This document shows positions 1 through 36,122 of a DNA stretch of 36,122 nt, piece after piece. The position numbers were made by a program, and so were the translations under genes. The number at the start of each line of letters is the position of its first letter. Within the stretch, counting starts at the first letter, position 1. The notes beneath the pieces are model-generated. The model was not told where the DNA came from. It was given only the letters and a program-made list of their open reading frames with translations, and did not search any database. Where the stretch lies: positions 1 to 36,122 of the forward strand of contig JADLBV010000002.1 in the NCBI GenBank assembly GCA_020847545.1, read 5' to 3'. Source of the DNA: Phycisphaerales bacterium. Its GTDB lineage: Bacteria > Planctomycetota > Phycisphaerae > Tepidisphaerales > Tepidisphaeraceae.

Positions 1-264
1 CTTGATGTTGAGGATGATGTCGGTGACATCCTCCATGACACCATTGAGGCTGGAAAATTCGTGTTCGGCACCCTTGATTTTGACATGGGTGACGGCGGCG
101 CCTTCCAGCGAGCTGAGCAGGATTCGGCGAAGGCTGTTGCCCACGGTGGTGCCGAAGCCGCGCTCGAAGGGTTCGGCGGTGAATTTGCCATAGGTATCGG
201 TGGACATCTGCTCGTCGCGAACCACGCGAGAGGGAAGTTCCAAACCACGCCAACGAATTCTCAT
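1..264 (-). CDS. rpoA: RNA polymerase alpha subunit, N-terminal fragment (cut by window edge)
   Basis: The 88 visible residues are the start of the alpha-subunit N-terminal domain, which dimerises and nucleates assembly of beta and beta-prime. The stretch [20 protein letters not shown] is the alpha-NTD dimerisation signature, followed by [20 protein letters not shown]. The start is the ATG at 262-264, preceded by an AGGAG ribosome binding site about 7 nt upstream. It is the last visible gene of the cluster and follows rpsK directly; rpsD, which usually lies between them, is absent. The C-terminal part lies beyond position 1, so nothing can be said about alpha-CTD. Confidence 0.96.
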
Positions 265-306
265 GATGATCTCCTGTTGAACCGGCCGGAATTGCGGGAG
301 TTTGCC

Positions 307-324
307 GCCCCCACCATCGGGGGC
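307..324 (-). other. Hairpin in rpsK-rpoA gap
   Basis: A perfect 6-bp GC stem (GCCCCC/GGGGGC) with a 6-nt loop lies in the 118-bp gap between rpsK and rpoA. No T-run follows in the direction of transcription, so it is not a classical terminator. It could be a processing or stability element at the place where rpsD would normally be. Confidence 0.4.
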
Positions 325-382
325 CATCTGTCTTCCGCCTCGTCCGCCGAGTCGAATAATTTTGTTTCAGACAATACGCCAA

Positions 383-790
383 TCAGACGCGACGTTTCTT
401 GGGCGGTCGACAACCGTTGTGGGGCAGCGGGGTCACGTCTTCGATGCCCAGGATTTTGAGACCGGCGTTTTGCAACTGCAAAACGGCCTGTTCACGACCG
501 GCGCCGGGGCCTTTGACCTTGACTTCGACTTCAATCAGGCCGTGCTTGCGGGCCTGGTTGGCGGCGTTTTCGGCGGCCCGGCCGGCGGCGAACGGGGTGC
601 TCTTGCGGGCGCCCTTGAAGCCGACGGTTCCGGCCGATGCCCATGAAAGGGTCTCGCCATTGGTGTCGGTGATGGTCACCATCGTGTTGTTGAAGGTCGC
701 CTTGATATGGGCGACGCCACGGGTGACGCCTTTGCGGATGCGTTTTTTGGCGGCGGCCTTTGCGCCGGCTGCCTTGCTTGTTTCTGCCAT
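383..790 (-). CDS. rpsK: 30S ribosomal protein S11
   Basis: S11 of the 30S platform, which helps form the cleft holding the Shine-Dalgarno/anti-Shine-Dalgarno duplex. The 135 residues match the family length with a short Ala/Lys-rich N-terminus. Family motifs are visible: [20 protein letters not shown] (about residues 25-44) and the C-terminal [15 protein letters not shown], with the conserved NGCRPPK. The ATG at 788-790 is preceded by AAAGGA about 8 nt upstream. It follows rpsM after 143 bp that carry a heptad inverted-repeat element. Confidence 0.98.
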
Positions 791-819
791 GATCGATTTC
801 CTTTCGCGGATCGTCCGGT

Positions 820-931
820 CTAGGTGCTAGAAACTTGATACTAGAAACTAGAACTGGTGAAAAACGCCCGCAAATATGTAACCTATTCCCTCTACCTCTA
901 GTTTCTGTTCTCTAGTTTCTAGTTTCTAGAA
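820..931. repeat. Heptad inverted-repeat element in rpsM-rpsK gap (element A)
   Basis: The arm at 820-854 consists of five consecutive 7-bp units of type CTAGAAA (variants CTAGGTG, CTTGATA, CTAGAAC). After about 42 bp comes an opposed arm at 897-931 of five units of type TCTAGTT or TCTAGAA, so the arms are mutually inverted. On the minus (coding) strand the first arm begins 2 nt after the rpsM stop codon. In RNA it could fold as a long imperfect hairpin between the two cistrons. Confidence 0.8.
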
Positions 932-933
932 CT

Positions 934-1320
934 TTACTTGCCGAGTTCCTTCACGCCCTTCTTGCCGGCGACGGTTTTGCGCGGACCTTTTCGGGTGCGG
1001 GCATTGGAGCGGGTGCGCTGGCCGCGAACCGGCAACGAACGCCGATGGCGGTGGCCACGATAGCTGCCGATGTCGCGCAGGCGGGCGATGTTCTGTTGAA
1101 TCTGGCGGCGGAGGGCGCCTTCGACGGGATAGGACTTGTCGAGGATGCCGATGATTTTCGCCAGTTCCTCCTCGGTCAATTCCTTGGCCCGGCGCTGGGG
1201 ATCGATGCCGGCTTCCTTGAGAATGGCACGGCTGTTGGTCGGGCCGACGCCATAAATGTAGCCAAGGCTGACCCAGATGGGTTTATCGTTGGGAATATCA
1301 ACGCCTGCGATACGGGGCAT
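934..1320 (-). CDS. rpsM: 30S ribosomal protein S13
   Basis: S13 of the 30S head, which contacts S19 and the P-site tRNA and forms inter-subunit bridges. It begins [20 protein letters not shown] and carries the helix-two-turn-helix region [20 protein letters not shown]. The basic tail has the conserved [20 protein letters not shown]. The length of 128 residues is slightly above the usual 115-125. The ATG has GGAG 5 nt upstream. It is the second gene behind the internal promoter at 1513-1541. Confidence 0.98.
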
Positions 1321-1347
1321 GTTTGCTCCAGTGACTGTTTGCTTGAA

Positions 1348-1461
1348 TTAACCTTGTTTCTGCTTGTGTTTGGTATTGCTGCAAATCACCCGAACGATAC
1401 CTTTTCGGCGGACGATCTTGCAGTTTTCGCAGATTCTTCTAACGCTTGCTCGAACTTTCAT
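1348..1461 (-). CDS. rpmJ: 50S ribosomal protein L36
   Basis: A 37-residue protein starting [20 protein letters not shown]. It is the zinc-binding (C+) form of L36, with ligands C11, C14, C27 and H32. L36 sits near the peptidyl-transferase side of the 50S and stabilises 23S domain packing. The ATG at 1459-1461 is preceded by GAGG 9 nt upstream. It is the first gene behind a strong promoter, and infA, usually just before it, is missing. Confidence 0.97.
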
Positions 1462-1484
1462 GACAACTTACCTCAATAGGATCA

Positions 1485-1502
1485 CCAGCGCGGCTGCACT
1501 GG
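1485..1502 (-). promoter_or_regulatory. 5'-leader hairpin of rpmJ-rpsM-rpsK-rpoA transcript
   Basis: On the minus strand CCAGTGC and GCGCTGG pair in seven positions (one G-U) around an AGCC tetraloop. The predicted transcription start lies about 3-5 nt before it, so the hairpin would form the 5' end of the mRNA, 23 nt before the rpmJ start codon. It may stabilise the transcript or be a protein-binding site; that is inference. Confidence 0.55.
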
Positions 1503-1512
1503 CGAATCGATT

Positions 1513-1541
1513 ATTATAACCATCTCCCGTTTCCACCTCAA
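1513..1541 (-). promoter_or_regulatory. Sigma-70-type promoter for rpmJ-rpsM-rpsK-rpoA
   Basis: On the minus strand TTGAGG (1536-1541) is followed after exactly 17 bp by a perfect TATAAT (1513-1518). It lies between the map stop codon and the rpmJ leader. It would let the small alpha-operon part be transcribed independently of the long S10/spc transcript. Confidence 0.75.
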
Positions 1542-1553
1542 GGGGTTGCGGAC

Positions 1554-2348
1554 TTAAATTCCCCAGGGTGGACGACCATCGGTCAGGACTTCGACGCCGA
1601 CTTCGGTCATGGCGATGGTATGCTCAAAATGGGCGGCCGGCTGACGGTCGTGGGTGATGACGGTCCAGCCATCGGGAAGCATGTCCACCTCCCGTTTGCC
1701 CATGACGACCATCGGTTCAACCGCCAGGGTCATGCCCGGACGGAGGCCAAAATCGCCCCGTAATTGCTCGGCGGTGACGAAATTGGCGACTTTTGGCTCC
1801 TCGTGCATGGTTCGACCGATGCCGTGGCCGACAAATTCGCGAACGACGTTAAATCCATTGCGTTCAACGTGATACTGCATGAGCCGGGCGATGTCGGACC
1901 ATTTTCGGCCGGGTTTCATGTTGTTGATCGCCAGGTTGAGCGTTTCACGGGTGACATCCAGTAGTTTTTGGGTGGAGGGGGATATTTTACCAATCGGGAT
2001 GGTGGTGGCGGTGTCGCAGCAATAGCCATTGAGCGACAAGGCGAGGTCGAGCGTCACAATGTCGCCAATTTTCAAGGCGCGGGGGCCGGGGATGCCGTGA
2101 ACAACCTCCTCGTTGATGCTGATGCAAAGGGGGGAGGGGAAACCCTGGCCAGGCTTGTAGGTGGGGTAATTTTTGGAGAGGCCGATTGCCTCGTTCTTGT
2201 CCAGTTCACGCTGGGCCAGTTCTTCAAGCTCCATGGTGGTGACGCCGGGTTTGGCTGCGGCTTCCATCAGGGCAAGGATGTCATGGGCGACCTGACCGGC
2301 GCGGCGCATCATCTCAATTTCGCGGCGGGTTTTGATGATGATCGGCAT
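1554..2348 (-). CDS. map: Type I methionine aminopeptidase
   Basis: Removes the N-terminal methionine from new proteins at the ribosome. All five metal ligands of the pita-bread fold are present: D101, D112, H175, E211 and E242, in contexts such as GHGIGRTMHEEP and VEPM; H84 is the conserved substrate-side histidine. The 264 residues correspond to the short type Ia form without an N-terminal zinc or SH3-like extension. It lies directly after secY, as in many spc operons, but adk and infA, which usually flank it, are absent. Confidence 0.97.
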   Translation of the reverse strand: MPIIIKTRREIEMMRRAGQVAHDILALMEAAAKPGVTTMELEELAQRELDKNEAIGLSKNYPTYKPGQGFPSPLCISINEEVVHGIPGPRALKIGDIVTLDLALSLNGYCCDTATTIPIGKISPSTQKLLDVTRETLNLAINNMKPGRKWSDIARLMQYHVERNGFNVVREFVGHGIGRTMHEEPKVANFVTAEQLRGDFGLRPGMTLAVEPMVVMGKREVDMLPDGWTVITHDRQPAAHFEHTIAMTEVGVEVLTDGRPPWGI

Positions 2349-2379
2349 GGATCAGAATAGGTTGTGACCTGTTAAGAGG

Positions 2380-3768
2380 TCAAAACTGGCTTCCCTTGAT
2401 GCGACGTCCTTTTTGGCCGGGGCCGCCGCTGAGGAAACCGCCATAATTACGCATCAACAGATTGGCCTCGATGCGTTGAACCATGTCCAGCGCGACGGCG
2501 ACGACGATGAGCAGGCCGGTCCCGCCCAGGAAGGCGGTGATGTGCCAGTCGATCTTCATCGAGGCACTGACGGCCGTGGGGACCACCGCGATGATCGACA
2601 AAAATGCAGCGCCGACGTAGGTGATGCGGACCATGACTTTTTCGAGATAGTCGGCGGTGCGTTTGCCGGGGCGCATGCCGGGGATGAAGCTGCCGTAATC
2701 GCGGAGCTGGTTGGCCATTTCCTTGGGTTGGAACTGGACGGTGTTCCAGAAGTAGCTGAAGAAGTAGATCAGCGCCACTTCGGTCATGATGTAGACGTAT
2801 TCGCCGCGGGCGAATTCGGTGTTGAGGAATTCAAACGCCCGAACGCCGGGGAAGGCGTGGGCCAGCCAGCCAAAAAAGACGCCCGGAAAGAGCATCAATG
2901 ACTGGGCGAAGATGATCGGCATCACGCCGCCGTGGTTGACGCGCAGGGGGAGGAACTGGCGTTGGCCGCCGTAGACCCGCCGGCCACGGGTGTGCTTGGC
3001 CTGCTGGATGGGGATTCGGCGCTGGGCCTGGGTGATCAGGATCGAGCCGGCCACGACAAAGATAAATGAGAAGACCAGGAAGATAATTTTGCCCACGCCG
3101 ATCTGCTTGGTGGCGTCGGCGGCCTGACTGAAGCTGGTCTGTTCGACCAGCAGGCCGATGGCAAAGGGCATGCGGGCGACGATGCCGGCGAGGATCAGCA
3201 AGCTGATGCCGTTGCCAAGGCCGTATTCATCGATCTGTTCGCCCAGCCACATCATGAAGATGGAGCCGGCGGTCAGAGATGTGATGCCCATGAGCCAGAA
3301 GGTGAAGGTGCCGCGCAATTCGGGCACGACCATTGGGGGATCGCTGTTATTGAGGAAGCTGAGCCAGAAAATGGCCTGGATCAGGCAGAGTGGAACGGTC
3401 GCATAGCGAGTCCATTCCTGGATTTTTTTGCGGCCGGTTTCCCCTTCTTTCTGGAGTTTTTCCAGGGAGGGCAAAACGGTCGTTAAAAGCTGGAAAATAA
3501 TCGAGGATGAGATGTAGGGCATGATGCCCAGACCGAAGATCGTGCTTTGCGAGAGATTGCCGCCGGAAAAGAGGGAGACGTAATCGGCCAACCGACTGAG
3601 CGGGCTGCCGCTGTCGCCGCTCTGGGCGGTTTTGTCCATCGCCGCCTGATCGACGCCCGGCAACGGGACGTGATAACCGATGCGATAGACCGCGAGCATG
3701 AACAGCGTGAACAGGACTTTGTTTCGCAGTTCGGGGATGCGGAAGATGTTGATCAACGTCTTGAACAT
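2380..3768 (-). CDS. secY: Protein translocase subunit SecY
   Basis: Central pore subunit of the SecYEG channel, with about ten transmembrane helices spread over 462 residues. Recognisable parts are the N-terminal RIPELRNKVLFTL, the TM2 region GIMPYISSSIIFQLL, the cytoplasmic loop QAQRRIPIQQAKHTRGRR, and the loop motif with RPGKRTADYLEKVMVRITYVG. The ATG has GAGGAAG upstream at about 9 nt. It follows rplO after 48 bp and is transcribed with the ribosomal proteins, coupling translocon supply to ribosome supply. Confidence 0.98.
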   Translation of the reverse strand: MFKTLINIFRIPELRNKVLFTLFMLAVYRIGYHVPLPGVDQAAMDKTAQSGDSGSPLSRLADYVSLFSGGNLSQSTIFGLGIMPYISSSIIFQLLTTVLPSLEKLQKEGETGRKKIQEWTRYATVPLCLIQAIFWLSFLNNSDPPMVVPELRGTFTFWLMGITSLTAGSIFMMWLGEQIDEYGLGNGISLLILAGIVARMPFAIGLLVEQTSFSQAADATKQIGVGKIIFLVFSFIFVVAGSILITQAQRRIPIQQAKHTRGRRVYGGQRQFLPLRVNHGGVMPIIFAQSLMLFPGVFFGWLAHAFPGVRAFEFLNTEFARGEYVYIMTEVALIYFFSYFWNTVQFQPKEMANQLRDYGSFIPGMRPGKRTADYLEKVMVRITYVGAAFLSIIAVVPTAVSASMKIDWHITAFLGGTGLLIVVAVALDMVQRIEANLLMRNYGGFLSGGPGQKGRRIKGSQF

Positions 3769-3816
3769 GGATGCCGCTTCCTCGGTTACGTTCCTTCCAT
3801 GCGGGTTGCTTGACGG

Positions 3817-4377
3817 CTATTGGGCCGCGGGCGCATCGGTGGTCGCCTCGGCGGCGGCCGCTGGGGCCTTTTTCTCGGTCGGGCGCGGAATGAACCGCTT
3901 TTTGGGCTTGGGGAACTCAAAGGCTTCGCCCTTGAGATTCTGAGCGGACCCACCGGCCTGGGTGATCTTCTGATGCGCTGAACGGCTGTAAGCGCCGGCG
4001 ATGACGGTCAGCTTTTTGCTCACCTCTCCGTCGCCGAGGATTTTGACCGGCCAGCGATCATCCGGCACAAGACCGGCTTCGATCAGGACGGCGGCGTCAA
4101 TGGTGGCACCATCATCAAAGCTGGACAGGTCGGCCAGGTTCACCGCATGGAATCGGCGCTCGAAATTGTCGTTGCTGAAACCGCGCTTGGGCAGACGACG
4201 GAAGATCGGCGTCTGGCCGCCTTCGTAGCCGCGCTTGATGTAGGTTCCTACGCGGGCCTTGGAGCCTTTGTTGCCTCGGCCGGAGGTTTTACCGTGGCCG
4301 CTGGATTCGCCGCGACCCTTGCGCTTGGGCAGTTTGTTGCGGGGAACGGCGACCGTGATGTCGTGAATCATGCTCAT
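3817..4377 (-). CDS. rplO: 50S ribosomal protein L15
   Basis: Late-assembly 50S protein. The N-terminal glycine-rich basic region with GRGESSGHGKTSGRGNKGSK and the later GGQTPIFRRLPKRGFSN are family hallmarks. At 186 residues it is about 40 longer than the E. coli protein. The excess is mostly a C-terminal tail rich in Ala, Lys, Glu and Thr (last 25 residues) that looks disordered. It is separated from rpsE by only 37 bp, so rpmD (L30), usually between them, is absent. Confidence 0.97.
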   Translation of the reverse strand: MSMIHDITVAVPRNKLPKRKGRGESSGHGKTSGRGNKGSKARVGTYIKRGYEGGQTPIFRRLPKRGFSNDNFERRFHAVNLADLSSFDDGATIDAAVLIEAGLVPDDRWPVKILGDGEVSKKLTVIAGAYSRSAHQKITQAGGSAQNLKGEAFEFPKPKKRFIPRPTEKKAPAAAAEATTDAPAAQ

Positions 4378-4414
4378 AATGCACCAGTTGCTCTTTGCTT
4401 ATTGATCGATCCCA

Positions 4415-5110
4415 TCATGCGGTGACGAGTTCTCCCGCGCCTTTGGGGAGCGAGACGCCGCGGCTGCCTTCAACCTGTTCGCGGTTGCGAAGCTGCTGGA
4501 GGGCGGCGATCGAGGCCTTGACCAGGTTCTTGGGGCTGGTTGACCCGTAGGCCTTGGTCAGAATGTCGGTGATGCCGGTCAGTTCAACCACCGGACGGAC
4601 GCTCTTGCCGGCGGTGACGCCGGTTCCGGGTCGGGCGGGGACAAGCACCACGGTGCTGGCGCCGCTGCGGCCTTTGACGATGTGCGGAATGGTCGTCCCC
4701 TTGAGGTTGACCTTGAACATCTGTTTGCGGGCGTCCTTGGTGGCTTTTTCGACGGCCGGAGGACCTTCGTTGGCCTTGCCGTAACCGATGCCGATGTTGC
4801 CGCGACGATCGCCGGCGACAACCAGCGCGCCGAAGCTGAATGTGCGGCCGCCCTTGACGACCTTGGAACAGCGGTAGATGCGGACGACGGCGGATTCGAC
4901 GCCGCTTTCATCGGCGCGGTCGCGATCGCGGTCGCGCCGCGGGCCGCCACGTCCACGCTGGCCACCTTCGCGTCCGCCGCCACGACGATCACGGGAATCG
5001 CCCTGGGGTTGACCTTCGGTCGGCGCGGATGATTCAACGGCCGCTTGCGGGGCCTGTTCCGACTGGGCGGGTTGCTGTGTTTCGGTTGGATTCTGATTTT
5101 CTTCAGCCAT
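4415..5110 (-). CDS. rpsE: 30S ribosomal protein S5 with long N-terminal extension
   Basis: S5 affects decoding fidelity and the mRNA entry channel. The conserved protein starts near residue 71, with the double-stranded-RNA-binding domain (FGALVVAGDRRGNIGIGYGK) and the C-terminal domain (GSTSPKNLVKASIAALQQL). The first 70 residues are extra: an acidic Gln/Glu/Pro part followed by an Arg/Gly/Asp-rich part (RRGGGREGGQRGRGG), probably disordered and RNA-binding. The 231 residues compare with about 165 in E. coli. There is no good alternative start nearer the core domain, and frame and composition continue without a break. Confidence 0.96.
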   Translation of the reverse strand: MAEENQNPTETQQPAQSEQAPQAAVESSAPTEGQPQGDSRDRRGGGREGGQRGRGGPRRDRDRDRADESGVESAVVRIYRCSKVVKGGRTFSFGALVVAGDRRGNIGIGYGKANEGPPAVEKATKDARKQMFKVNLKGTTIPHIVKGRSGASTVVLVPARPGTGVTAGKSVRPVVELTGITDILTKAYGSTSPKNLVKASIAALQQLRNREQVEGSRGVSLPKGAGELVTA

Positions 5111-5133
5111 AACTGCCGCTCACTAATAGTAAG

Positions 5134-5505
5134 TTAGAACTTCAAACCGCCTTCGCGGGCCGCATCGGCCAGGGCCTTGACGCGGCCATGATATTTTCGC
5201 CCGCCGCGGTCAAACGCGACAGCGGTGACGCCGGCGGCCTGTGCCTGTTGGGCGATGGCCTGGCCGACCTTTTTGGCCGCGGCGATGTTGCCGCCATTTT
5301 TGAGGTCGCCGCGAACTTCGCCGTCGATGCTCGACGCCGAGGCCAGCGTGCGGCCGGCATGGTCGTCGACAATCTGGGCATAAATGTGCTTGTCGCTGCG
5401 GAAGACCGACAAACGCGGCCTTTGCGGCGTGCCAAAGAGGGTGGAGCGGATGCTCCATTTGCGCCGTTCGAGGCGTTTGGCCTTTTTCTGATTTTTGTCT
5501 GCCAT
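5134..5505 (-). CDS. rplR: 50S ribosomal protein L18
   Basis: Binds 5S rRNA in the central protuberance together with L5. The family motifs [20 protein letters not shown] and [20 protein letters not shown] are visible, and 123 residues is the normal length. The N-terminus is basic ([10 protein letters not shown]), as expected for the 5S-binding arm. It is preceded by an 87-bp gap after rplF in which no repeat was recognised. Confidence 0.97.
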
Positions 5506-5592
5506 ATCGTTTCAACTTTCGGGGGCGTCGGTTGGGATTTCGAGGCCCCAGTTGATCCCCCGTTACCATTTCCCAAAACAACAACTGAAAAA

Positions 5593-6150
5593 TTACTTGG
5601 CGCCGGCACCGGCAAACGCCTTGCCCGGCTTGATCTTGACCACTTCGCCTTCGTAACGAATGCCCTTGCCCTTGTACGGTTCGGGCTTGCGGGCACGGCG
5701 GATGTCGCTGGCGAACTGGCCGACCAGTTGCTTGTCCGGACCAGCGACATGGATTTTCGTCGGGCCTTCGAGCGTCACCGCCAGACCCGTTGGAATCGCA
5801 AGGGTGATCTGGTTGGCATATCCAACCGACAGCACCAGGTTCTTGCCCTTTTGTTCGGCCTTGTAGCCGACGCCCTGGATTTCGAGCGTCTTTTTGTAAC
5901 CCTCGGTGGCGCCTTGGACCATGTTGGCAAGGATGGCACGGGTCAGGCCGTGCAGGGCCTTGCTCTGTTTTTCATCATCCGCGCGGGTGATGACCAGTTC
6001 CTTTTTGGCGTCGTCAAGTTTGACGCTGATGGCCGGGTGGACCTGGAATTCCAGTTTGCCCTTGGCGCCTTCCACGCGGACCAGGTGGTCCTGGACGGAG
6101 ATTTTGGCGCCGCCGGTGATCGGGACGGGTTTTTTGCCGATTCGACTCAT
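5593..6150 (-). CDS. rplF: 50S ribosomal protein L6
   Basis: Two-domain protein near the sarcin-ricin loop and factor-binding site. It begins MSRIGKKPVPI and contains GYANQITLAIPTGLAVTLEG and the C-terminal signature RKPEPYKGKGIRYEGE, the L6 signature in its typical position. The length of 185 residues is close to the family norm (about 177), with a short C-terminal AFAGAGAK tail. It lies 31 bp after rpsH. Confidence 0.98.
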   Translation of the reverse strand: MSRIGKKPVPITGGAKISVQDHLVRVEGAKGKLEFQVHPAISVKLDDAKKELVITRADDEKQSKALHGLTRAILANMVQGATEGYKKTLEIQGVGYKAEQKGKNLVLSVGYANQITLAIPTGLAVTLEGPTKIHVAGPDKQLVGQFASDIRRARKPEPYKGKGIRYEGEVVKIKPGKAFAGAGAK

Positions 6151-6181
6151 GTTTCACCAACTTCGTTTCATAGTGCGCCGT

Positions 6182-6580
6182 TTAGCTGACGGTGCAGATC
6201 AGTTCGCCGCCGATGTTGTTTTCACGCGCCCGCCGGTCGCTCATCACACCCTTGCTGGTGCTGACCACCGCGATGCCCATGCCGCTGAGCACGGAAGGGA
6301 GTTCCTGCACCTTGTTGTACAACCGACGGCCCGGCTTGCTTTGGCGGTCGATGGTGTGAATGACTTTGCCGCCGTTCATCTCGTATTTGAGCTTGATACG
6401 GATCTGGCCCTGGCCCTGATCATCGATCAGGTCCACTTCTTCCACGAAGCCCTCATCCTTGAGCACCTGCGCGATGCCCGAGCAGATTTTGCTCTTGGGA
6501 ATGAGGACCATTCGGCGTCCGACGCGGTTGGCGTTTCGGATGCGGGTCAGCATGTCGGCGATGGGATCTTGGTTGTTCAT
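6182..6580 (-). CDS. rpsH: 30S ribosomal protein S8
   Basis: Primary 16S rRNA binder of the central domain; in E. coli it also represses its own operon. It starts MNNQDPIADMLTRIRNANRV and carries the C-terminal signature GMGIAVVSTSKGVMSDRRAR followed by GGELICTV, which forms the rRNA-binding surface. The 132 residues match the family. The 73-bp gap before it, after rpsN, holds no recognised repeat. Whether the E. coli-type feedback site exists here was not visible. Confidence 0.98.
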   Translation of the reverse strand: MNNQDPIADMLTRIRNANRVGRRMVLIPKSKICSGIAQVLKDEGFVEEVDLIDDQGQGQIRIKLKYEMNGGKVIHTIDRQSKPGRRLYNKVQELPSVLSGMGIAVVSTSKGVMSDRRARENNIGGELICTVS

Positions 6581-6653
6581 CGCTACGTCCGTCTCCAGAA
6601 GGGTCTCAACGTCGAGGCCCCGTAAAATTCGTACTGTTCACTCTTCTAAATCG

Positions 6654-6923
6654 TTACCAACTGGCTTTTTTCAAGCCGGGAATCTTGCCCGCCAGCGCCA
6701 GCTCGCGGAGCATGATGCGGGACACCTTGAACTTTCGCAGCACGCCGCGCGACCGGCCGGTGAGCTGGCAGCGGTTGTGCGAGCGGGTGGGGCTGGAATC
6801 GCGCGGAAGGTTGGCCAGGGCGGCGAAATTCCGCTCCTTTTTGAGTTTGCGCCGCACTTCCGCGAATCGCTGCACCAGCTCTTCACGTCGTTTTTGCTTG
6901 TTGACCCAGGCTTTTGTCGCCAT
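6654..6923 (-). CDS. rpsN: 30S ribosomal protein S14 (long, zinc-free form)
   Basis: S14 of the 30S head. At 89 residues with only one cysteine it is the long C-minus type rather than the 61-residue zinc-binding form. Diagnostic parts are RREELVQRF near the N-terminus and the C-terminal [20 protein letters not shown] ending in GLKKASW. It sits between rplE and rpsH as in most spc operons. Confidence 0.97.
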
Positions 6924-6950
6924 AAATCGGTTCCTGCTCGGTTGAGACCA

Positions 6951-7655
6951 CTAATCCTTTTTACTTTCATCACGGAAGGGCATCCCAAACTGCTTGAGCA
7001 GTTCGCGGCCATGTTCTATGGATCGCGCGGTGGTGACCATCGTGATGTTCATGCCCTGCTGGAACGTGACGGTTGCCACGTCCACTTCCGGGAAAACGCT
7101 CTGTTCGTTAAAGCCGAAGTTGTAGTTGCCGGCCTTGTCAAAACCCTTGGGGTCCAGGCCGCGGAAGTCCTTGACGCGGGGGATCGCCAGGGCGATTAGC
7201 CGGTCGAGGAATTCATACATCCGACCGCCGCGAAGCGTGACCTTGAGGCCGGTTTCCTGGCCTTCGCGAACCTTGAAGTTCGCGACGCTCTTTTTGGCCT
7301 TGCAACGGACCGGACGCTGTCCGGCGATGACCGCCAGTTCCTTTTCGGCCTGTTCCAGCTTGCCCTTTTCGCCGCTGGTGACGGCCTTGCCCAGGCCCAT
7401 GGAGATGACAATCTTCTCCAGCCGAGGGACGGCCATGACATTTTTCAGACCCAGTTGCTGCTGCAGCGCCGGGACGATCTGGGCGCGATAGCGTTCGAGC
7501 ATGCGCGGGGTTGGCGCGGGCTGCTGAGGCTCATCGGCGCCGGCCGTGTCCAGCTCGGCTGTGGGGCCTGCCTTGGGTTTGCGGGCTTTTTTGTCCGCGC
7601 CGCCCTTGGGGGCCTGTGATTGCTTTTTCTTGTCCTGTTTTTCCTGCTCTGACAT
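6951..7655 (-). CDS. rplE: 50S ribosomal protein L5 with N-terminal extension
   Basis: Binds 5S rRNA and contacts the P-site tRNA elbow. The family core starts near residue 50 (RMLERYRAQIVPALQQQLG), followed by NVMAVPRLEKIVISMGLG and the C-terminal IPRVKDFRGL, with NFGFNEQSVFPEVD. The first 48 residues are an extra Lys/Gln/Pro-rich low-complexity segment, giving 234 residues against about 180 normally. It starts 9 bp after rplX, so the extended start fits the tight spacing. Confidence 0.97.
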   Translation of the reverse strand: MSEQEKQDKKKQSQAPKGGADKKARKPKAGPTAELDTAGADEPQQPAPTPRMLERYRAQIVPALQQQLGLKNVMAVPRLEKIVISMGLGKAVTSGEKGKLEQAEKELAVIAGQRPVRCKAKKSVANFKVREGQETGLKVTLRGGRMYEFLDRLIALAIPRVKDFRGLDPKGFDKAGNYNFGFNEQSVFPEVDVATVTFQQGMNITMVTTARSIEHGRELLKQFGMPFRDESKKD

Positions 7656-7664
7656 AAAAGCCTC

Positions 7665-7994
7665 TTACTTCTTGCCGGTGGGGCCAAGGTCGGTACCGCC
7701 GCGCACCGCGATGCGATGCTTTCGGCCGGCTCGTTCCGCAAACCGAACCCGCGTCCCTTTGCCGCTGGCCGGGTCGAGCGGCATGACGTTGCTCAGGTGA
7801 ATCGGGGCATCCTTCTGGATGCGTCCGCCCTGGGGGTTGCGTTGCGAGGGGCGAACGTGTTTCCACACGCGGTTGATGCCCTCGACCACCACGCGGTCCT
7901 GGCTGGTCAACATGCGCAACACCTTGCCGGTCTTGCCCTTGTCGGCCCCCGCGACCACCATCACCGTATCGCCTGTTTTTATGTGTCGTGCCAT
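7665..7994 (-). CDS. rplX: 50S ribosomal protein L24
   Basis: Early-assembly initiator protein near the exit tunnel. The KOW motif is visible at residues 8-30 (GDTVMVVAGADKGKTGKVLR), followed by the family part with VEGINRVWKHVRPSQRNPQG. The 109 residues match the family. It lies 16 bp after rplN, in the usual order rplN-rplX-rplE. Confidence 0.97.
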   Translation of the reverse strand: MARHIKTGDTVMVVAGADKGKTGKVLRMLTSQDRVVVEGINRVWKHVRPSQRNPQGGRIQKDAPIHLSNVMPLDPASGKGTRVRFAERAGRKHRIAVRGGTDLGPTGKK

Positions 7995-8010
7995 GTTCTT
8001 CTCAAACTTC

Positions 8011-8397
8011 TTAAACCACTTCGCTGGCCAGCGAGACGATCTTCATAAAATTCTTTTCACGCAGTTCGCGGGCGACGGCCCCGAAGATGCGCGTGCCGCG
8101 CGGATTGTTTTCCTTGTCGATCACCACCGCGGCGTTGCGGTCGAATCGCACATAGCTGCCGTCGCTGCGGCGGGTCGGCTGCCTGGTGCGGACGACCACG
8201 CAGCGGATGATCTCGCCCTGCTTGACATCGCCGGCGGGGATCGCCTTTTTCACGGCGCAGATGATGACATCGCCCACGTTGGCGGTGCGGCGCTTGAATT
8301 TGCCGCTGCTGCTGCTGCCCCGCAGCACCTTGATGCACATCGCCTGCTTGGCGCCGGTGTTGTCGGCAATGTCGAGATAAGTCTGTTGTTGAATCAT
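8011..8397 (-). CDS. rplN: 50S ribosomal protein L14
   Basis: Forms inter-subunit bridges and is the docking site of the silencing factor RsfS in other bacteria. It begins [20 protein letters not shown], with the L14 signature region [20 protein letters not shown] and [20 protein letters not shown]. The 128 residues are about six more than usual, because of a short C-terminal tail. The gene is separated from rpsQ by 104 bp carrying heptad element B. Confidence 0.98.
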
Positions 8398-8410
8398 TGT
8401 CGCTTCGCTC

Positions 8411-8499
8411 CATTTTCGATTCAGATTGTCGATTTTTGATCAAGCCGCCGAACCGCCGGCTCCCAATCACAAATCAGAAATCCATAATCAAAAATTTCG
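8411..8499. repeat. Heptad inverted-repeat element in rpsQ-rplN gap (element B)
   Basis: The left arm at 8411-8444 has units of type GATTNNN (one of them 6 bp long). A 20-bp GC-rich core follows, then a right arm at 8465-8499 of five in-phase units beginning AATC or AATT. The arms are inverted relative to each other. On the coding strand the array starts 2 nt after the rpsQ stop codon. It has the same layout as elements A and C. Confidence 0.78.
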
Positions 8500-8501
8500 T
8501 C

Positions 8502-8870
8502 CTATCGTTGTTCCGGCGCCTTTCCTGTCATCACTTCCTCGGCCGACACCTGCACCGCCCGTTCGGGCGCCCGCTGAATGATCCGCAACAGGCGGTGGTG
8601 CTTGGTCTTGCTCAACGGCCGGCACTCAGCGATCTCCACCGTGTCTCCCTCGCCCGCTTCGTTCTTCTCATCATGGGCGTGAAGCACGGTGCGACGGTTG
8701 AGATACTTGCCATACTTGGGATGGCGGGTCTGGTATTCCACCACGACCTTGATCGTTTTGTCGGCCTTGTCGGACGCCACCACGCCCTGGATGGTGCGAA
8801 GCAGCGGTCGTTCGGCAACGGCTGTGTTTGATTCTGCCATGTTCTTCACGGCGGACATTGCTGCCGCCAT
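8502..8870 (-). CDS. rpsQ: 30S ribosomal protein S17
   Basis: Primary 16S rRNA binder with an OB fold. The core runs from RTIQGVVASDKADKTIKVVV through KYGKYLNRRTVLHAHDE to the family part GDTVEIAECRPLSKTKHHRL. At 122 residues it is longer than the usual 84-90, with about 20 extra residues at each end. ATG codons at 8870, 8858 and 8840 are all in frame; the AGAGG just upstream abuts the first ATG, so the second or third may be the real start. It is 8 bp after rpmC. Confidence 0.95.
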   Translation of the reverse strand: MAAAMSAVKNMAESNTAVAERPLLRTIQGVVASDKADKTIKVVVEYQTRHPKYGKYLNRRTVLHAHDEKNEAGEGDTVEIAECRPLSKTKHHRLLRIIQRAPERAVQVSAEEVMTGKAPEQR

Positions 8871-8878
8871 CCTCTTTG

Positions 8879-9094
8879 CTAATTACTGCCGGTGGCCTTG
8901 GCGGCTTCCAGCTCACGCTGACGCAGCACGGTTTTCATCCGGGCGATTTCCTTGCGGGTCTTGTGGAGCTGGCTGGGGTCTTCCAGCTTCTCCGTCACGG
9001 CCTGGGTGCGCAGGTCAAACAGATGCTTCTGCCGCTCGGTCAGTTCGTTGCGGAGATGATCCGTTTCCTTGTCGCGTATTTCCTGAATCGTCAT
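8879..9094 (-). CDS. rpmC: 50S ribosomal protein L29
   Basis: Small helical protein at the tunnel exit near L23. The N-terminal TIQEIRDKETDHLRNELTER and the family signature KTRKEIARMKTVLRQRELE are visible. The 71 residues are within the normal range (60-75). It starts 27 bp after the rplP stop codon, the usual order. Confidence 0.97.
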   Translation of the reverse strand: MTIQEIRDKETDHLRNELTERQKHLFDLRTQAVTEKLEDPSQLHKTRKEIARMKTVLRQRELEAAKATGSN

Positions 9095-9121
9095 GATTCC
9101 CTGCTTCCAGTTTTACTATTC

Positions 9122-9544
9122 TTATGCCACCGCATGACGGCGCTGCACAAACCGGGTCGATACCGGCATCTTGTGGGCGACGCGGGCCAAGGCCCGCTTG
9201 GCCGTCGGCTCATCGACGCCGGTGATTTCAAACAACATCTGTCCCGGTTTCACCACCGAGACCCAGTATTCCGGCTCGCCCTTGCCCTTGCCCATGCGGG
9301 TTTCCAGCGGTTTGCCGGAGACCGGCTTGTGCGGGAAAATCCGGATGAAGACGCGCCCTTCGCGACGCAGAAAGTGGCTGCACGCCACGCGGCCGGCCTC
9401 GATCTGCCGGGCGGTGATCCACGCGGGTTCCAGCGACTGCAATCCATATTCGCCGAACGCCACGGTATTGCCGCGGGTCGCGTTCCCTTTCATCTTCCCG
9501 CGCTGGCTTTTGCGGAACTTCACCCGCTTTGGCATCATGGGCAT
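9122..9544 (-). CDS. rplP: 50S ribosomal protein L16
   Basis: Contacts A- and P-site tRNA and is needed for late 50S maturation. It starts [20 protein letters not shown] and has [20 protein letters not shown] and [20 protein letters not shown], followed by [12 protein letters not shown], the L16 signature. The 140 residues match the family. It lies behind heptad element C, which fills the gap after rpsC. Confidence 0.98.
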
Positions 9545-9557
9545 AAAACACCTACCT

Positions 9558-9667
9558 GATTTTTGATTTGCGATTATTGATTTTCGATTTTGGCCGCTGC
9601 CAATCGTCCATCATCCGCAAATCAACTTTTTCAATCGAAAATCCAAAATCAAAAATCTAAAATCCAT
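9558..9667. repeat. Heptad inverted-repeat element in rpsC-rplP gap (element C)
   Basis: This is the clearest copy. Five perfectly phased units of type GATTTTN occupy 9558-9592, a core of about 40 bp follows, and five perfectly phased units of type AATCNAA occupy 9633-9667. The two arms are inverted relative to each other. On the coding strand the array starts at the very next base after the rpsC stop codon (9668-9670). The transcript could form an A/U-rich stem of about 35 bp with mismatches. Confidence 0.85.
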
Positions 9668-10366
9668 TTACCTTCGTCCGCGGCGGGGTCCGCCGCCGGG
9701 CCGCACATCCGTGTCGGCGATTTCCTCACCATACATCCCGCGATAAATCCACGTCTTGACCCCGATGGTCCCGTAGGTCGTGAACGCGATCGCGTAGCCG
9801 TAATTCACATCCGCCTGCAGGGTCGTCAGCGGCACCGAGCCGGTCGTCGCCTTTTCACTGCGGGCGATTTCGGCCCCGCCCAGTCGGCCGCTGACCGCGA
9901 TGCGGATGCCCTTGGCGCCCGCCTGCATCGTCGCGTCCATCCGCTGCTTGAGCACGCGGCGGAAACTGGCTCGTTTTTTCAACTGCTCGGCAATCGCCTC
10001 GGCCACCAGTTGGGCGTTGAGGTCCGGGTTTTTGATCTCGATCACCTTGATCGGGGCGACTTTGCGCTTGATCAGGTCTTCCAGTTCCTCACGCAGCTTG
10101 TCGACTTCGGCCCCTTTGGGGCCGATCACCAAGCCGGGGCGGGCGGTCTTGAGCGTGATCGTCACTTCTTCGCGCGTCCGCTCGATCAGGATGTCGCTGA
10201 CGGCCGCGAATGGCGGTCGGCGATTGAGCTTCTGATCGATTGTTCGGCGCACCTTGTGGTCCTCGACCAGGAAGTCGCCGTATGCCGCCTTTGGGGCGTA
10301 CCAACGGCTTTTCCAGTCTTCCGTGATGCCCGTTCGAAAACCTGTTGGATTGACCTTTTGACCCAT
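9668..10366 (-). CDS. rpsC: 30S ribosomal protein S3
   Basis: Forms the mRNA entry site with S4 and S5 and has helicase-like activity. It starts MGQKVNPTGFRTGI. The KH domain shows the GXXG loop (VIGPKG, about residue 90), and the C-terminal domain has GAKGIRIAVSGRLGGAEIAR and the family part TYGTIGVKTWIYRG. The 232 residues are normal, ending in a Gly/Arg-rich tail. It is preceded by a 39-bp gap with 11-12-bp tandem units. Confidence 0.98.
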   Translation of the reverse strand: MGQKVNPTGFRTGITEDWKSRWYAPKAAYGDFLVEDHKVRRTIDQKLNRRPPFAAVSDILIERTREEVTITLKTARPGLVIGPKGAEVDKLREELEDLIKRKVAPIKVIEIKNPDLNAQLVAEAIAEQLKKRASFRRVLKQRMDATMQAGAKGIRIAVSGRLGGAEIARSEKATTGSVPLTTLQADVNYGYAIAFTTYGTIGVKTWIYRGMYGEEIADTDVRPGGGPRRGRR

Positions 10367-10405
10367 TGTGTCGTCCCTAGTCTCGTCCCAGTGTCGTTCC
10401 TGTAA
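10367..10405 (-). repeat. Tandem 11-12-bp units in rplV-rpsC gap
   Basis: On the coding strand three consecutive units of type GGGACGACACT (11, 12, 11 bp) fill the gap. The last one places GGGA as the likely ribosome binding site of rpsC. The repeat is short and could be coincidence, but it sits in the same kind of intercistronic position as the heptad elements. Confidence 0.4.
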
Positions 10406-10741
10406 TTATTCTCTCTCGTCCAACGTCACCACCAGGTGGCTGGTTCGCTTCTTGATCGAATAGGCCTTGCCGCGATCCTTGGGTTGAAACCGCTTGATCA
10501 CCGGACCCGGATCCACCCATGCGCTCGAGACATACAGCGTGTTGCGGGAGGGTACATCCTGTTCGTTGGCGTTGGCCACGGCCGAACGGACCACCTTCTC
10601 GATCATCACGCTCGCCCGCTGCTTGCTGAAACGCAGCAGCGTTAGGGCATCATCCACGTCCCGCCCGCGGATCAGACCCATCACCAGCCGCGCTTTTCGC
10701 GGCGAGATGCGGGCAAATCGATGTTTCGCTTCGCTTATCAT
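10406..10741 (-). CDS. rplV: 50S ribosomal protein L22
   Basis: Lines the exit tunnel with its long beta-hairpin. I chose the ATG at 10739-10741 (MISEAKHRFARISPRKARLV), which has GAGG 8 nt upstream and gives the usual 111 residues; an upstream in-frame extension overlaps rpsS and has no family similarity. Family parts are NEQDVPSRNTLYVSSAWVDP and the C-terminal signature KRFQPKDRGKAYSIKKRTSH. Confidence 0.96.
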   Translation of the reverse strand: MISEAKHRFARISPRKARLVMGLIRGRDVDDALTLLRFSKQRASVMIEKVVRSAVANANEQDVPSRNTLYVSSAWVDPGPVIKRFQPKDRGKAYSIKKRTSHLVVTLDERE

Positions 10742-10763
10742 TGCTCGATCCTCATTTACCGCA

Positions 10764-11048
10764 TTACGCCGCGCCCGGCGTCGCGGCCTTGCGGCCGCTG
10801 TGACCTCTAAACGTCCGCGTGGGGGCGAATTCGCCCAACTTGTGCCCCACCATGTCCTCCTGCACGAACACGCGCAGGAATTTGTTTCCGTTGTGAACCT
10901 CAAACGTATGGCCCACGAATTCCGGAATGATGGTGCACGCCCGCGCCCAGGTCTTGATGGGCTGTTTGGAGCGGTTATCGTTCAGCTTGGTGACCTTCCG
11001 GAACAACTTCTCGTTGACGAAAGGGCCTTTTTTTGAACTTCGACTCAT
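10764..11048 (-). CDS. rpsS: 30S ribosomal protein S19
   Basis: 30S head protein that pairs with S13. It starts [19 protein letters not shown] and carries the family signature [20 protein letters not shown] followed by [13 protein letters not shown]. The 94 residues match the family. The rplV start is 22 bp downstream. Confidence 0.98.
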
Positions 11049-11050
11049 AG

Positions 11051-11085
11051 TTCTCGTCTCAGGTTTCGAGTGTCAATTCTCGAGA
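11051..11085 (-). repeat. Degenerate heptad array in rplB-rpsS gap
   Basis: The 37-bp gap can be read as five 7-bp units with T and C fixed at positions 2 and 3 and usually T at position 7. The array ends exactly at the base next to the rplB stop codon. It has only one arm, and its similarity is weak compared with elements A-C. Confidence 0.4.
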
Positions 11086-11952
11086 TTACACGTTTACCGT
11101 CTGCGGCCGCTGCTGGTGCAGGCCGAACTTGCGCCGACGCAGGATCAGCTTCTCGCTGTTCTTGCGCGGGTTGCGGGTGATGCCACCCTTTGACGGCACG
11201 CCCGTCTTGGAGCAGGGATGGCGTCCGCCGTTGGCTCGGCCTTCACCACCACCCATCGGATGGTCGATCGGGTTCATCGCCTTGGCCCGCGTGTGTGGGC
11301 GGATGCCCATGTGGCGGCTGCGGCCGGCCTTGCCGATGCTCACGTTGATCCAGTCCAGATTGCCAAGCTGGCCAATCGTTGCCCGGCAGGCACTCTTCAC
11401 CCGGCGCATTTCGCCGGAGGGAAGAATCACCACCGCCCATTCACCCTCTTTGGCGCCCAGTCGGCCCACGCCGCCGGCGCTGCGGATCAATTTGCCACCC
11501 TGGCCGGGGTTCAGTTCGATGTTGTGGATTTCCAGACCGCCGGGAATCGCGCTCAGCGGCATCGTGTTGCCGATTTCAGGCGGCACCGACTGCCCGCTCT
11601 GCACGGTCGCCCCCACCTTCAGGCCCGCCGGGGCGAGAATGTACGATTTCTGGCCATCCTGATACTGGATCAGGGCGATGTGGCAACTGCGATTGGGATC
11701 GTATTCGATCGCCTGCACGGTTGCGGTGACATCGTCCTTCTGTCGTTTGAAATCGATCAGCCGATAGAGCCGCTTGTTGCCGCCGCCACGGTGCTTGGCG
11801 GTGATAACGCCATGGTGGTTGCGGCCGTTGGCGCGGCGTTGGCCGACCGTCAACGAGCGTTCCGGCTTGAACTTGGTCAGGACGGCCTTGTAATCCAGCA
11901 CCGACGCATCACGCCGGCCGGCCGAAGTTGGATTGTAAAATTTAATCGGCAT
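11086..11952 (-). CDS. rplB: 50S ribosomal protein L2
   Basis: Required for subunit association and peptidyl-transferase assembly. It starts MPIKFYNPTSAGRRDASV. Visible features are GRNHHGVITAKHRGGGNKRL, the beta-barrel part AIEYDPNRSCHIALIQYQDG, and the C-terminal region with AMNPIDHPMGGGEGRANGGR, including the conserved histidine in DHPMGGG. The length of 288 is slightly above the usual 275. Confidence 0.98.
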   Translation of the reverse strand: MPIKFYNPTSAGRRDASVLDYKAVLTKFKPERSLTVGQRRANGRNHHGVITAKHRGGGNKRLYRLIDFKRQKDDVTATVQAIEYDPNRSCHIALIQYQDGQKSYILAPAGLKVGATVQSGQSVPPEIGNTMPLSAIPGGLEIHNIELNPGQGGKLIRSAGGVGRLGAKEGEWAVVILPSGEMRRVKSACRATIGQLGNLDWINVSIGKAGRSRHMGIRPHTRAKAMNPIDHPMGGGEGRANGGRHPCSKTGVPSKGGITRNPRKNSEKLILRRRKFGLHQQRPQTVNV

Positions 11953-11967
11953 GGTTCTCTCGATTTC

Positions 11968-12246
11968 CTAGAACAACTCGATGCGAGAATTTTCGTCCAA
12001 CACCACGATGGCGCGTTTCCAGCCGCTGGTCGTGGAGACGCCATATCGCGTCCGCCGGGGCTTGCCCTTGCGGTTTTGCGTCCGCACGTCCACCACCTTC
12101 ACCTCGTACAGCTTTTCCACCGCGCACTTGATCTGGTCCTTGTTCGCATCAGGATGAACCTGAAACGTATACGAGTTGCGCGTGTTCTGCTGATGCGTAC
12201 TTTTTTCCGTGATCAGCGGCTTGATGATGATGTTAATGTTATCCAT
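11968..12246 (-). CDS. rplW: 50S ribosomal protein L23
   Basis: Exit-site protein that docks trigger factor and SRP. The N-terminal part IIIKPLITEKSTHQQNTRNS and the family signature region KRAIVVLDENSRIELF, preceded by RKGKPRRTRYGV, identify it. The 92 residues are the short bacterial form. It lies 12 bp after rplD. Confidence 0.97.
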   Translation of the reverse strand: MDNINIIIKPLITEKSTHQQNTRNSYTFQVHPDANKDQIKCAVEKLYEVKVVDVRTQNRKGKPRRTRYGVSTTSGWKRAIVVLDENSRIELF

Positions 12247-12258
12247 GGTGATTTCCGC

Positions 12259-12888
12259 TTAAGCCAGCAGTTTCTGCAAGGCATCCTTGGTCATCAACAG
12301 CGTGCGATTCCGCAGAATGTCCCACGCATTGAGCTGATCCACCGTCGTCAGGGTCGTCCGCTGCATGTTCCGCGCCGACCGCATGATCGTCGCATCCGTC
12401 TGCGGCAGCGCCAGCAGACAGCTTCGGTCGATCCCAAGCGCCTTGAACATCTGCGCTACCAGCTTGGTCTTGGGTTCGGCCAGTGCGATCTGGTCCACCA
12501 CACGCAGGTCCTGGCTTTGGATCTTCGACAGCACCGCGTGATCGCGGGCCAGCCGGCGGGCCTTCTTGGGCATCGCCTGACGCCAATCCTTGGGACGTTT
12601 CTGCTTGGCGTGACCGCCGCCCTTTTTGATCGGGTTGCGGATTCCGCCGGTGCGGGCGTTGCCCGTCCCCTTCTGGCGGAACATCTTGCGGGTGGAACCG
12701 GCCACCTCGCCGCGGGCCAGCGTCTGAACCGTGCCCTGGCGCTGGTTGGCGTGGTACATCACCAAGGCCTGCTTGAGCAGCGCCTTGTTGACCTTGCCGC
12801 CGAGCTTGGCCTCATCCACCTGGAGCTTTTCACTCTCCTGGCCGCTCTGGTTGTAGATCGGAACGTCGATCATGATCGTCGCTTTCAA
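12259..12888 (-). CDS. rplD: 50S ribosomal protein L4
   Basis: Contributes to the tunnel constriction and in E. coli represses the S10 operon by binding its leader. It shows the extended-loop region with RGEVAGSTRKMFRQKGTGNA and RTGGIRNPIKKGGG, and the globular part with LAEPKTKLVAQMFKALGI. The 209 residues match the family. Whether L4 autoregulation applies here is unknown; the rpsJ leader is short and lacks the E. coli-like multi-hairpin structure. Confidence 0.97.
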   Translation of the reverse strand: MKATIMIDVPIYNQSGQESEKLQVDEAKLGGKVNKALLKQALVMYHANQRQGTVQTLARGEVAGSTRKMFRQKGTGNARTGGIRNPIKKGGGHAKQKRPKDWRQAMPKKARRLARDHAVLSKIQSQDLRVVDQIALAEPKTKLVAQMFKALGIDRSCLLALPQTDATIMRSARNMQRTTLTTVDQLNAWDILRNRTLLMTKDALQKLLA

Positions 12889-12900
12889 TAATCAGTGCTA

Positions 12901-13569
12901 TCAGGCCTGCCCGCCGCCAACCGCCCGCGCGGTCACGCTTTTACGAACAAAAAGAAGCCCGCCGTTTGGTCCCGGCAAGGCTCCTTTGATCAACAACAGG
13001 TTTTGGGCCGCATCCACTTTCACCAACGGGTGATTACGCGTCGTCACCTGGTCCATGCCCATGTGGCCGGCCATGCGAACGCCCTTTTTGGGCTTGCCGC
13101 TCTGGCCGCGCCAGGTGGCGCGGGAAGCCAGCGAACCGGGCGAACGGTGCTTGCGCTCCGTGCCGTGCGAGGCCGGCTGACCGCCAAAGTGATGGCGTTT
13201 CATCACGCCGGCGGTTCCTTTGCCCTTGCTGGTGCCGATGACATCAACGAATTTGACCTCGTTGAACAATTCCACGTTGACAGTGGCCCCGGCCGCCAGC
13301 GTTGTCGGTTCTTTAAGTTTGATTTCCCGGAAATGCCTCAGCGGCCCCACCCCGGCCTTGGCGGCATGACCAATCAGCGGAAAGGTGCTGAATTTGGCCT
13401 TGATCTCGTCAAAACCAAGCTGGACGGCATTGTAGCCATCCGACTCGGCCGTCTTGACCTGCGTCACGGCGCACGGCCCGGCTTGTACGACCGTCACCGG
13501 CACAATCGTGCCCTTCTCGTCGTAAATTCGGGTCATTCCGATCTTTTTACCAAGCAATGCTGGCGTCAT
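12901..13569 (-). CDS. rplC: 50S ribosomal protein L3
   Basis: Early 50S assembly protein reaching the peptidyl-transferase centre. I chose the ATG at 13567-13569 (MTPALLGKKIGMTRIYDEKG), where family similarity starts; this gives 222 residues. The open frame continues 56 codons upstream to a TTG without family similarity. No clear ribosome binding site precedes the ATG, so the start is the least certain among the ribosomal genes here. The conserved RHHFGGQPASHGTERKHRSP and GRMAGHMG-like GVRMAGHMG parts are present. A 208-bp gap separates it from rpsJ. Confidence 0.94.
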   Translation of the reverse strand: MTPALLGKKIGMTRIYDEKGTIVPVTVVQAGPCAVTQVKTAESDGYNAVQLGFDEIKAKFSTFPLIGHAAKAGVGPLRHFREIKLKEPTTLAAGATVNVELFNEVKFVDVIGTSKGKGTAGVMKRHHFGGQPASHGTERKHRSPGSLASRATWRGQSGKPKKGVRMAGHMGMDQVTTRNHPLVKVDAAQNLLLIKGALPGPNGGLLFVRKSVTARAVGGGQA

Positions 13570-13736
13570 CACAATCAGGCAGAGGAGAACAAGCCAAACA
13601 ACCAGCTCGCTCTCTTGCCCGCTCCTGTCAGAGTCTTCGCCAAATCCTGGCGACAATACATCTCCGTGACGTGTGGCCCTTTTGGGGGCAAACGGGTTCT
13701 TGGATGAACCCCACCGTCCGGTACACTTTTTAATCA

Positions 13737-13760
13737 AATGCCCCTTATGGCAGGGGCATT
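13737..13760 (-). terminator. Hairpin between rpsJ and rplC (possible attenuator)
   Basis: A perfect 9-bp stem (AATGCCCCT/AGGGGCATT) with a 6-nt loop lies 17 bp after the rpsJ stop codon. The downstream sequence on the coding strand is TGATTAAAAAG rather than a T-run, so termination would be weak. It may uncouple rpsJ from the rest of the operon. Confidence 0.5.
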
Positions 13761-13777
13761 AAGCTATACGCAAAAAG

Positions 13778-14086
13778 TTACGCCTTGATCTTCACAAACA
13801 CACCGGCCGGCACCACCAGGCGATTGAGGGCCTCGACCGTTCGCGCCGTCGGTTCATAGATGTCGATCACGCGCTTGTGCGTGCGCATCTCAAACTGCTC
13901 GCGCGACTTCTTGTCAATGTGCGGGCTACGCAGAACCGTGTACCGCTCGATGCGGGTTGGAACCGGAATCGGACCACAGACGCGGGCGTTGGTTCGCTTG
14001 GCGTGATCAACAATGTCCTTCGCAGACGCATCAAGCGCCCGATGATCGTACGCCTCCATCCGAATCCTGATCCGATCGCCCGTCAT
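13778..14086 (-). CDS. rpsJ: 30S ribosomal protein S10
   Basis: 30S head protein, also known as NusE in antitermination complexes. It begins [20 protein letters not shown] and has the S10 signature [20 protein letters not shown] followed by [15 protein letters not shown]. The 102 residues match the family. It is the first gene of the cluster, 80 bp behind a sigma-70-like -10 box, with AGGA about 10 nt before the ATG. fusA and tuf, which often precede it, are not present; queA is upstream instead. Confidence 0.98.
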
Positions 14087-14136
14087 ATTTTACGATTCCT
14101 GTAGCCTCGCCACCCGCCGGACTCAACAATAAACAA

Positions 14137-14158
14137 CCCCACGCCGGCGGACGTGGAG
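14137..14158 (-). promoter_or_regulatory. 5'-leader hairpin of the S10 transcript
   Basis: On the minus strand CTCCACG pairs with CGTGGGG (seven pairs, one G-U) around an 8-nt loop. The predicted transcription start is within a few bases of its 5' side, so the hairpin caps the mRNA as in the rpmJ leader. A T-rich stretch (TTGTTTATTGTT) follows, so attenuation is possible. Confidence 0.5.
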
Positions 14159-14165
14159 TCGGGCA

Positions 14166-14193
14166 AGTGTAGCCGCCTTCCAATCCCTGTCAA
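14166..14193 (-). promoter_or_regulatory. Sigma-70-type promoter of the S10 cluster
   Basis: On the minus strand a consensus TTGACA (14188-14193) is followed after 16 bp by TACACT (14166-14171). It is the only good promoter between queA and rpsJ and would drive the whole ribosomal cluster. Confidence 0.75.
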
Positions 14194-14232
14194 GTCCAAC
14201 AAAAGAACATTTATTAATATCTGGAATTTCGA

Positions 14233-15270
14233 TCATTCAATCAACATCACATCCCCATAACTGAAGAAACGATACCGTTGTTCAATCGCCTCGCGATAGA
14301 TCCTTCGCTGCTCATCCAGCCCCACCATCGCCGCCACCAGGGCGATCAGGGTGCTGCGGGGGAGGTGAAAATTGGTAATCAGTCCCCCCAAATGCCGCCA
14401 ATTGTAGGGTGGATGGATGAAAATACTGGTTTCACCGGTAGTTGCGACGAATTTATCCCCCAATTGGCTCTCCAAAACCCGCGCACTGGTTGTTCCAACC
14501 GCAATGATCCGCCGGCCATCCTGTTTGGCCAAATTGAGCAAATCGGCCGTCTGTTGAGGCAATTCATACGATTCAACGTGCATGATATGCTCGGACAATC
14601 GCTCCGCCGTCACCGGTTTGAACGTCCCCAACCCCACATGCAGCGTGACAAAAGCACATCCGACACCGGCCTCATCCAATTTTGCCATCAATTCAGGGGT
14701 AAAATGCAGCCCGGCCGTCGGCGCGGCAATGCTTCCCCCATGTGCGGCATAGACCGTCTGGTATCGCCTGCGGTCCTCCTCATCGCGTGGATCGTGTTCC
14801 TTTTCACGTCGAATATACGGAGGCAGCGGCATTCTCCCCACGCGTTCCAGTATTGCCCCGGCCGGCTCCATGCTGGACAATTCCATCCAATACTGATCTC
14901 CCTCCTTTGCCACCACCTTGGCGGTGAGTTGAGGCTCATCGGCGAAATACAGAACCAAATCAGGGCGCACGGGTCCGATATTTTTGAGCATTACCCGCCA
15001 CACGCCCGGCCGGGATTGGGCCAAAAACAACCCTTCCACCCGCCCGCCGGTGATTTTTCGCAACGCAAGCCGCGCCGCCATCACCTTCGCATCGTTGAAA
15101 ACCAGCAAATCCCCCTTCCGCAACAACCCCGCCAGGTCCGAGAATGTCCGATGCCGCACGCTCCGGTCGTGGCGCGCGTAATGGAGCAGCCGTGATTCCG
15201 CGCGGTTGGCCGATGGCGTCTGCGCGATCAGATCGGCGGGCAATTCAAAGTCCAGTTCATCGCTACGCAT
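14233..15270 (-). CDS. queA: S-adenosylmethionine:tRNA ribosyltransferase-isomerase
   Basis: Transfers the ribosyl group of SAM to preQ1-modified tRNA, giving epoxyqueuosine in queuosine synthesis. I use the ATG at 15268-15270, where similarity starts (MRSDELDFELPADLIAQTPS); the frame extends 35 codons further without family similarity. The 345 residues match the family. Motifs visible are LIAQTP, GDLLVFNDAKVMAARL, GRMPLPPYIRRE, AAPTAGLHFTPELM and FHLPRSTLIALVAAMVG. It lies upstream of the S10 promoter on the same strand; no other que gene is in the window. Confidence 0.96.
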   Translation of the reverse strand: MRSDELDFELPADLIAQTPSANRAESRLLHYARHDRSVRHRTFSDLAGLLRKGDLLVFNDAKVMAARLALRKITGGRVEGLFLAQSRPGVWRVMLKNIGPVRPDLVLYFADEPQLTAKVVAKEGDQYWMELSSMEPAGAILERVGRMPLPPYIRREKEHDPRDEEDRRRYQTVYAAHGGSIAAPTAGLHFTPELMAKLDEAGVGCAFVTLHVGLGTFKPVTAERLSEHIMHVESYELPQQTADLLNLAKQDGRRIIAVGTTSARVLESQLGDKFVATTGETSIFIHPPYNWRHLGGLITNFHLPRSTLIALVAAMVGLDEQRRIYREAIEQRYRFFSYGDVMLIE

Positions 15271-15476
15271 CAAATTCGACCGCCCGCCGTGTTGTTCCAC
15301 GTCAACAGCTTTAAGTTGTTCATGTTGCCCACAGGCATCATCCGGCATAACCCGAACACCTTGTCGTTCGTCCAATTATTTCTCAATTTCCAGCGTTTCC
15401 AAGCCATTCTGCCTGATTTTAGGCATTGGCCGCCCCGCCGTCACCGTCGCCGCCCACGATTTGCTTTCGTTGGCAT

Positions 15477-15905
15477 GTGAGCCTGCCGGCAGAAATCTCG
15501 CTCCTCACCGCGGCATTGGATCTGAAGCTGATCCAGATGCTTCGTCAGGCCATGCAGCCGGCCGGCCAAAGCACTGGCGGCCTGCCGGTTGTACAAACCC
15601 CCGCCGCCATTTACGAGCCGCGACAGCACCTGCACCCCACCCCGCGCATCGAGCCGCGGATGGTGTATCACCCTACACCACGGATCGAACCACGGCTGGT
15701 CTATCATCCCACGCCCGACACCGCTCCCGCGCCGCCACCGGCCGCCCCGCTGCCGCCTCCTTGCAAACCCTTTTCACCGATTCCACCGGTCTGGAAAAAG
15801 TTGCCGCCGATTCATCATGAACAATCGGCCGGCCCAAAGATAAAGGTTGTTCATCGTCCGCCCGATATCATTCATAAAGGATCGCTGATCGACTTTTTCA
15901 TGTGA
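15477..15905 (+). CDS. Uncharacterised Pro-rich protein with 12-residue repeats
   Basis: Not recognised. From a GTG at 15477 it has 142 residues; a TTG 51 bp upstream and an internal ATG at residue 21 are alternatives, and none has a clear ribosome binding site. The N-terminal 25 residues look like an amphipathic helix (AEISLLTAALDLKLIQMLRQ), followed by two tandem copies of HPTPRIEPR[M/L]VY and a partial third, a Pro/Ala stretch and a basic C-terminus. The two repeat copies differ at seven synonymous codon positions and one amino acid, which favours a real protein-coding gene. No signal peptide or membrane segment is evident. Confidence 0.6.
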   Translation: MSLPAEISLLTAALDLKLIQMLRQAMQPAGQSTGGLPVVQTPAAIYEPRQHLHPTPRIEPRMVYHPTPRIEPRLVYHPTPDTAPAPPPAAPLPPPCKPFSPIPPVWKKLPPIHHEQSAGPKIKVVHRPPDIIHKGSLIDFFM

Positions 15906-15946
15906 TAAAAGCCGCGGCGACGGACAAACTTTTTTCCGTTTCCATC

Positions 15947-15961
15947 GTCTAATAAATAGAC
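15947..15961 (+). promoter_or_regulatory. Short inverted repeat upstream of small gene
   Basis: GTCTA and TAGAC flank an ATAAA spacer, about 30 bp before the start of the small gene at 15993. It may be an operator or part of an AT-rich promoter; there is no further support. Confidence 0.25.
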
Positions 15962-15992
15962 TTGCGGAAGAAGGTTGTGAGAGGAGATTGGG

Positions 15993-16214
15993 ATGTTCAA
16001 GTCCGGGCAACTCGAAGAACTCATCTGCCTCGTCTCCGCTTTGGACCGGGACGCCCTGATCGATCAATTCCATTCCTATCAGGCCAATTTTCCCTTGGAT
16101 TTCACGCCGGAATTTTTTGAAAACACCCCTCTCGAACGCCTCCGCCATATTTTTCTGGCCCTCTGCCTGCAATGTCAGCGGCTGCCCGAACAAGCCATGA
16201 TTCACGCCGCTTGA
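15993..16214 (+). CDS. Uncharacterised 73-residue protein
   Basis: Not recognised. It is supported by a strong ribosome binding site (AGAGGAG, 7 nt before the ATG) and a sharp fit of the frame to the gap between its neighbours. The protein starts MFKSGQLEELICLVSALDRD and appears all-helical and soluble, with acidic and Leu-rich segments and two cysteines spaced CLQC near the C-terminus. It ends 4 bp before the convergent ABC exporter gene. It may be co-transcribed with the Pro-rich gene upstream. Confidence 0.65.
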   Translation: MFKSGQLEELICLVSALDRDALIDQFHSYQANFPLDFTPEFFENTPLERLRHIFLALCLQCQRLPEQAMIHAA

Positions 16215-16218
16215 GGGC

Positions 16219-18510
16219 TTACCGAATCGCAACTGTGGCATTCAGCTCGACTTGTGTGCGATGCAGCCGGGCGTAGACGCCATTTTCACGGTTCACCAGT
16301 TCCGCGTGCGTTCCCTGTTCAACAATCCGGCCATGTTCGAGAACGATCAGCCGGTCGGCCGCTTGGAGTGTGCTTAACCGGTGGGCGATGGCGAAAGTCG
16401 TCCTCCCTTCCACCAGTCGGTCCAGCGCCTCTTGAATCTGTTTTTCGGTCTCCGAATCGACCGATGAGGTTGCCTCATCCAAAATCAGGATTCGCGGGTT
16501 GTGCAAAATCGCCCGTGCGATGCTGATCCGCTGGCGTTCGCCGCCGGAGAGGGACTGGCCCCGTTCGCCGACCATCGTGTCATAACCATCGGGGAAACCG
16601 ACGATAAAATCGTGCGCGTTGGCCGCGCGGGCTGAGGCGATCACCTGTCCTTCGCTCGCGTCGGCGTTGCCGTAACGAATGTTGTCCGCCACCGTGCCAT
16701 GAAAGAGATATGGCTCCTGCAATACCACGCCGATCTGCCTTCGCAGCCATTGAATGTCGTAATCACGCACATCCACACCGTCGATCAGGATTTGCCCATC
16801 GGTGGCATCGTAAAACCGGCAGATCAGGTTCACGAAGGTGCTTTTGCCCGCGCCGCTGGGGCCGCACAGGCCGATCATCTCGCCGGTGCGGGCTGACATC
16901 GACACCTCGCGCAACGCCGGCTGCGCCCCTTCATAGCTGAACGACACCTGTTTGAACTCAACCTCCCCTTCCAGTCGATCTTTGGTGATCGCCCCGGCGC
17001 GCGAATAAATCTCCGGCGGCATATCCAATACTTCAAAAACCCTCTGCGCGCTGGTGGCGGCGCGCGTCACCATGCGATTGCTGTTGGCCAGCTCCATCAA
17101 GGGTTGATAGAACAGCCACAGGTAGAAATTGAAGGCCACCAGTGTTCCCAGGGTGTTGTCATCGCCGGGATAATGAATCAGCCACCAACCGCCGACGATC
17201 CAGACAAACATCCCACCCAGCCGCATCATGCCGCTGATCAACGGCTGCAACTGCGTCCAGACCTTGTTCACTTCCTGTTCTTTTTCAGTGAATTCATCGC
17301 TGCGCCGGTCAAATCGGCTGATTTCCCGCCTTTCGTTGGCGAACGCCTTGACCACCCGCACCCCCGGCAGGGCATCCCCCACCACGGCCGTCATGCGCGA
17401 CCAATAGGTCCACAGCCGACCGAACATCCGCTGCATCGTCATCCCGCGCCAATAGGTCAGCCACGCCAGCGGCGGCAGCGGAACCAGCGCCACCAGCGCC
17501 AGTTTCCAATTCATCCAGAACATCACCATCGCGATCAACACGATCAGCATCACATCACGGATCAGGTTGACCGATCCGAAGACGATGAAATCCCACAACC
17601 GGTCGGTGTCGTTGGTGACGCGGGTGATCAGGCTGCCCGTTCGCCGTTTGGCGAAAAATCGAAGGCTCAGCTCGTGCAGGTGGGCATAGACGGAATGTCG
17701 AAGATCACCGGTGACCGATGTGCCCACCATCGCCAATATCCGCAGGCGGATTCCGTTGATGATCTCGGCCCCGATGACCGCGGCGATCATCAACCCGCCC
17801 CACAGCAGCAGATTCATCCAGCGTTGGTGGCCGGTCAGTGTCATGTTGGGCGCCAACGCCTGATCGATCATCCGTTTGTTCAACGGCCCCGGCACCACCT
17901 GTAGAGCGGTGGCACACAATGTGAAAAACAACGCCACCCAGATTCGCATCCGATACGGCCGGGCGATGTCCATCAATCGCCATAAGATTCGACGTTTGTG
18001 CAGACATTGCGGACAGACCCCCTCGGCATAGGCGGGAATCTGTTGGCCACATTTTTCGCAGATTTCGCCGCGCTCGGCCTGACGTTCGGCGGCCTCCAGC
18101 CATTCCGGCGGACGTTCCGTGGCCGCCTTGCCCGGCAGGCGCCGTTCCAGCTTGCGATGCAGCCGAACCATCCCCCGCCGATTGCGCCTCGTATAATGCA
18201 GATCGAGAGCCACCTCTCCGCCTGCAACAACCAGCAGCCGGTCCACCCCCAGCCCCTCGACAATCTTCGCCTCATCAATACGACTGACATCGAAAGACTG
18301 CGCCGCCGATTCATCCAACACAACCAGTTTTTGTTCCGTTAAAACAACATGTTGTTCGTGGTATTTATTGTGTTGATCCAGATCGAACGCCGACCACGCA
18401 ACAACCGACTGGCCAGCCAATTCCCCATTCACCCGGCCGCGCAGCCCCTCCGGCAATATATCTTCTTCGGATGATTTTGTGCCGAAATTATCGTTGGTTG
18501 ATGAACCCAT
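16219..18510 (-). CDS. ABC exporter (MsbA-type fused permease/ATPase) with zinc-ribbon N-terminus
   Basis: Half-transporter of 763 residues. Residues about 185-480 are the six-helix exporter membrane domain. The ATPase follows: Walker A GPSGAGKST at 550-558, Q-loop Q598, signature LSGGE at 654-658, Walker B ILILDE at 674-679 and the switch histidine in AIAHRLS. It resembles lipid or multidrug exporters of the MsbA/MdlB group; the substrate cannot be told. Unusually, about 180 residues precede the membrane domain: a soluble beta-rich-looking segment (35-125) and a rubredoxin-like knuckle with C151, C154, C166 and C169. The ATG at 18508-18510 is the only sensible start. It is transcribed divergently from the SppA-like gene. 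Confidence 0.92.
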   Translation of the reverse strand: MGSSTNDNFGTKSSEEDILPEGLRGRVNGELAGQSVVAWSAFDLDQHNKYHEQHVVLTEQKLVVLDESAAQSFDVSRIDEAKIVEGLGVDRLLVVAGGEVALDLHYTRRNRRGMVRLHRKLERRLPGKAATERPPEWLEAAERQAERGEICEKCGQQIPAYAEGVCPQCLHKRRILWRLMDIARPYRMRIWVALFFTLCATALQVVPGPLNKRMIDQALAPNMTLTGHQRWMNLLLWGGLMIAAVIGAEIINGIRLRILAMVGTSVTGDLRHSVYAHLHELSLRFFAKRRTGSLITRVTNDTDRLWDFIVFGSVNLIRDVMLIVLIAMVMFWMNWKLALVALVPLPPLAWLTYWRGMTMQRMFGRLWTYWSRMTAVVGDALPGVRVVKAFANERREISRFDRRSDEFTEKEQEVNKVWTQLQPLISGMMRLGGMFVWIVGGWWLIHYPGDDNTLGTLVAFNFYLWLFYQPLMELANSNRMVTRAATSAQRVFEVLDMPPEIYSRAGAITKDRLEGEVEFKQVSFSYEGAQPALREVSMSARTGEMIGLCGPSGAGKSTFVNLICRFYDATDGQILIDGVDVRDYDIQWLRRQIGVVLQEPYLFHGTVADNIRYGNADASEGQVIASARAANAHDFIVGFPDGYDTMVGERGQSLSGGERQRISIARAILHNPRILILDEATSSVDSETEKQIQEALDRLVEGRTTFAIAHRLSTLQAADRLIVLEHGRIVEQGTHAELVNRENGVYARLHRTQVELNATVAIR

Positions 18511-18594
18511 GTGCGGATGATGAGTATCTTAGGCACCAATCGCTCTAAAAACACGCGATTGAACTGATCTGTCCAAAAGGCTACCTTCCCGATT

Positions 18595-19572
18595 ATGCGA
18601 AATCTCCTGTTTGCCTCGCTGATGATTCTCACCGGCTTGCTGGTCGGCTGCGGCACGCCGAGTTTTCTCATCACGCCGGTGGCCAACACCAGCCAGATCG
18701 AGGAAGTCACCGTCGCCAAAGGGAGCGGCTGGTCACCCCCCAAGGTGGCGATCATCGAAGTTGAGGGAATCCTCGCCAACGCCCGCACCGGCGGGTTCAT
18801 GCAGCCGACCGAAAACGCCCTCAGTCTCTTTACCCAGCAACTGGCCCGCGCCGCCGAGGATGATTCGGTCAAGGCGGTGGTTTTGCGCATCAACTCCCCC
18901 GGCGGAACCGTCACCGCATCGGACACGATGTATCAGATGGTCGAAAAATTCCGATCCGCCACCCACAAGCCGGTGATCGCCTCCGCACAGGATATCACCG
19001 CATCGGGTGCCTATTACATCGCCTGCGCCGCCGACAAGATCGTCGCCCACCCCACCAGCGTCATCGGTTCCATCGGCGTCATCTTCAACACCTTCGATGT
19101 CTCCGATGGGATGGCCAAACTGGGCATCCGTTCCGTGGCGATCAAATCCGCCCCATTGAAAGACCTGGCGTCACCGTTTCATCATCTCAGCGATGAAGAA
19201 CGCGCCGTCATGCAGGCGATGGTCGATGAGTATTACCACCGCTTCATCCACATCGTGCAGAGCAATCGACACATCAAGGATGAACAGACCCTGAAACTGG
19301 TCACCGATGGCCGGGTCTTCAGCGGAACCCGTGCGGTGGAACTGGGTCTGGCCGATCAGGTTGGCCTGCTGCCGGACGCCCTGGCGCTGGCACAATCCAT
19401 GGCCCATTGCTCAAACGCCGCCATCGTGATGTACAAACGCCCTTACGGTTATCGCGGCTCGATTTATGCCAGCGAGCCGGCCGAGCCGCCACAAGCCAAT
19501 ACCCTGCATCTTGAACTGCCCGTCGCCCAATTGTCGCTCCCACCCGGTTTTTACTACCTCTGGCAACCATGA
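18595..19572 (+). CDS. SppA-like serine peptidase (family S49), lipoprotein
   Basis: Signal-peptide-peptidase-like serine protease acting at the membrane. The N-terminus is a lipoprotein signal with lipobox LVGC (C19). The peptidase core has RINSPGGTVTASD (about 98-110), the nucleophile S137 in TASGAYYIAC, and the likely general base K189 in SAPLKD, both in family positions. The 325 residues correspond to the single-domain form (B. subtilis SppA type), not the duplicated E. coli form. Its stop overlaps the start of the zinc-ribbon gene by 4 bp (ATGA), so the two are probably translationally coupled. Confidence 0.93.
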   Translation: MRNLLFASLMILTGLLVGCGTPSFLITPVANTSQIEEVTVAKGSGWSPPKVAIIEVEGILANARTGGFMQPTENALSLFTQQLARAAEDDSVKAVVLRINSPGGTVTASDTMYQMVEKFRSATHKPVIASAQDITASGAYYIACAADKIVAHPTSVIGSIGVIFNTFDVSDGMAKLGIRSVAIKSAPLKDLASPFHHLSDEERAVMQAMVDEYYHRFIHIVQSNRHIKDEQTLKLVTDGRVFSGTRAVELGLADQVGLLPDALALAQSMAHCSNAAIVMYKRPYGYRGSIYASEPAEPPQANTLHLELPVAQLSLPPGFYYLWQP

Positions 19573-19979
19573 TCCGTCTGACTTGCACCCATTGCAAAAC
19601 CTTGCTCACGATTGACGATGCCTTTGCCGGCGGGGTCTGTCGATGCCAACACTGTGGAACGATCCAGACCGTCCCCTCCCACCTGAAACCCAAACCGGGT
19701 CATAAAATCGACCCGGCTGAGGCACTCAAGCAACCCAAGACCCTCTACCAGCGAAAATCCCGCTCCAACGCCGCCGGCAGCGGGATGGATGACCTGGCGG
19801 ATGCCGTCACCGGCAGCAGCGGCACCCTTTCCAGTCGATCCGAGGCCCCACCACCTCCACCACCCGAACCCCGATCCCGCAATTACAACCCCCTGCTGAT
19901 CATCGTGGCCATCCTGATTTTGGTCCTGTTCGCGGCCATCGTTTACCTTATTTTCAGGCAGCCCCCGGGCCACTTGTAA
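19569..19979 (+). CDS. Zinc-ribbon single-pass membrane protein
   Basis: A 136-residue protein. The N-terminal zinc ribbon uses C6, C9, C25 and C28 (CTHC and CQHC). A Pro/Ser-rich linker with six consecutive prolines and one C-terminal membrane helix (about residues 107-129, LLIIVAILILVLFAAIVYLI) follow. The ribbon would be cytoplasmic, with the tail anchored in the membrane. Such ribbons are common in planctomycetal proteins. It overlaps the SppA-like gene, so it may be a partner or regulator of that protease; this is inference. Confidence 0.85.
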   Translation: MIRLTCTHCKTLLTIDDAFAGGVCRCQHCGTIQTVPSHLKPKPGHKIDPAEALKQPKTLYQRKSRSNAAGSGMDDLADAVTGSSGTLSSRSEAPPPPPPEPRSRNYNPLLIIVAILILVLFAAIVYLIFRQPPGHL

Positions 19980-19990
19980 TGGCGACGAGT

Positions 19991-20264
19991 TAGGCTCTGC
20001 CTGAAAACTCCGGTGGCCCACGATGGACCGCAAACAGGCCGGTGGCTAGGCGTCGGCGACGAAGCAGTATTTGGTATACTACAGCGAGGAGCCGCAACGA
20101 CGCCAACGGCCTGTTTGCGGTCCACCGAAGGCGGCATGAAATCGGCTCGTCCGCTTCGTTGGAACCGCTCAATGGCTCATCAAGAGCCGGTTTTCGCGGT
20201 TCCGCCTCGCGGCCAAGCCGATTTGATGCCGTCGTGGGCCGCCGGAGTTCTCAGGTAGAGCCTA
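19991..20264. mobile_element. MITE-like element with 36-bp terminal inverted repeats
   Basis: The ends 19991-20026 and 20229-20264 are inverted copies matching at 32 of 36 positions. Both termini read TA followed by GGCTCT inward, consistent with TA target duplication as in IS630/Tc1-type elements. Inside are two further inverted repeats. One pairs 20025-20041 with 20107-20123 (17 perfect bp), with a small apical hairpin at 20066-20080. The other is an imperfect stem of about 30 bp between 20139-20168 and 20196-20224, with apical hairpin 20174-20188. No transposase is encoded. Folded as one strand it is a three-way junction. Confidence 0.75.
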
Positions 20265-20452
20265 GGTTAAGTTCGATAAAGCGGAACTCTTATTGGGCTT
20301 ATGTCGTTGATACGACCGGCTTTAGAACATTTTTTGCCACTTGAGGGTTAGATTTTGAAAAAAATTCTGATACAACCGGCCTTGGCATGACGATGACTGT
20401 TACAGAGAAGGCCGGGCCGCTTTTATTGGACGTAAAACCCCAGGAGCCTCTC
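20265..20452 (+). other. Non-coding region before the amidase-like gene
   Basis: No gene is recognised between the MITE-like element and the short leader ORF. It contains two 18-bp direct repeats 60 bp apart (20308-20325 and 20368-20385, 15 of 18 matches, type TGATACRACCGGCYTTRG) and an A-rich stretch near 20355. These may be binding sites or remnants of another repeat. Confidence 0.4.
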
Positions 20453-20482
20453 ATGGGTCAATCAGCAGGGCAGTCGCTGTGA
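20453..20482 (+). CDS. Possible 9-codon leader ORF
   Basis: An ATG with AGGAG 6 nt upstream opens a 9-codon frame (MGQSAGQSL). Its TGA overlaps the GTG start of the amidase-like gene as GTGA. The larger gene has only a weak ribosome binding site of its own, so translation may be coupled through this leader. It is too short to exclude chance. Confidence 0.35.
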   Translation: MGQSAGQSL

Positions 20483-21078
20483 AACGTTCCCGCAGAACCG
20501 TCGTGGTATTCAGCAGTTTGATGGGTGTGTTGTGCCTGACCAGCATATTATTGATGACGCTGGCCCCGGCCCCTTTGACCCCCGATCAGGCGAGCAACCT
20601 CTTCGCAACCGATTCGGGCAGCCAGCTCGACACCATTTTTGACACCAAAGTCTCTCCCAAACCGGGTGTTTGGCGCTACATTTACATTCACCACAGCCGC
20701 ACCCCCGCCGGCAACGCCCTGACGCTCGGCCACAACACCGGCGGTTTAAGTGACCATTTTCTGATCGGCAATGGCTCGGGATGTATCGATGGGGAAATCC
20801 AATTGAGCCAACGTTGGAATCTGCAATCCCCCGCCGCCCCGCCACCCGGCGCCAAAGGGATCGACCCCGCCTGCATCAGCATCTGCCTTGTGGGCGATTT
20901 CGACCATGCCGTCCCCACCGCCACCCAGATGCGAAGGCTTAACCAACTGGTCAGCACCCTACAGGCGCGGTTCCGCATACCGGCCGAACAGGTCACCTGG
21001 GTGGATCAGACCAACACCCCCGCCGCCATCGGACGATATTTCCCCGCCGATGCGTTTCGCTCACAACTCATGCCGTAA
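20479..21078 (+). CDS. N-acetylmuramoyl-L-alanine amidase-like (amidase-2/PGRP fold) protein
   Basis: A 199-residue protein with an N-terminal signal or anchor helix (residues 7-30). The fold is suggested by IYIHHSRTPAG (H71, H72), SDHFLIGNG (H93), GEIQLSQRW, the region ISICLVGDFDHAVPTATQMR and the helix LNQLVSTLQARFRIP. In active amidases the last ligands come from a GHxD...PG stretch near the C-terminus. Here the corresponding part reads VTWVDQTNTPAAIGRYFP, so the second zinc histidine and the final ligand seem lost. It may bind peptidoglycan without cleaving it. The start is GTG at 20479. Confidence 0.75.
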   Translation: MKRSRRTVVVFSSLMGVLCLTSILLMTLAPAPLTPDQASNLFATDSGSQLDTIFDTKVSPKPGVWRYIYIHHSRTPAGNALTLGHNTGGLSDHFLIGNGSGCIDGEIQLSQRWNLQSPAAPPPGAKGIDPACISICLVGDFDHAVPTATQMRRLNQLVSTLQARFRIPAEQVTWVDQTNTPAAIGRYFPADAFRSQLMP

Positions 21079-21148
21079 AACCTGCCTGTTACTGGAAAAA
21101 GAGCGTGCGTAACTTCCCATTTTGAAGTGACGCCTTAACGCTCATTTT

Positions 21149-22051
21149 TCATCCAAGCAACCTTCGCTGGCGCAGATAATTCAGCACGAGCGTGTCAAAG
21201 GGGATGGCGGTGCTGGTGAACAGGTAATTGCCCCCCCGGCGGGAGAGATATTGCTTTAATCCCAGGCGATAGGCATCGAGGTTGGATTTGTATTTTTTGA
21301 TAAGGGGTTGGGTAATGGAGACTTCGGCCAGGTCGCCATCTTCCATGTCCTTGAGTTTCAAGTCCCCTTGCAGGTCGGGGTCAATCTCCTGTGGGCTGAG
21401 GACTTGGATGGCGAACAGGTCGTAATTTCCGCCGCTCAGGTAGCGCAGGCCTGATTCGTAACCTTCCTTGTCAAAAAAGTCGGAGAGGATGACGCAGATC
21501 CCTTTGGATCGGTGGGAGAGGGCGAAACGCCGGGCCGATTCGGCGAATCGGCTCGAACCGGCCGGTTCGAGCCGGGTGAGGAAATCGATCATTTGCGGCA
21601 CGCGCTGTCGGCCGCGCAGATTGCCGGTTTGGGCGACGATCCGGTCGGACATCGCGGCCAACATCACGCGGTTGTAATTGACCAGCCCAATGTAACCCAA
21701 CGCGGCGGCAACCTGCTTGATGTAATGGGCCTTGTTGGGTGTGCCGTAGTCGCAGCTTTTGCTGACATCCACCAGAATGTACAGGGCGAGGTCTTCTTCT
21801 TCGAGAAAGAGTTTCAGAAATAGGCGTTCGAGGCGGGCATAGACGTTCCAATCGATGAAACGCAGGTCATCCCCGACGACGTAGTTTCGATAATCGGCAA
21901 ATTCAACGCTATGACCCCGGCGTTTGCCACGACGTTCTCCTTTCAATTTTCCGGCCAACAGTTTTCGCGACACCAGGTCAAGTTGATCCAGCCGGGCCAT
22001 GAAAGCCGGATCGAGAAGCCGGATCGGGTTTGGGGTCTCTTGTAATGTCAT
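21149..22051 (-). CDS. DUF58 / von Willebrand-like domain protein
   Basis: DUF58 proteins accompany MoxR ATPases, possibly as metal-dependent adaptor partners. The diagnostic segment EFADYRNYVVGDDLRFIDWN (residues 50-69) is present, and the MIDAS-like DxSxS motif is D95-V-S-K-S99 in LYILVDVSKSC. There is no signal or membrane helix in the 300 residues counted from the ATG at 22049-22051; a GTG 12 bp earlier is an alternative. It lies downstream of moxR and a small ORF on the same strand, separated by 171 bp with a hairpin repeat cluster. Confidence 0.92.
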   Translation of the reverse strand: MTLQETPNPIRLLDPAFMARLDQLDLVSRKLLAGKLKGERRGKRRGHSVEFADYRNYVVGDDLRFIDWNVYARLERLFLKLFLEEEDLALYILVDVSKSCDYGTPNKAHYIKQVAAALGYIGLVNYNRVMLAAMSDRIVAQTGNLRGRQRVPQMIDFLTRLEPAGSSRFAESARRFALSHRSKGICVILSDFFDKEGYESGLRYLSGGNYDLFAIQVLSPQEIDPDLQGDLKLKDMEDGDLAEVSITQPLIKKYKSNLDAYRLGLKQYLSRRGGNYLFTSTAIPFDTLVLNYLRQRRLLG

Positions 22052-22072
22052 ATGGCCGTACACGAACCCACT

Positions 22073-22171
22073 CCCTCTCCCTGTACCCAGGGAGAGGGCT
22101 GGGGGAGAGGGTTTTTCGTGATGGAAATAAGAACCCTCTCCCTAACCCTCTCCCTGCGTACAGGGAGAGGG
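22073..22171. repeat. CCCTCTCCC hairpin cluster
   Basis: There are two perfect 11-bp hairpins with 4-nt loops (22073-22098 and 22146-22171, stem CCCTCTCCCTG). A third stem lies between them (22103-22113 with 22132-22142). All use the same CCCTCTCCC word in alternating orientation, as in REP/BIME-type repeats. It lies between the small ORF and the DUF58 gene and would form strong structure in their mRNA. No coding sequence is seen here. Confidence 0.8.
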
Positions 22172-22222
22172 AATTAAGGCTCAATCCATAAAATTTCTGT
22201 CATGGTCTCCGAATCCATCCAA

Positions 22223-22411
22223 CTAAACTTCAATCTCTCCCGTATGCCGCTTTTTGTTGATTTTCTCGGCCAGCTCCTGCGCCTCCTTGCGGTTGCGACA
22301 GGTGATGGAAAATTCGTGTTTCCCCTGCTTGCCGTTCCAGACGACGTATTTGCCGCCAAGCCCCATGGCCACGCGAACCTTGCCGACATTTTGGGGAATT
22401 TCGATGCGCAC
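22223..22411 (-). CDS. Small uncharacterised protein between moxR and DUF58
   Basis: Not recognised. A 62-residue frame from the GTG at 22409-22411, only 4 bp after the moxR stop codon, suggests coupled translation. An upstream in-frame start at 22507 would overlap moxR by 92 bp and is less likely. The protein has a beta-rich N-terminus (RIEIPQNVGKVRVAMGLGG), then GKHEFSITCRNRKEAQELAE with a basic helix at the C-terminus. No signal or membrane segment is seen. No clear ribosome binding site precedes the GTG. Confidence 0.55.
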   Translation of the reverse strand: MRIEIPQNVGKVRVAMGLGGKYVVWNGKQGKHEFSITCRNRKEAQELAEKINKKRHTGEIEV

Positions 22412-22415
22412 GATT

Positions 22416-23450
22416 TTATGGGGTTTGACGATCCATAGTCTGTGGCGTTTCCGCCAGAACCGTCTCCAAAATTCGATCCGTTGAAATTCCCTCGGCCTCG
22501 GCCTCAAAATTAAGGATCACCCGATGTCGCATGGCAGGGGTGGCCACCTCCTTGATGTCCTGAAAACTGACATGGAATCGGCCATCCAGCAGGGCACGCA
22601 CCTTTGAGGCCAGTGTGATCGCCTGTGCGGCGCGGGGGCTGGCACCGAATCGCAAGTACTGATTGACCATCGGCACGGCGAAGATTCCCTGTGGATGGGT
22701 CGCCAGGACGCAGCGAATGGCGTAATCCTGCACATGGGGGGCGATGACCACCCGTTTGACCAGTTCCTGATGGAACAGGATTCGGTGTGAATCCAGCACC
22801 GGTTGAACTTCGATTTTATGATTGGCGGTGGTTCGGTCGAGGATTTCCTTCAGTTCCTCCCGGCCGGAATATTGCACCAGCAGCTTGAAGAAAAAGCGGT
22901 CGAGCTGTGCTTCGGGGAGGGGATATGTCCCTTCCTGTTCCAGCGGGTTTTGCGTGGCCATGACGAAGAAGGGTTCTTCGAGCCTGCGGATTTTACCGCC
23001 GGCGGTGACCTGCTTTTCCTGCATCGCCTCCAGCAGGGCGGATTGGGTTTTGGGGGTGGCGCGGTTGATCTCATCGGCCAGCACGATCTGGGAGAAGATC
23101 GGGCCGGGCATGAATGAAAATTCGCGCCGGCCGGCTTCGTTTTCCGTGATGACATTGGTGCCGATGACATCGGCGGGCATCAGGTCGGGGGTGAACTGGA
23201 TGCGGTTGAATTTGAGATTCAACGCGGCCGCCAGCGTGCGAACCAGGGCGGTTTTCCCCAGTCCCGGCACACCTTCCAGAAGGGCGTGGCCGCCGACGAA
23301 CAAACAGGTCAGCACACCATCGACGATCGGTTCATGGCCGACGATGACTTTGGCGATCTGTTCGCGCACGGCATGGTAATCGCGACGAAATTCCTCGCAT
23401 TGTTGCTCAACGGATTGATCCGGATTGGAACTCTCGCCTGTTTTGCCCAT
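22416..23450 (-). CDS. MoxR-family AAA+ ATPase
   Basis: AAA+ chaperone-type ATPase of the MoxR group. Walker A is GVPGLGKT at 60-67, Walker B IVLADE at 122-127 with the following INRATPKTQSALLEAMQEKQ (pre-sensor insert), and sensor 1 lies in ATQNPLEQEGTYPLPEAQLD. The 344 residues match the family. With the DUF58 gene downstream it forms the common moxR-DUF58 pair, thought to insert cofactors or assemble complexes; the substrate cannot be told, because no Bat or methanol-dehydrogenase-like partner is next to it. Confidence 0.95.
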   Translation of the reverse strand: MGKTGESSNPDQSVEQQCEEFRRDYHAVREQIAKVIVGHEPIVDGVLTCLFVGGHALLEGVPGLGKTALVRTLAAALNLKFNRIQFTPDLMPADVIGTNVITENEAGRREFSFMPGPIFSQIVLADEINRATPKTQSALLEAMQEKQVTAGGKIRRLEEPFFVMATQNPLEQEGTYPLPEAQLDRFFFKLLVQYSGREELKEILDRTTANHKIEVQPVLDSHRILFHQELVKRVVIAPHVQDYAIRCVLATHPQGIFAVPMVNQYLRFGASPRAAQAITLASKVRALLDGRFHVSFQDIKEVATPAMRHRVILNFEAEAEGISTDRILETVLAETPQTMDRQTP

Positions 23451-23502
23451 GCGAAGATGATAGTCCGGAACGGGAAAAGTGAAAACAAATTGTGAAAAGG
23501 TT

Positions 23503-24504
23503 TTAACGCCCTTCCAGAATCGCGGTTGATTCGGCGATTGCCTTTGGGATTTGGCTCGCCAGTTGGTGGTAATCCACCTCCATCGCTTTCAGATCCGCCG
23601 ATTCCTGTCGGGCGGACCAACCCGCGTAGTGCATCTGAATCAGTTTCTGTTCAATCTCCTGCGACAACAGATAATCCACCAGTTGCCTGGCCGGCAATTG
23701 TTGATCCGCCCCGATCCCCAACGCAACAGTGATCGGGACAACCAGCGTCCCCATCTCCTTCTGGTCAGGCAGCAAGGATTCGAGTTTGCCGCCATCGGCC
23801 AGAATGACGGCGCAATCGTTGCTGTTGGTGAATCCGGCGACAAAGGCCCCGCGCCCCACATCGTCCGCGACGGCCGCGTCATTGCCCACCAGTCGAATAT
23901 CATTGCGGTGCAAGGCGGCGAAAAATTCCCTGGTTTTTTGATCGCCCCACAACTGAAACAACGCGGCAATGTATCCGCCACCCAACCCAATCGTCGGCTT
24001 GGCCATCACCAGCCGACCTTTGAATTCGAGGTTGGTCAAATCCCACGCCCCCTGGGGTGGCCGGGTCCATCGCTCATCGGCCCGATAGGCGATTGTCCTG
24101 GCCCTTAACCCCGCGCCGGCCCAAAATCCTTGTGAGTCCCGATATCGCGTCAAAACACCGTCGGCGGACGGCGAGGAATATTTCGCCAATGCCCCCGCAT
24201 CGGCCCGGCCGATCATCTCGAACACACCCTGTTCCCAATACACATCGGCCGTCGAATCGGGCTTGCGGACCACATGGACCTCAATGCCCGTCTGGCGGGT
24301 AAAAAGGTTTACCATGACCGAGGAGACCGGCTCAGGAATGCTGGTATAGAGCGTAACCACGGGCTTGGGGGACTGTTTTTGCTTGCATCCGACGATCCAA
24401 CCGGCCGTCAGAATCAACCCCACCAAAAACAAAACCGTTGACCGCATGGTCATCAATGTACGTTTCCGCGCGGTTCTGTCATCTGTTGATTTAATCCAGA
24501 ACAT
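23503..24504 (-). CDS. Iron-type ABC solute-binding lipoprotein, no permease nearby
   Basis: Resembles the type II periplasmic binding proteins for Fe(3+): VVTLYTSIPEPVSSVMVNLF near the N-terminus, KPDSTADVYWEQGVFEMIGR, then the hinge part DLTNLEFKGRLVMAKPTIGL. A hydrophobic signal ends in lipobox IVGC (C40 from the chosen start), so it is a lipoprotein. I chose the ATG at 24502-24504, which has GAGGGG 10 nt upstream and overlaps the end of mtaB by 14 bp; ATGs at 24453 and 24447 would give a more typical signal peptide but lack a ribosome binding site. No permease or ATPase gene follows. Confidence 0.85.
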   Translation of the reverse strand: MFWIKSTDDRTARKRTLMTMRSTVLFLVGLILTAGWIVGCKQKQSPKPVVTLYTSIPEPVSSVMVNLFTRQTGIEVHVVRKPDSTADVYWEQGVFEMIGRADAGALAKYSSPSADGVLTRYRDSQGFWAGAGLRARTIAYRADERWTRPPQGAWDLTNLEFKGRLVMAKPTIGLGGGYIAALFQLWGDQKTREFFAALHRNDIRLVGNDAAVADDVGRGAFVAGFTNSNDCAVILADGGKLESLLPDQKEMGTLVVPITVALGIGADQQLPARQLVDYLLSQEIEQKLIQMHYAGWSARQESADLKAMEVDYHQLASQIPKAIAESTAILEGR

Positions 24505-25897
24505 GGACAATTCGCCCCTCGGTTCGGTCGGTCGTCACATTTTCAATGCGAACTTTCACGGCCTGGCCGGGATGAACGTTGGGTGAATCGAAATGAACTT
24601 CAAAATATCGCTCGCAACGGCCATGACGTTGCGAGACATCATCACGCGGTTGTTCAACCAGCAATTCGACCATCTGGCCCAGAAACTGCCGGCGATAGGA
24701 AAAACCATGAAAATCAGCGGACTGGGTCAAAATGGAGAGGCGTTGCCGGGCAATGGGAGGGGGGACAAAATCGTCCGTCCATCGTGCCGCGGCCGTGCCG
24801 GGGCGGGGGGAGAAGGGGAATGCGTGAACATGGATGAATTTCGCACGGTCCACCACCCGTAGGGTTTGATCGAAATCATCATCGGTTTCGCCGGGAAAAC
24901 CGACGATGATGTCGGTGGTCAATGCCGGTCGATCAAACGCCTGATTCACCCGATCGACCATCTGTAAAAAATCACCTTGTCCATATTGCCGATTCATCCG
25001 GCGCAACAACCGATCCGACCCGCTTTGCAACGGCAGATGAAAATGAGGCACGATCTGTGGGTATCTGCGCATGACCGCGATCAATTCATCGGTCAAATCG
25101 CCTGGTTCCAAACTGCTGAGCCGCAGCCGCAACAGGCCGGGAACCCGCGTACAGATGGCCGTGATGAGATCGCCCAATGGCAAATCGGAATTGGTTTGTC
25201 TGCGTCGCAAGGCAGTCTGGCGGCCGTAGGCGCTCAAAAATATGCCGCTGAGGATGATCTCCTTGTGTCCACACGCCACCAGCCGGGTGGCTTCCTCTAC
25301 CACATCATCAACCGGCTTGCTCCAGAGGTTTGGACGCAGCCGTGGGATGATGCAATAGGTGCAGTGGGCATCGCATCCATCCTGAATTTTAATAAATGCC
25401 CGCTGCTGGGAATGCTGATGTTGATCCAGTAGCGGCAATCGGGTTGTGCCCGGACCGATATCTCCATAAGTACAATTTCCGGCCTGATTGACGGAAGAAT
25501 CCCCCAGCCATTCATCCAATATTTGATGCAATCGTGTGGCGACATCGTCGTGATGCGTCAAGATGGCATCAACGCCGGGCAGATTCGCCGCGTCATCCGG
25601 GTTGCTGGTGGCCCAACACCCCATCACGATAACCCGACTGTTGCCACCATTATTCGAGATTTCCTGTGATTGATTATTCATCCCCAAGACCGGCAGGCTG
25701 ACCATCCGCCGGCTGATTTGTCGGCTTTTGGCGGCCGCTTCGGTGGTCACGCTGCAGGAGTTGACGATCCGCAAATCCGCCTCGGCCGCCCTGGCCTGCA
25801 CCAACCCCCGCCCGCGCAGCACCACCGCGATCTGCTCGGATTCGTACTGGTTGACCTTGCATCCCAGCGTCTGAATGGAAAACGTCCGCAACGACAT
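24491..25897 (-). CDS. mtaB: tRNA (t6A37) methylthiotransferase MtaB-like radical SAM enzyme
   Basis: Converts N6-threonylcarbamoyl-adenosine 37 of tRNA to its 2-methylthio form. The N-terminal cluster cysteines are C13 (TLGCKVNQYES), C48 and C94; the radical SAM cysteines are C175, C179 and C182 in QDGCDAHCTYCIIP. TLGCKVNQYES and the lack of a MiaB-type N-terminus favour MtaB over MiaB and RimO. A C-terminal TRAM-like domain is suggested by the last 70 residues. The length of 468 is slightly above the norm (about 430-450), with a Gln/Asn-rich insert around 70-90. It is divergent from the Rrf2-type regulator. Confidence 0.9.
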   Translation of the reverse strand: MSLRTFSIQTLGCKVNQYESEQIAVVLRGRGLVQARAAEADLRIVNSCSVTTEAAAKSRQISRRMVSLPVLGMNNQSQEISNNGGNSRVIVMGCWATSNPDDAANLPGVDAILTHHDDVATRLHQILDEWLGDSSVNQAGNCTYGDIGPGTTRLPLLDQHQHSQQRAFIKIQDGCDAHCTYCIIPRLRPNLWSKPVDDVVEEATRLVACGHKEIILSGIFLSAYGRQTALRRRQTNSDLPLGDLITAICTRVPGLLRLRLSSLEPGDLTDELIAVMRRYPQIVPHFHLPLQSGSDRLLRRMNRQYGQGDFLQMVDRVNQAFDRPALTTDIIVGFPGETDDDFDQTLRVVDRAKFIHVHAFPFSPRPGTAAARWTDDFVPPPIARQRLSILTQSADFHGFSYRRQFLGQMVELLVEQPRDDVSQRHGRCERYFEVHFDSPNVHPGQAVKVRIENVTTDRTEGRIVHVLD

Positions 25898-26021
25898 ACT
25901 ACATCCCGATATTACAAAGTCCGTGGGATTTGGGCAGACCCGTACACAGCAAAAAATAGCCGCGTTTGCCTCAATTCCTCATCCATACTACAGTTATATG
26001 GCCCCTGTCGGAGCGGCTTTG

Positions 26022-26486
26022 ATGCTGAGTCTCAGTAAAAAAACCGACTACGCCCTGATCGCGCTGGCTTATCTGGCCAATCGGACCGACCGCACTATTT
26101 CGGCACGCGAGATCGCCGCCGCGCACAATCTTCCGTTGCCGCTCCTGATGAACATCCTCAAATCGCTGCATCAATCCAAAATCCTGACCAGCACGCGCGG
26201 GATCAAAGGTGGTTATCGCATCGCCATCGACCCTCACCGCTATTCCCTTCACGACCTGGTGATTCAGGTGGATGGTCAAATCCAACTGATCGATTGCGCC
26301 AACCGCACATCCAACAGCAATTGCGAGGATGGGTGTTGTCGAATCAGCGGCGAATGCCCCGTGCAGGCCCCGTTGCAGGCGTTGCATCATCGGCTGGTGC
26401 GGTTCCTCAAAGCGGTCAAACTCTCCGACCTGATCCTGCCCGGCCACCGCATCGATGTTCCCCTCGAAGCCCTTGGGGTGGGCTGA
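26022..26486 (+). CDS. Rrf2-family transcriptional regulator (Fe-S type)
   Basis: Winged-helix regulator of the IscR/NsrR/RirA family. The start MLSLSKKTDYALIALAYLAN is the classic Rrf2 N-terminus, with the recognition region ISAREIAAAHNLPLPLLMNI and TSTRGIKGGYRIA. Five cysteines (C92, C101, C105, C106, C112) lie in the position of the cluster-binding loop, so it probably senses iron-sulfur, redox or NO status. The ATG has GGAG 8 nt upstream; the longer frame to 25875 has no family similarity. It is divergent from mtaB. Which genes it controls is not visible; no suf or isc gene is in the window. Confidence 0.93.
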   Translation: MLSLSKKTDYALIALAYLANRTDRTISAREIAAAHNLPLPLLMNILKSLHQSKILTSTRGIKGGYRIAIDPHRYSLHDLVIQVDGQIQLIDCANRTSNSNCEDGCCRISGECPVQAPLQALHHRLVRFLKAVKLSDLILPGHRIDVPLEALGVG

Positions 26487-26551
26487 GATTGTCTTGGTCC
26501 GATAACCCGCGCAACAAACAAAATCCCACCAACTGGCCGATACAAACCATC

Positions 26552-27901
26552 ATGGTTCCCATTGGCACTCCGAATCCTCATTCATCCCCTATTTCCTTGT
26601 TTCAAAAGCGTTTACGGCTCGCCGGCTGGGGGATGGCGCTGTTTCTGTTGACTTTGGCGATCGGCAATTTGTTATTGCCCGCCAACCGATCCATCACCAA
26701 CAACATGCTCGGCCATGATTTTCTGGCTTTTTACACCGCAGGAACATTTGCAAGGCAAGGGCAGTTTGACCGTCTGTATGACCTCAATGCCGCCAGGGAT
26801 TTTCAGCATCAACTGGCAATCGCCGAGCATCTGGAGATCGGACAAAGTTTCGGCCCGTTTTGGAACCCACCGTTTTACGCATGGGTCTTTGCTCCGCTGT
26901 CGGCGCTACCATACCACGCCGCCTTAACGGTCTGGATGGTCTTCAATGCCCTTTGTCTTGCCACGGCGTTGTTCCTGCTGGTTCGATGGTTGCCCGCCGA
27001 TGCCACACTTGGCACTCGATTGATGGTCCCGCTGCTGGTGCTTGTCTCCATGCCCTGCCTGCAAGCCCTCAACCATGCCCAAAACACCTGTGGTTCGTTG
27101 CTGTTGGTTTGTCTGGTTGTTCATTTCTGGCGAAAACATCCCCGAAATGATCAATCGTTCTGGTCTGATCCGAGTTTGTGGGCGGGATTGATTTGCGGAT
27201 TGCTCTTTTACAAACCTCAACTGGGCGCGATCCTGGCGGCAGTGTTGATCCTGACTCGTGGCCGCCGGGCCTTTATGGGTGTCGCCATCGCCGGCACGAC
27301 ATTGCTGCTGATTCCACTATTGACCATGCCCGGCATCACGGCCGACTATTTGCAACGGTTGCCGCAAAACATTCACTTCATGCAGGTGGAAAACACTTAT
27401 CTGTGGGAACGCCATGTGACGCTTAAATCCTTTTGGCGACTGCTCTTACAAGGCCGGTCGGCCGGCGAGGCGTTGCCGTTGACGACGATCCTGACCGGAA
27501 TCAGCGGCCTGACGCTCTCTGGCGGGTTGGGGTTGACCCTTTGGCGGTATCTTCGTAACCATAGCAATCAGAACAACTTACAACTCGACCGCATCATCGC
27601 CGCGACGATTGTGACTTCCCCCCTGCTGATGCCCTTTTATTTCGATTACGATTTGCTGCTGCTGGCGATCCCGGCCACACTGCTGGCAAGCGAAAATCGC
27701 TCCCAGCGATGGTTGAATATCAATTGGGTGATGCTCGGCGTCTGGATGTTGTTCAACAGTTCGGTTGCGGGACAATTTCGGGTGAATTTAACGGTGCCAT
27801 TGCTGGCGAGCCTGGCCGTGATGTCGATCCGGCGGGTTTTCGATCAATCGCAACATTTGGCTGAGCAGTCCGAACCGGCAATCCTTCGCCCGGCCGCCTG
27901 A
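26552..27901 (+). CDS. Membrane glycosyltransferase, GT87/DUF2029 type
   Basis: A 449-residue polytopic protein with about ten membrane helices. It resembles GT-C fold mannosyltransferases of the GT87 family: a first helix, then the loop motif HDFLAFYTAGTFARQGQFDR with the acidic residue after a short helix, the segment FWNPPFYAWVFAPLSALPY, and GLLFYKPQLGAILAAVLIL. It would use polyprenyl-phosphate sugars at the outer face of the membrane. Many such enzymes are unassigned, and the sugar is unknown. The ATG has no obvious ribosome binding site; the frame continues upstream over the regulator gene, which I regard as non-coding. Confidence 0.82.
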   Translation: MVPIGTPNPHSSPISLFQKRLRLAGWGMALFLLTLAIGNLLLPANRSITNNMLGHDFLAFYTAGTFARQGQFDRLYDLNAARDFQHQLAIAEHLEIGQSFGPFWNPPFYAWVFAPLSALPYHAALTVWMVFNALCLATALFLLVRWLPADATLGTRLMVPLLVLVSMPCLQALNHAQNTCGSLLLVCLVVHFWRKHPRNDQSFWSDPSLWAGLICGLLFYKPQLGAILAAVLILTRGRRAFMGVAIAGTTLLLIPLLTMPGITADYLQRLPQNIHFMQVENTYLWERHVTLKSFWRLLLQGRSAGEALPLTTILTGISGLTLSGGLGLTLWRYLRNHSNQNNLQLDRIIAATIVTSPLLMPFYFDYDLLLLAIPATLLASENRSQRWLNINWVMLGVWMLFNSSVAGQFRVNLTVPLLASLAVMSIRRVFDQSQHLAEQSEPAILRPAA

Positions 27902-27914
27902 TTTGGATTTATAC

Positions 27915-28139
27915 ATGAATCGTCCTTATCTGGTCCTCTGGTTCGCCTTGTCCCTGTTCGTCGTGCTGGCAGGTTGGGGGCTGTATCACCAGTTGCACAA
28001 CCCTTCCCCTCCCACCACCACACAACCGACCACACGGCCATTGGTTGATCGGCTTCGCGAAGAGCGGATTCGTCGACAACAGCAACAGCAACAGCAACAG
28101 CACACCCCACCCACCACAACCACCGCCCCGTCGTTATAG
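27915..28139 (+). CDS. Small membrane protein with poly-Gln tail
   Basis: Not recognised. 74 residues: one membrane helix (YLVLWFALSLFVVLAGWGLY), a Thr/Pro linker, a basic helix (RLREERIRR), eight glutamines encoded by four CAACAG units (28077-28100), and a Thr/Pro end. The next gene starts at the last base of its stop codon (TAGTG), so the three genes GT87, this and the flippase look like one operon. The start could also be the TTG 12 bp upstream. Confidence 0.6.
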   Translation: MNRPYLVLWFALSLFVVLAGWGLYHQLHNPSPPTTTQPTTRPLVDRLREERIRRQQQQQQQQHTPPTTTTAPSL

Positions 28140-29473
28140 TGGCGACCGGCATGAGTGAATCCGCCCCAAGCACACTCCGTCGCGACCTGGTCAGCGCGTA
28201 TGTCGCATCCGCCACGCGCATCGCAAGTTGGGCGGCGGTATCGGCCATTGTCTATCGCGAATTGGGGGAATACGCCTTTGGCCTGCTGGCACTGATTCGC
28301 GGCACGATCGGGTTGTTGAGTTACACCATGCTGGGGTTGTCGCCGGCGATGATTCATCTGTTGGCCAGACGGGATCACACCTCACATCGGGCGATTCTCA
28401 ACAGCGGAATGCGGCTGGTTGTAATGGGGGCGGGGGTCGGATTGGTGCTATTGGGGGCGTATGTCTTTGCATTCGATTCGATTCATGCGGTTCCGGAACA
28501 TTTTCTGAAAATCGCCCCGATGACGGCCTTCTGGATGGGCGTGGGGATTTTGTTTCGGTTGTGCGGCGATCCGGCATCGGCTGTATTGCAGGTTCAACAT
28601 CGCATCGCACTGGACAACATCCTGCTCGCACTGGCCGAAGCGGCATGGGCGATTGTTGTGGGGTTGGCGGTGTATGAACATTCAGCGCGGATTGACCATG
28701 TGGCGGCGATTTATGCCGGTTCGGGATTGCTGCTGATGGCGGCACGCTGGTATTTCGCCGGTCGATTGACTCGCGCATCATCGGGCATCGGCGGTGATTG
28801 GAAAACCGTTCGGATGTTGGTGGCGTTTGGTGTGATGGTGGTTCTGGCGCAACTGGCCGACTATCTGTACGCCCCGACCGATTACATCCTGATCAACCGA
28901 CTTCTAGGTCCGCAGGTTGTGTCGGCCTATGCGCCGGCGGTGCAGATCGACGCCGGCTTGCTGGTGTTGGTGGGTGGACTGGCGGCGGTATTGTTGCCCA
29001 AGGCCGCGATGGCCCATGCGGCCGGCGATTCGGCGGCCGTGCGACGATATTACATTCGCGGCACATTCATCAGCATATTTTTGTTATTGATGGCCGCGGC
29101 GGTGGCCTGGATGGCCGGGCCGCTATTGCTGGCCCGCTGGCTGGGAAACCCCATGCCACAAACCTTGGTCATTTTGCCCCTGGTGTTGATACACACGGTT
29201 ATCGGTGGCTCCAGCGCGGTGGGACGGTCGATTTTGCTGGGGATGGGAAGGGTGAAAGCCTTCACGGCCGCCGTGCTGATCAGCGGCGCGGCCAATGTGA
29301 TCCTGAGTTTTACCTTTGTTTATTTCATGAATTTGGGTTTGAAGGGCATCGTCTATGGAACCGTGGTGGCGGTGGTTGGTCGATGTGCGATCTGGATGCC
29401 GTGGTATGTGTTGCGGACGATTGGAGAGTCGAATCAGATCTTGCTGACCTCCCCTATCGAGGCGATCGAATGA
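28139..29473 (+). CDS. Polysaccharide flippase (Wzx/MOP family)
   Basis: A 444-residue protein with about twelve membrane helices of the MOP exporter superfamily (Wzx/RfbX-like). Visible are the N-terminal part SAYVASATRIASWAAVSAIV, YTMLGLSPAMIHLLARR, the mid part with YLYAPTDYILINRLLGPQVV and the late helices around GMGRVKAFTAAVLISGAANV. It probably moves lipid-linked sugar units across the membrane, in line with the neighbouring GT87-type gene. The GTG at 28139 overlaps the preceding stop; an ATG 12 bp later is an alternative. Its 3' end overlaps the convergent gene by 20 bp. Confidence 0.88.
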   Translation: MATGMSESAPSTLRRDLVSAYVASATRIASWAAVSAIVYRELGEYAFGLLALIRGTIGLLSYTMLGLSPAMIHLLARRDHTSHRAILNSGMRLVVMGAGVGLVLLGAYVFAFDSIHAVPEHFLKIAPMTAFWMGVGILFRLCGDPASAVLQVQHRIALDNILLALAEAAWAIVVGLAVYEHSARIDHVAAIYAGSGLLLMAARWYFAGRLTRASSGIGGDWKTVRMLVAFGVMVVLAQLADYLYAPTDYILINRLLGPQVVSAYAPAVQIDAGLLVLVGGLAAVLLPKAAMAHAAGDSAAVRRYYIRGTFISIFLLLMAAAVAWMAGPLLLARWLGNPMPQTLVILPLVLIHTVIGGSSAVGRSILLGMGRVKAFTAAVLISGAANVILSFTFVYFMNLGLKGIVYGTVVAVVGRCAIWMPWYVLRTIGESNQILLTSPIEAIE

Positions 29474-29849
29474 CCTGCACCCGCCGGGCGATGCCGCGTG
29501 CGAAGTGGATCGCCATGCCGAGTCGTCGAGTGGGGTTGATCGGGTAATACCAGGTGTCGGCCGTGAAATAAGCCGGCACGGTCATGGCGGTGGCATCCCT
29601 TTGCGGCGCGGTGGTGATAAGGGGCGGCCCCCACGCGACCGACACGGCCCGCATGGTGCTGCCGAGAATCGCGTGGCTCCATCGGCCGGGCGGAATACCC
29701 CTGTCCAGATCGCGACGAAGCCGGCGCAATCGATTGACCGCATGGTCCGCCAGTGCATAGGCCACGGCGGCCGCCAGCAAACCAACCACCAGACCCGCCG
29801 TCCACGCCGGCCATCTGGCTGGATCGGGATGATCATTTTGCAAGTCCAT
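29454..29849 (-). CDS. Uncharacterised membrane protein
   Basis: Not recognised. From the ATG at 29847-29849 it has 131 residues: one N-terminal membrane helix (WTAGLVVGLLAAAVAYALAD), a basic segment (RLRRLRRDLDRG) and a soluble part with TVPAYFTADTWYYPINPTRR. An upstream ATG at 29891 would overlap mutS by 22 bp. No clear ribosome binding site is seen for either. It lies directly after mutS on the same strand and overlaps the end of the flippase gene by 20 bp. Confidence 0.6.
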   Translation of the reverse strand: MDLQNDHPDPARWPAWTAGLVVGLLAAAVAYALADHAVNRLRRLRRDLDRGIPPGRWSHAILGSTMRAVSVAWGPPLITTAPQRDATAMTVPAYFTADTWYYPINPTRRLGMAIHFARGIARRVQVIRSPR

Positions 29850-29869
29850 TGAACCATGATGATTATAGT

Positions 29870-32527
29870 CTACGAGAGCTTTTCGCGCCATTGCCGAAGC
29901 AGGTCAAAAGCCTGAATGGGGGAAAGATTTTGCAGATCCAACGATGCGATTTCCCTGGCGATGGTGCGGGCGGGGTCTTCAAAAAGTTGAAGCTGATCCA
30001 CATCGGCCGGCTGTTGCGATTTGGATCGGACACGCGGCCGGCCGACATGCTGGACGGCCAGTTCACCAAGCAATTGCCGGGCGCGATCCAGAACGGCTTT
30101 GGGAACGCCGGCCAAACGGGCAACGTGAATGCCGTAGCTGCGGTCGGTGCCCCCTTCGATGATGCGATGCAGGAAGATGACCTGATCCTCCCATTCGCGC
30201 ACGGCCACGTTGAGATTGCGCACCCCTTTGAATCGGTCTGACAGGTCGGTCAGTTCATGGTAATGGGTGGCAAAGAGGGTTCGGCAGTGAAGCGTGGATG
30301 CGATGTATTCGGCGATGGCCCACGCGAGGCTCAGACCGTCGAGCGTGCTGGTTCCCCGGCCGATCTCGTCGAGGATGACAAGGCTCTGGTCGGTGGCGTT
30401 GTTGAGCAGATTGGCGGTTTCGGTCATTTCAACCATGAAGGTGGATTGGCCGCTGTGCAATTCATCGCTGGCGCCGATGCGGGTAAAAATCCGGTCAACG
30501 AGACTCATGGTGACGCTCTTGGCGGGAGTGTAGGAACCGATTTGCGCCAGCAGGACGATCAGTGCCACCTGCCGAATATATGTGCTTTTGCCGGCCATAT
30601 TCGGGCCGGTGATCAGCAAGAGCGAATCATCGGGGCCGAATTGGGTATCGTTGGAGACAAATTCGCTTCCAAGCTGCTGATCGAGCACGGGATGACGGCC
30701 ATCGACGATCTGAAGCAGCCGGTCGGGGACGATCCGCGGGCGGCAATATCGACGATCACGGGCTAGGTCAGCCAATGCCGTCAAAACATCCAGCCGAGCG
30801 AGGCCATCGGCCAGCTCCTGAAATGTGGCAAGGTGCGGCAGCAGTTCCTGGCGGATGCGTTCAAAGAGGAGTTGTTCGAGGGCGATTGATTTTTCCTGTG
30901 CTCCAAGGGCTTCTTCCTCAAAAGTTTTGAGCTTTTCGGTGATGTAACGCTCGGCGTTTTTGATCGTCTGCTTGCGGGTCCAATGTTGGGGGACTTTGTC
31001 GCGATGGGTGTCGGTGACTTCGATGTAATAACCGAAGACCTTGTTGAAGCCGACCTTTAAGGAGGGGATCGAACTCTCGGCCGCCAGTTCCGCCTGATAT
31101 TGGGCGAGCCATTGGCGGCTATTGGTGGTCATGGATCGCAGTCGATCCAGCTCGGCGTCAAAATGGTCCGCGATGACCCCCCCTTCGCGCAGATGGGGCG
31201 CGGGGTCGGTTTGAATGGCATCGCGAAGATAAACGGATTGTCGGCCGCAAAATTCGCGGAGTTGGAGCAGTTCGGGTGCGATGTCGGCACTGTGGGTCAG
31301 GCTTTGCAGTTCATCCAGCAGTTTGGGCAAGGCGACAAGGCATTTACCCAGCGCCGACAGGTCGCGCGGGCCGCAACGGCCGATGGCGATTCGGGCGACG
31401 ATGCGCTCGATGTCGCACACCTTTTCAAGTTGGGCGATGATCCGCTGGAGCGATGCCGTCTCCTCGAGCAACGCGGCGATGGCCGATTGCCGGGCCATGA
31501 TGTGTTCAACATCCCGCAATGGGGAGCGCAGCCACTGACGAAGCATCCGGGCGCCCATCGAGGTACGGGTGCGGTCGATGGAGGACAGAAGCGATCCTTC
31601 GGTTGTGCCGCTGCGGACGGTGCGGTCGATTTCGAGGCTGCGCCAGCTTGCGGGGTCGATGTTGAGATGGTCGGCCGGCTCATGACGACGAAGGGGGCGC
31701 AGGTGCGACAGGCCGGTCTTCTGGGTTTCGTGCAGATACGTCAGGATCGCGCCGGTGGCCAGTACGGCCGGATCCAGATCGGCAAACCCAAAACCGCCGG
31801 CGGTGGAGGTTCCCCATTGTCGCTGCAATTGTTCCTTCGCGTGATTGAAGGTGAATTGCCACCCCGGACGGGGGGTGATCGCATGAATGCCGAGCGACTG
31901 AATGGCGGAGGCGATGGTGTGCGGTTGGCCGCTGGGGAGTTCGGGGACAAGAATCTCGGCCGGGGAGAGGCGCGAAATCTCATCGAGAATCTGGCCTTCG
32001 TTGCCATTCATGGCGATGCAGGAACCGGTGGAAAGTTCCACCCAAACCAACCCCGCCTGATAGCCCGATGATTTGGTCAGCGCGAATGCGACGGCGGCCA
32101 GAAAATTATCCGATCGGCCATCCAACAGCGGATCATCGGTCAGCGTGCCGGGGGTCATCAGCCGGACGACTTCGCGTTTGACCACCCCCTTGGCCAGCGC
32201 GGCATCCTCCATCTGTTCGCACAGGGCGACCTTGTGGCCGGCCGCGATCATCTTGCGTAAATAACCCTCCACCGCGTGAAACGGCACGCCCGCCATGGGA
32301 ATGGCATCCTCCGCATCCACCCCGCCCCGGCTGCGCGAAGTCAACGCCACACCCAGCGCCCGTGCGGCGATCTGGGCGTCCTCCCAGAACATCTCATAAA
32401 AATCACCCATCCGGAAAAACAACACATAGCCGGGATATTGGGCCTTAAATTGCTGATATTGGCGCATCGCCGGAGAGAGCGACTGCGCATCGCGCGGGGA
32501 TGAATTGGAACGGTTGGGCTGGGTCAT
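29870..32527 (-). CDS. mutS: DNA mismatch repair protein MutS
   Basis: Recognises mismatches and starts methyl-directed-type repair. From the ATG at 32525-32527 (MTQPNRSNSSPRDAQSLSPA) it has 885 residues, the normal length; the frame extends 78 codons upstream without similarity and overlaps acpS. The mismatch-reading motif is F43-Y-E45 in GDFYEMF; Walker A is GPNMAGKS near residue 640-648, and Walker B is in VILDEIGRGTSTLDGLSLAW. The C-terminal helical region is present. No mutL lies in the window. Confidence 0.97.
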   Translation of the reverse strand: MTQPNRSNSSPRDAQSLSPAMRQYQQFKAQYPGYVLFFRMGDFYEMFWEDAQIAARALGVALTSRSRGGVDAEDAIPMAGVPFHAVEGYLRKMIAAGHKVALCEQMEDAALAKGVVKREVVRLMTPGTLTDDPLLDGRSDNFLAAVAFALTKSSGYQAGLVWVELSTGSCIAMNGNEGQILDEISRLSPAEILVPELPSGQPHTIASAIQSLGIHAITPRPGWQFTFNHAKEQLQRQWGTSTAGGFGFADLDPAVLATGAILTYLHETQKTGLSHLRPLRRHEPADHLNIDPASWRSLEIDRTVRSGTTEGSLLSSIDRTRTSMGARMLRQWLRSPLRDVEHIMARQSAIAALLEETASLQRIIAQLEKVCDIERIVARIAIGRCGPRDLSALGKCLVALPKLLDELQSLTHSADIAPELLQLREFCGRQSVYLRDAIQTDPAPHLREGGVIADHFDAELDRLRSMTTNSRQWLAQYQAELAAESSIPSLKVGFNKVFGYYIEVTDTHRDKVPQHWTRKQTIKNAERYITEKLKTFEEEALGAQEKSIALEQLLFERIRQELLPHLATFQELADGLARLDVLTALADLARDRRYCRPRIVPDRLLQIVDGRHPVLDQQLGSEFVSNDTQFGPDDSLLLITGPNMAGKSTYIRQVALIVLLAQIGSYTPAKSVTMSLVDRIFTRIGASDELHSGQSTFMVEMTETANLLNNATDQSLVILDEIGRGTSTLDGLSLAWAIAEYIASTLHCRTLFATHYHELTDLSDRFKGVRNLNVAVREWEDQVIFLHRIIEGGTDRSYGIHVARLAGVPKAVLDRARQLLGELAVQHVGRPRVRSKSQQPADVDQLQLFEDPARTIAREIASLDLQNLSPIQAFDLLRQWREKLS

Positions 32528-32609
32528 TGGTGAACGGATACAAAATAGAGGAAGGATGAACCGCGGACAAGCTGGACGACACCGAGACGATGATGATGTC
32601 GATTCCCAG

Positions 32610-32999
32610 CTATTCGCCCCTGAGTCCGATGGCGCTGGCGGTGGCGTGGGTTTCGATGTGTGAGATGGACAGATGCCAGTGGACGATCCCCATCGCGGAG
32701 GCGATGCGGGCGCATTCGCCGGAGAGGTGGATGCGCGGCTGGCCGGAGGGTTCGGGGGCAATTTCGATGTCGGTCCAGGCGATGCCGCCGCGCCAGCCAG
32801 TCCCCAGGACTTTTAAGACCGCCTCCTTGGCGGCGAATCGGCCGGCCAGATGCTCATAATAGCGTTTGTGGCTGGCGGCGCAATATTGCTGTTCCAGCAG
32901 GGTAAAACAGCGGTCCAGAAAACGCTGGCCGTGTTCATCGTGCATCCGGCGGATGCGGGAGGTTTCCACAATGTCGATTCCGTGGCCGAGGATGGGCAT
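32610..32999 (-). CDS. acpS: Holo-[acyl-carrier-protein] synthase
   Basis: Transfers 4'-phosphopantetheine from CoA to acyl carrier protein. The AcpS motifs are GIDIVE with Mg ligand D9, and GRFAAKEAVLKVLGTG with E59. HWHLSISHIETHATASAIGL is the C-terminal motif. The 129 residues match the AcpS trimeric type. It lies 82 bp upstream of mutS on the same strand and 24 bp downstream of the phosphodiesterase gene, which suggests co-transcription. Confidence 0.95.
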   Translation of the reverse strand: MPILGHGIDIVETSRIRRMHDEHGQRFLDRCFTLLEQQYCAASHKRYYEHLAGRFAAKEAVLKVLGTGWRGGIAWTDIEIAPEPSGQPRIHLSGECARIASAMGIVHWHLSISHIETHATASAIGLRGE

Positions 33000-33023
33000 G
33001 GGATCATCCGCCGTGATTGTAAA

Positions 33024-34001
33024 TTATGAACCGTTCGTCGGCGCGGTGGTTGGCGTGGTGCGTTGGGATGTTTGGTCATGCACCTGTGCATCCTCATCCA
33101 CGATCTGATGAACAGCGTGGCCGTCGATGTCATCGGGCGGGGTGATGTTCATCAACCAACAGACCGTGGCGAAGGTGTCTTCGGTGTGGACCTGCAATTC
33201 ACGGTCCAGCGTCAGATCAAAATTCGCCCTGATGTGCGGCCCGGCCGTGATCCAGGGAATAAAACGTGATCGCCAGTCATCCCTGCCGTGGGTGCGGCCG
33301 GAACCACCATGGTCGGCGCTGACAAGAATGAACGTTGAATCCAACAGGCCATTTTTCTTCAGCGCATCGAGAACGATGCCGATGGAAGCATCAGCCTCGT
33401 GCATCGCGACCAATTGTTCGCTTGTCCCCCATCCGATGTGGTGGCCGGCCGTATCGACGCCGCCAAAATGGACGAACATCACCTGCGGGGCGTGATCATT
33501 GATGATGCTTGCAGCCCGTCCGGCCACATAGCGGTCGGGGAACATTGATCCTTTTGGCGGCAACACCAGCCAATTGACACTCCCAGGCCGGGCCAATGCG
33601 GAAAATTTTGATTTGCTGGCACAAATCGCCGTGGTGTATCCGGCCTGATGGGCCAGTTCAAAGAGCGTGGGCACATTGGGATAGACCTGCGGCCGTGGGC
33701 CATCATCATTAAAGAGAATACCGTGGTGTTCAGGAATGCAACCGGTCAACATGCTGGTGTGCGAGGGGAGCGTGATGGCAATTTCGGTCGTCCATGCCCA
33801 GAAAGTGAACGAGCCTCGGCTCATCAGGCCGCGCAGATTGGGGGCATCGGCACGCAACATCACATCCGGCCGCATCCCATCGACCGAGATCACCAATGCC
33901 CGGCGGATTTCCTCCACTGGCCGGGTGGTCTGGGCACAGGCGAGGCCCCCCCACCCAATCAACAAAATCACCATTCCCAGACGAAGACGATGGTTGAACA
34001 T
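33024..34001 (-). CDS. Type I phosphodiesterase/nucleotide pyrophosphatase-like exported protein
   Basis: Metal-dependent phosphatase of the alkaline-phosphatase superfamily. Metal ligands and nucleophile are in family contexts: D41 in VISVDGMRPD, the probable nucleophile T77 in TLPSHTSMLTG, then VHFGGVDTAGHHIGWGTSE and VSADHGGSGRTHG with the remaining Asp/His ligands. From the ATG at 33999-34001 it has 325 residues with an export signal ending near GLACAQ, which fits either a lipobox (C22) or signal peptidase I. The C-terminal tail is Thr/Pro-rich. The substrate is unknown. It is divergent from the dehydrogenase gene. Confidence 0.88.
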   Translation of the reverse strand: MFNHRLRLGMVILLIGWGGLACAQTTRPVEEIRRALVISVDGMRPDVMLRADAPNLRGLMSRGSFTFWAWTTEIAITLPSHTSMLTGCIPEHHGILFNDDGPRPQVYPNVPTLFELAHQAGYTTAICASKSKFSALARPGSVNWLVLPPKGSMFPDRYVAGRAASIINDHAPQVMFVHFGGVDTAGHHIGWGTSEQLVAMHEADASIGIVLDALKKNGLLDSTFILVSADHGGSGRTHGRDDWRSRFIPWITAGPHIRANFDLTLDRELQVHTEDTFATVCWLMNITPPDDIDGHAVHQIVDEDAQVHDQTSQRTTPTTAPTNGS

Positions 34002-34061
34002 GATCGTTCTTGTACCGCTCACGGATGGTAGTCGCAAGCGGGAATTACCCGATGATCGGCG

Positions 34062-34067
34062 TATAAT
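34062..34067 (+). promoter_or_regulatory. -10 box directly before the dehydrogenase gene
   Basis: A perfect TATAAT lies 7 bp before the ATG at 34075. Transcription from it would start at or within a base or two of the start codon, so the mRNA would be leaderless; no ribosome binding site is present. No good -35 box is seen at the usual distance. Confidence 0.5.
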
Positions 34068-34074
34068 CGCGCCC

Positions 34075-34911
34075 ATGAAACGGAATCTGAATGGCATGGT
34101 CGCGATCATCACCGGTGCCAGCGCCGGGATTGGCCGGGCGCTGGCCGATCAACTCTCGGCCGCCGGCGCAAAACTGGTGTTGGCGGCCCGGCGGGAGGAT
34201 CGGCTCCATCAACTCAACGAGCAATTGGGTGGCCGACATCTGGTAGTTGCCACCGATGTCAGCGATCCGGAACAATGTCAGCGACTGATTCAACGCGCGG
34301 CCGAACATTTTGGCCGAATCGACACGCTGATCTGCAACGCCGGCTATGGCCTGCCCAAGCCGGTGGCACAAATGAGCCTTCAGGAATTTCAGGCAATCTT
34401 CCAGACCAACCTCTTTGGGACAATCGATTGCATCCGCCCAGCGGTACCGATGATGAGCAAACAGGAGCTTCGCGACGGTTTTCGCGGGCAGATTGTGATC
34501 ATCTCATCGGCCGCCGGCCGACGGGGATTGCCCTGGTTTGGCGCCTACAGCGCCACCAAGGCCGCGCAATTGAGCATTGCCGAATCGCTGCGTATTGAAT
34601 TACAGCCGGTGAAAATCGCCGTCACCAGCGTTCATCCGATCGGCACGGACACTGATTTTTTCACCACGGCCGAAAAATTATCCGGCGCCACCATCCCGCC
34701 CCGCAGCGCGGTGGAGCGACACCAGTCGGCCGAAACGGTGGCGAAGGCCATCATCCGTGGAATCCGACGTCCGATACCGGAAATCTGGCCGATGCGGGTC
34801 GTCAGAATTCTGGTCGCGATGGGCATTTTGATGCCCCGCCTGACCGATTGGGTCATGTCCAAACACCGCCGGGCGCTGGGCAATGCAAACAATTCGCCGA
34901 ATGTCCCTTGA
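34075..34911 (+). CDS. Short-chain dehydrogenase/reductase
   Basis: Classical SDR of 278 residues, NAD(P)-dependent. The cofactor motif TGASAGIG is at 13-20, NAG at 88-90, N112, catalytic S144/S145 in IISSAAGRRG, and Y158 and K162 in AYSATKAA. R39 and R40 after the second strand favour NADPH. The substrate cannot be told from sequence. The ATG at 34075 gives the normal N-terminus; the frame extends far upstream antisense to the phosphodiesterase gene, which is a shadow. Confidence 0.92.
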   Translation: MKRNLNGMVAIITGASAGIGRALADQLSAAGAKLVLAARREDRLHQLNEQLGGRHLVVATDVSDPEQCQRLIQRAAEHFGRIDTLICNAGYGLPKPVAQMSLQEFQAIFQTNLFGTIDCIRPAVPMMSKQELRDGFRGQIVIISSAAGRRGLPWFGAYSATKAAQLSIAESLRIELQPVKIAVTSVHPIGTDTDFFTTAEKLSGATIPPRSAVERHQSAETVAKAIIRGIRRPIPEIWPMRVVRILVAMGILMPRLTDWVMSKHRRALGNANNSPNVP

Positions 34912-34942
34912 CCCGCACGACTGTCAGCGTCAACATGCGGTC

Positions 34943-35512
34943 ATGTCGCTGATTAAGGATATTCTCAAATACAACGCCGATTTTGTTCAAAAGCGCGAAT
35001 ACGAAGCCTATCGCACCGATCAATTTCCCAACAAAAAACTGCTGGTGATCACCTGCATGGACACGCGGCTGGTGGAATTGCTGCCGCGGGCGATGAATTT
35101 GCGCAACGGCGACGTCAAGATGATCAAGGTCGCCGGCGCGGTGATCACCCATCCGTTCGGCTCGGTGATGCGCAGCATCCTGATCGCGGTGCATCAGCTT
35201 CATGTTCAGGAGATCGCCGTTGTCGGGCATCACGACTGCGGGATGATCAATTTTCATTGTCAGGCCCTGCTGGAACAGGCTTTGGCATCGGGCGTATCAC
35301 AGGATGTCATCGACACGCTGCAAAACGCCGGCATCGACCTGGATCGCTGGCTGACCGGATTTGAAAAGGTAGAGGATGGCGTTCGCGGCAGCGTTCGACT
35401 GATCCGCAGCCACCCCCTGATGCGCCCCGGCATCCCGATCCACGGCCTGATCATCCATCCCGAAACCGGAAAACTGGATTTGATCCGCGACGGCTACGAT
35501 TCGACGAAATAA
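34943..35512 (+). CDS. Beta-class carbonic anhydrase
   Basis: Interconverts CO2 and bicarbonate. From the ATG at 34943 it begins MSLIKDILKYNADFV, as in the YtiB-like subgroup, and has 189 residues. Zinc ligands are C38 (TCMDTR), H96 and C99 (VVGHHDCG); the catalytic dyad D40/R42 is present. Other family parts are LPRAMNLRNGDVKMIKVAGA and IHGLIIHPETGKLDLI. An upstream start at 34883 would overlap the dehydrogenase gene and lacks similarity. It lies 31 bp after the dehydrogenase stop and is convergent with the rRNA operon. Confidence 0.94.
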   Translation: MSLIKDILKYNADFVQKREYEAYRTDQFPNKKLLVITCMDTRLVELLPRAMNLRNGDVKMIKVAGAVITHPFGSVMRSILIAVHQLHVQEIAVVGHHDCGMINFHCQALLEQALASGVSQDVIDTLQNAGIDLDRWLTGFEKVEDGVRGSVRLIRSHPLMRPGIPIHGLIIHPETGKLDLIRDGYDSTK

Positions 35513-35544
35513 AGAAATAAAAATAAAAAACAATTCAAAGAGAT

Positions 35545-35579
35545 GCCAAAAAAGAACCCCGATCCAAAAGGACCGGGGT
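35545..35579 (-). terminator. Rho-independent terminator of the rRNA operon
   Basis: On the minus strand a 10-bp stem ACCCCGGTCC/GGATCGGGGT (one G-U) with a TTTT loop is followed by TCTTTTTT. It lies 12 bp beyond the 5S rRNA 3' end. In the plus orientation the same hairpin has an A-C mismatch and no T-run, so it is not a good terminator for the carbonic anhydrase gene. Confidence 0.88.
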
Positions 35580-35591
35580 CTTGTATTAAAA

Positions 35592-35700
35592 TGCCGGCAG
35601 TAACCTACTTTCCCGCTGAAGCAGTATCATCGGCTCAGGAGGCTTAACGACCGTGTTCGGAATGGGAACGGGTGTGACCCTCCAGATATAGCCACCGACA
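35592..35700 (-). rRNA. rrf: 5S ribosomal RNA
   Basis: The minus strand reads through the 5S hallmarks: CCCGTTCCCATTCCGAACAC in loops B/C, the following GTTAAGCCTCC, and the terminal stem TGTCGG paired with CTGCCGGCA. About 109 nt, shorter than the usual 115-120, as estimated from stem pairing. Confidence 0.93.
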
Positions 35701-35704
35701 AAGA

Positions 35705-35732
35705 CCCGGTCGGCCGGTAAAGACCGACCGGG
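35705..35732 (-). other. Hairpin between 23S and 5S rRNA
   Basis: A perfect 9-bp stem (CCCGGTCGG/CCGACCGGG) with a 10-nt loop lies 4 nt before the predicted 5S 5' end. It is probably a pre-rRNA processing structure. Confidence 0.6.
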
Positions 35733-35836
35733 CTGAATTTCAAGTGATAACGAGGTTCATCCGCGACTTTCGTCGAACAACTTTTCGGGATTCGCTTTCA
35801 TCCATTATCGTTTACCCGGAAGCTGATTGCCGGACT

Positions 35837-35871
35837 CTAGCTCCTAGTTTCCAGCTCCCAACTCCCAGTAT
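35837..35871. repeat. Heptad array in the 23S-5S spacer
   Basis: Five in-phase 7-bp units of consensus CYARYTY (for example CTAGCTC, CTAGTTT) occur in the transcribed spacer. They resemble the CTAG-type units of element A, but only one arm is seen. Confidence 0.6.
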
Positions 35872-35890
35872 GACGATCATCGATAAAATT

Positions 35891-36122
35891 GGTCAAGCAA
35901 TCGACCGTTAGTACCGGTAACCTGAAGACATTTCTGTCCTTACAGCTCCGGCCTATCAACCGAGTGGTCTACTCGGGGTCTCACAGGGCAATGCCCTATG
36001 GAATCCTCGTCTTGGCATAGGCTTCACGCTTAGATGCTTTCAGCGTTTATCCGTTCCGGACATAGCTACCCAGCCGTGCCGCTAGCGCGACAACTGGTAC
36101 ACCAGGGGTCCGTCCTTCCAAA
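35891..36122 (-). rRNA. rrl: 23S ribosomal RNA, 3' end (partial)
   Basis: The complement matches the conserved 3' end of 23S. On the plus strand ACCGTTAGTACCGGTAACC, CCGGCCTATCAACC and GCTTAGATGCTTTCAGCG are the reverse of the universal domain VI sequences. The 3' end is placed near the GGTCAAG (minus-strand CTTGACC) box by comparison with E. coli; the exact base is uncertain by several nt. It continues past the window edge. Confidence 0.95.

Follow-up and report, generated by a model that had tools for sequence, protein, structure and literature searches.

A mirrored heptad element of variable spelling behind a stop codon in a planctomycete ribosomal region

The intergenic space between rpsM and rpsK in a Phycisphaerales bacterium (genome G000) contains two mirror-image arrays of a 7-nt unit. 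This period-7 inverted repeat, element A, lies at positions 820-931 of the window, by which we mean the whole 36,122-nt stretch of DNA that was analysed. We give a probability of about one half to the reading that element A is a DNA-level inverted heptad element, which turns over quickly, is tolerated just behind a stop codon and has arms that are copied between loci. Elements of the same architecture occupy positions behind stop codons in other ribosomal gaps; their period is fixed at 7 nt and their words are many.

By our reading of gene order the window covers the S10-spc-alpha ribosomal region, which lies on the minus strand; among named relatives in the collection, a metagenome genome of the Phycisphaerales comes closest, with an S13 protein 98% identical. 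The upstream gene, rpsM (30S ribosomal protein S13; 934-1320, minus strand; Pfam Ribosomal_S13, E 2.9e-29), and the downstream gene, rpsK (30S ribosomal protein S11; 383-790, minus strand; Pfam Ribosomal_S11, E 8.4e-46), are ORFs that delimit a gap of 143 nt (791-933, minus strand). Gene names other than these two and the Pfam-based pair at locus C32 (below) are taken from gene order. The left arm of element A (820-854; the 3' arm in the direction of transcription) consists of five CTAGAAA-type heptads, the core of 42 bp spans 855-896, and the right arm (897-931) consists of five inverted TTTCTAG-type heptads. On the + strand the left arm reads CTAGGTG CTAGAAA CTTGATA CTAGAAA CTAGAAC and the right arm TCTAGTT TCTGTTC TCTAGTT TCTAGTT TCTAGAA; just two of the five left units are exact CTAGAAA, the remaining three deviating at 1-3 positions. 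The arms are 79% complementary over 34 nt, and TRF independently reported a period-7 array in each of them (827-853 and 897-929). With the rpsM stop codon at 934-936 (minus strand), 2 nt separate it from the end of the array. A first-pass annotation of this DNA had described a CTAGAAA/TTTCTAG unit in a layout of five copies, a core of about 42 bp and five inverted copies, starting 2 nt after the upstream stop; the layout is correct to the base and the distance to the stop is confirmed.

The inverted-repeat score of element A is 20. None of 3,000 dinucleotide-preserving shuffles of the 143-nt gap reached this value (maximum 14), whether or not a period of 7 was required. A search of the genome for arms and core jointly found no second matching place. 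We rejected the possibility that element A is an intrinsic terminator: no T run follows it on the coding strand, and a terminator scan of positions 700-1400 (loops of 3-8 only) returned a sole candidate at 752-773 on the + strand and none at element A. At the Rfam gathering score the window matches only 5S and LSU rRNA, and element A is unmatched.

The window also holds repeats of other kinds. A dispersed inverted repeat, CCCTCTCCC...GGGAGAGGG with GGTTAGGG, occurs at 22072-22172 and again on three G000 contigs (L151 13875-13991, L148 41-141 and L145 18608-18741); another, around GGCCTGTTTGCGGTCCA, is found in nearly identical form at 20016-20132 and at L152 828-933. A period-36 tandem repeat of about 2.3 copies (15633-15757) adjoins C-rich repeats.

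A scan for inverted repeats with self-similar arms revealed a marked preference for a period of seven. The best lag was 7 in 33 of 49 cases at ribosomal loci of the bacterial family and in 31 of 51 at those of other planctomycetes, while every other lag from 3 to 13 accounted for 0-5 cases each. The excess is smaller in general genome samples than in ribosomal loci: set against one within-100-nt mononucleotide shuffle per locus, lag 7 was best in 14 of 53 cases versus 5 for G013 (420,000 bases) and in 7 of 36 versus 3 for G000 (686,292 of 3,746,627 bases). Two of the seven G000 hits (L157 and L185) are G+C-rich and doubtful, and five were counted as credible; G000 contigs L140 and L155, which are N throughout, were excluded from the counts. 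Loci L034-L042 and L044 were excluded from the scan by hand; nine of these are copies of family genomes counted elsewhere, and L037 is not. The scan yielded 85 period-7 elements, some of them weak, with 55 distinct words. These elements, together with the occupation of the rpsM-rpsK gap in 8 of 19 genomes described below, support the first-pass proposal of a family in which one architecture is combined with differing words. Of 32 elements in ribosomal gaps, 31 begin at -2 to +12 nt relative to the stop codon, and the remaining one begins at 39.

A common spelling rule was considered and rejected. Taken over rotations and strands, the 55 canonical words carry 4.5 bits, compared to 3.92 for letter-permuted words (sd 0.13, maximum 4.24 of 40). 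The words lean weakly towards (A/C)AA(C/A)TGA, and because the trend is weak and related words are not independent we claim no rule. Stop codons do not account for the words either (a stop on either strand in 64%, versus 61% when permuted), and the concentration of unit variation at fixed positions is too weak to be of use (551 versus 525.1, sd 13.6, a value reached by 82 of 2,000). By eye, the cores of two GATTTGC elements of G023 (L288 1508-1618 and L295 683-797) appear to contain a nested heptad-like inverted repeat of GATCTGA type.

For comparison of orthologous gaps, rpsK was searched in G000 and 40 relatives and matched in 35 of the 41; the rpsM-rpsK gap was compared only where a locus carried both genes. 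Among 19 readable genomes of the bacterial family the gap holds a period-7 inverted repeat in eight, another inverted repeat in two and none in nine, with the gaps of G021 and G022, heptad-like by eye but failing our criteria, counted as other or none. The words differ: CTAGAAA in G000, AGGACTG in G002, AGTTGCC in G005 and G016, AGGATGA in G013, ATGACGA in G014, AGTAATG in G015 and GGTGATT in G020. G001, a congener of G000 (S13 and S11 98% identical), carries a CACAGAG-type inverted repeat of another period at the place of element A. The CACAGAG-type repeat of the G001 gap (L120) is also present elsewhere in G000, at about L183 9105-9190. In the gap read as map-rpmJ, which by appearance bears a promoter, a heptad inverted repeat was found in none of 13 genomes.

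The same gap frequently contains a hairpin of a different nature. In 13 of the 19 family genomes (L005-L009, L011-L016, L018 and L019) rpsK is preceded by GCGGG-GA-CGGC ... GCCG-GNN-GA-TCCGC, which we take to be a kink-turn layout. Within these 13 genomes, picked for showing the hairpin, 96.6% of cells are paired, 10 cells are changed on both sides compared to 2.0 in shuffles, and the covariation score was reached in none of 500. No Rfam family matches the hairpin; we regard it as a candidate ribosomal protein leader. In the window its 3' half (CCGGACGATCCGC, coding strand) lies at 806-818 (minus strand), and the 5' half is absent from its normal position. The core of element A contains GCGGGCG at 865-871 (coding strand), which resembles the 5' half of the leader hairpin; we do not count this as evidence that the core is older host sequence, because the same string stands in the core of the G002 element beside an intact leader.

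Further elements are present in G000. A second element of like architecture, with the word GATTTTN, occupies the gap read as rpsC-rplP (9558-9664), and a third GATTTTN array pair, of poorer quality and scoring under our inverted-repeat threshold, lies in the gap read as rpsQ-rplN (8411-8495). Arrays resembling CTAGAAA or CTGGAAA occur at six G000 loci: two are inverted pairs at the usual threshold, namely element A and a pair at C32 (44990-45065); a third, poorer pair (C78, score 9) is detected only with the threshold lowered to 7, and arrays of related words without a detected partner lie at C53, C149 and C6. The first-pass proposal would have failed had the genome and its relatives contained no other CTAGAAA-type pair; C32, with the poorer C78, provides one in the genome itself. 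The inner boundary CTAGAGGTAG is common to element A and C32, and similar boundaries stand at C78 (CTTGAGGTAA) and C149 (CTAGAGGAGA); this likeness of letters hints that whole elements may share descent.

The C32 element (word CTAGAAA/CTGGAAA) allows a gain to be polarised, at this one locus. It lies between genes that Pfam identifies as a periplasmic binding protein and a permease of branched-chain amino acid type, and its array (L158 9968-10068) now provides the stop codon of the former. The same gene pair is without an element in G001, where the genes overlap by one base, and in G005, G007 and G014, where the gaps measure 26, 6 and 3 nt; therefore arms and core were gained together in the G000 lineage. 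In the more distant G010, G013 and G009 the gap is 51-67 nt and no heptad array is seen, and in G008 it is 714 nt. A search of the assembly with C32 arms and core gave as its only further full-length match the element against itself in reverse. No target-site duplication was seen at C32, though the first unit resembles the host flank.

Turnover is not confined to C32. All five credible G000 elements have an alignable place in G001, and in none of the five does that place hold a heptad inverted repeat. The counterpart of C32 is a clean absence; that of the rpsC-rplP element is 38 nt long with a few GATTTTG-like units in one arm; those of the elements on L156 and L183 are shorter gaps with possible faint remnants; and that of element A is occupied by the other repeat. 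No period-7 inverted repeat was found in 419,999 bases of G001. Heptad elements thus come and go among the species of a single genus.

If each locus homogenises its own heptad, as the first-pass annotation had argued, then units should be more alike within a locus than between loci. The mean best-register distance between units (of 7) is 1.75 within an arm, 2.74 between loci of a genome, 2.92 between genomes and 3.11 for permuted letters; the order is as expected, but the closeness within an arm is partly forced by the way in which arrays are detected. Of 176 same-genome element pairs, 42 have words within one mismatch (35 when the word is defined from one arm), compared to 7.5% under permuted genome labels (maximum 16.5%; 75 elements). 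Four words found in the ribosomal operon of G002 recur at many other loci of its congener G023: with 40 of the 260 candidates scored there are at least 70 matches, and 19 loci contain 14 inverted elements. An arm resembles same-word arms at other loci of the genome as closely as it does its own partner (0.882 versus 0.872; 96 comparisons for the 47 elements with a same-word partner), in a comparison where other loci receive the best of four arms and the own pair is selected for complementarity. Given that words are shared within genomes and within a genus, and that arms are alike across loci, we regard words as dialects of a genome or genus.

A local component is nevertheless apparent. Where a unit departs from the word, the opposite arm of the same element mirrors the departure in 139 of 282 cases, against 34.5% in a null model of reordered arms with the best register chosen (sd 2.2, maximum 40.5%; 74 elements), which supports either copying within the element or descent of both arms from one source. 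Homogenisation at each locus is therefore only partly right as an account: it fits the mirrored arms but not the words shared across loci, and it is not the main process.

The cores behave differently from the arms. No motif of 5-7 nt shared between cores exceeds its frequency in shuffles. Core pairs of same-word elements have a mean similarity z of 1.02, with 3 of 35 above 3, compared to 0.28 and 2 of 116 for different-word elements; cores are mostly unrelated, those of same-word elements being slightly more alike. At C32 the idea that the core is an earlier piece of host sequence was rejected, as the four relatives with short gaps lack it.

The reading that we prefer accommodates these data as follows. 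Two mirror-image arrays of a 7-nt unit flank an unconserved core, and the space separating a stop codon from the following ribosome-binding site would tolerate the element. Arms would be copied from locus to locus and from one side of an element to the other, possibly by replication-linked template switching or by gene conversion at short matches; the template switching in particular we infer. Slippage by 7 nt would alter the number of units. The spreading unit would be the arms, with the core incidental, and no function for rpsM or rpsK need be invoked. The inner boundary common to element A and C32, the slightly greater likeness of same-word cores and the lesser prominence of period 7 in general genome samples count against this reading.

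A less likely reading makes element A a REPIN- or MITE-like non-autonomous mobile element, with arms recognised by a transposase encoded elsewhere and with cores that diverge rapidly after insertion. REPINs, which are tied to RAYT transposases, are described in PMC3116915 as extragenic, hairpin-forming sequences with inverted conserved arms around a less conserved spacer, a layout like that of element A; the gain of C32 as a whole and the inner boundary that it shares with element A point the same way. Y1 transposases are present in all eight family genomes searched (49 matches), and one GATTTTN element shares a 3.4-kb locus with a Y1 gene of G000 (L281). However, the loci around 30 of the 49 Y1 matches from the eight genomes (89,766 bases) contain just four period-7 inverted repeats, none with the CTAGAAA word; each such locus has a single one, therefore none brackets a Y1 gene, and no linkage to RAYTs was found at these loci. 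The mobile reading also sits poorly with the largely unrelated cores of same-word elements, with the lack of a second place in the assembly for the arms and core of C32, and with the absence of a visible target-site duplication there. An improbable origin, and the one closest to the first-pass view, is growth that is purely local: polymerase slippage in a 7-nt register would expand a chance heptad, and the inverted copy would be made independently at each locus. The greater closeness of units within an arm than between loci, the mirrored arms and the different words of different genera in the same gap are all consistent with it, as is the proposal, credited to Mrazek and co-workers in PMC4679880 and PMC4692102, of a polymerase contact spanning 7 nt. 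Words shared inside genomes and one genus, arms at other loci as similar as an element's own, and the en bloc gain at C32 argue against it.

Selection on RNA structure, with element A as a hairpin that acts in the regulation or processing of the ribosomal mRNA, is in our judgement slightly less probable still. The gap folds stably as RNA (-43.3 kcal/mol, z -3.74, with none of 200 shuffles equally good), it is occupied repeatedly among the 19 genomes, and G001 places a different inverted repeat at the same site. If the stem were maintained as RNA, then G.T mismatches should be favored over A.C. Across 44 ribosomal-gap elements the coding-strand stems contain 39 G.T and 42 A.C mismatches (26 and 35 in 32 elements of the family, 13 and 7 in 12 of other planctomycetes), which offers no support for a function in mRNA, at the modest power that 81 mismatches provide. 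Neither is there a strand preference, given that the 5' arm is purine-rich in 20 elements and purine-poor in 23. The mismatches thus show no RNA-level signature; in addition, the criteria used detect no inverted repeat in the gap of nine of the 19 genomes, element A is without a terminator-like site, and turnover occurs within a genus. Least credible of all is a built-in 7-nt ruler, a dedicated process that would write mirrored arrays behind stop codons in the words of a lineage's dialect, so that spelling is replaced and only the period is inherited.

Repeats of 7 nt are known from several bacteria. The STRR heptamers and the heptanucleotide stem of the Nostoc tRNA-Leu intron, where complementary repeats form the two sides of the stem, are found inside a group I intron or as lone direct arrays; their TDNGATT consensus resembles GATTTTN, a likeness by description. 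The closest counterparts of element A are the heptamers of Xanthomonas (GGGAATC) and Nostoc (GGGGA(C/T)T), 7-nt units with mostly four per array, which are largely intergenic and lie closer to the 5' neighbouring ORF; in Xcc, 186 repeat patterns include 70 cases of two nearby sites in convergent, inverted orientation (PMC4692102). Like the Xanthomonas type, element A comprises tandem 7-nt units in a convergent, inverted intergenic pair near the stop codon of the 5' gene. The difference is one of spelling: those repeats have a single G-rich, quadruplex-capable word type (GGGANTN), whereas the elements described here have many words, and CTAGAAA has no G run.

Other systems are more distant. TAACTGA repeats of Beggiatoaceae, some Cyanobacteria and Bacteroidetes are intergenic and also occur inside ribosomal protein operons; they form 169 direct sets and one indirect, lie mostly immediately before start codons, and differ between two Cyanothece strains by indels of mostly 7 nt (PMC4679880). 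Element A is, unlike these direct repeats of one word, an inverted pair of another word behind a stop codon. In Geobacter metallireducens 15 of 16 class 3 sites have five tandem MTYCTGA heptanucleotides and the site classes are mostly paired; with a fixed consensus per class, they are read as binding sites of global regulators (PMC2700814). REPINs share with element A two inverted arms around a spacer, but their arms are REP 16-mers tied to a RAYT gene; those of element A are 7-nt arrays for which no such tie was found. No paper describing inverted heptad arrays with several words, or reporting such arrays from Planctomycetes, turned up in a search of the open-licence literature. On our best reading element A is a multi-word variant of the inverted heptamer repeats of Xanthomonas, a form that we did not find described.

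The papers considered here treat heptamers one word or class at a time, as quadruplexes, as sites of a TAACTGA regulator or as global regulator sites. At a single orthologous ribosomal gap within one bacterial family, we see genera differ in the word, with the period of seven and the mirrored layout unchanged. The question accordingly shifts from what a word binds to the reason for a unit of seven and the origin of mirrored arms, and closely related genomes can test both. The elements serve as quick markers at a site that is otherwise strongly constrained, and they point to a fast-changing class of repeats in which unit length is fixed at seven while spelling varies.

Follow-up and report, generated by a model that had tools for sequence, protein, structure and literature searches.

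Element C between rpsC and rplP

We analysed a stretch of 36,122 nucleotides, here called the window, from the 3.75-Mb genome of an uncultured Phycisphaerales bacterium (Planctomycetota; genome G000). The genes at the locus described here lie on the minus strand, and the 123-bp gap between rpsC and rplP holds two facing arrays of heptads, named element C. Heptad dyads were also present in other gaps of the window.

9668-10366, minus strand: rpsC (ribosomal protein S3; Pfam S3), the upstream gene, with the stop codon TAA at 9670-9668
9633-9664, minus strand: right arm of element C, AATCGAA AATCCAA AATCAAA AATCTAA AATC, inverted heptads of the form AATCNAA
9593-9632, no strand: core (loop) of element C, 40 bp; few genome copies have the same core
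9558-9592, plus strand: left arm of element C, GATTTTT GATTTGC GATTATT GATTTTC GATTTTG, five GATTNNN heptads
9545-9557, minus strand: ribosome-binding segment of rplP, AGGTAGGTGTTTT-ATG, kept in relatives as AGGTGNNTTATG; the insert stops just upstream
9122-9544, minus strand: rplP (ribosomal protein L16; Pfam), the downstream gene
8410-8495, no strand: second GATTNNN dyad, more degenerate, in the rpsQ-rplN gap (8398-8501)
826-931, no strand: third heptad dyad, unit CTAGAAA / TTTCTAG, in the gap 791-933

In mRNA sense, the left arm, which holds the GATTTGC unit, is the 3' arm and the right arm is the 5' arm. Read along the mRNA, the gap consists of TAA-ATG-GATTTTA-GATTTTT-GATTTTG-GATTTTC-GATTGAA, the core, AATCGAAAATCAATAATCGCAAATCAAAAATC and AGGTAGGTGTTTT-ATG. 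A first-pass annotation of the window had described five phased units facing five inverted units across a core of about 40 bp, and units, phase and core length were all as it had reported. It had placed the array at the base directly after the rpsC stop codon; the first base of the 5' arm in fact lies 3 nt past this codon (TAA ATG GATTTTA). The unit had been given as GATTTTN. GATT is invariant in the heptads of element C, but the last three bases vary, and the full GATTTTN is present in just three of the five left units.

We compared element C with dinucleotide-shuffled sequences. Identity at lag 7 reached 18 of 21 for the best-scoring segment (shuffle maximum 16), and the total was 63 (shuffle maximum 52). 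None of 5000 shuffles matched this identity, and none of 1500 matched it at any lag from 4 to 15. The dyad score was 22, with a shuffle maximum of 14. These shuffles, together with the reversed-pattern control given below, rule out a chance origin. An intrinsic terminator was also ruled out, as nothing terminator-like (GC-rich stem followed by a T run) was present at 9545-9667. The same holds for a known structured RNA family, since the Rfam 15 covariance models gave no match with E <= 1 across 7000-12500.

Copies of the element in the same genome

Element C is a dispersed repeat of genome G000. The pattern GATTTNNGATTTNNGATTTNNGATT had 35 exact matches in this genome, while its reversed control had none. 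The genes beside the copies were mixed (secA, flgN-flgK, cation efflux, a phosphoesterase). The arrays had a common heptad order and often the inner end GATTGAA, and their cores were mostly unlike. When element C was aligned to the genome, two near-full-span alignments were obtained at 70-71% identity; otherwise the arms alone aligned. A second unit type, CTAGAAA/CTGGAAA, makes dyads in this genome as well, at 826-931 of the window and at one site on contig C32.

Exactly one arm carried GATTTGC in 9 of 9 cleanly paired elements (p ~0.002; the test was framed after the data had been seen), and therefore neither arm is a copy of the other. Some genes had this GC arm upstream and others had it downstream. 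If one arm had been copied from the other, the order of units should be perfectly mirrored; this was rejected too, as the gain over permuted units was just +1.15 bp (p = 0.02). Among the features of MITEs, inverted arms were present, no target-site duplication was seen around the heptad dyads, and a shared interior was found in some copies of the related MAG JAQGHP01 (RYN_436, G002) but mostly not in G000. The G002 copies aligned across arms and core, with 77-88% identity over 100-120 nt.

Period 7 and heptad units in related genomes

Tandem identity was scored at each lag from 4 to 24, with intergenic and coding DNA taken apart. We used a 436-kb sample of the window's own genome, with the window as part of it, together with random stretches from three relatives (800 kb) and approximately 350 kb of S10 regions. 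The genomes were draft MAGs, in which genes were identified with a simple GC-codon-position rule. The S10 regions covered 351 kb in 20 relatives and contained 72 intergenic arrays with a lag of 7, 56 with a lag of 14 and 8 with a lag of 21; every other lag had 0-3. Period 7 was likewise dominant in the own-genome sample. In the random stretches lag 7 came first in two relatives and lag 14 in the third, and the period was less exclusive than in the S10 regions. Intergenic tandem order in the host family is essentially restricted to period 7 and its multiples. No arrays were found at rpoB loci, but intergenic DNA there is scant. The first-pass annotation had considered that relatives might show a random period in the rpsC-rplP gap and that the arms might not recur in the genome; period 7 was found in that gap in related genomes, and the arms recur above the control.

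There were 40 distinct consensus heptads (5' arms) in 11 genomes, for example AGTTGCC, ACTGAGG, AAATTCG, AATGACG, ACGCAGT and ATTTGCG. Genomes had several of them, and units varied between genera and between neighbouring gaps. The proposal that the 7-bp spacing persists without a fixed sequence holds well beyond the rpsC-rplP locus. The heptad units are nevertheless not arbitrary. Of the elements, 48 had G+T-rich inward-reading arms and 7 did not (p ~1e-8, for a polarity likewise defined post hoc), and optimally rotated units shared 4.16 bits, compared with about 3.0-3.3 in letter-shuffled controls (maximum 3.26). A universal heptad consensus was rejected, as it was partial only (RRTTGNN-like), with AAACTAG and ACTGAGG units as misfits.

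The arrays could have grown in place if replication slipped with a preferred step of 7 nt and the inverted arm arose when the template was switched across a nascent hairpin. Many bacteria have more heptads than any other long simple repeats, and Mrazek et al. 2007 (cited in PMC4679880 and PMC4692102) proposed a polymerase footprint as the explanation. Units are also homogeneous within arrays, and one heptad family is common to both arms of an element. We nevertheless regard such growth as unlikely. The same procedure found no lag-7 arrays when applied to 39 loci from Planctomycetia and related lineages (236 kb), so the period is not a general polymerase property. The arms are not copies of each other, copies at unrelated loci of one genome have a common unit order and inner end, and polarity and a partly shared consensus extend across families.

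Tandem binding sites, with one 7-bp unit for each subunit of a repeat or oligomerising protein on DNA or single-stranded nucleic acid, would fit the strict phase with free positions (GATTNNN) and the three to four units that make up a typical stem. MacGregor 2015 proposed S1, Csp or Csr for the TAACTGA heptads and noted that each CspB protein can bind a single heptamer (PMC4679880). Forty heptads, several of them in neighbouring gaps of one genome, misfit a single sequence-specific protein, and no candidate gene was identified. We consider this explanation very improbable, and for the modular helical-repeat protein suggested in the first-pass annotation no evidence was found.

Turnover between related species

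Comparison by rpsC gave Phycisphaerales MAGs as the closest named records. One of them, JADYZN01 (G001), encodes an S3 protein 100% identical to the window rpsC product, and its flanking genes are 87-91% identical. Out of five orthologous gaps in this sister species the element was absent in four, two of which held other hairpins, and the rpsC-rplP gap retained just a short, degenerate, one-armed remnant. In the relative G007 the same gap is near-empty (12 nt). The ribosome-binding segment AGGTGNNTTATG, directly downstream of the insert, is conserved across the family. We also observed a dispersed CACAGAG-type inverted repeat, GTGCCACCGAGGCACAGAGA...TCTCTGTGGCAC, in the G001 ortholog of the window gap 791-933 (L254) and in L017 near 1560-1640.

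JAQGHP01 contains two different S10 operons (L072 = C191, L151 = C590) that are 83.5% identical, and to judge from these sequences the MAG is probably a mixture of two congeneric species. In several consecutive gaps the two operons had arrays in matching positions, with units unlike in both arms (CAGTTGY and TGGTTGC; GGACTGA and GTGCTGA; TGGTTGC and CAGTTGC). Another pair from this genus had CAGTTGC and CAGTAGG, with equal unit number. Between genera, heptads differed in 88 of 92 same-gap comparisons. The class is kept by its spacing and layout and not by its sequence, with the same gaps filled in relatives by other units. Thus the 7-bp step and the dyad persist while the unit changes, sometimes between congeneric species at the same gap, and layout is separated from sequence. 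Neither quadruplexes nor a single sequence-specific protein is therefore likely as the general cause.

The difference of units at the same gap could come from conversion by other copies, from independent insertion or from concerted rewriting. In the last case an enzyme system would write or rewrite phased heptads in both arms at fixed intercistronic sites, so that the site, the unit number and the 7-base step are inherited and the unit is replaced in concert in each lineage. We hold such a system to be quite unlikely; if it does exist, it would define a sequence-free, step-defined class of bacterial repeats.

Placement of the dyads between genes

An ungapped stem was found in 67 of the 76 array-bearing co-directional gaps. 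These stems had a median length of 29 bp, typically three to four units, and a loop of 23 nt. The stem base lay a median of 5 nt past the stop codon (quartiles 4-10) and 15 nt ahead of the next start (10-29), and these two distances together approximate an ordinary operon gap length. Outside the family S10 sample, 18 of 21 arrays were in co-directional, 3 in convergent and none in divergent gaps, with 306, 103 and 131 such gaps available (p = 0.004 for the avoidance of divergent gaps). In the same three genomes, arrays occupied 15 of 62 gaps (24%) in S10 regions and 16 of 479 (3%) in random stretches (p = 1e-7). The rpsC-rplP gap was occupied in 7 of 10 heptad-bearing genera. Occupancy was clustered in particular gaps (p < 0.001), largely owing to never-occupied gaps, some of which may be coding extensions; among gaps occupied at least once the clustering had p = 0.03-0.15.

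This placement bears on whether the dyads are selected as intercistronic RNA hairpins. Such a hairpin would fold away ribosome-free mRNA and bring the stop codon near the next start, which could serve translational coupling or the protection or processing of polycistronic ribosomal protein mRNA. Any heptad would serve provided that the arms pair, so the sequence would drift and the stem would stay. The near confinement to co-directional gaps, the position of the stem base, the enrichment in the S10 operon and the filling of the same gaps with unlike units in several genera all agree with this. The first-pass annotation had expected a long imperfect hairpin in the transcript, and element C does fold as RNA (-32.8 kcal/mol, z = -3.0), but any dyad would fold. 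We saw no sign that the stem itself is selected. G-U mismatches numbered 71 and A-C mismatches 74 in mRNA-sense stems, and because the mismatches show no G-U bias, selection at the RNA level is not supported. Sense folds were marginally more stable than antisense folds (p = 0.04). Unit order is hardly mirrored between the arms, and the element has been lost or replaced in the sister species G001, which has no hairpin in the rpsC-rplP gap. Position clustering weakens once never-occupied gaps are removed, and the exact 7-bp period is not accounted for. Position, orientation and operon enrichment still speak for a selected hairpin, which we regard as possible, though on balance doubtful. Dyads that abut stop codons in ribosomal operons allow a direct test of translational coupling.

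Proposed spread as a DNA repeat

The weak difference between sense and antisense folds, the lack of G-U bias and the fact that any dyad would fold lead us to prefer a reading at the DNA level. We hold at about even confidence that the dyads are a dispersed, non-coding DNA repeat like REP or BIME, tolerated between the stop codon and the ribosome-binding site. The dyad consists of two convergent arms of about four phased heptads each with a variable core between them. It would have entered, or been copied into, the short intercistronic gaps that run from the stop codon of one gene to the next ribosome-binding site. Its spread may have occurred by copying or ectopic conversion, through host or element enzymes acting on DNA. 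The 7-bp unit would be the step that the copying process recognises or copies, and the mRNA hairpin would be mostly a tolerated by-product. We count in favour of a DNA repeat the dispersed copies, the distinguishable arms, presence and absence in sister species, the placement, the avoidance of divergent gaps, the lack of a G-U excess and the common polarity.

Several observations count against a DNA repeat. RAYT genes were present but without heptad association in 19 RAYT regions, and no transposase partner was found. Among these regions a clear heptad dyad was seen only at L190, approximately 0.9 kb off between other genes, and three others each had a single weak array at a distance above 1 kb. 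At L190 2130-2970 (G000:C114) the RAYT transposase gene is flanked by its own GTAG-tagged REP, GTAGGGTGGGGTTCATCCCCACC; gene and REP form a classical RAYT/REP pair, distinct from the heptads. A RAYT/REP origin of the heptads was thus rejected. In contrast to ordinary MITEs, most G000 copies have arms but not cores in common. A parasite would hardly be expected to be enriched in an essential operon. Finally, between two related species the dyad stays at orthologous gaps while the unit of both arms differs, which simple insertion does not predict.

Relation to known repeats

To our knowledge, heptamer repeats have been known from several phyla since 1990 and have no accepted origin. The cyanobacterial STRR heptamers of Calothrix (Mazel et al. 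1990, as cited in PMC4692102) are dispersed 7-bp tandem repeats, like the planctomycete arrays. The Phycisphaerales family is dense enough in heptads for testing how such repeats arise.

We file the planctomycete dyads with the known degenerate intergenic heptamer repeats of Xanthomonas type, as a variant. Tandem units, convergent pairs and the corresponding placement were all found; a G-tract in each unit was not, and this is a feature of the published examples and not of heptamer repeats at large. In Xanthomonas the heptads are GGGAATC / GGGANTN, with quadruplexes stressed as a feature, and Nostoc has GGGGA(C/T)T (PMC4692102). As in these genera, the unit is 7 bp long with fixed and free positions, four units are most common, and convergent inverted pairs are frequent (PMC4692102). 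Like the Xanthomonas heptads, the dyads are intergenic and lie near the upstream gene at its 3' end, mostly in co-directional gaps and seldom in divergent ones, and their length and sequence vary between related species (PMC4692102). Unlike those of Xanthomonas and Nostoc, the planctomycete units are mostly not G-rich (GATTTTN, AAATTCG, CTAGAAA), several unrelated heptads are present per genome, species differ at the same gap and the S10 operon is enriched (PMC4692102). The units GATTTNN, AAATTCG and CTAGAAA are without G-tracts. A/T-rich units cannot form quadruplexes yet also come at about four per arm, and therefore quadruplexes are not a general explanation.

The TAACTGA heptamers of Beggiatoaceae, Cyanobacteria and Bacteroidetes are similarly 7-bp tandem units between genes, ribosomal operons included (PMC4679880). 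Unlike the planctomycete dyads, they are direct repeats near start codons, with one inverted case reported and a single heptad (PMC4679880). REP, BIME and REPIN elements with RAYT transposases are, like the heptad dyads, short dispersed non-coding dyads between genes (PMC3116915, PMC2817692). The heptad dyads differ from REP and REPIN in having no GTAG/CGTC tag and no heptad-associated RAYT (PMC3116915, PMC2817692).

Other repeats in the window

A strong GC-rich inverted repeat, CCCTCTCCCTGTACCCAGGGAGAGGG / CCCTCTCCCTGCGTACAGGGAGAGGG, lies at 22072-22172 of the window. Similar hairpins, CCCTCTCC...GGAGAGGG, were observed in other gaps, namely the C5 element gap of G000 and the adk gap of G001. 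Nested inverted repeats within 270 bp were found at 19991-20264, with arms of 36 nt (89%), 31 nt (87%) and 30 nt (80%). Short tandem repeats were present at 28073-28105 and 15633-15717, as (CAACAG)4.3 and a 36-nt repeat in 2.3 copies, respectively.
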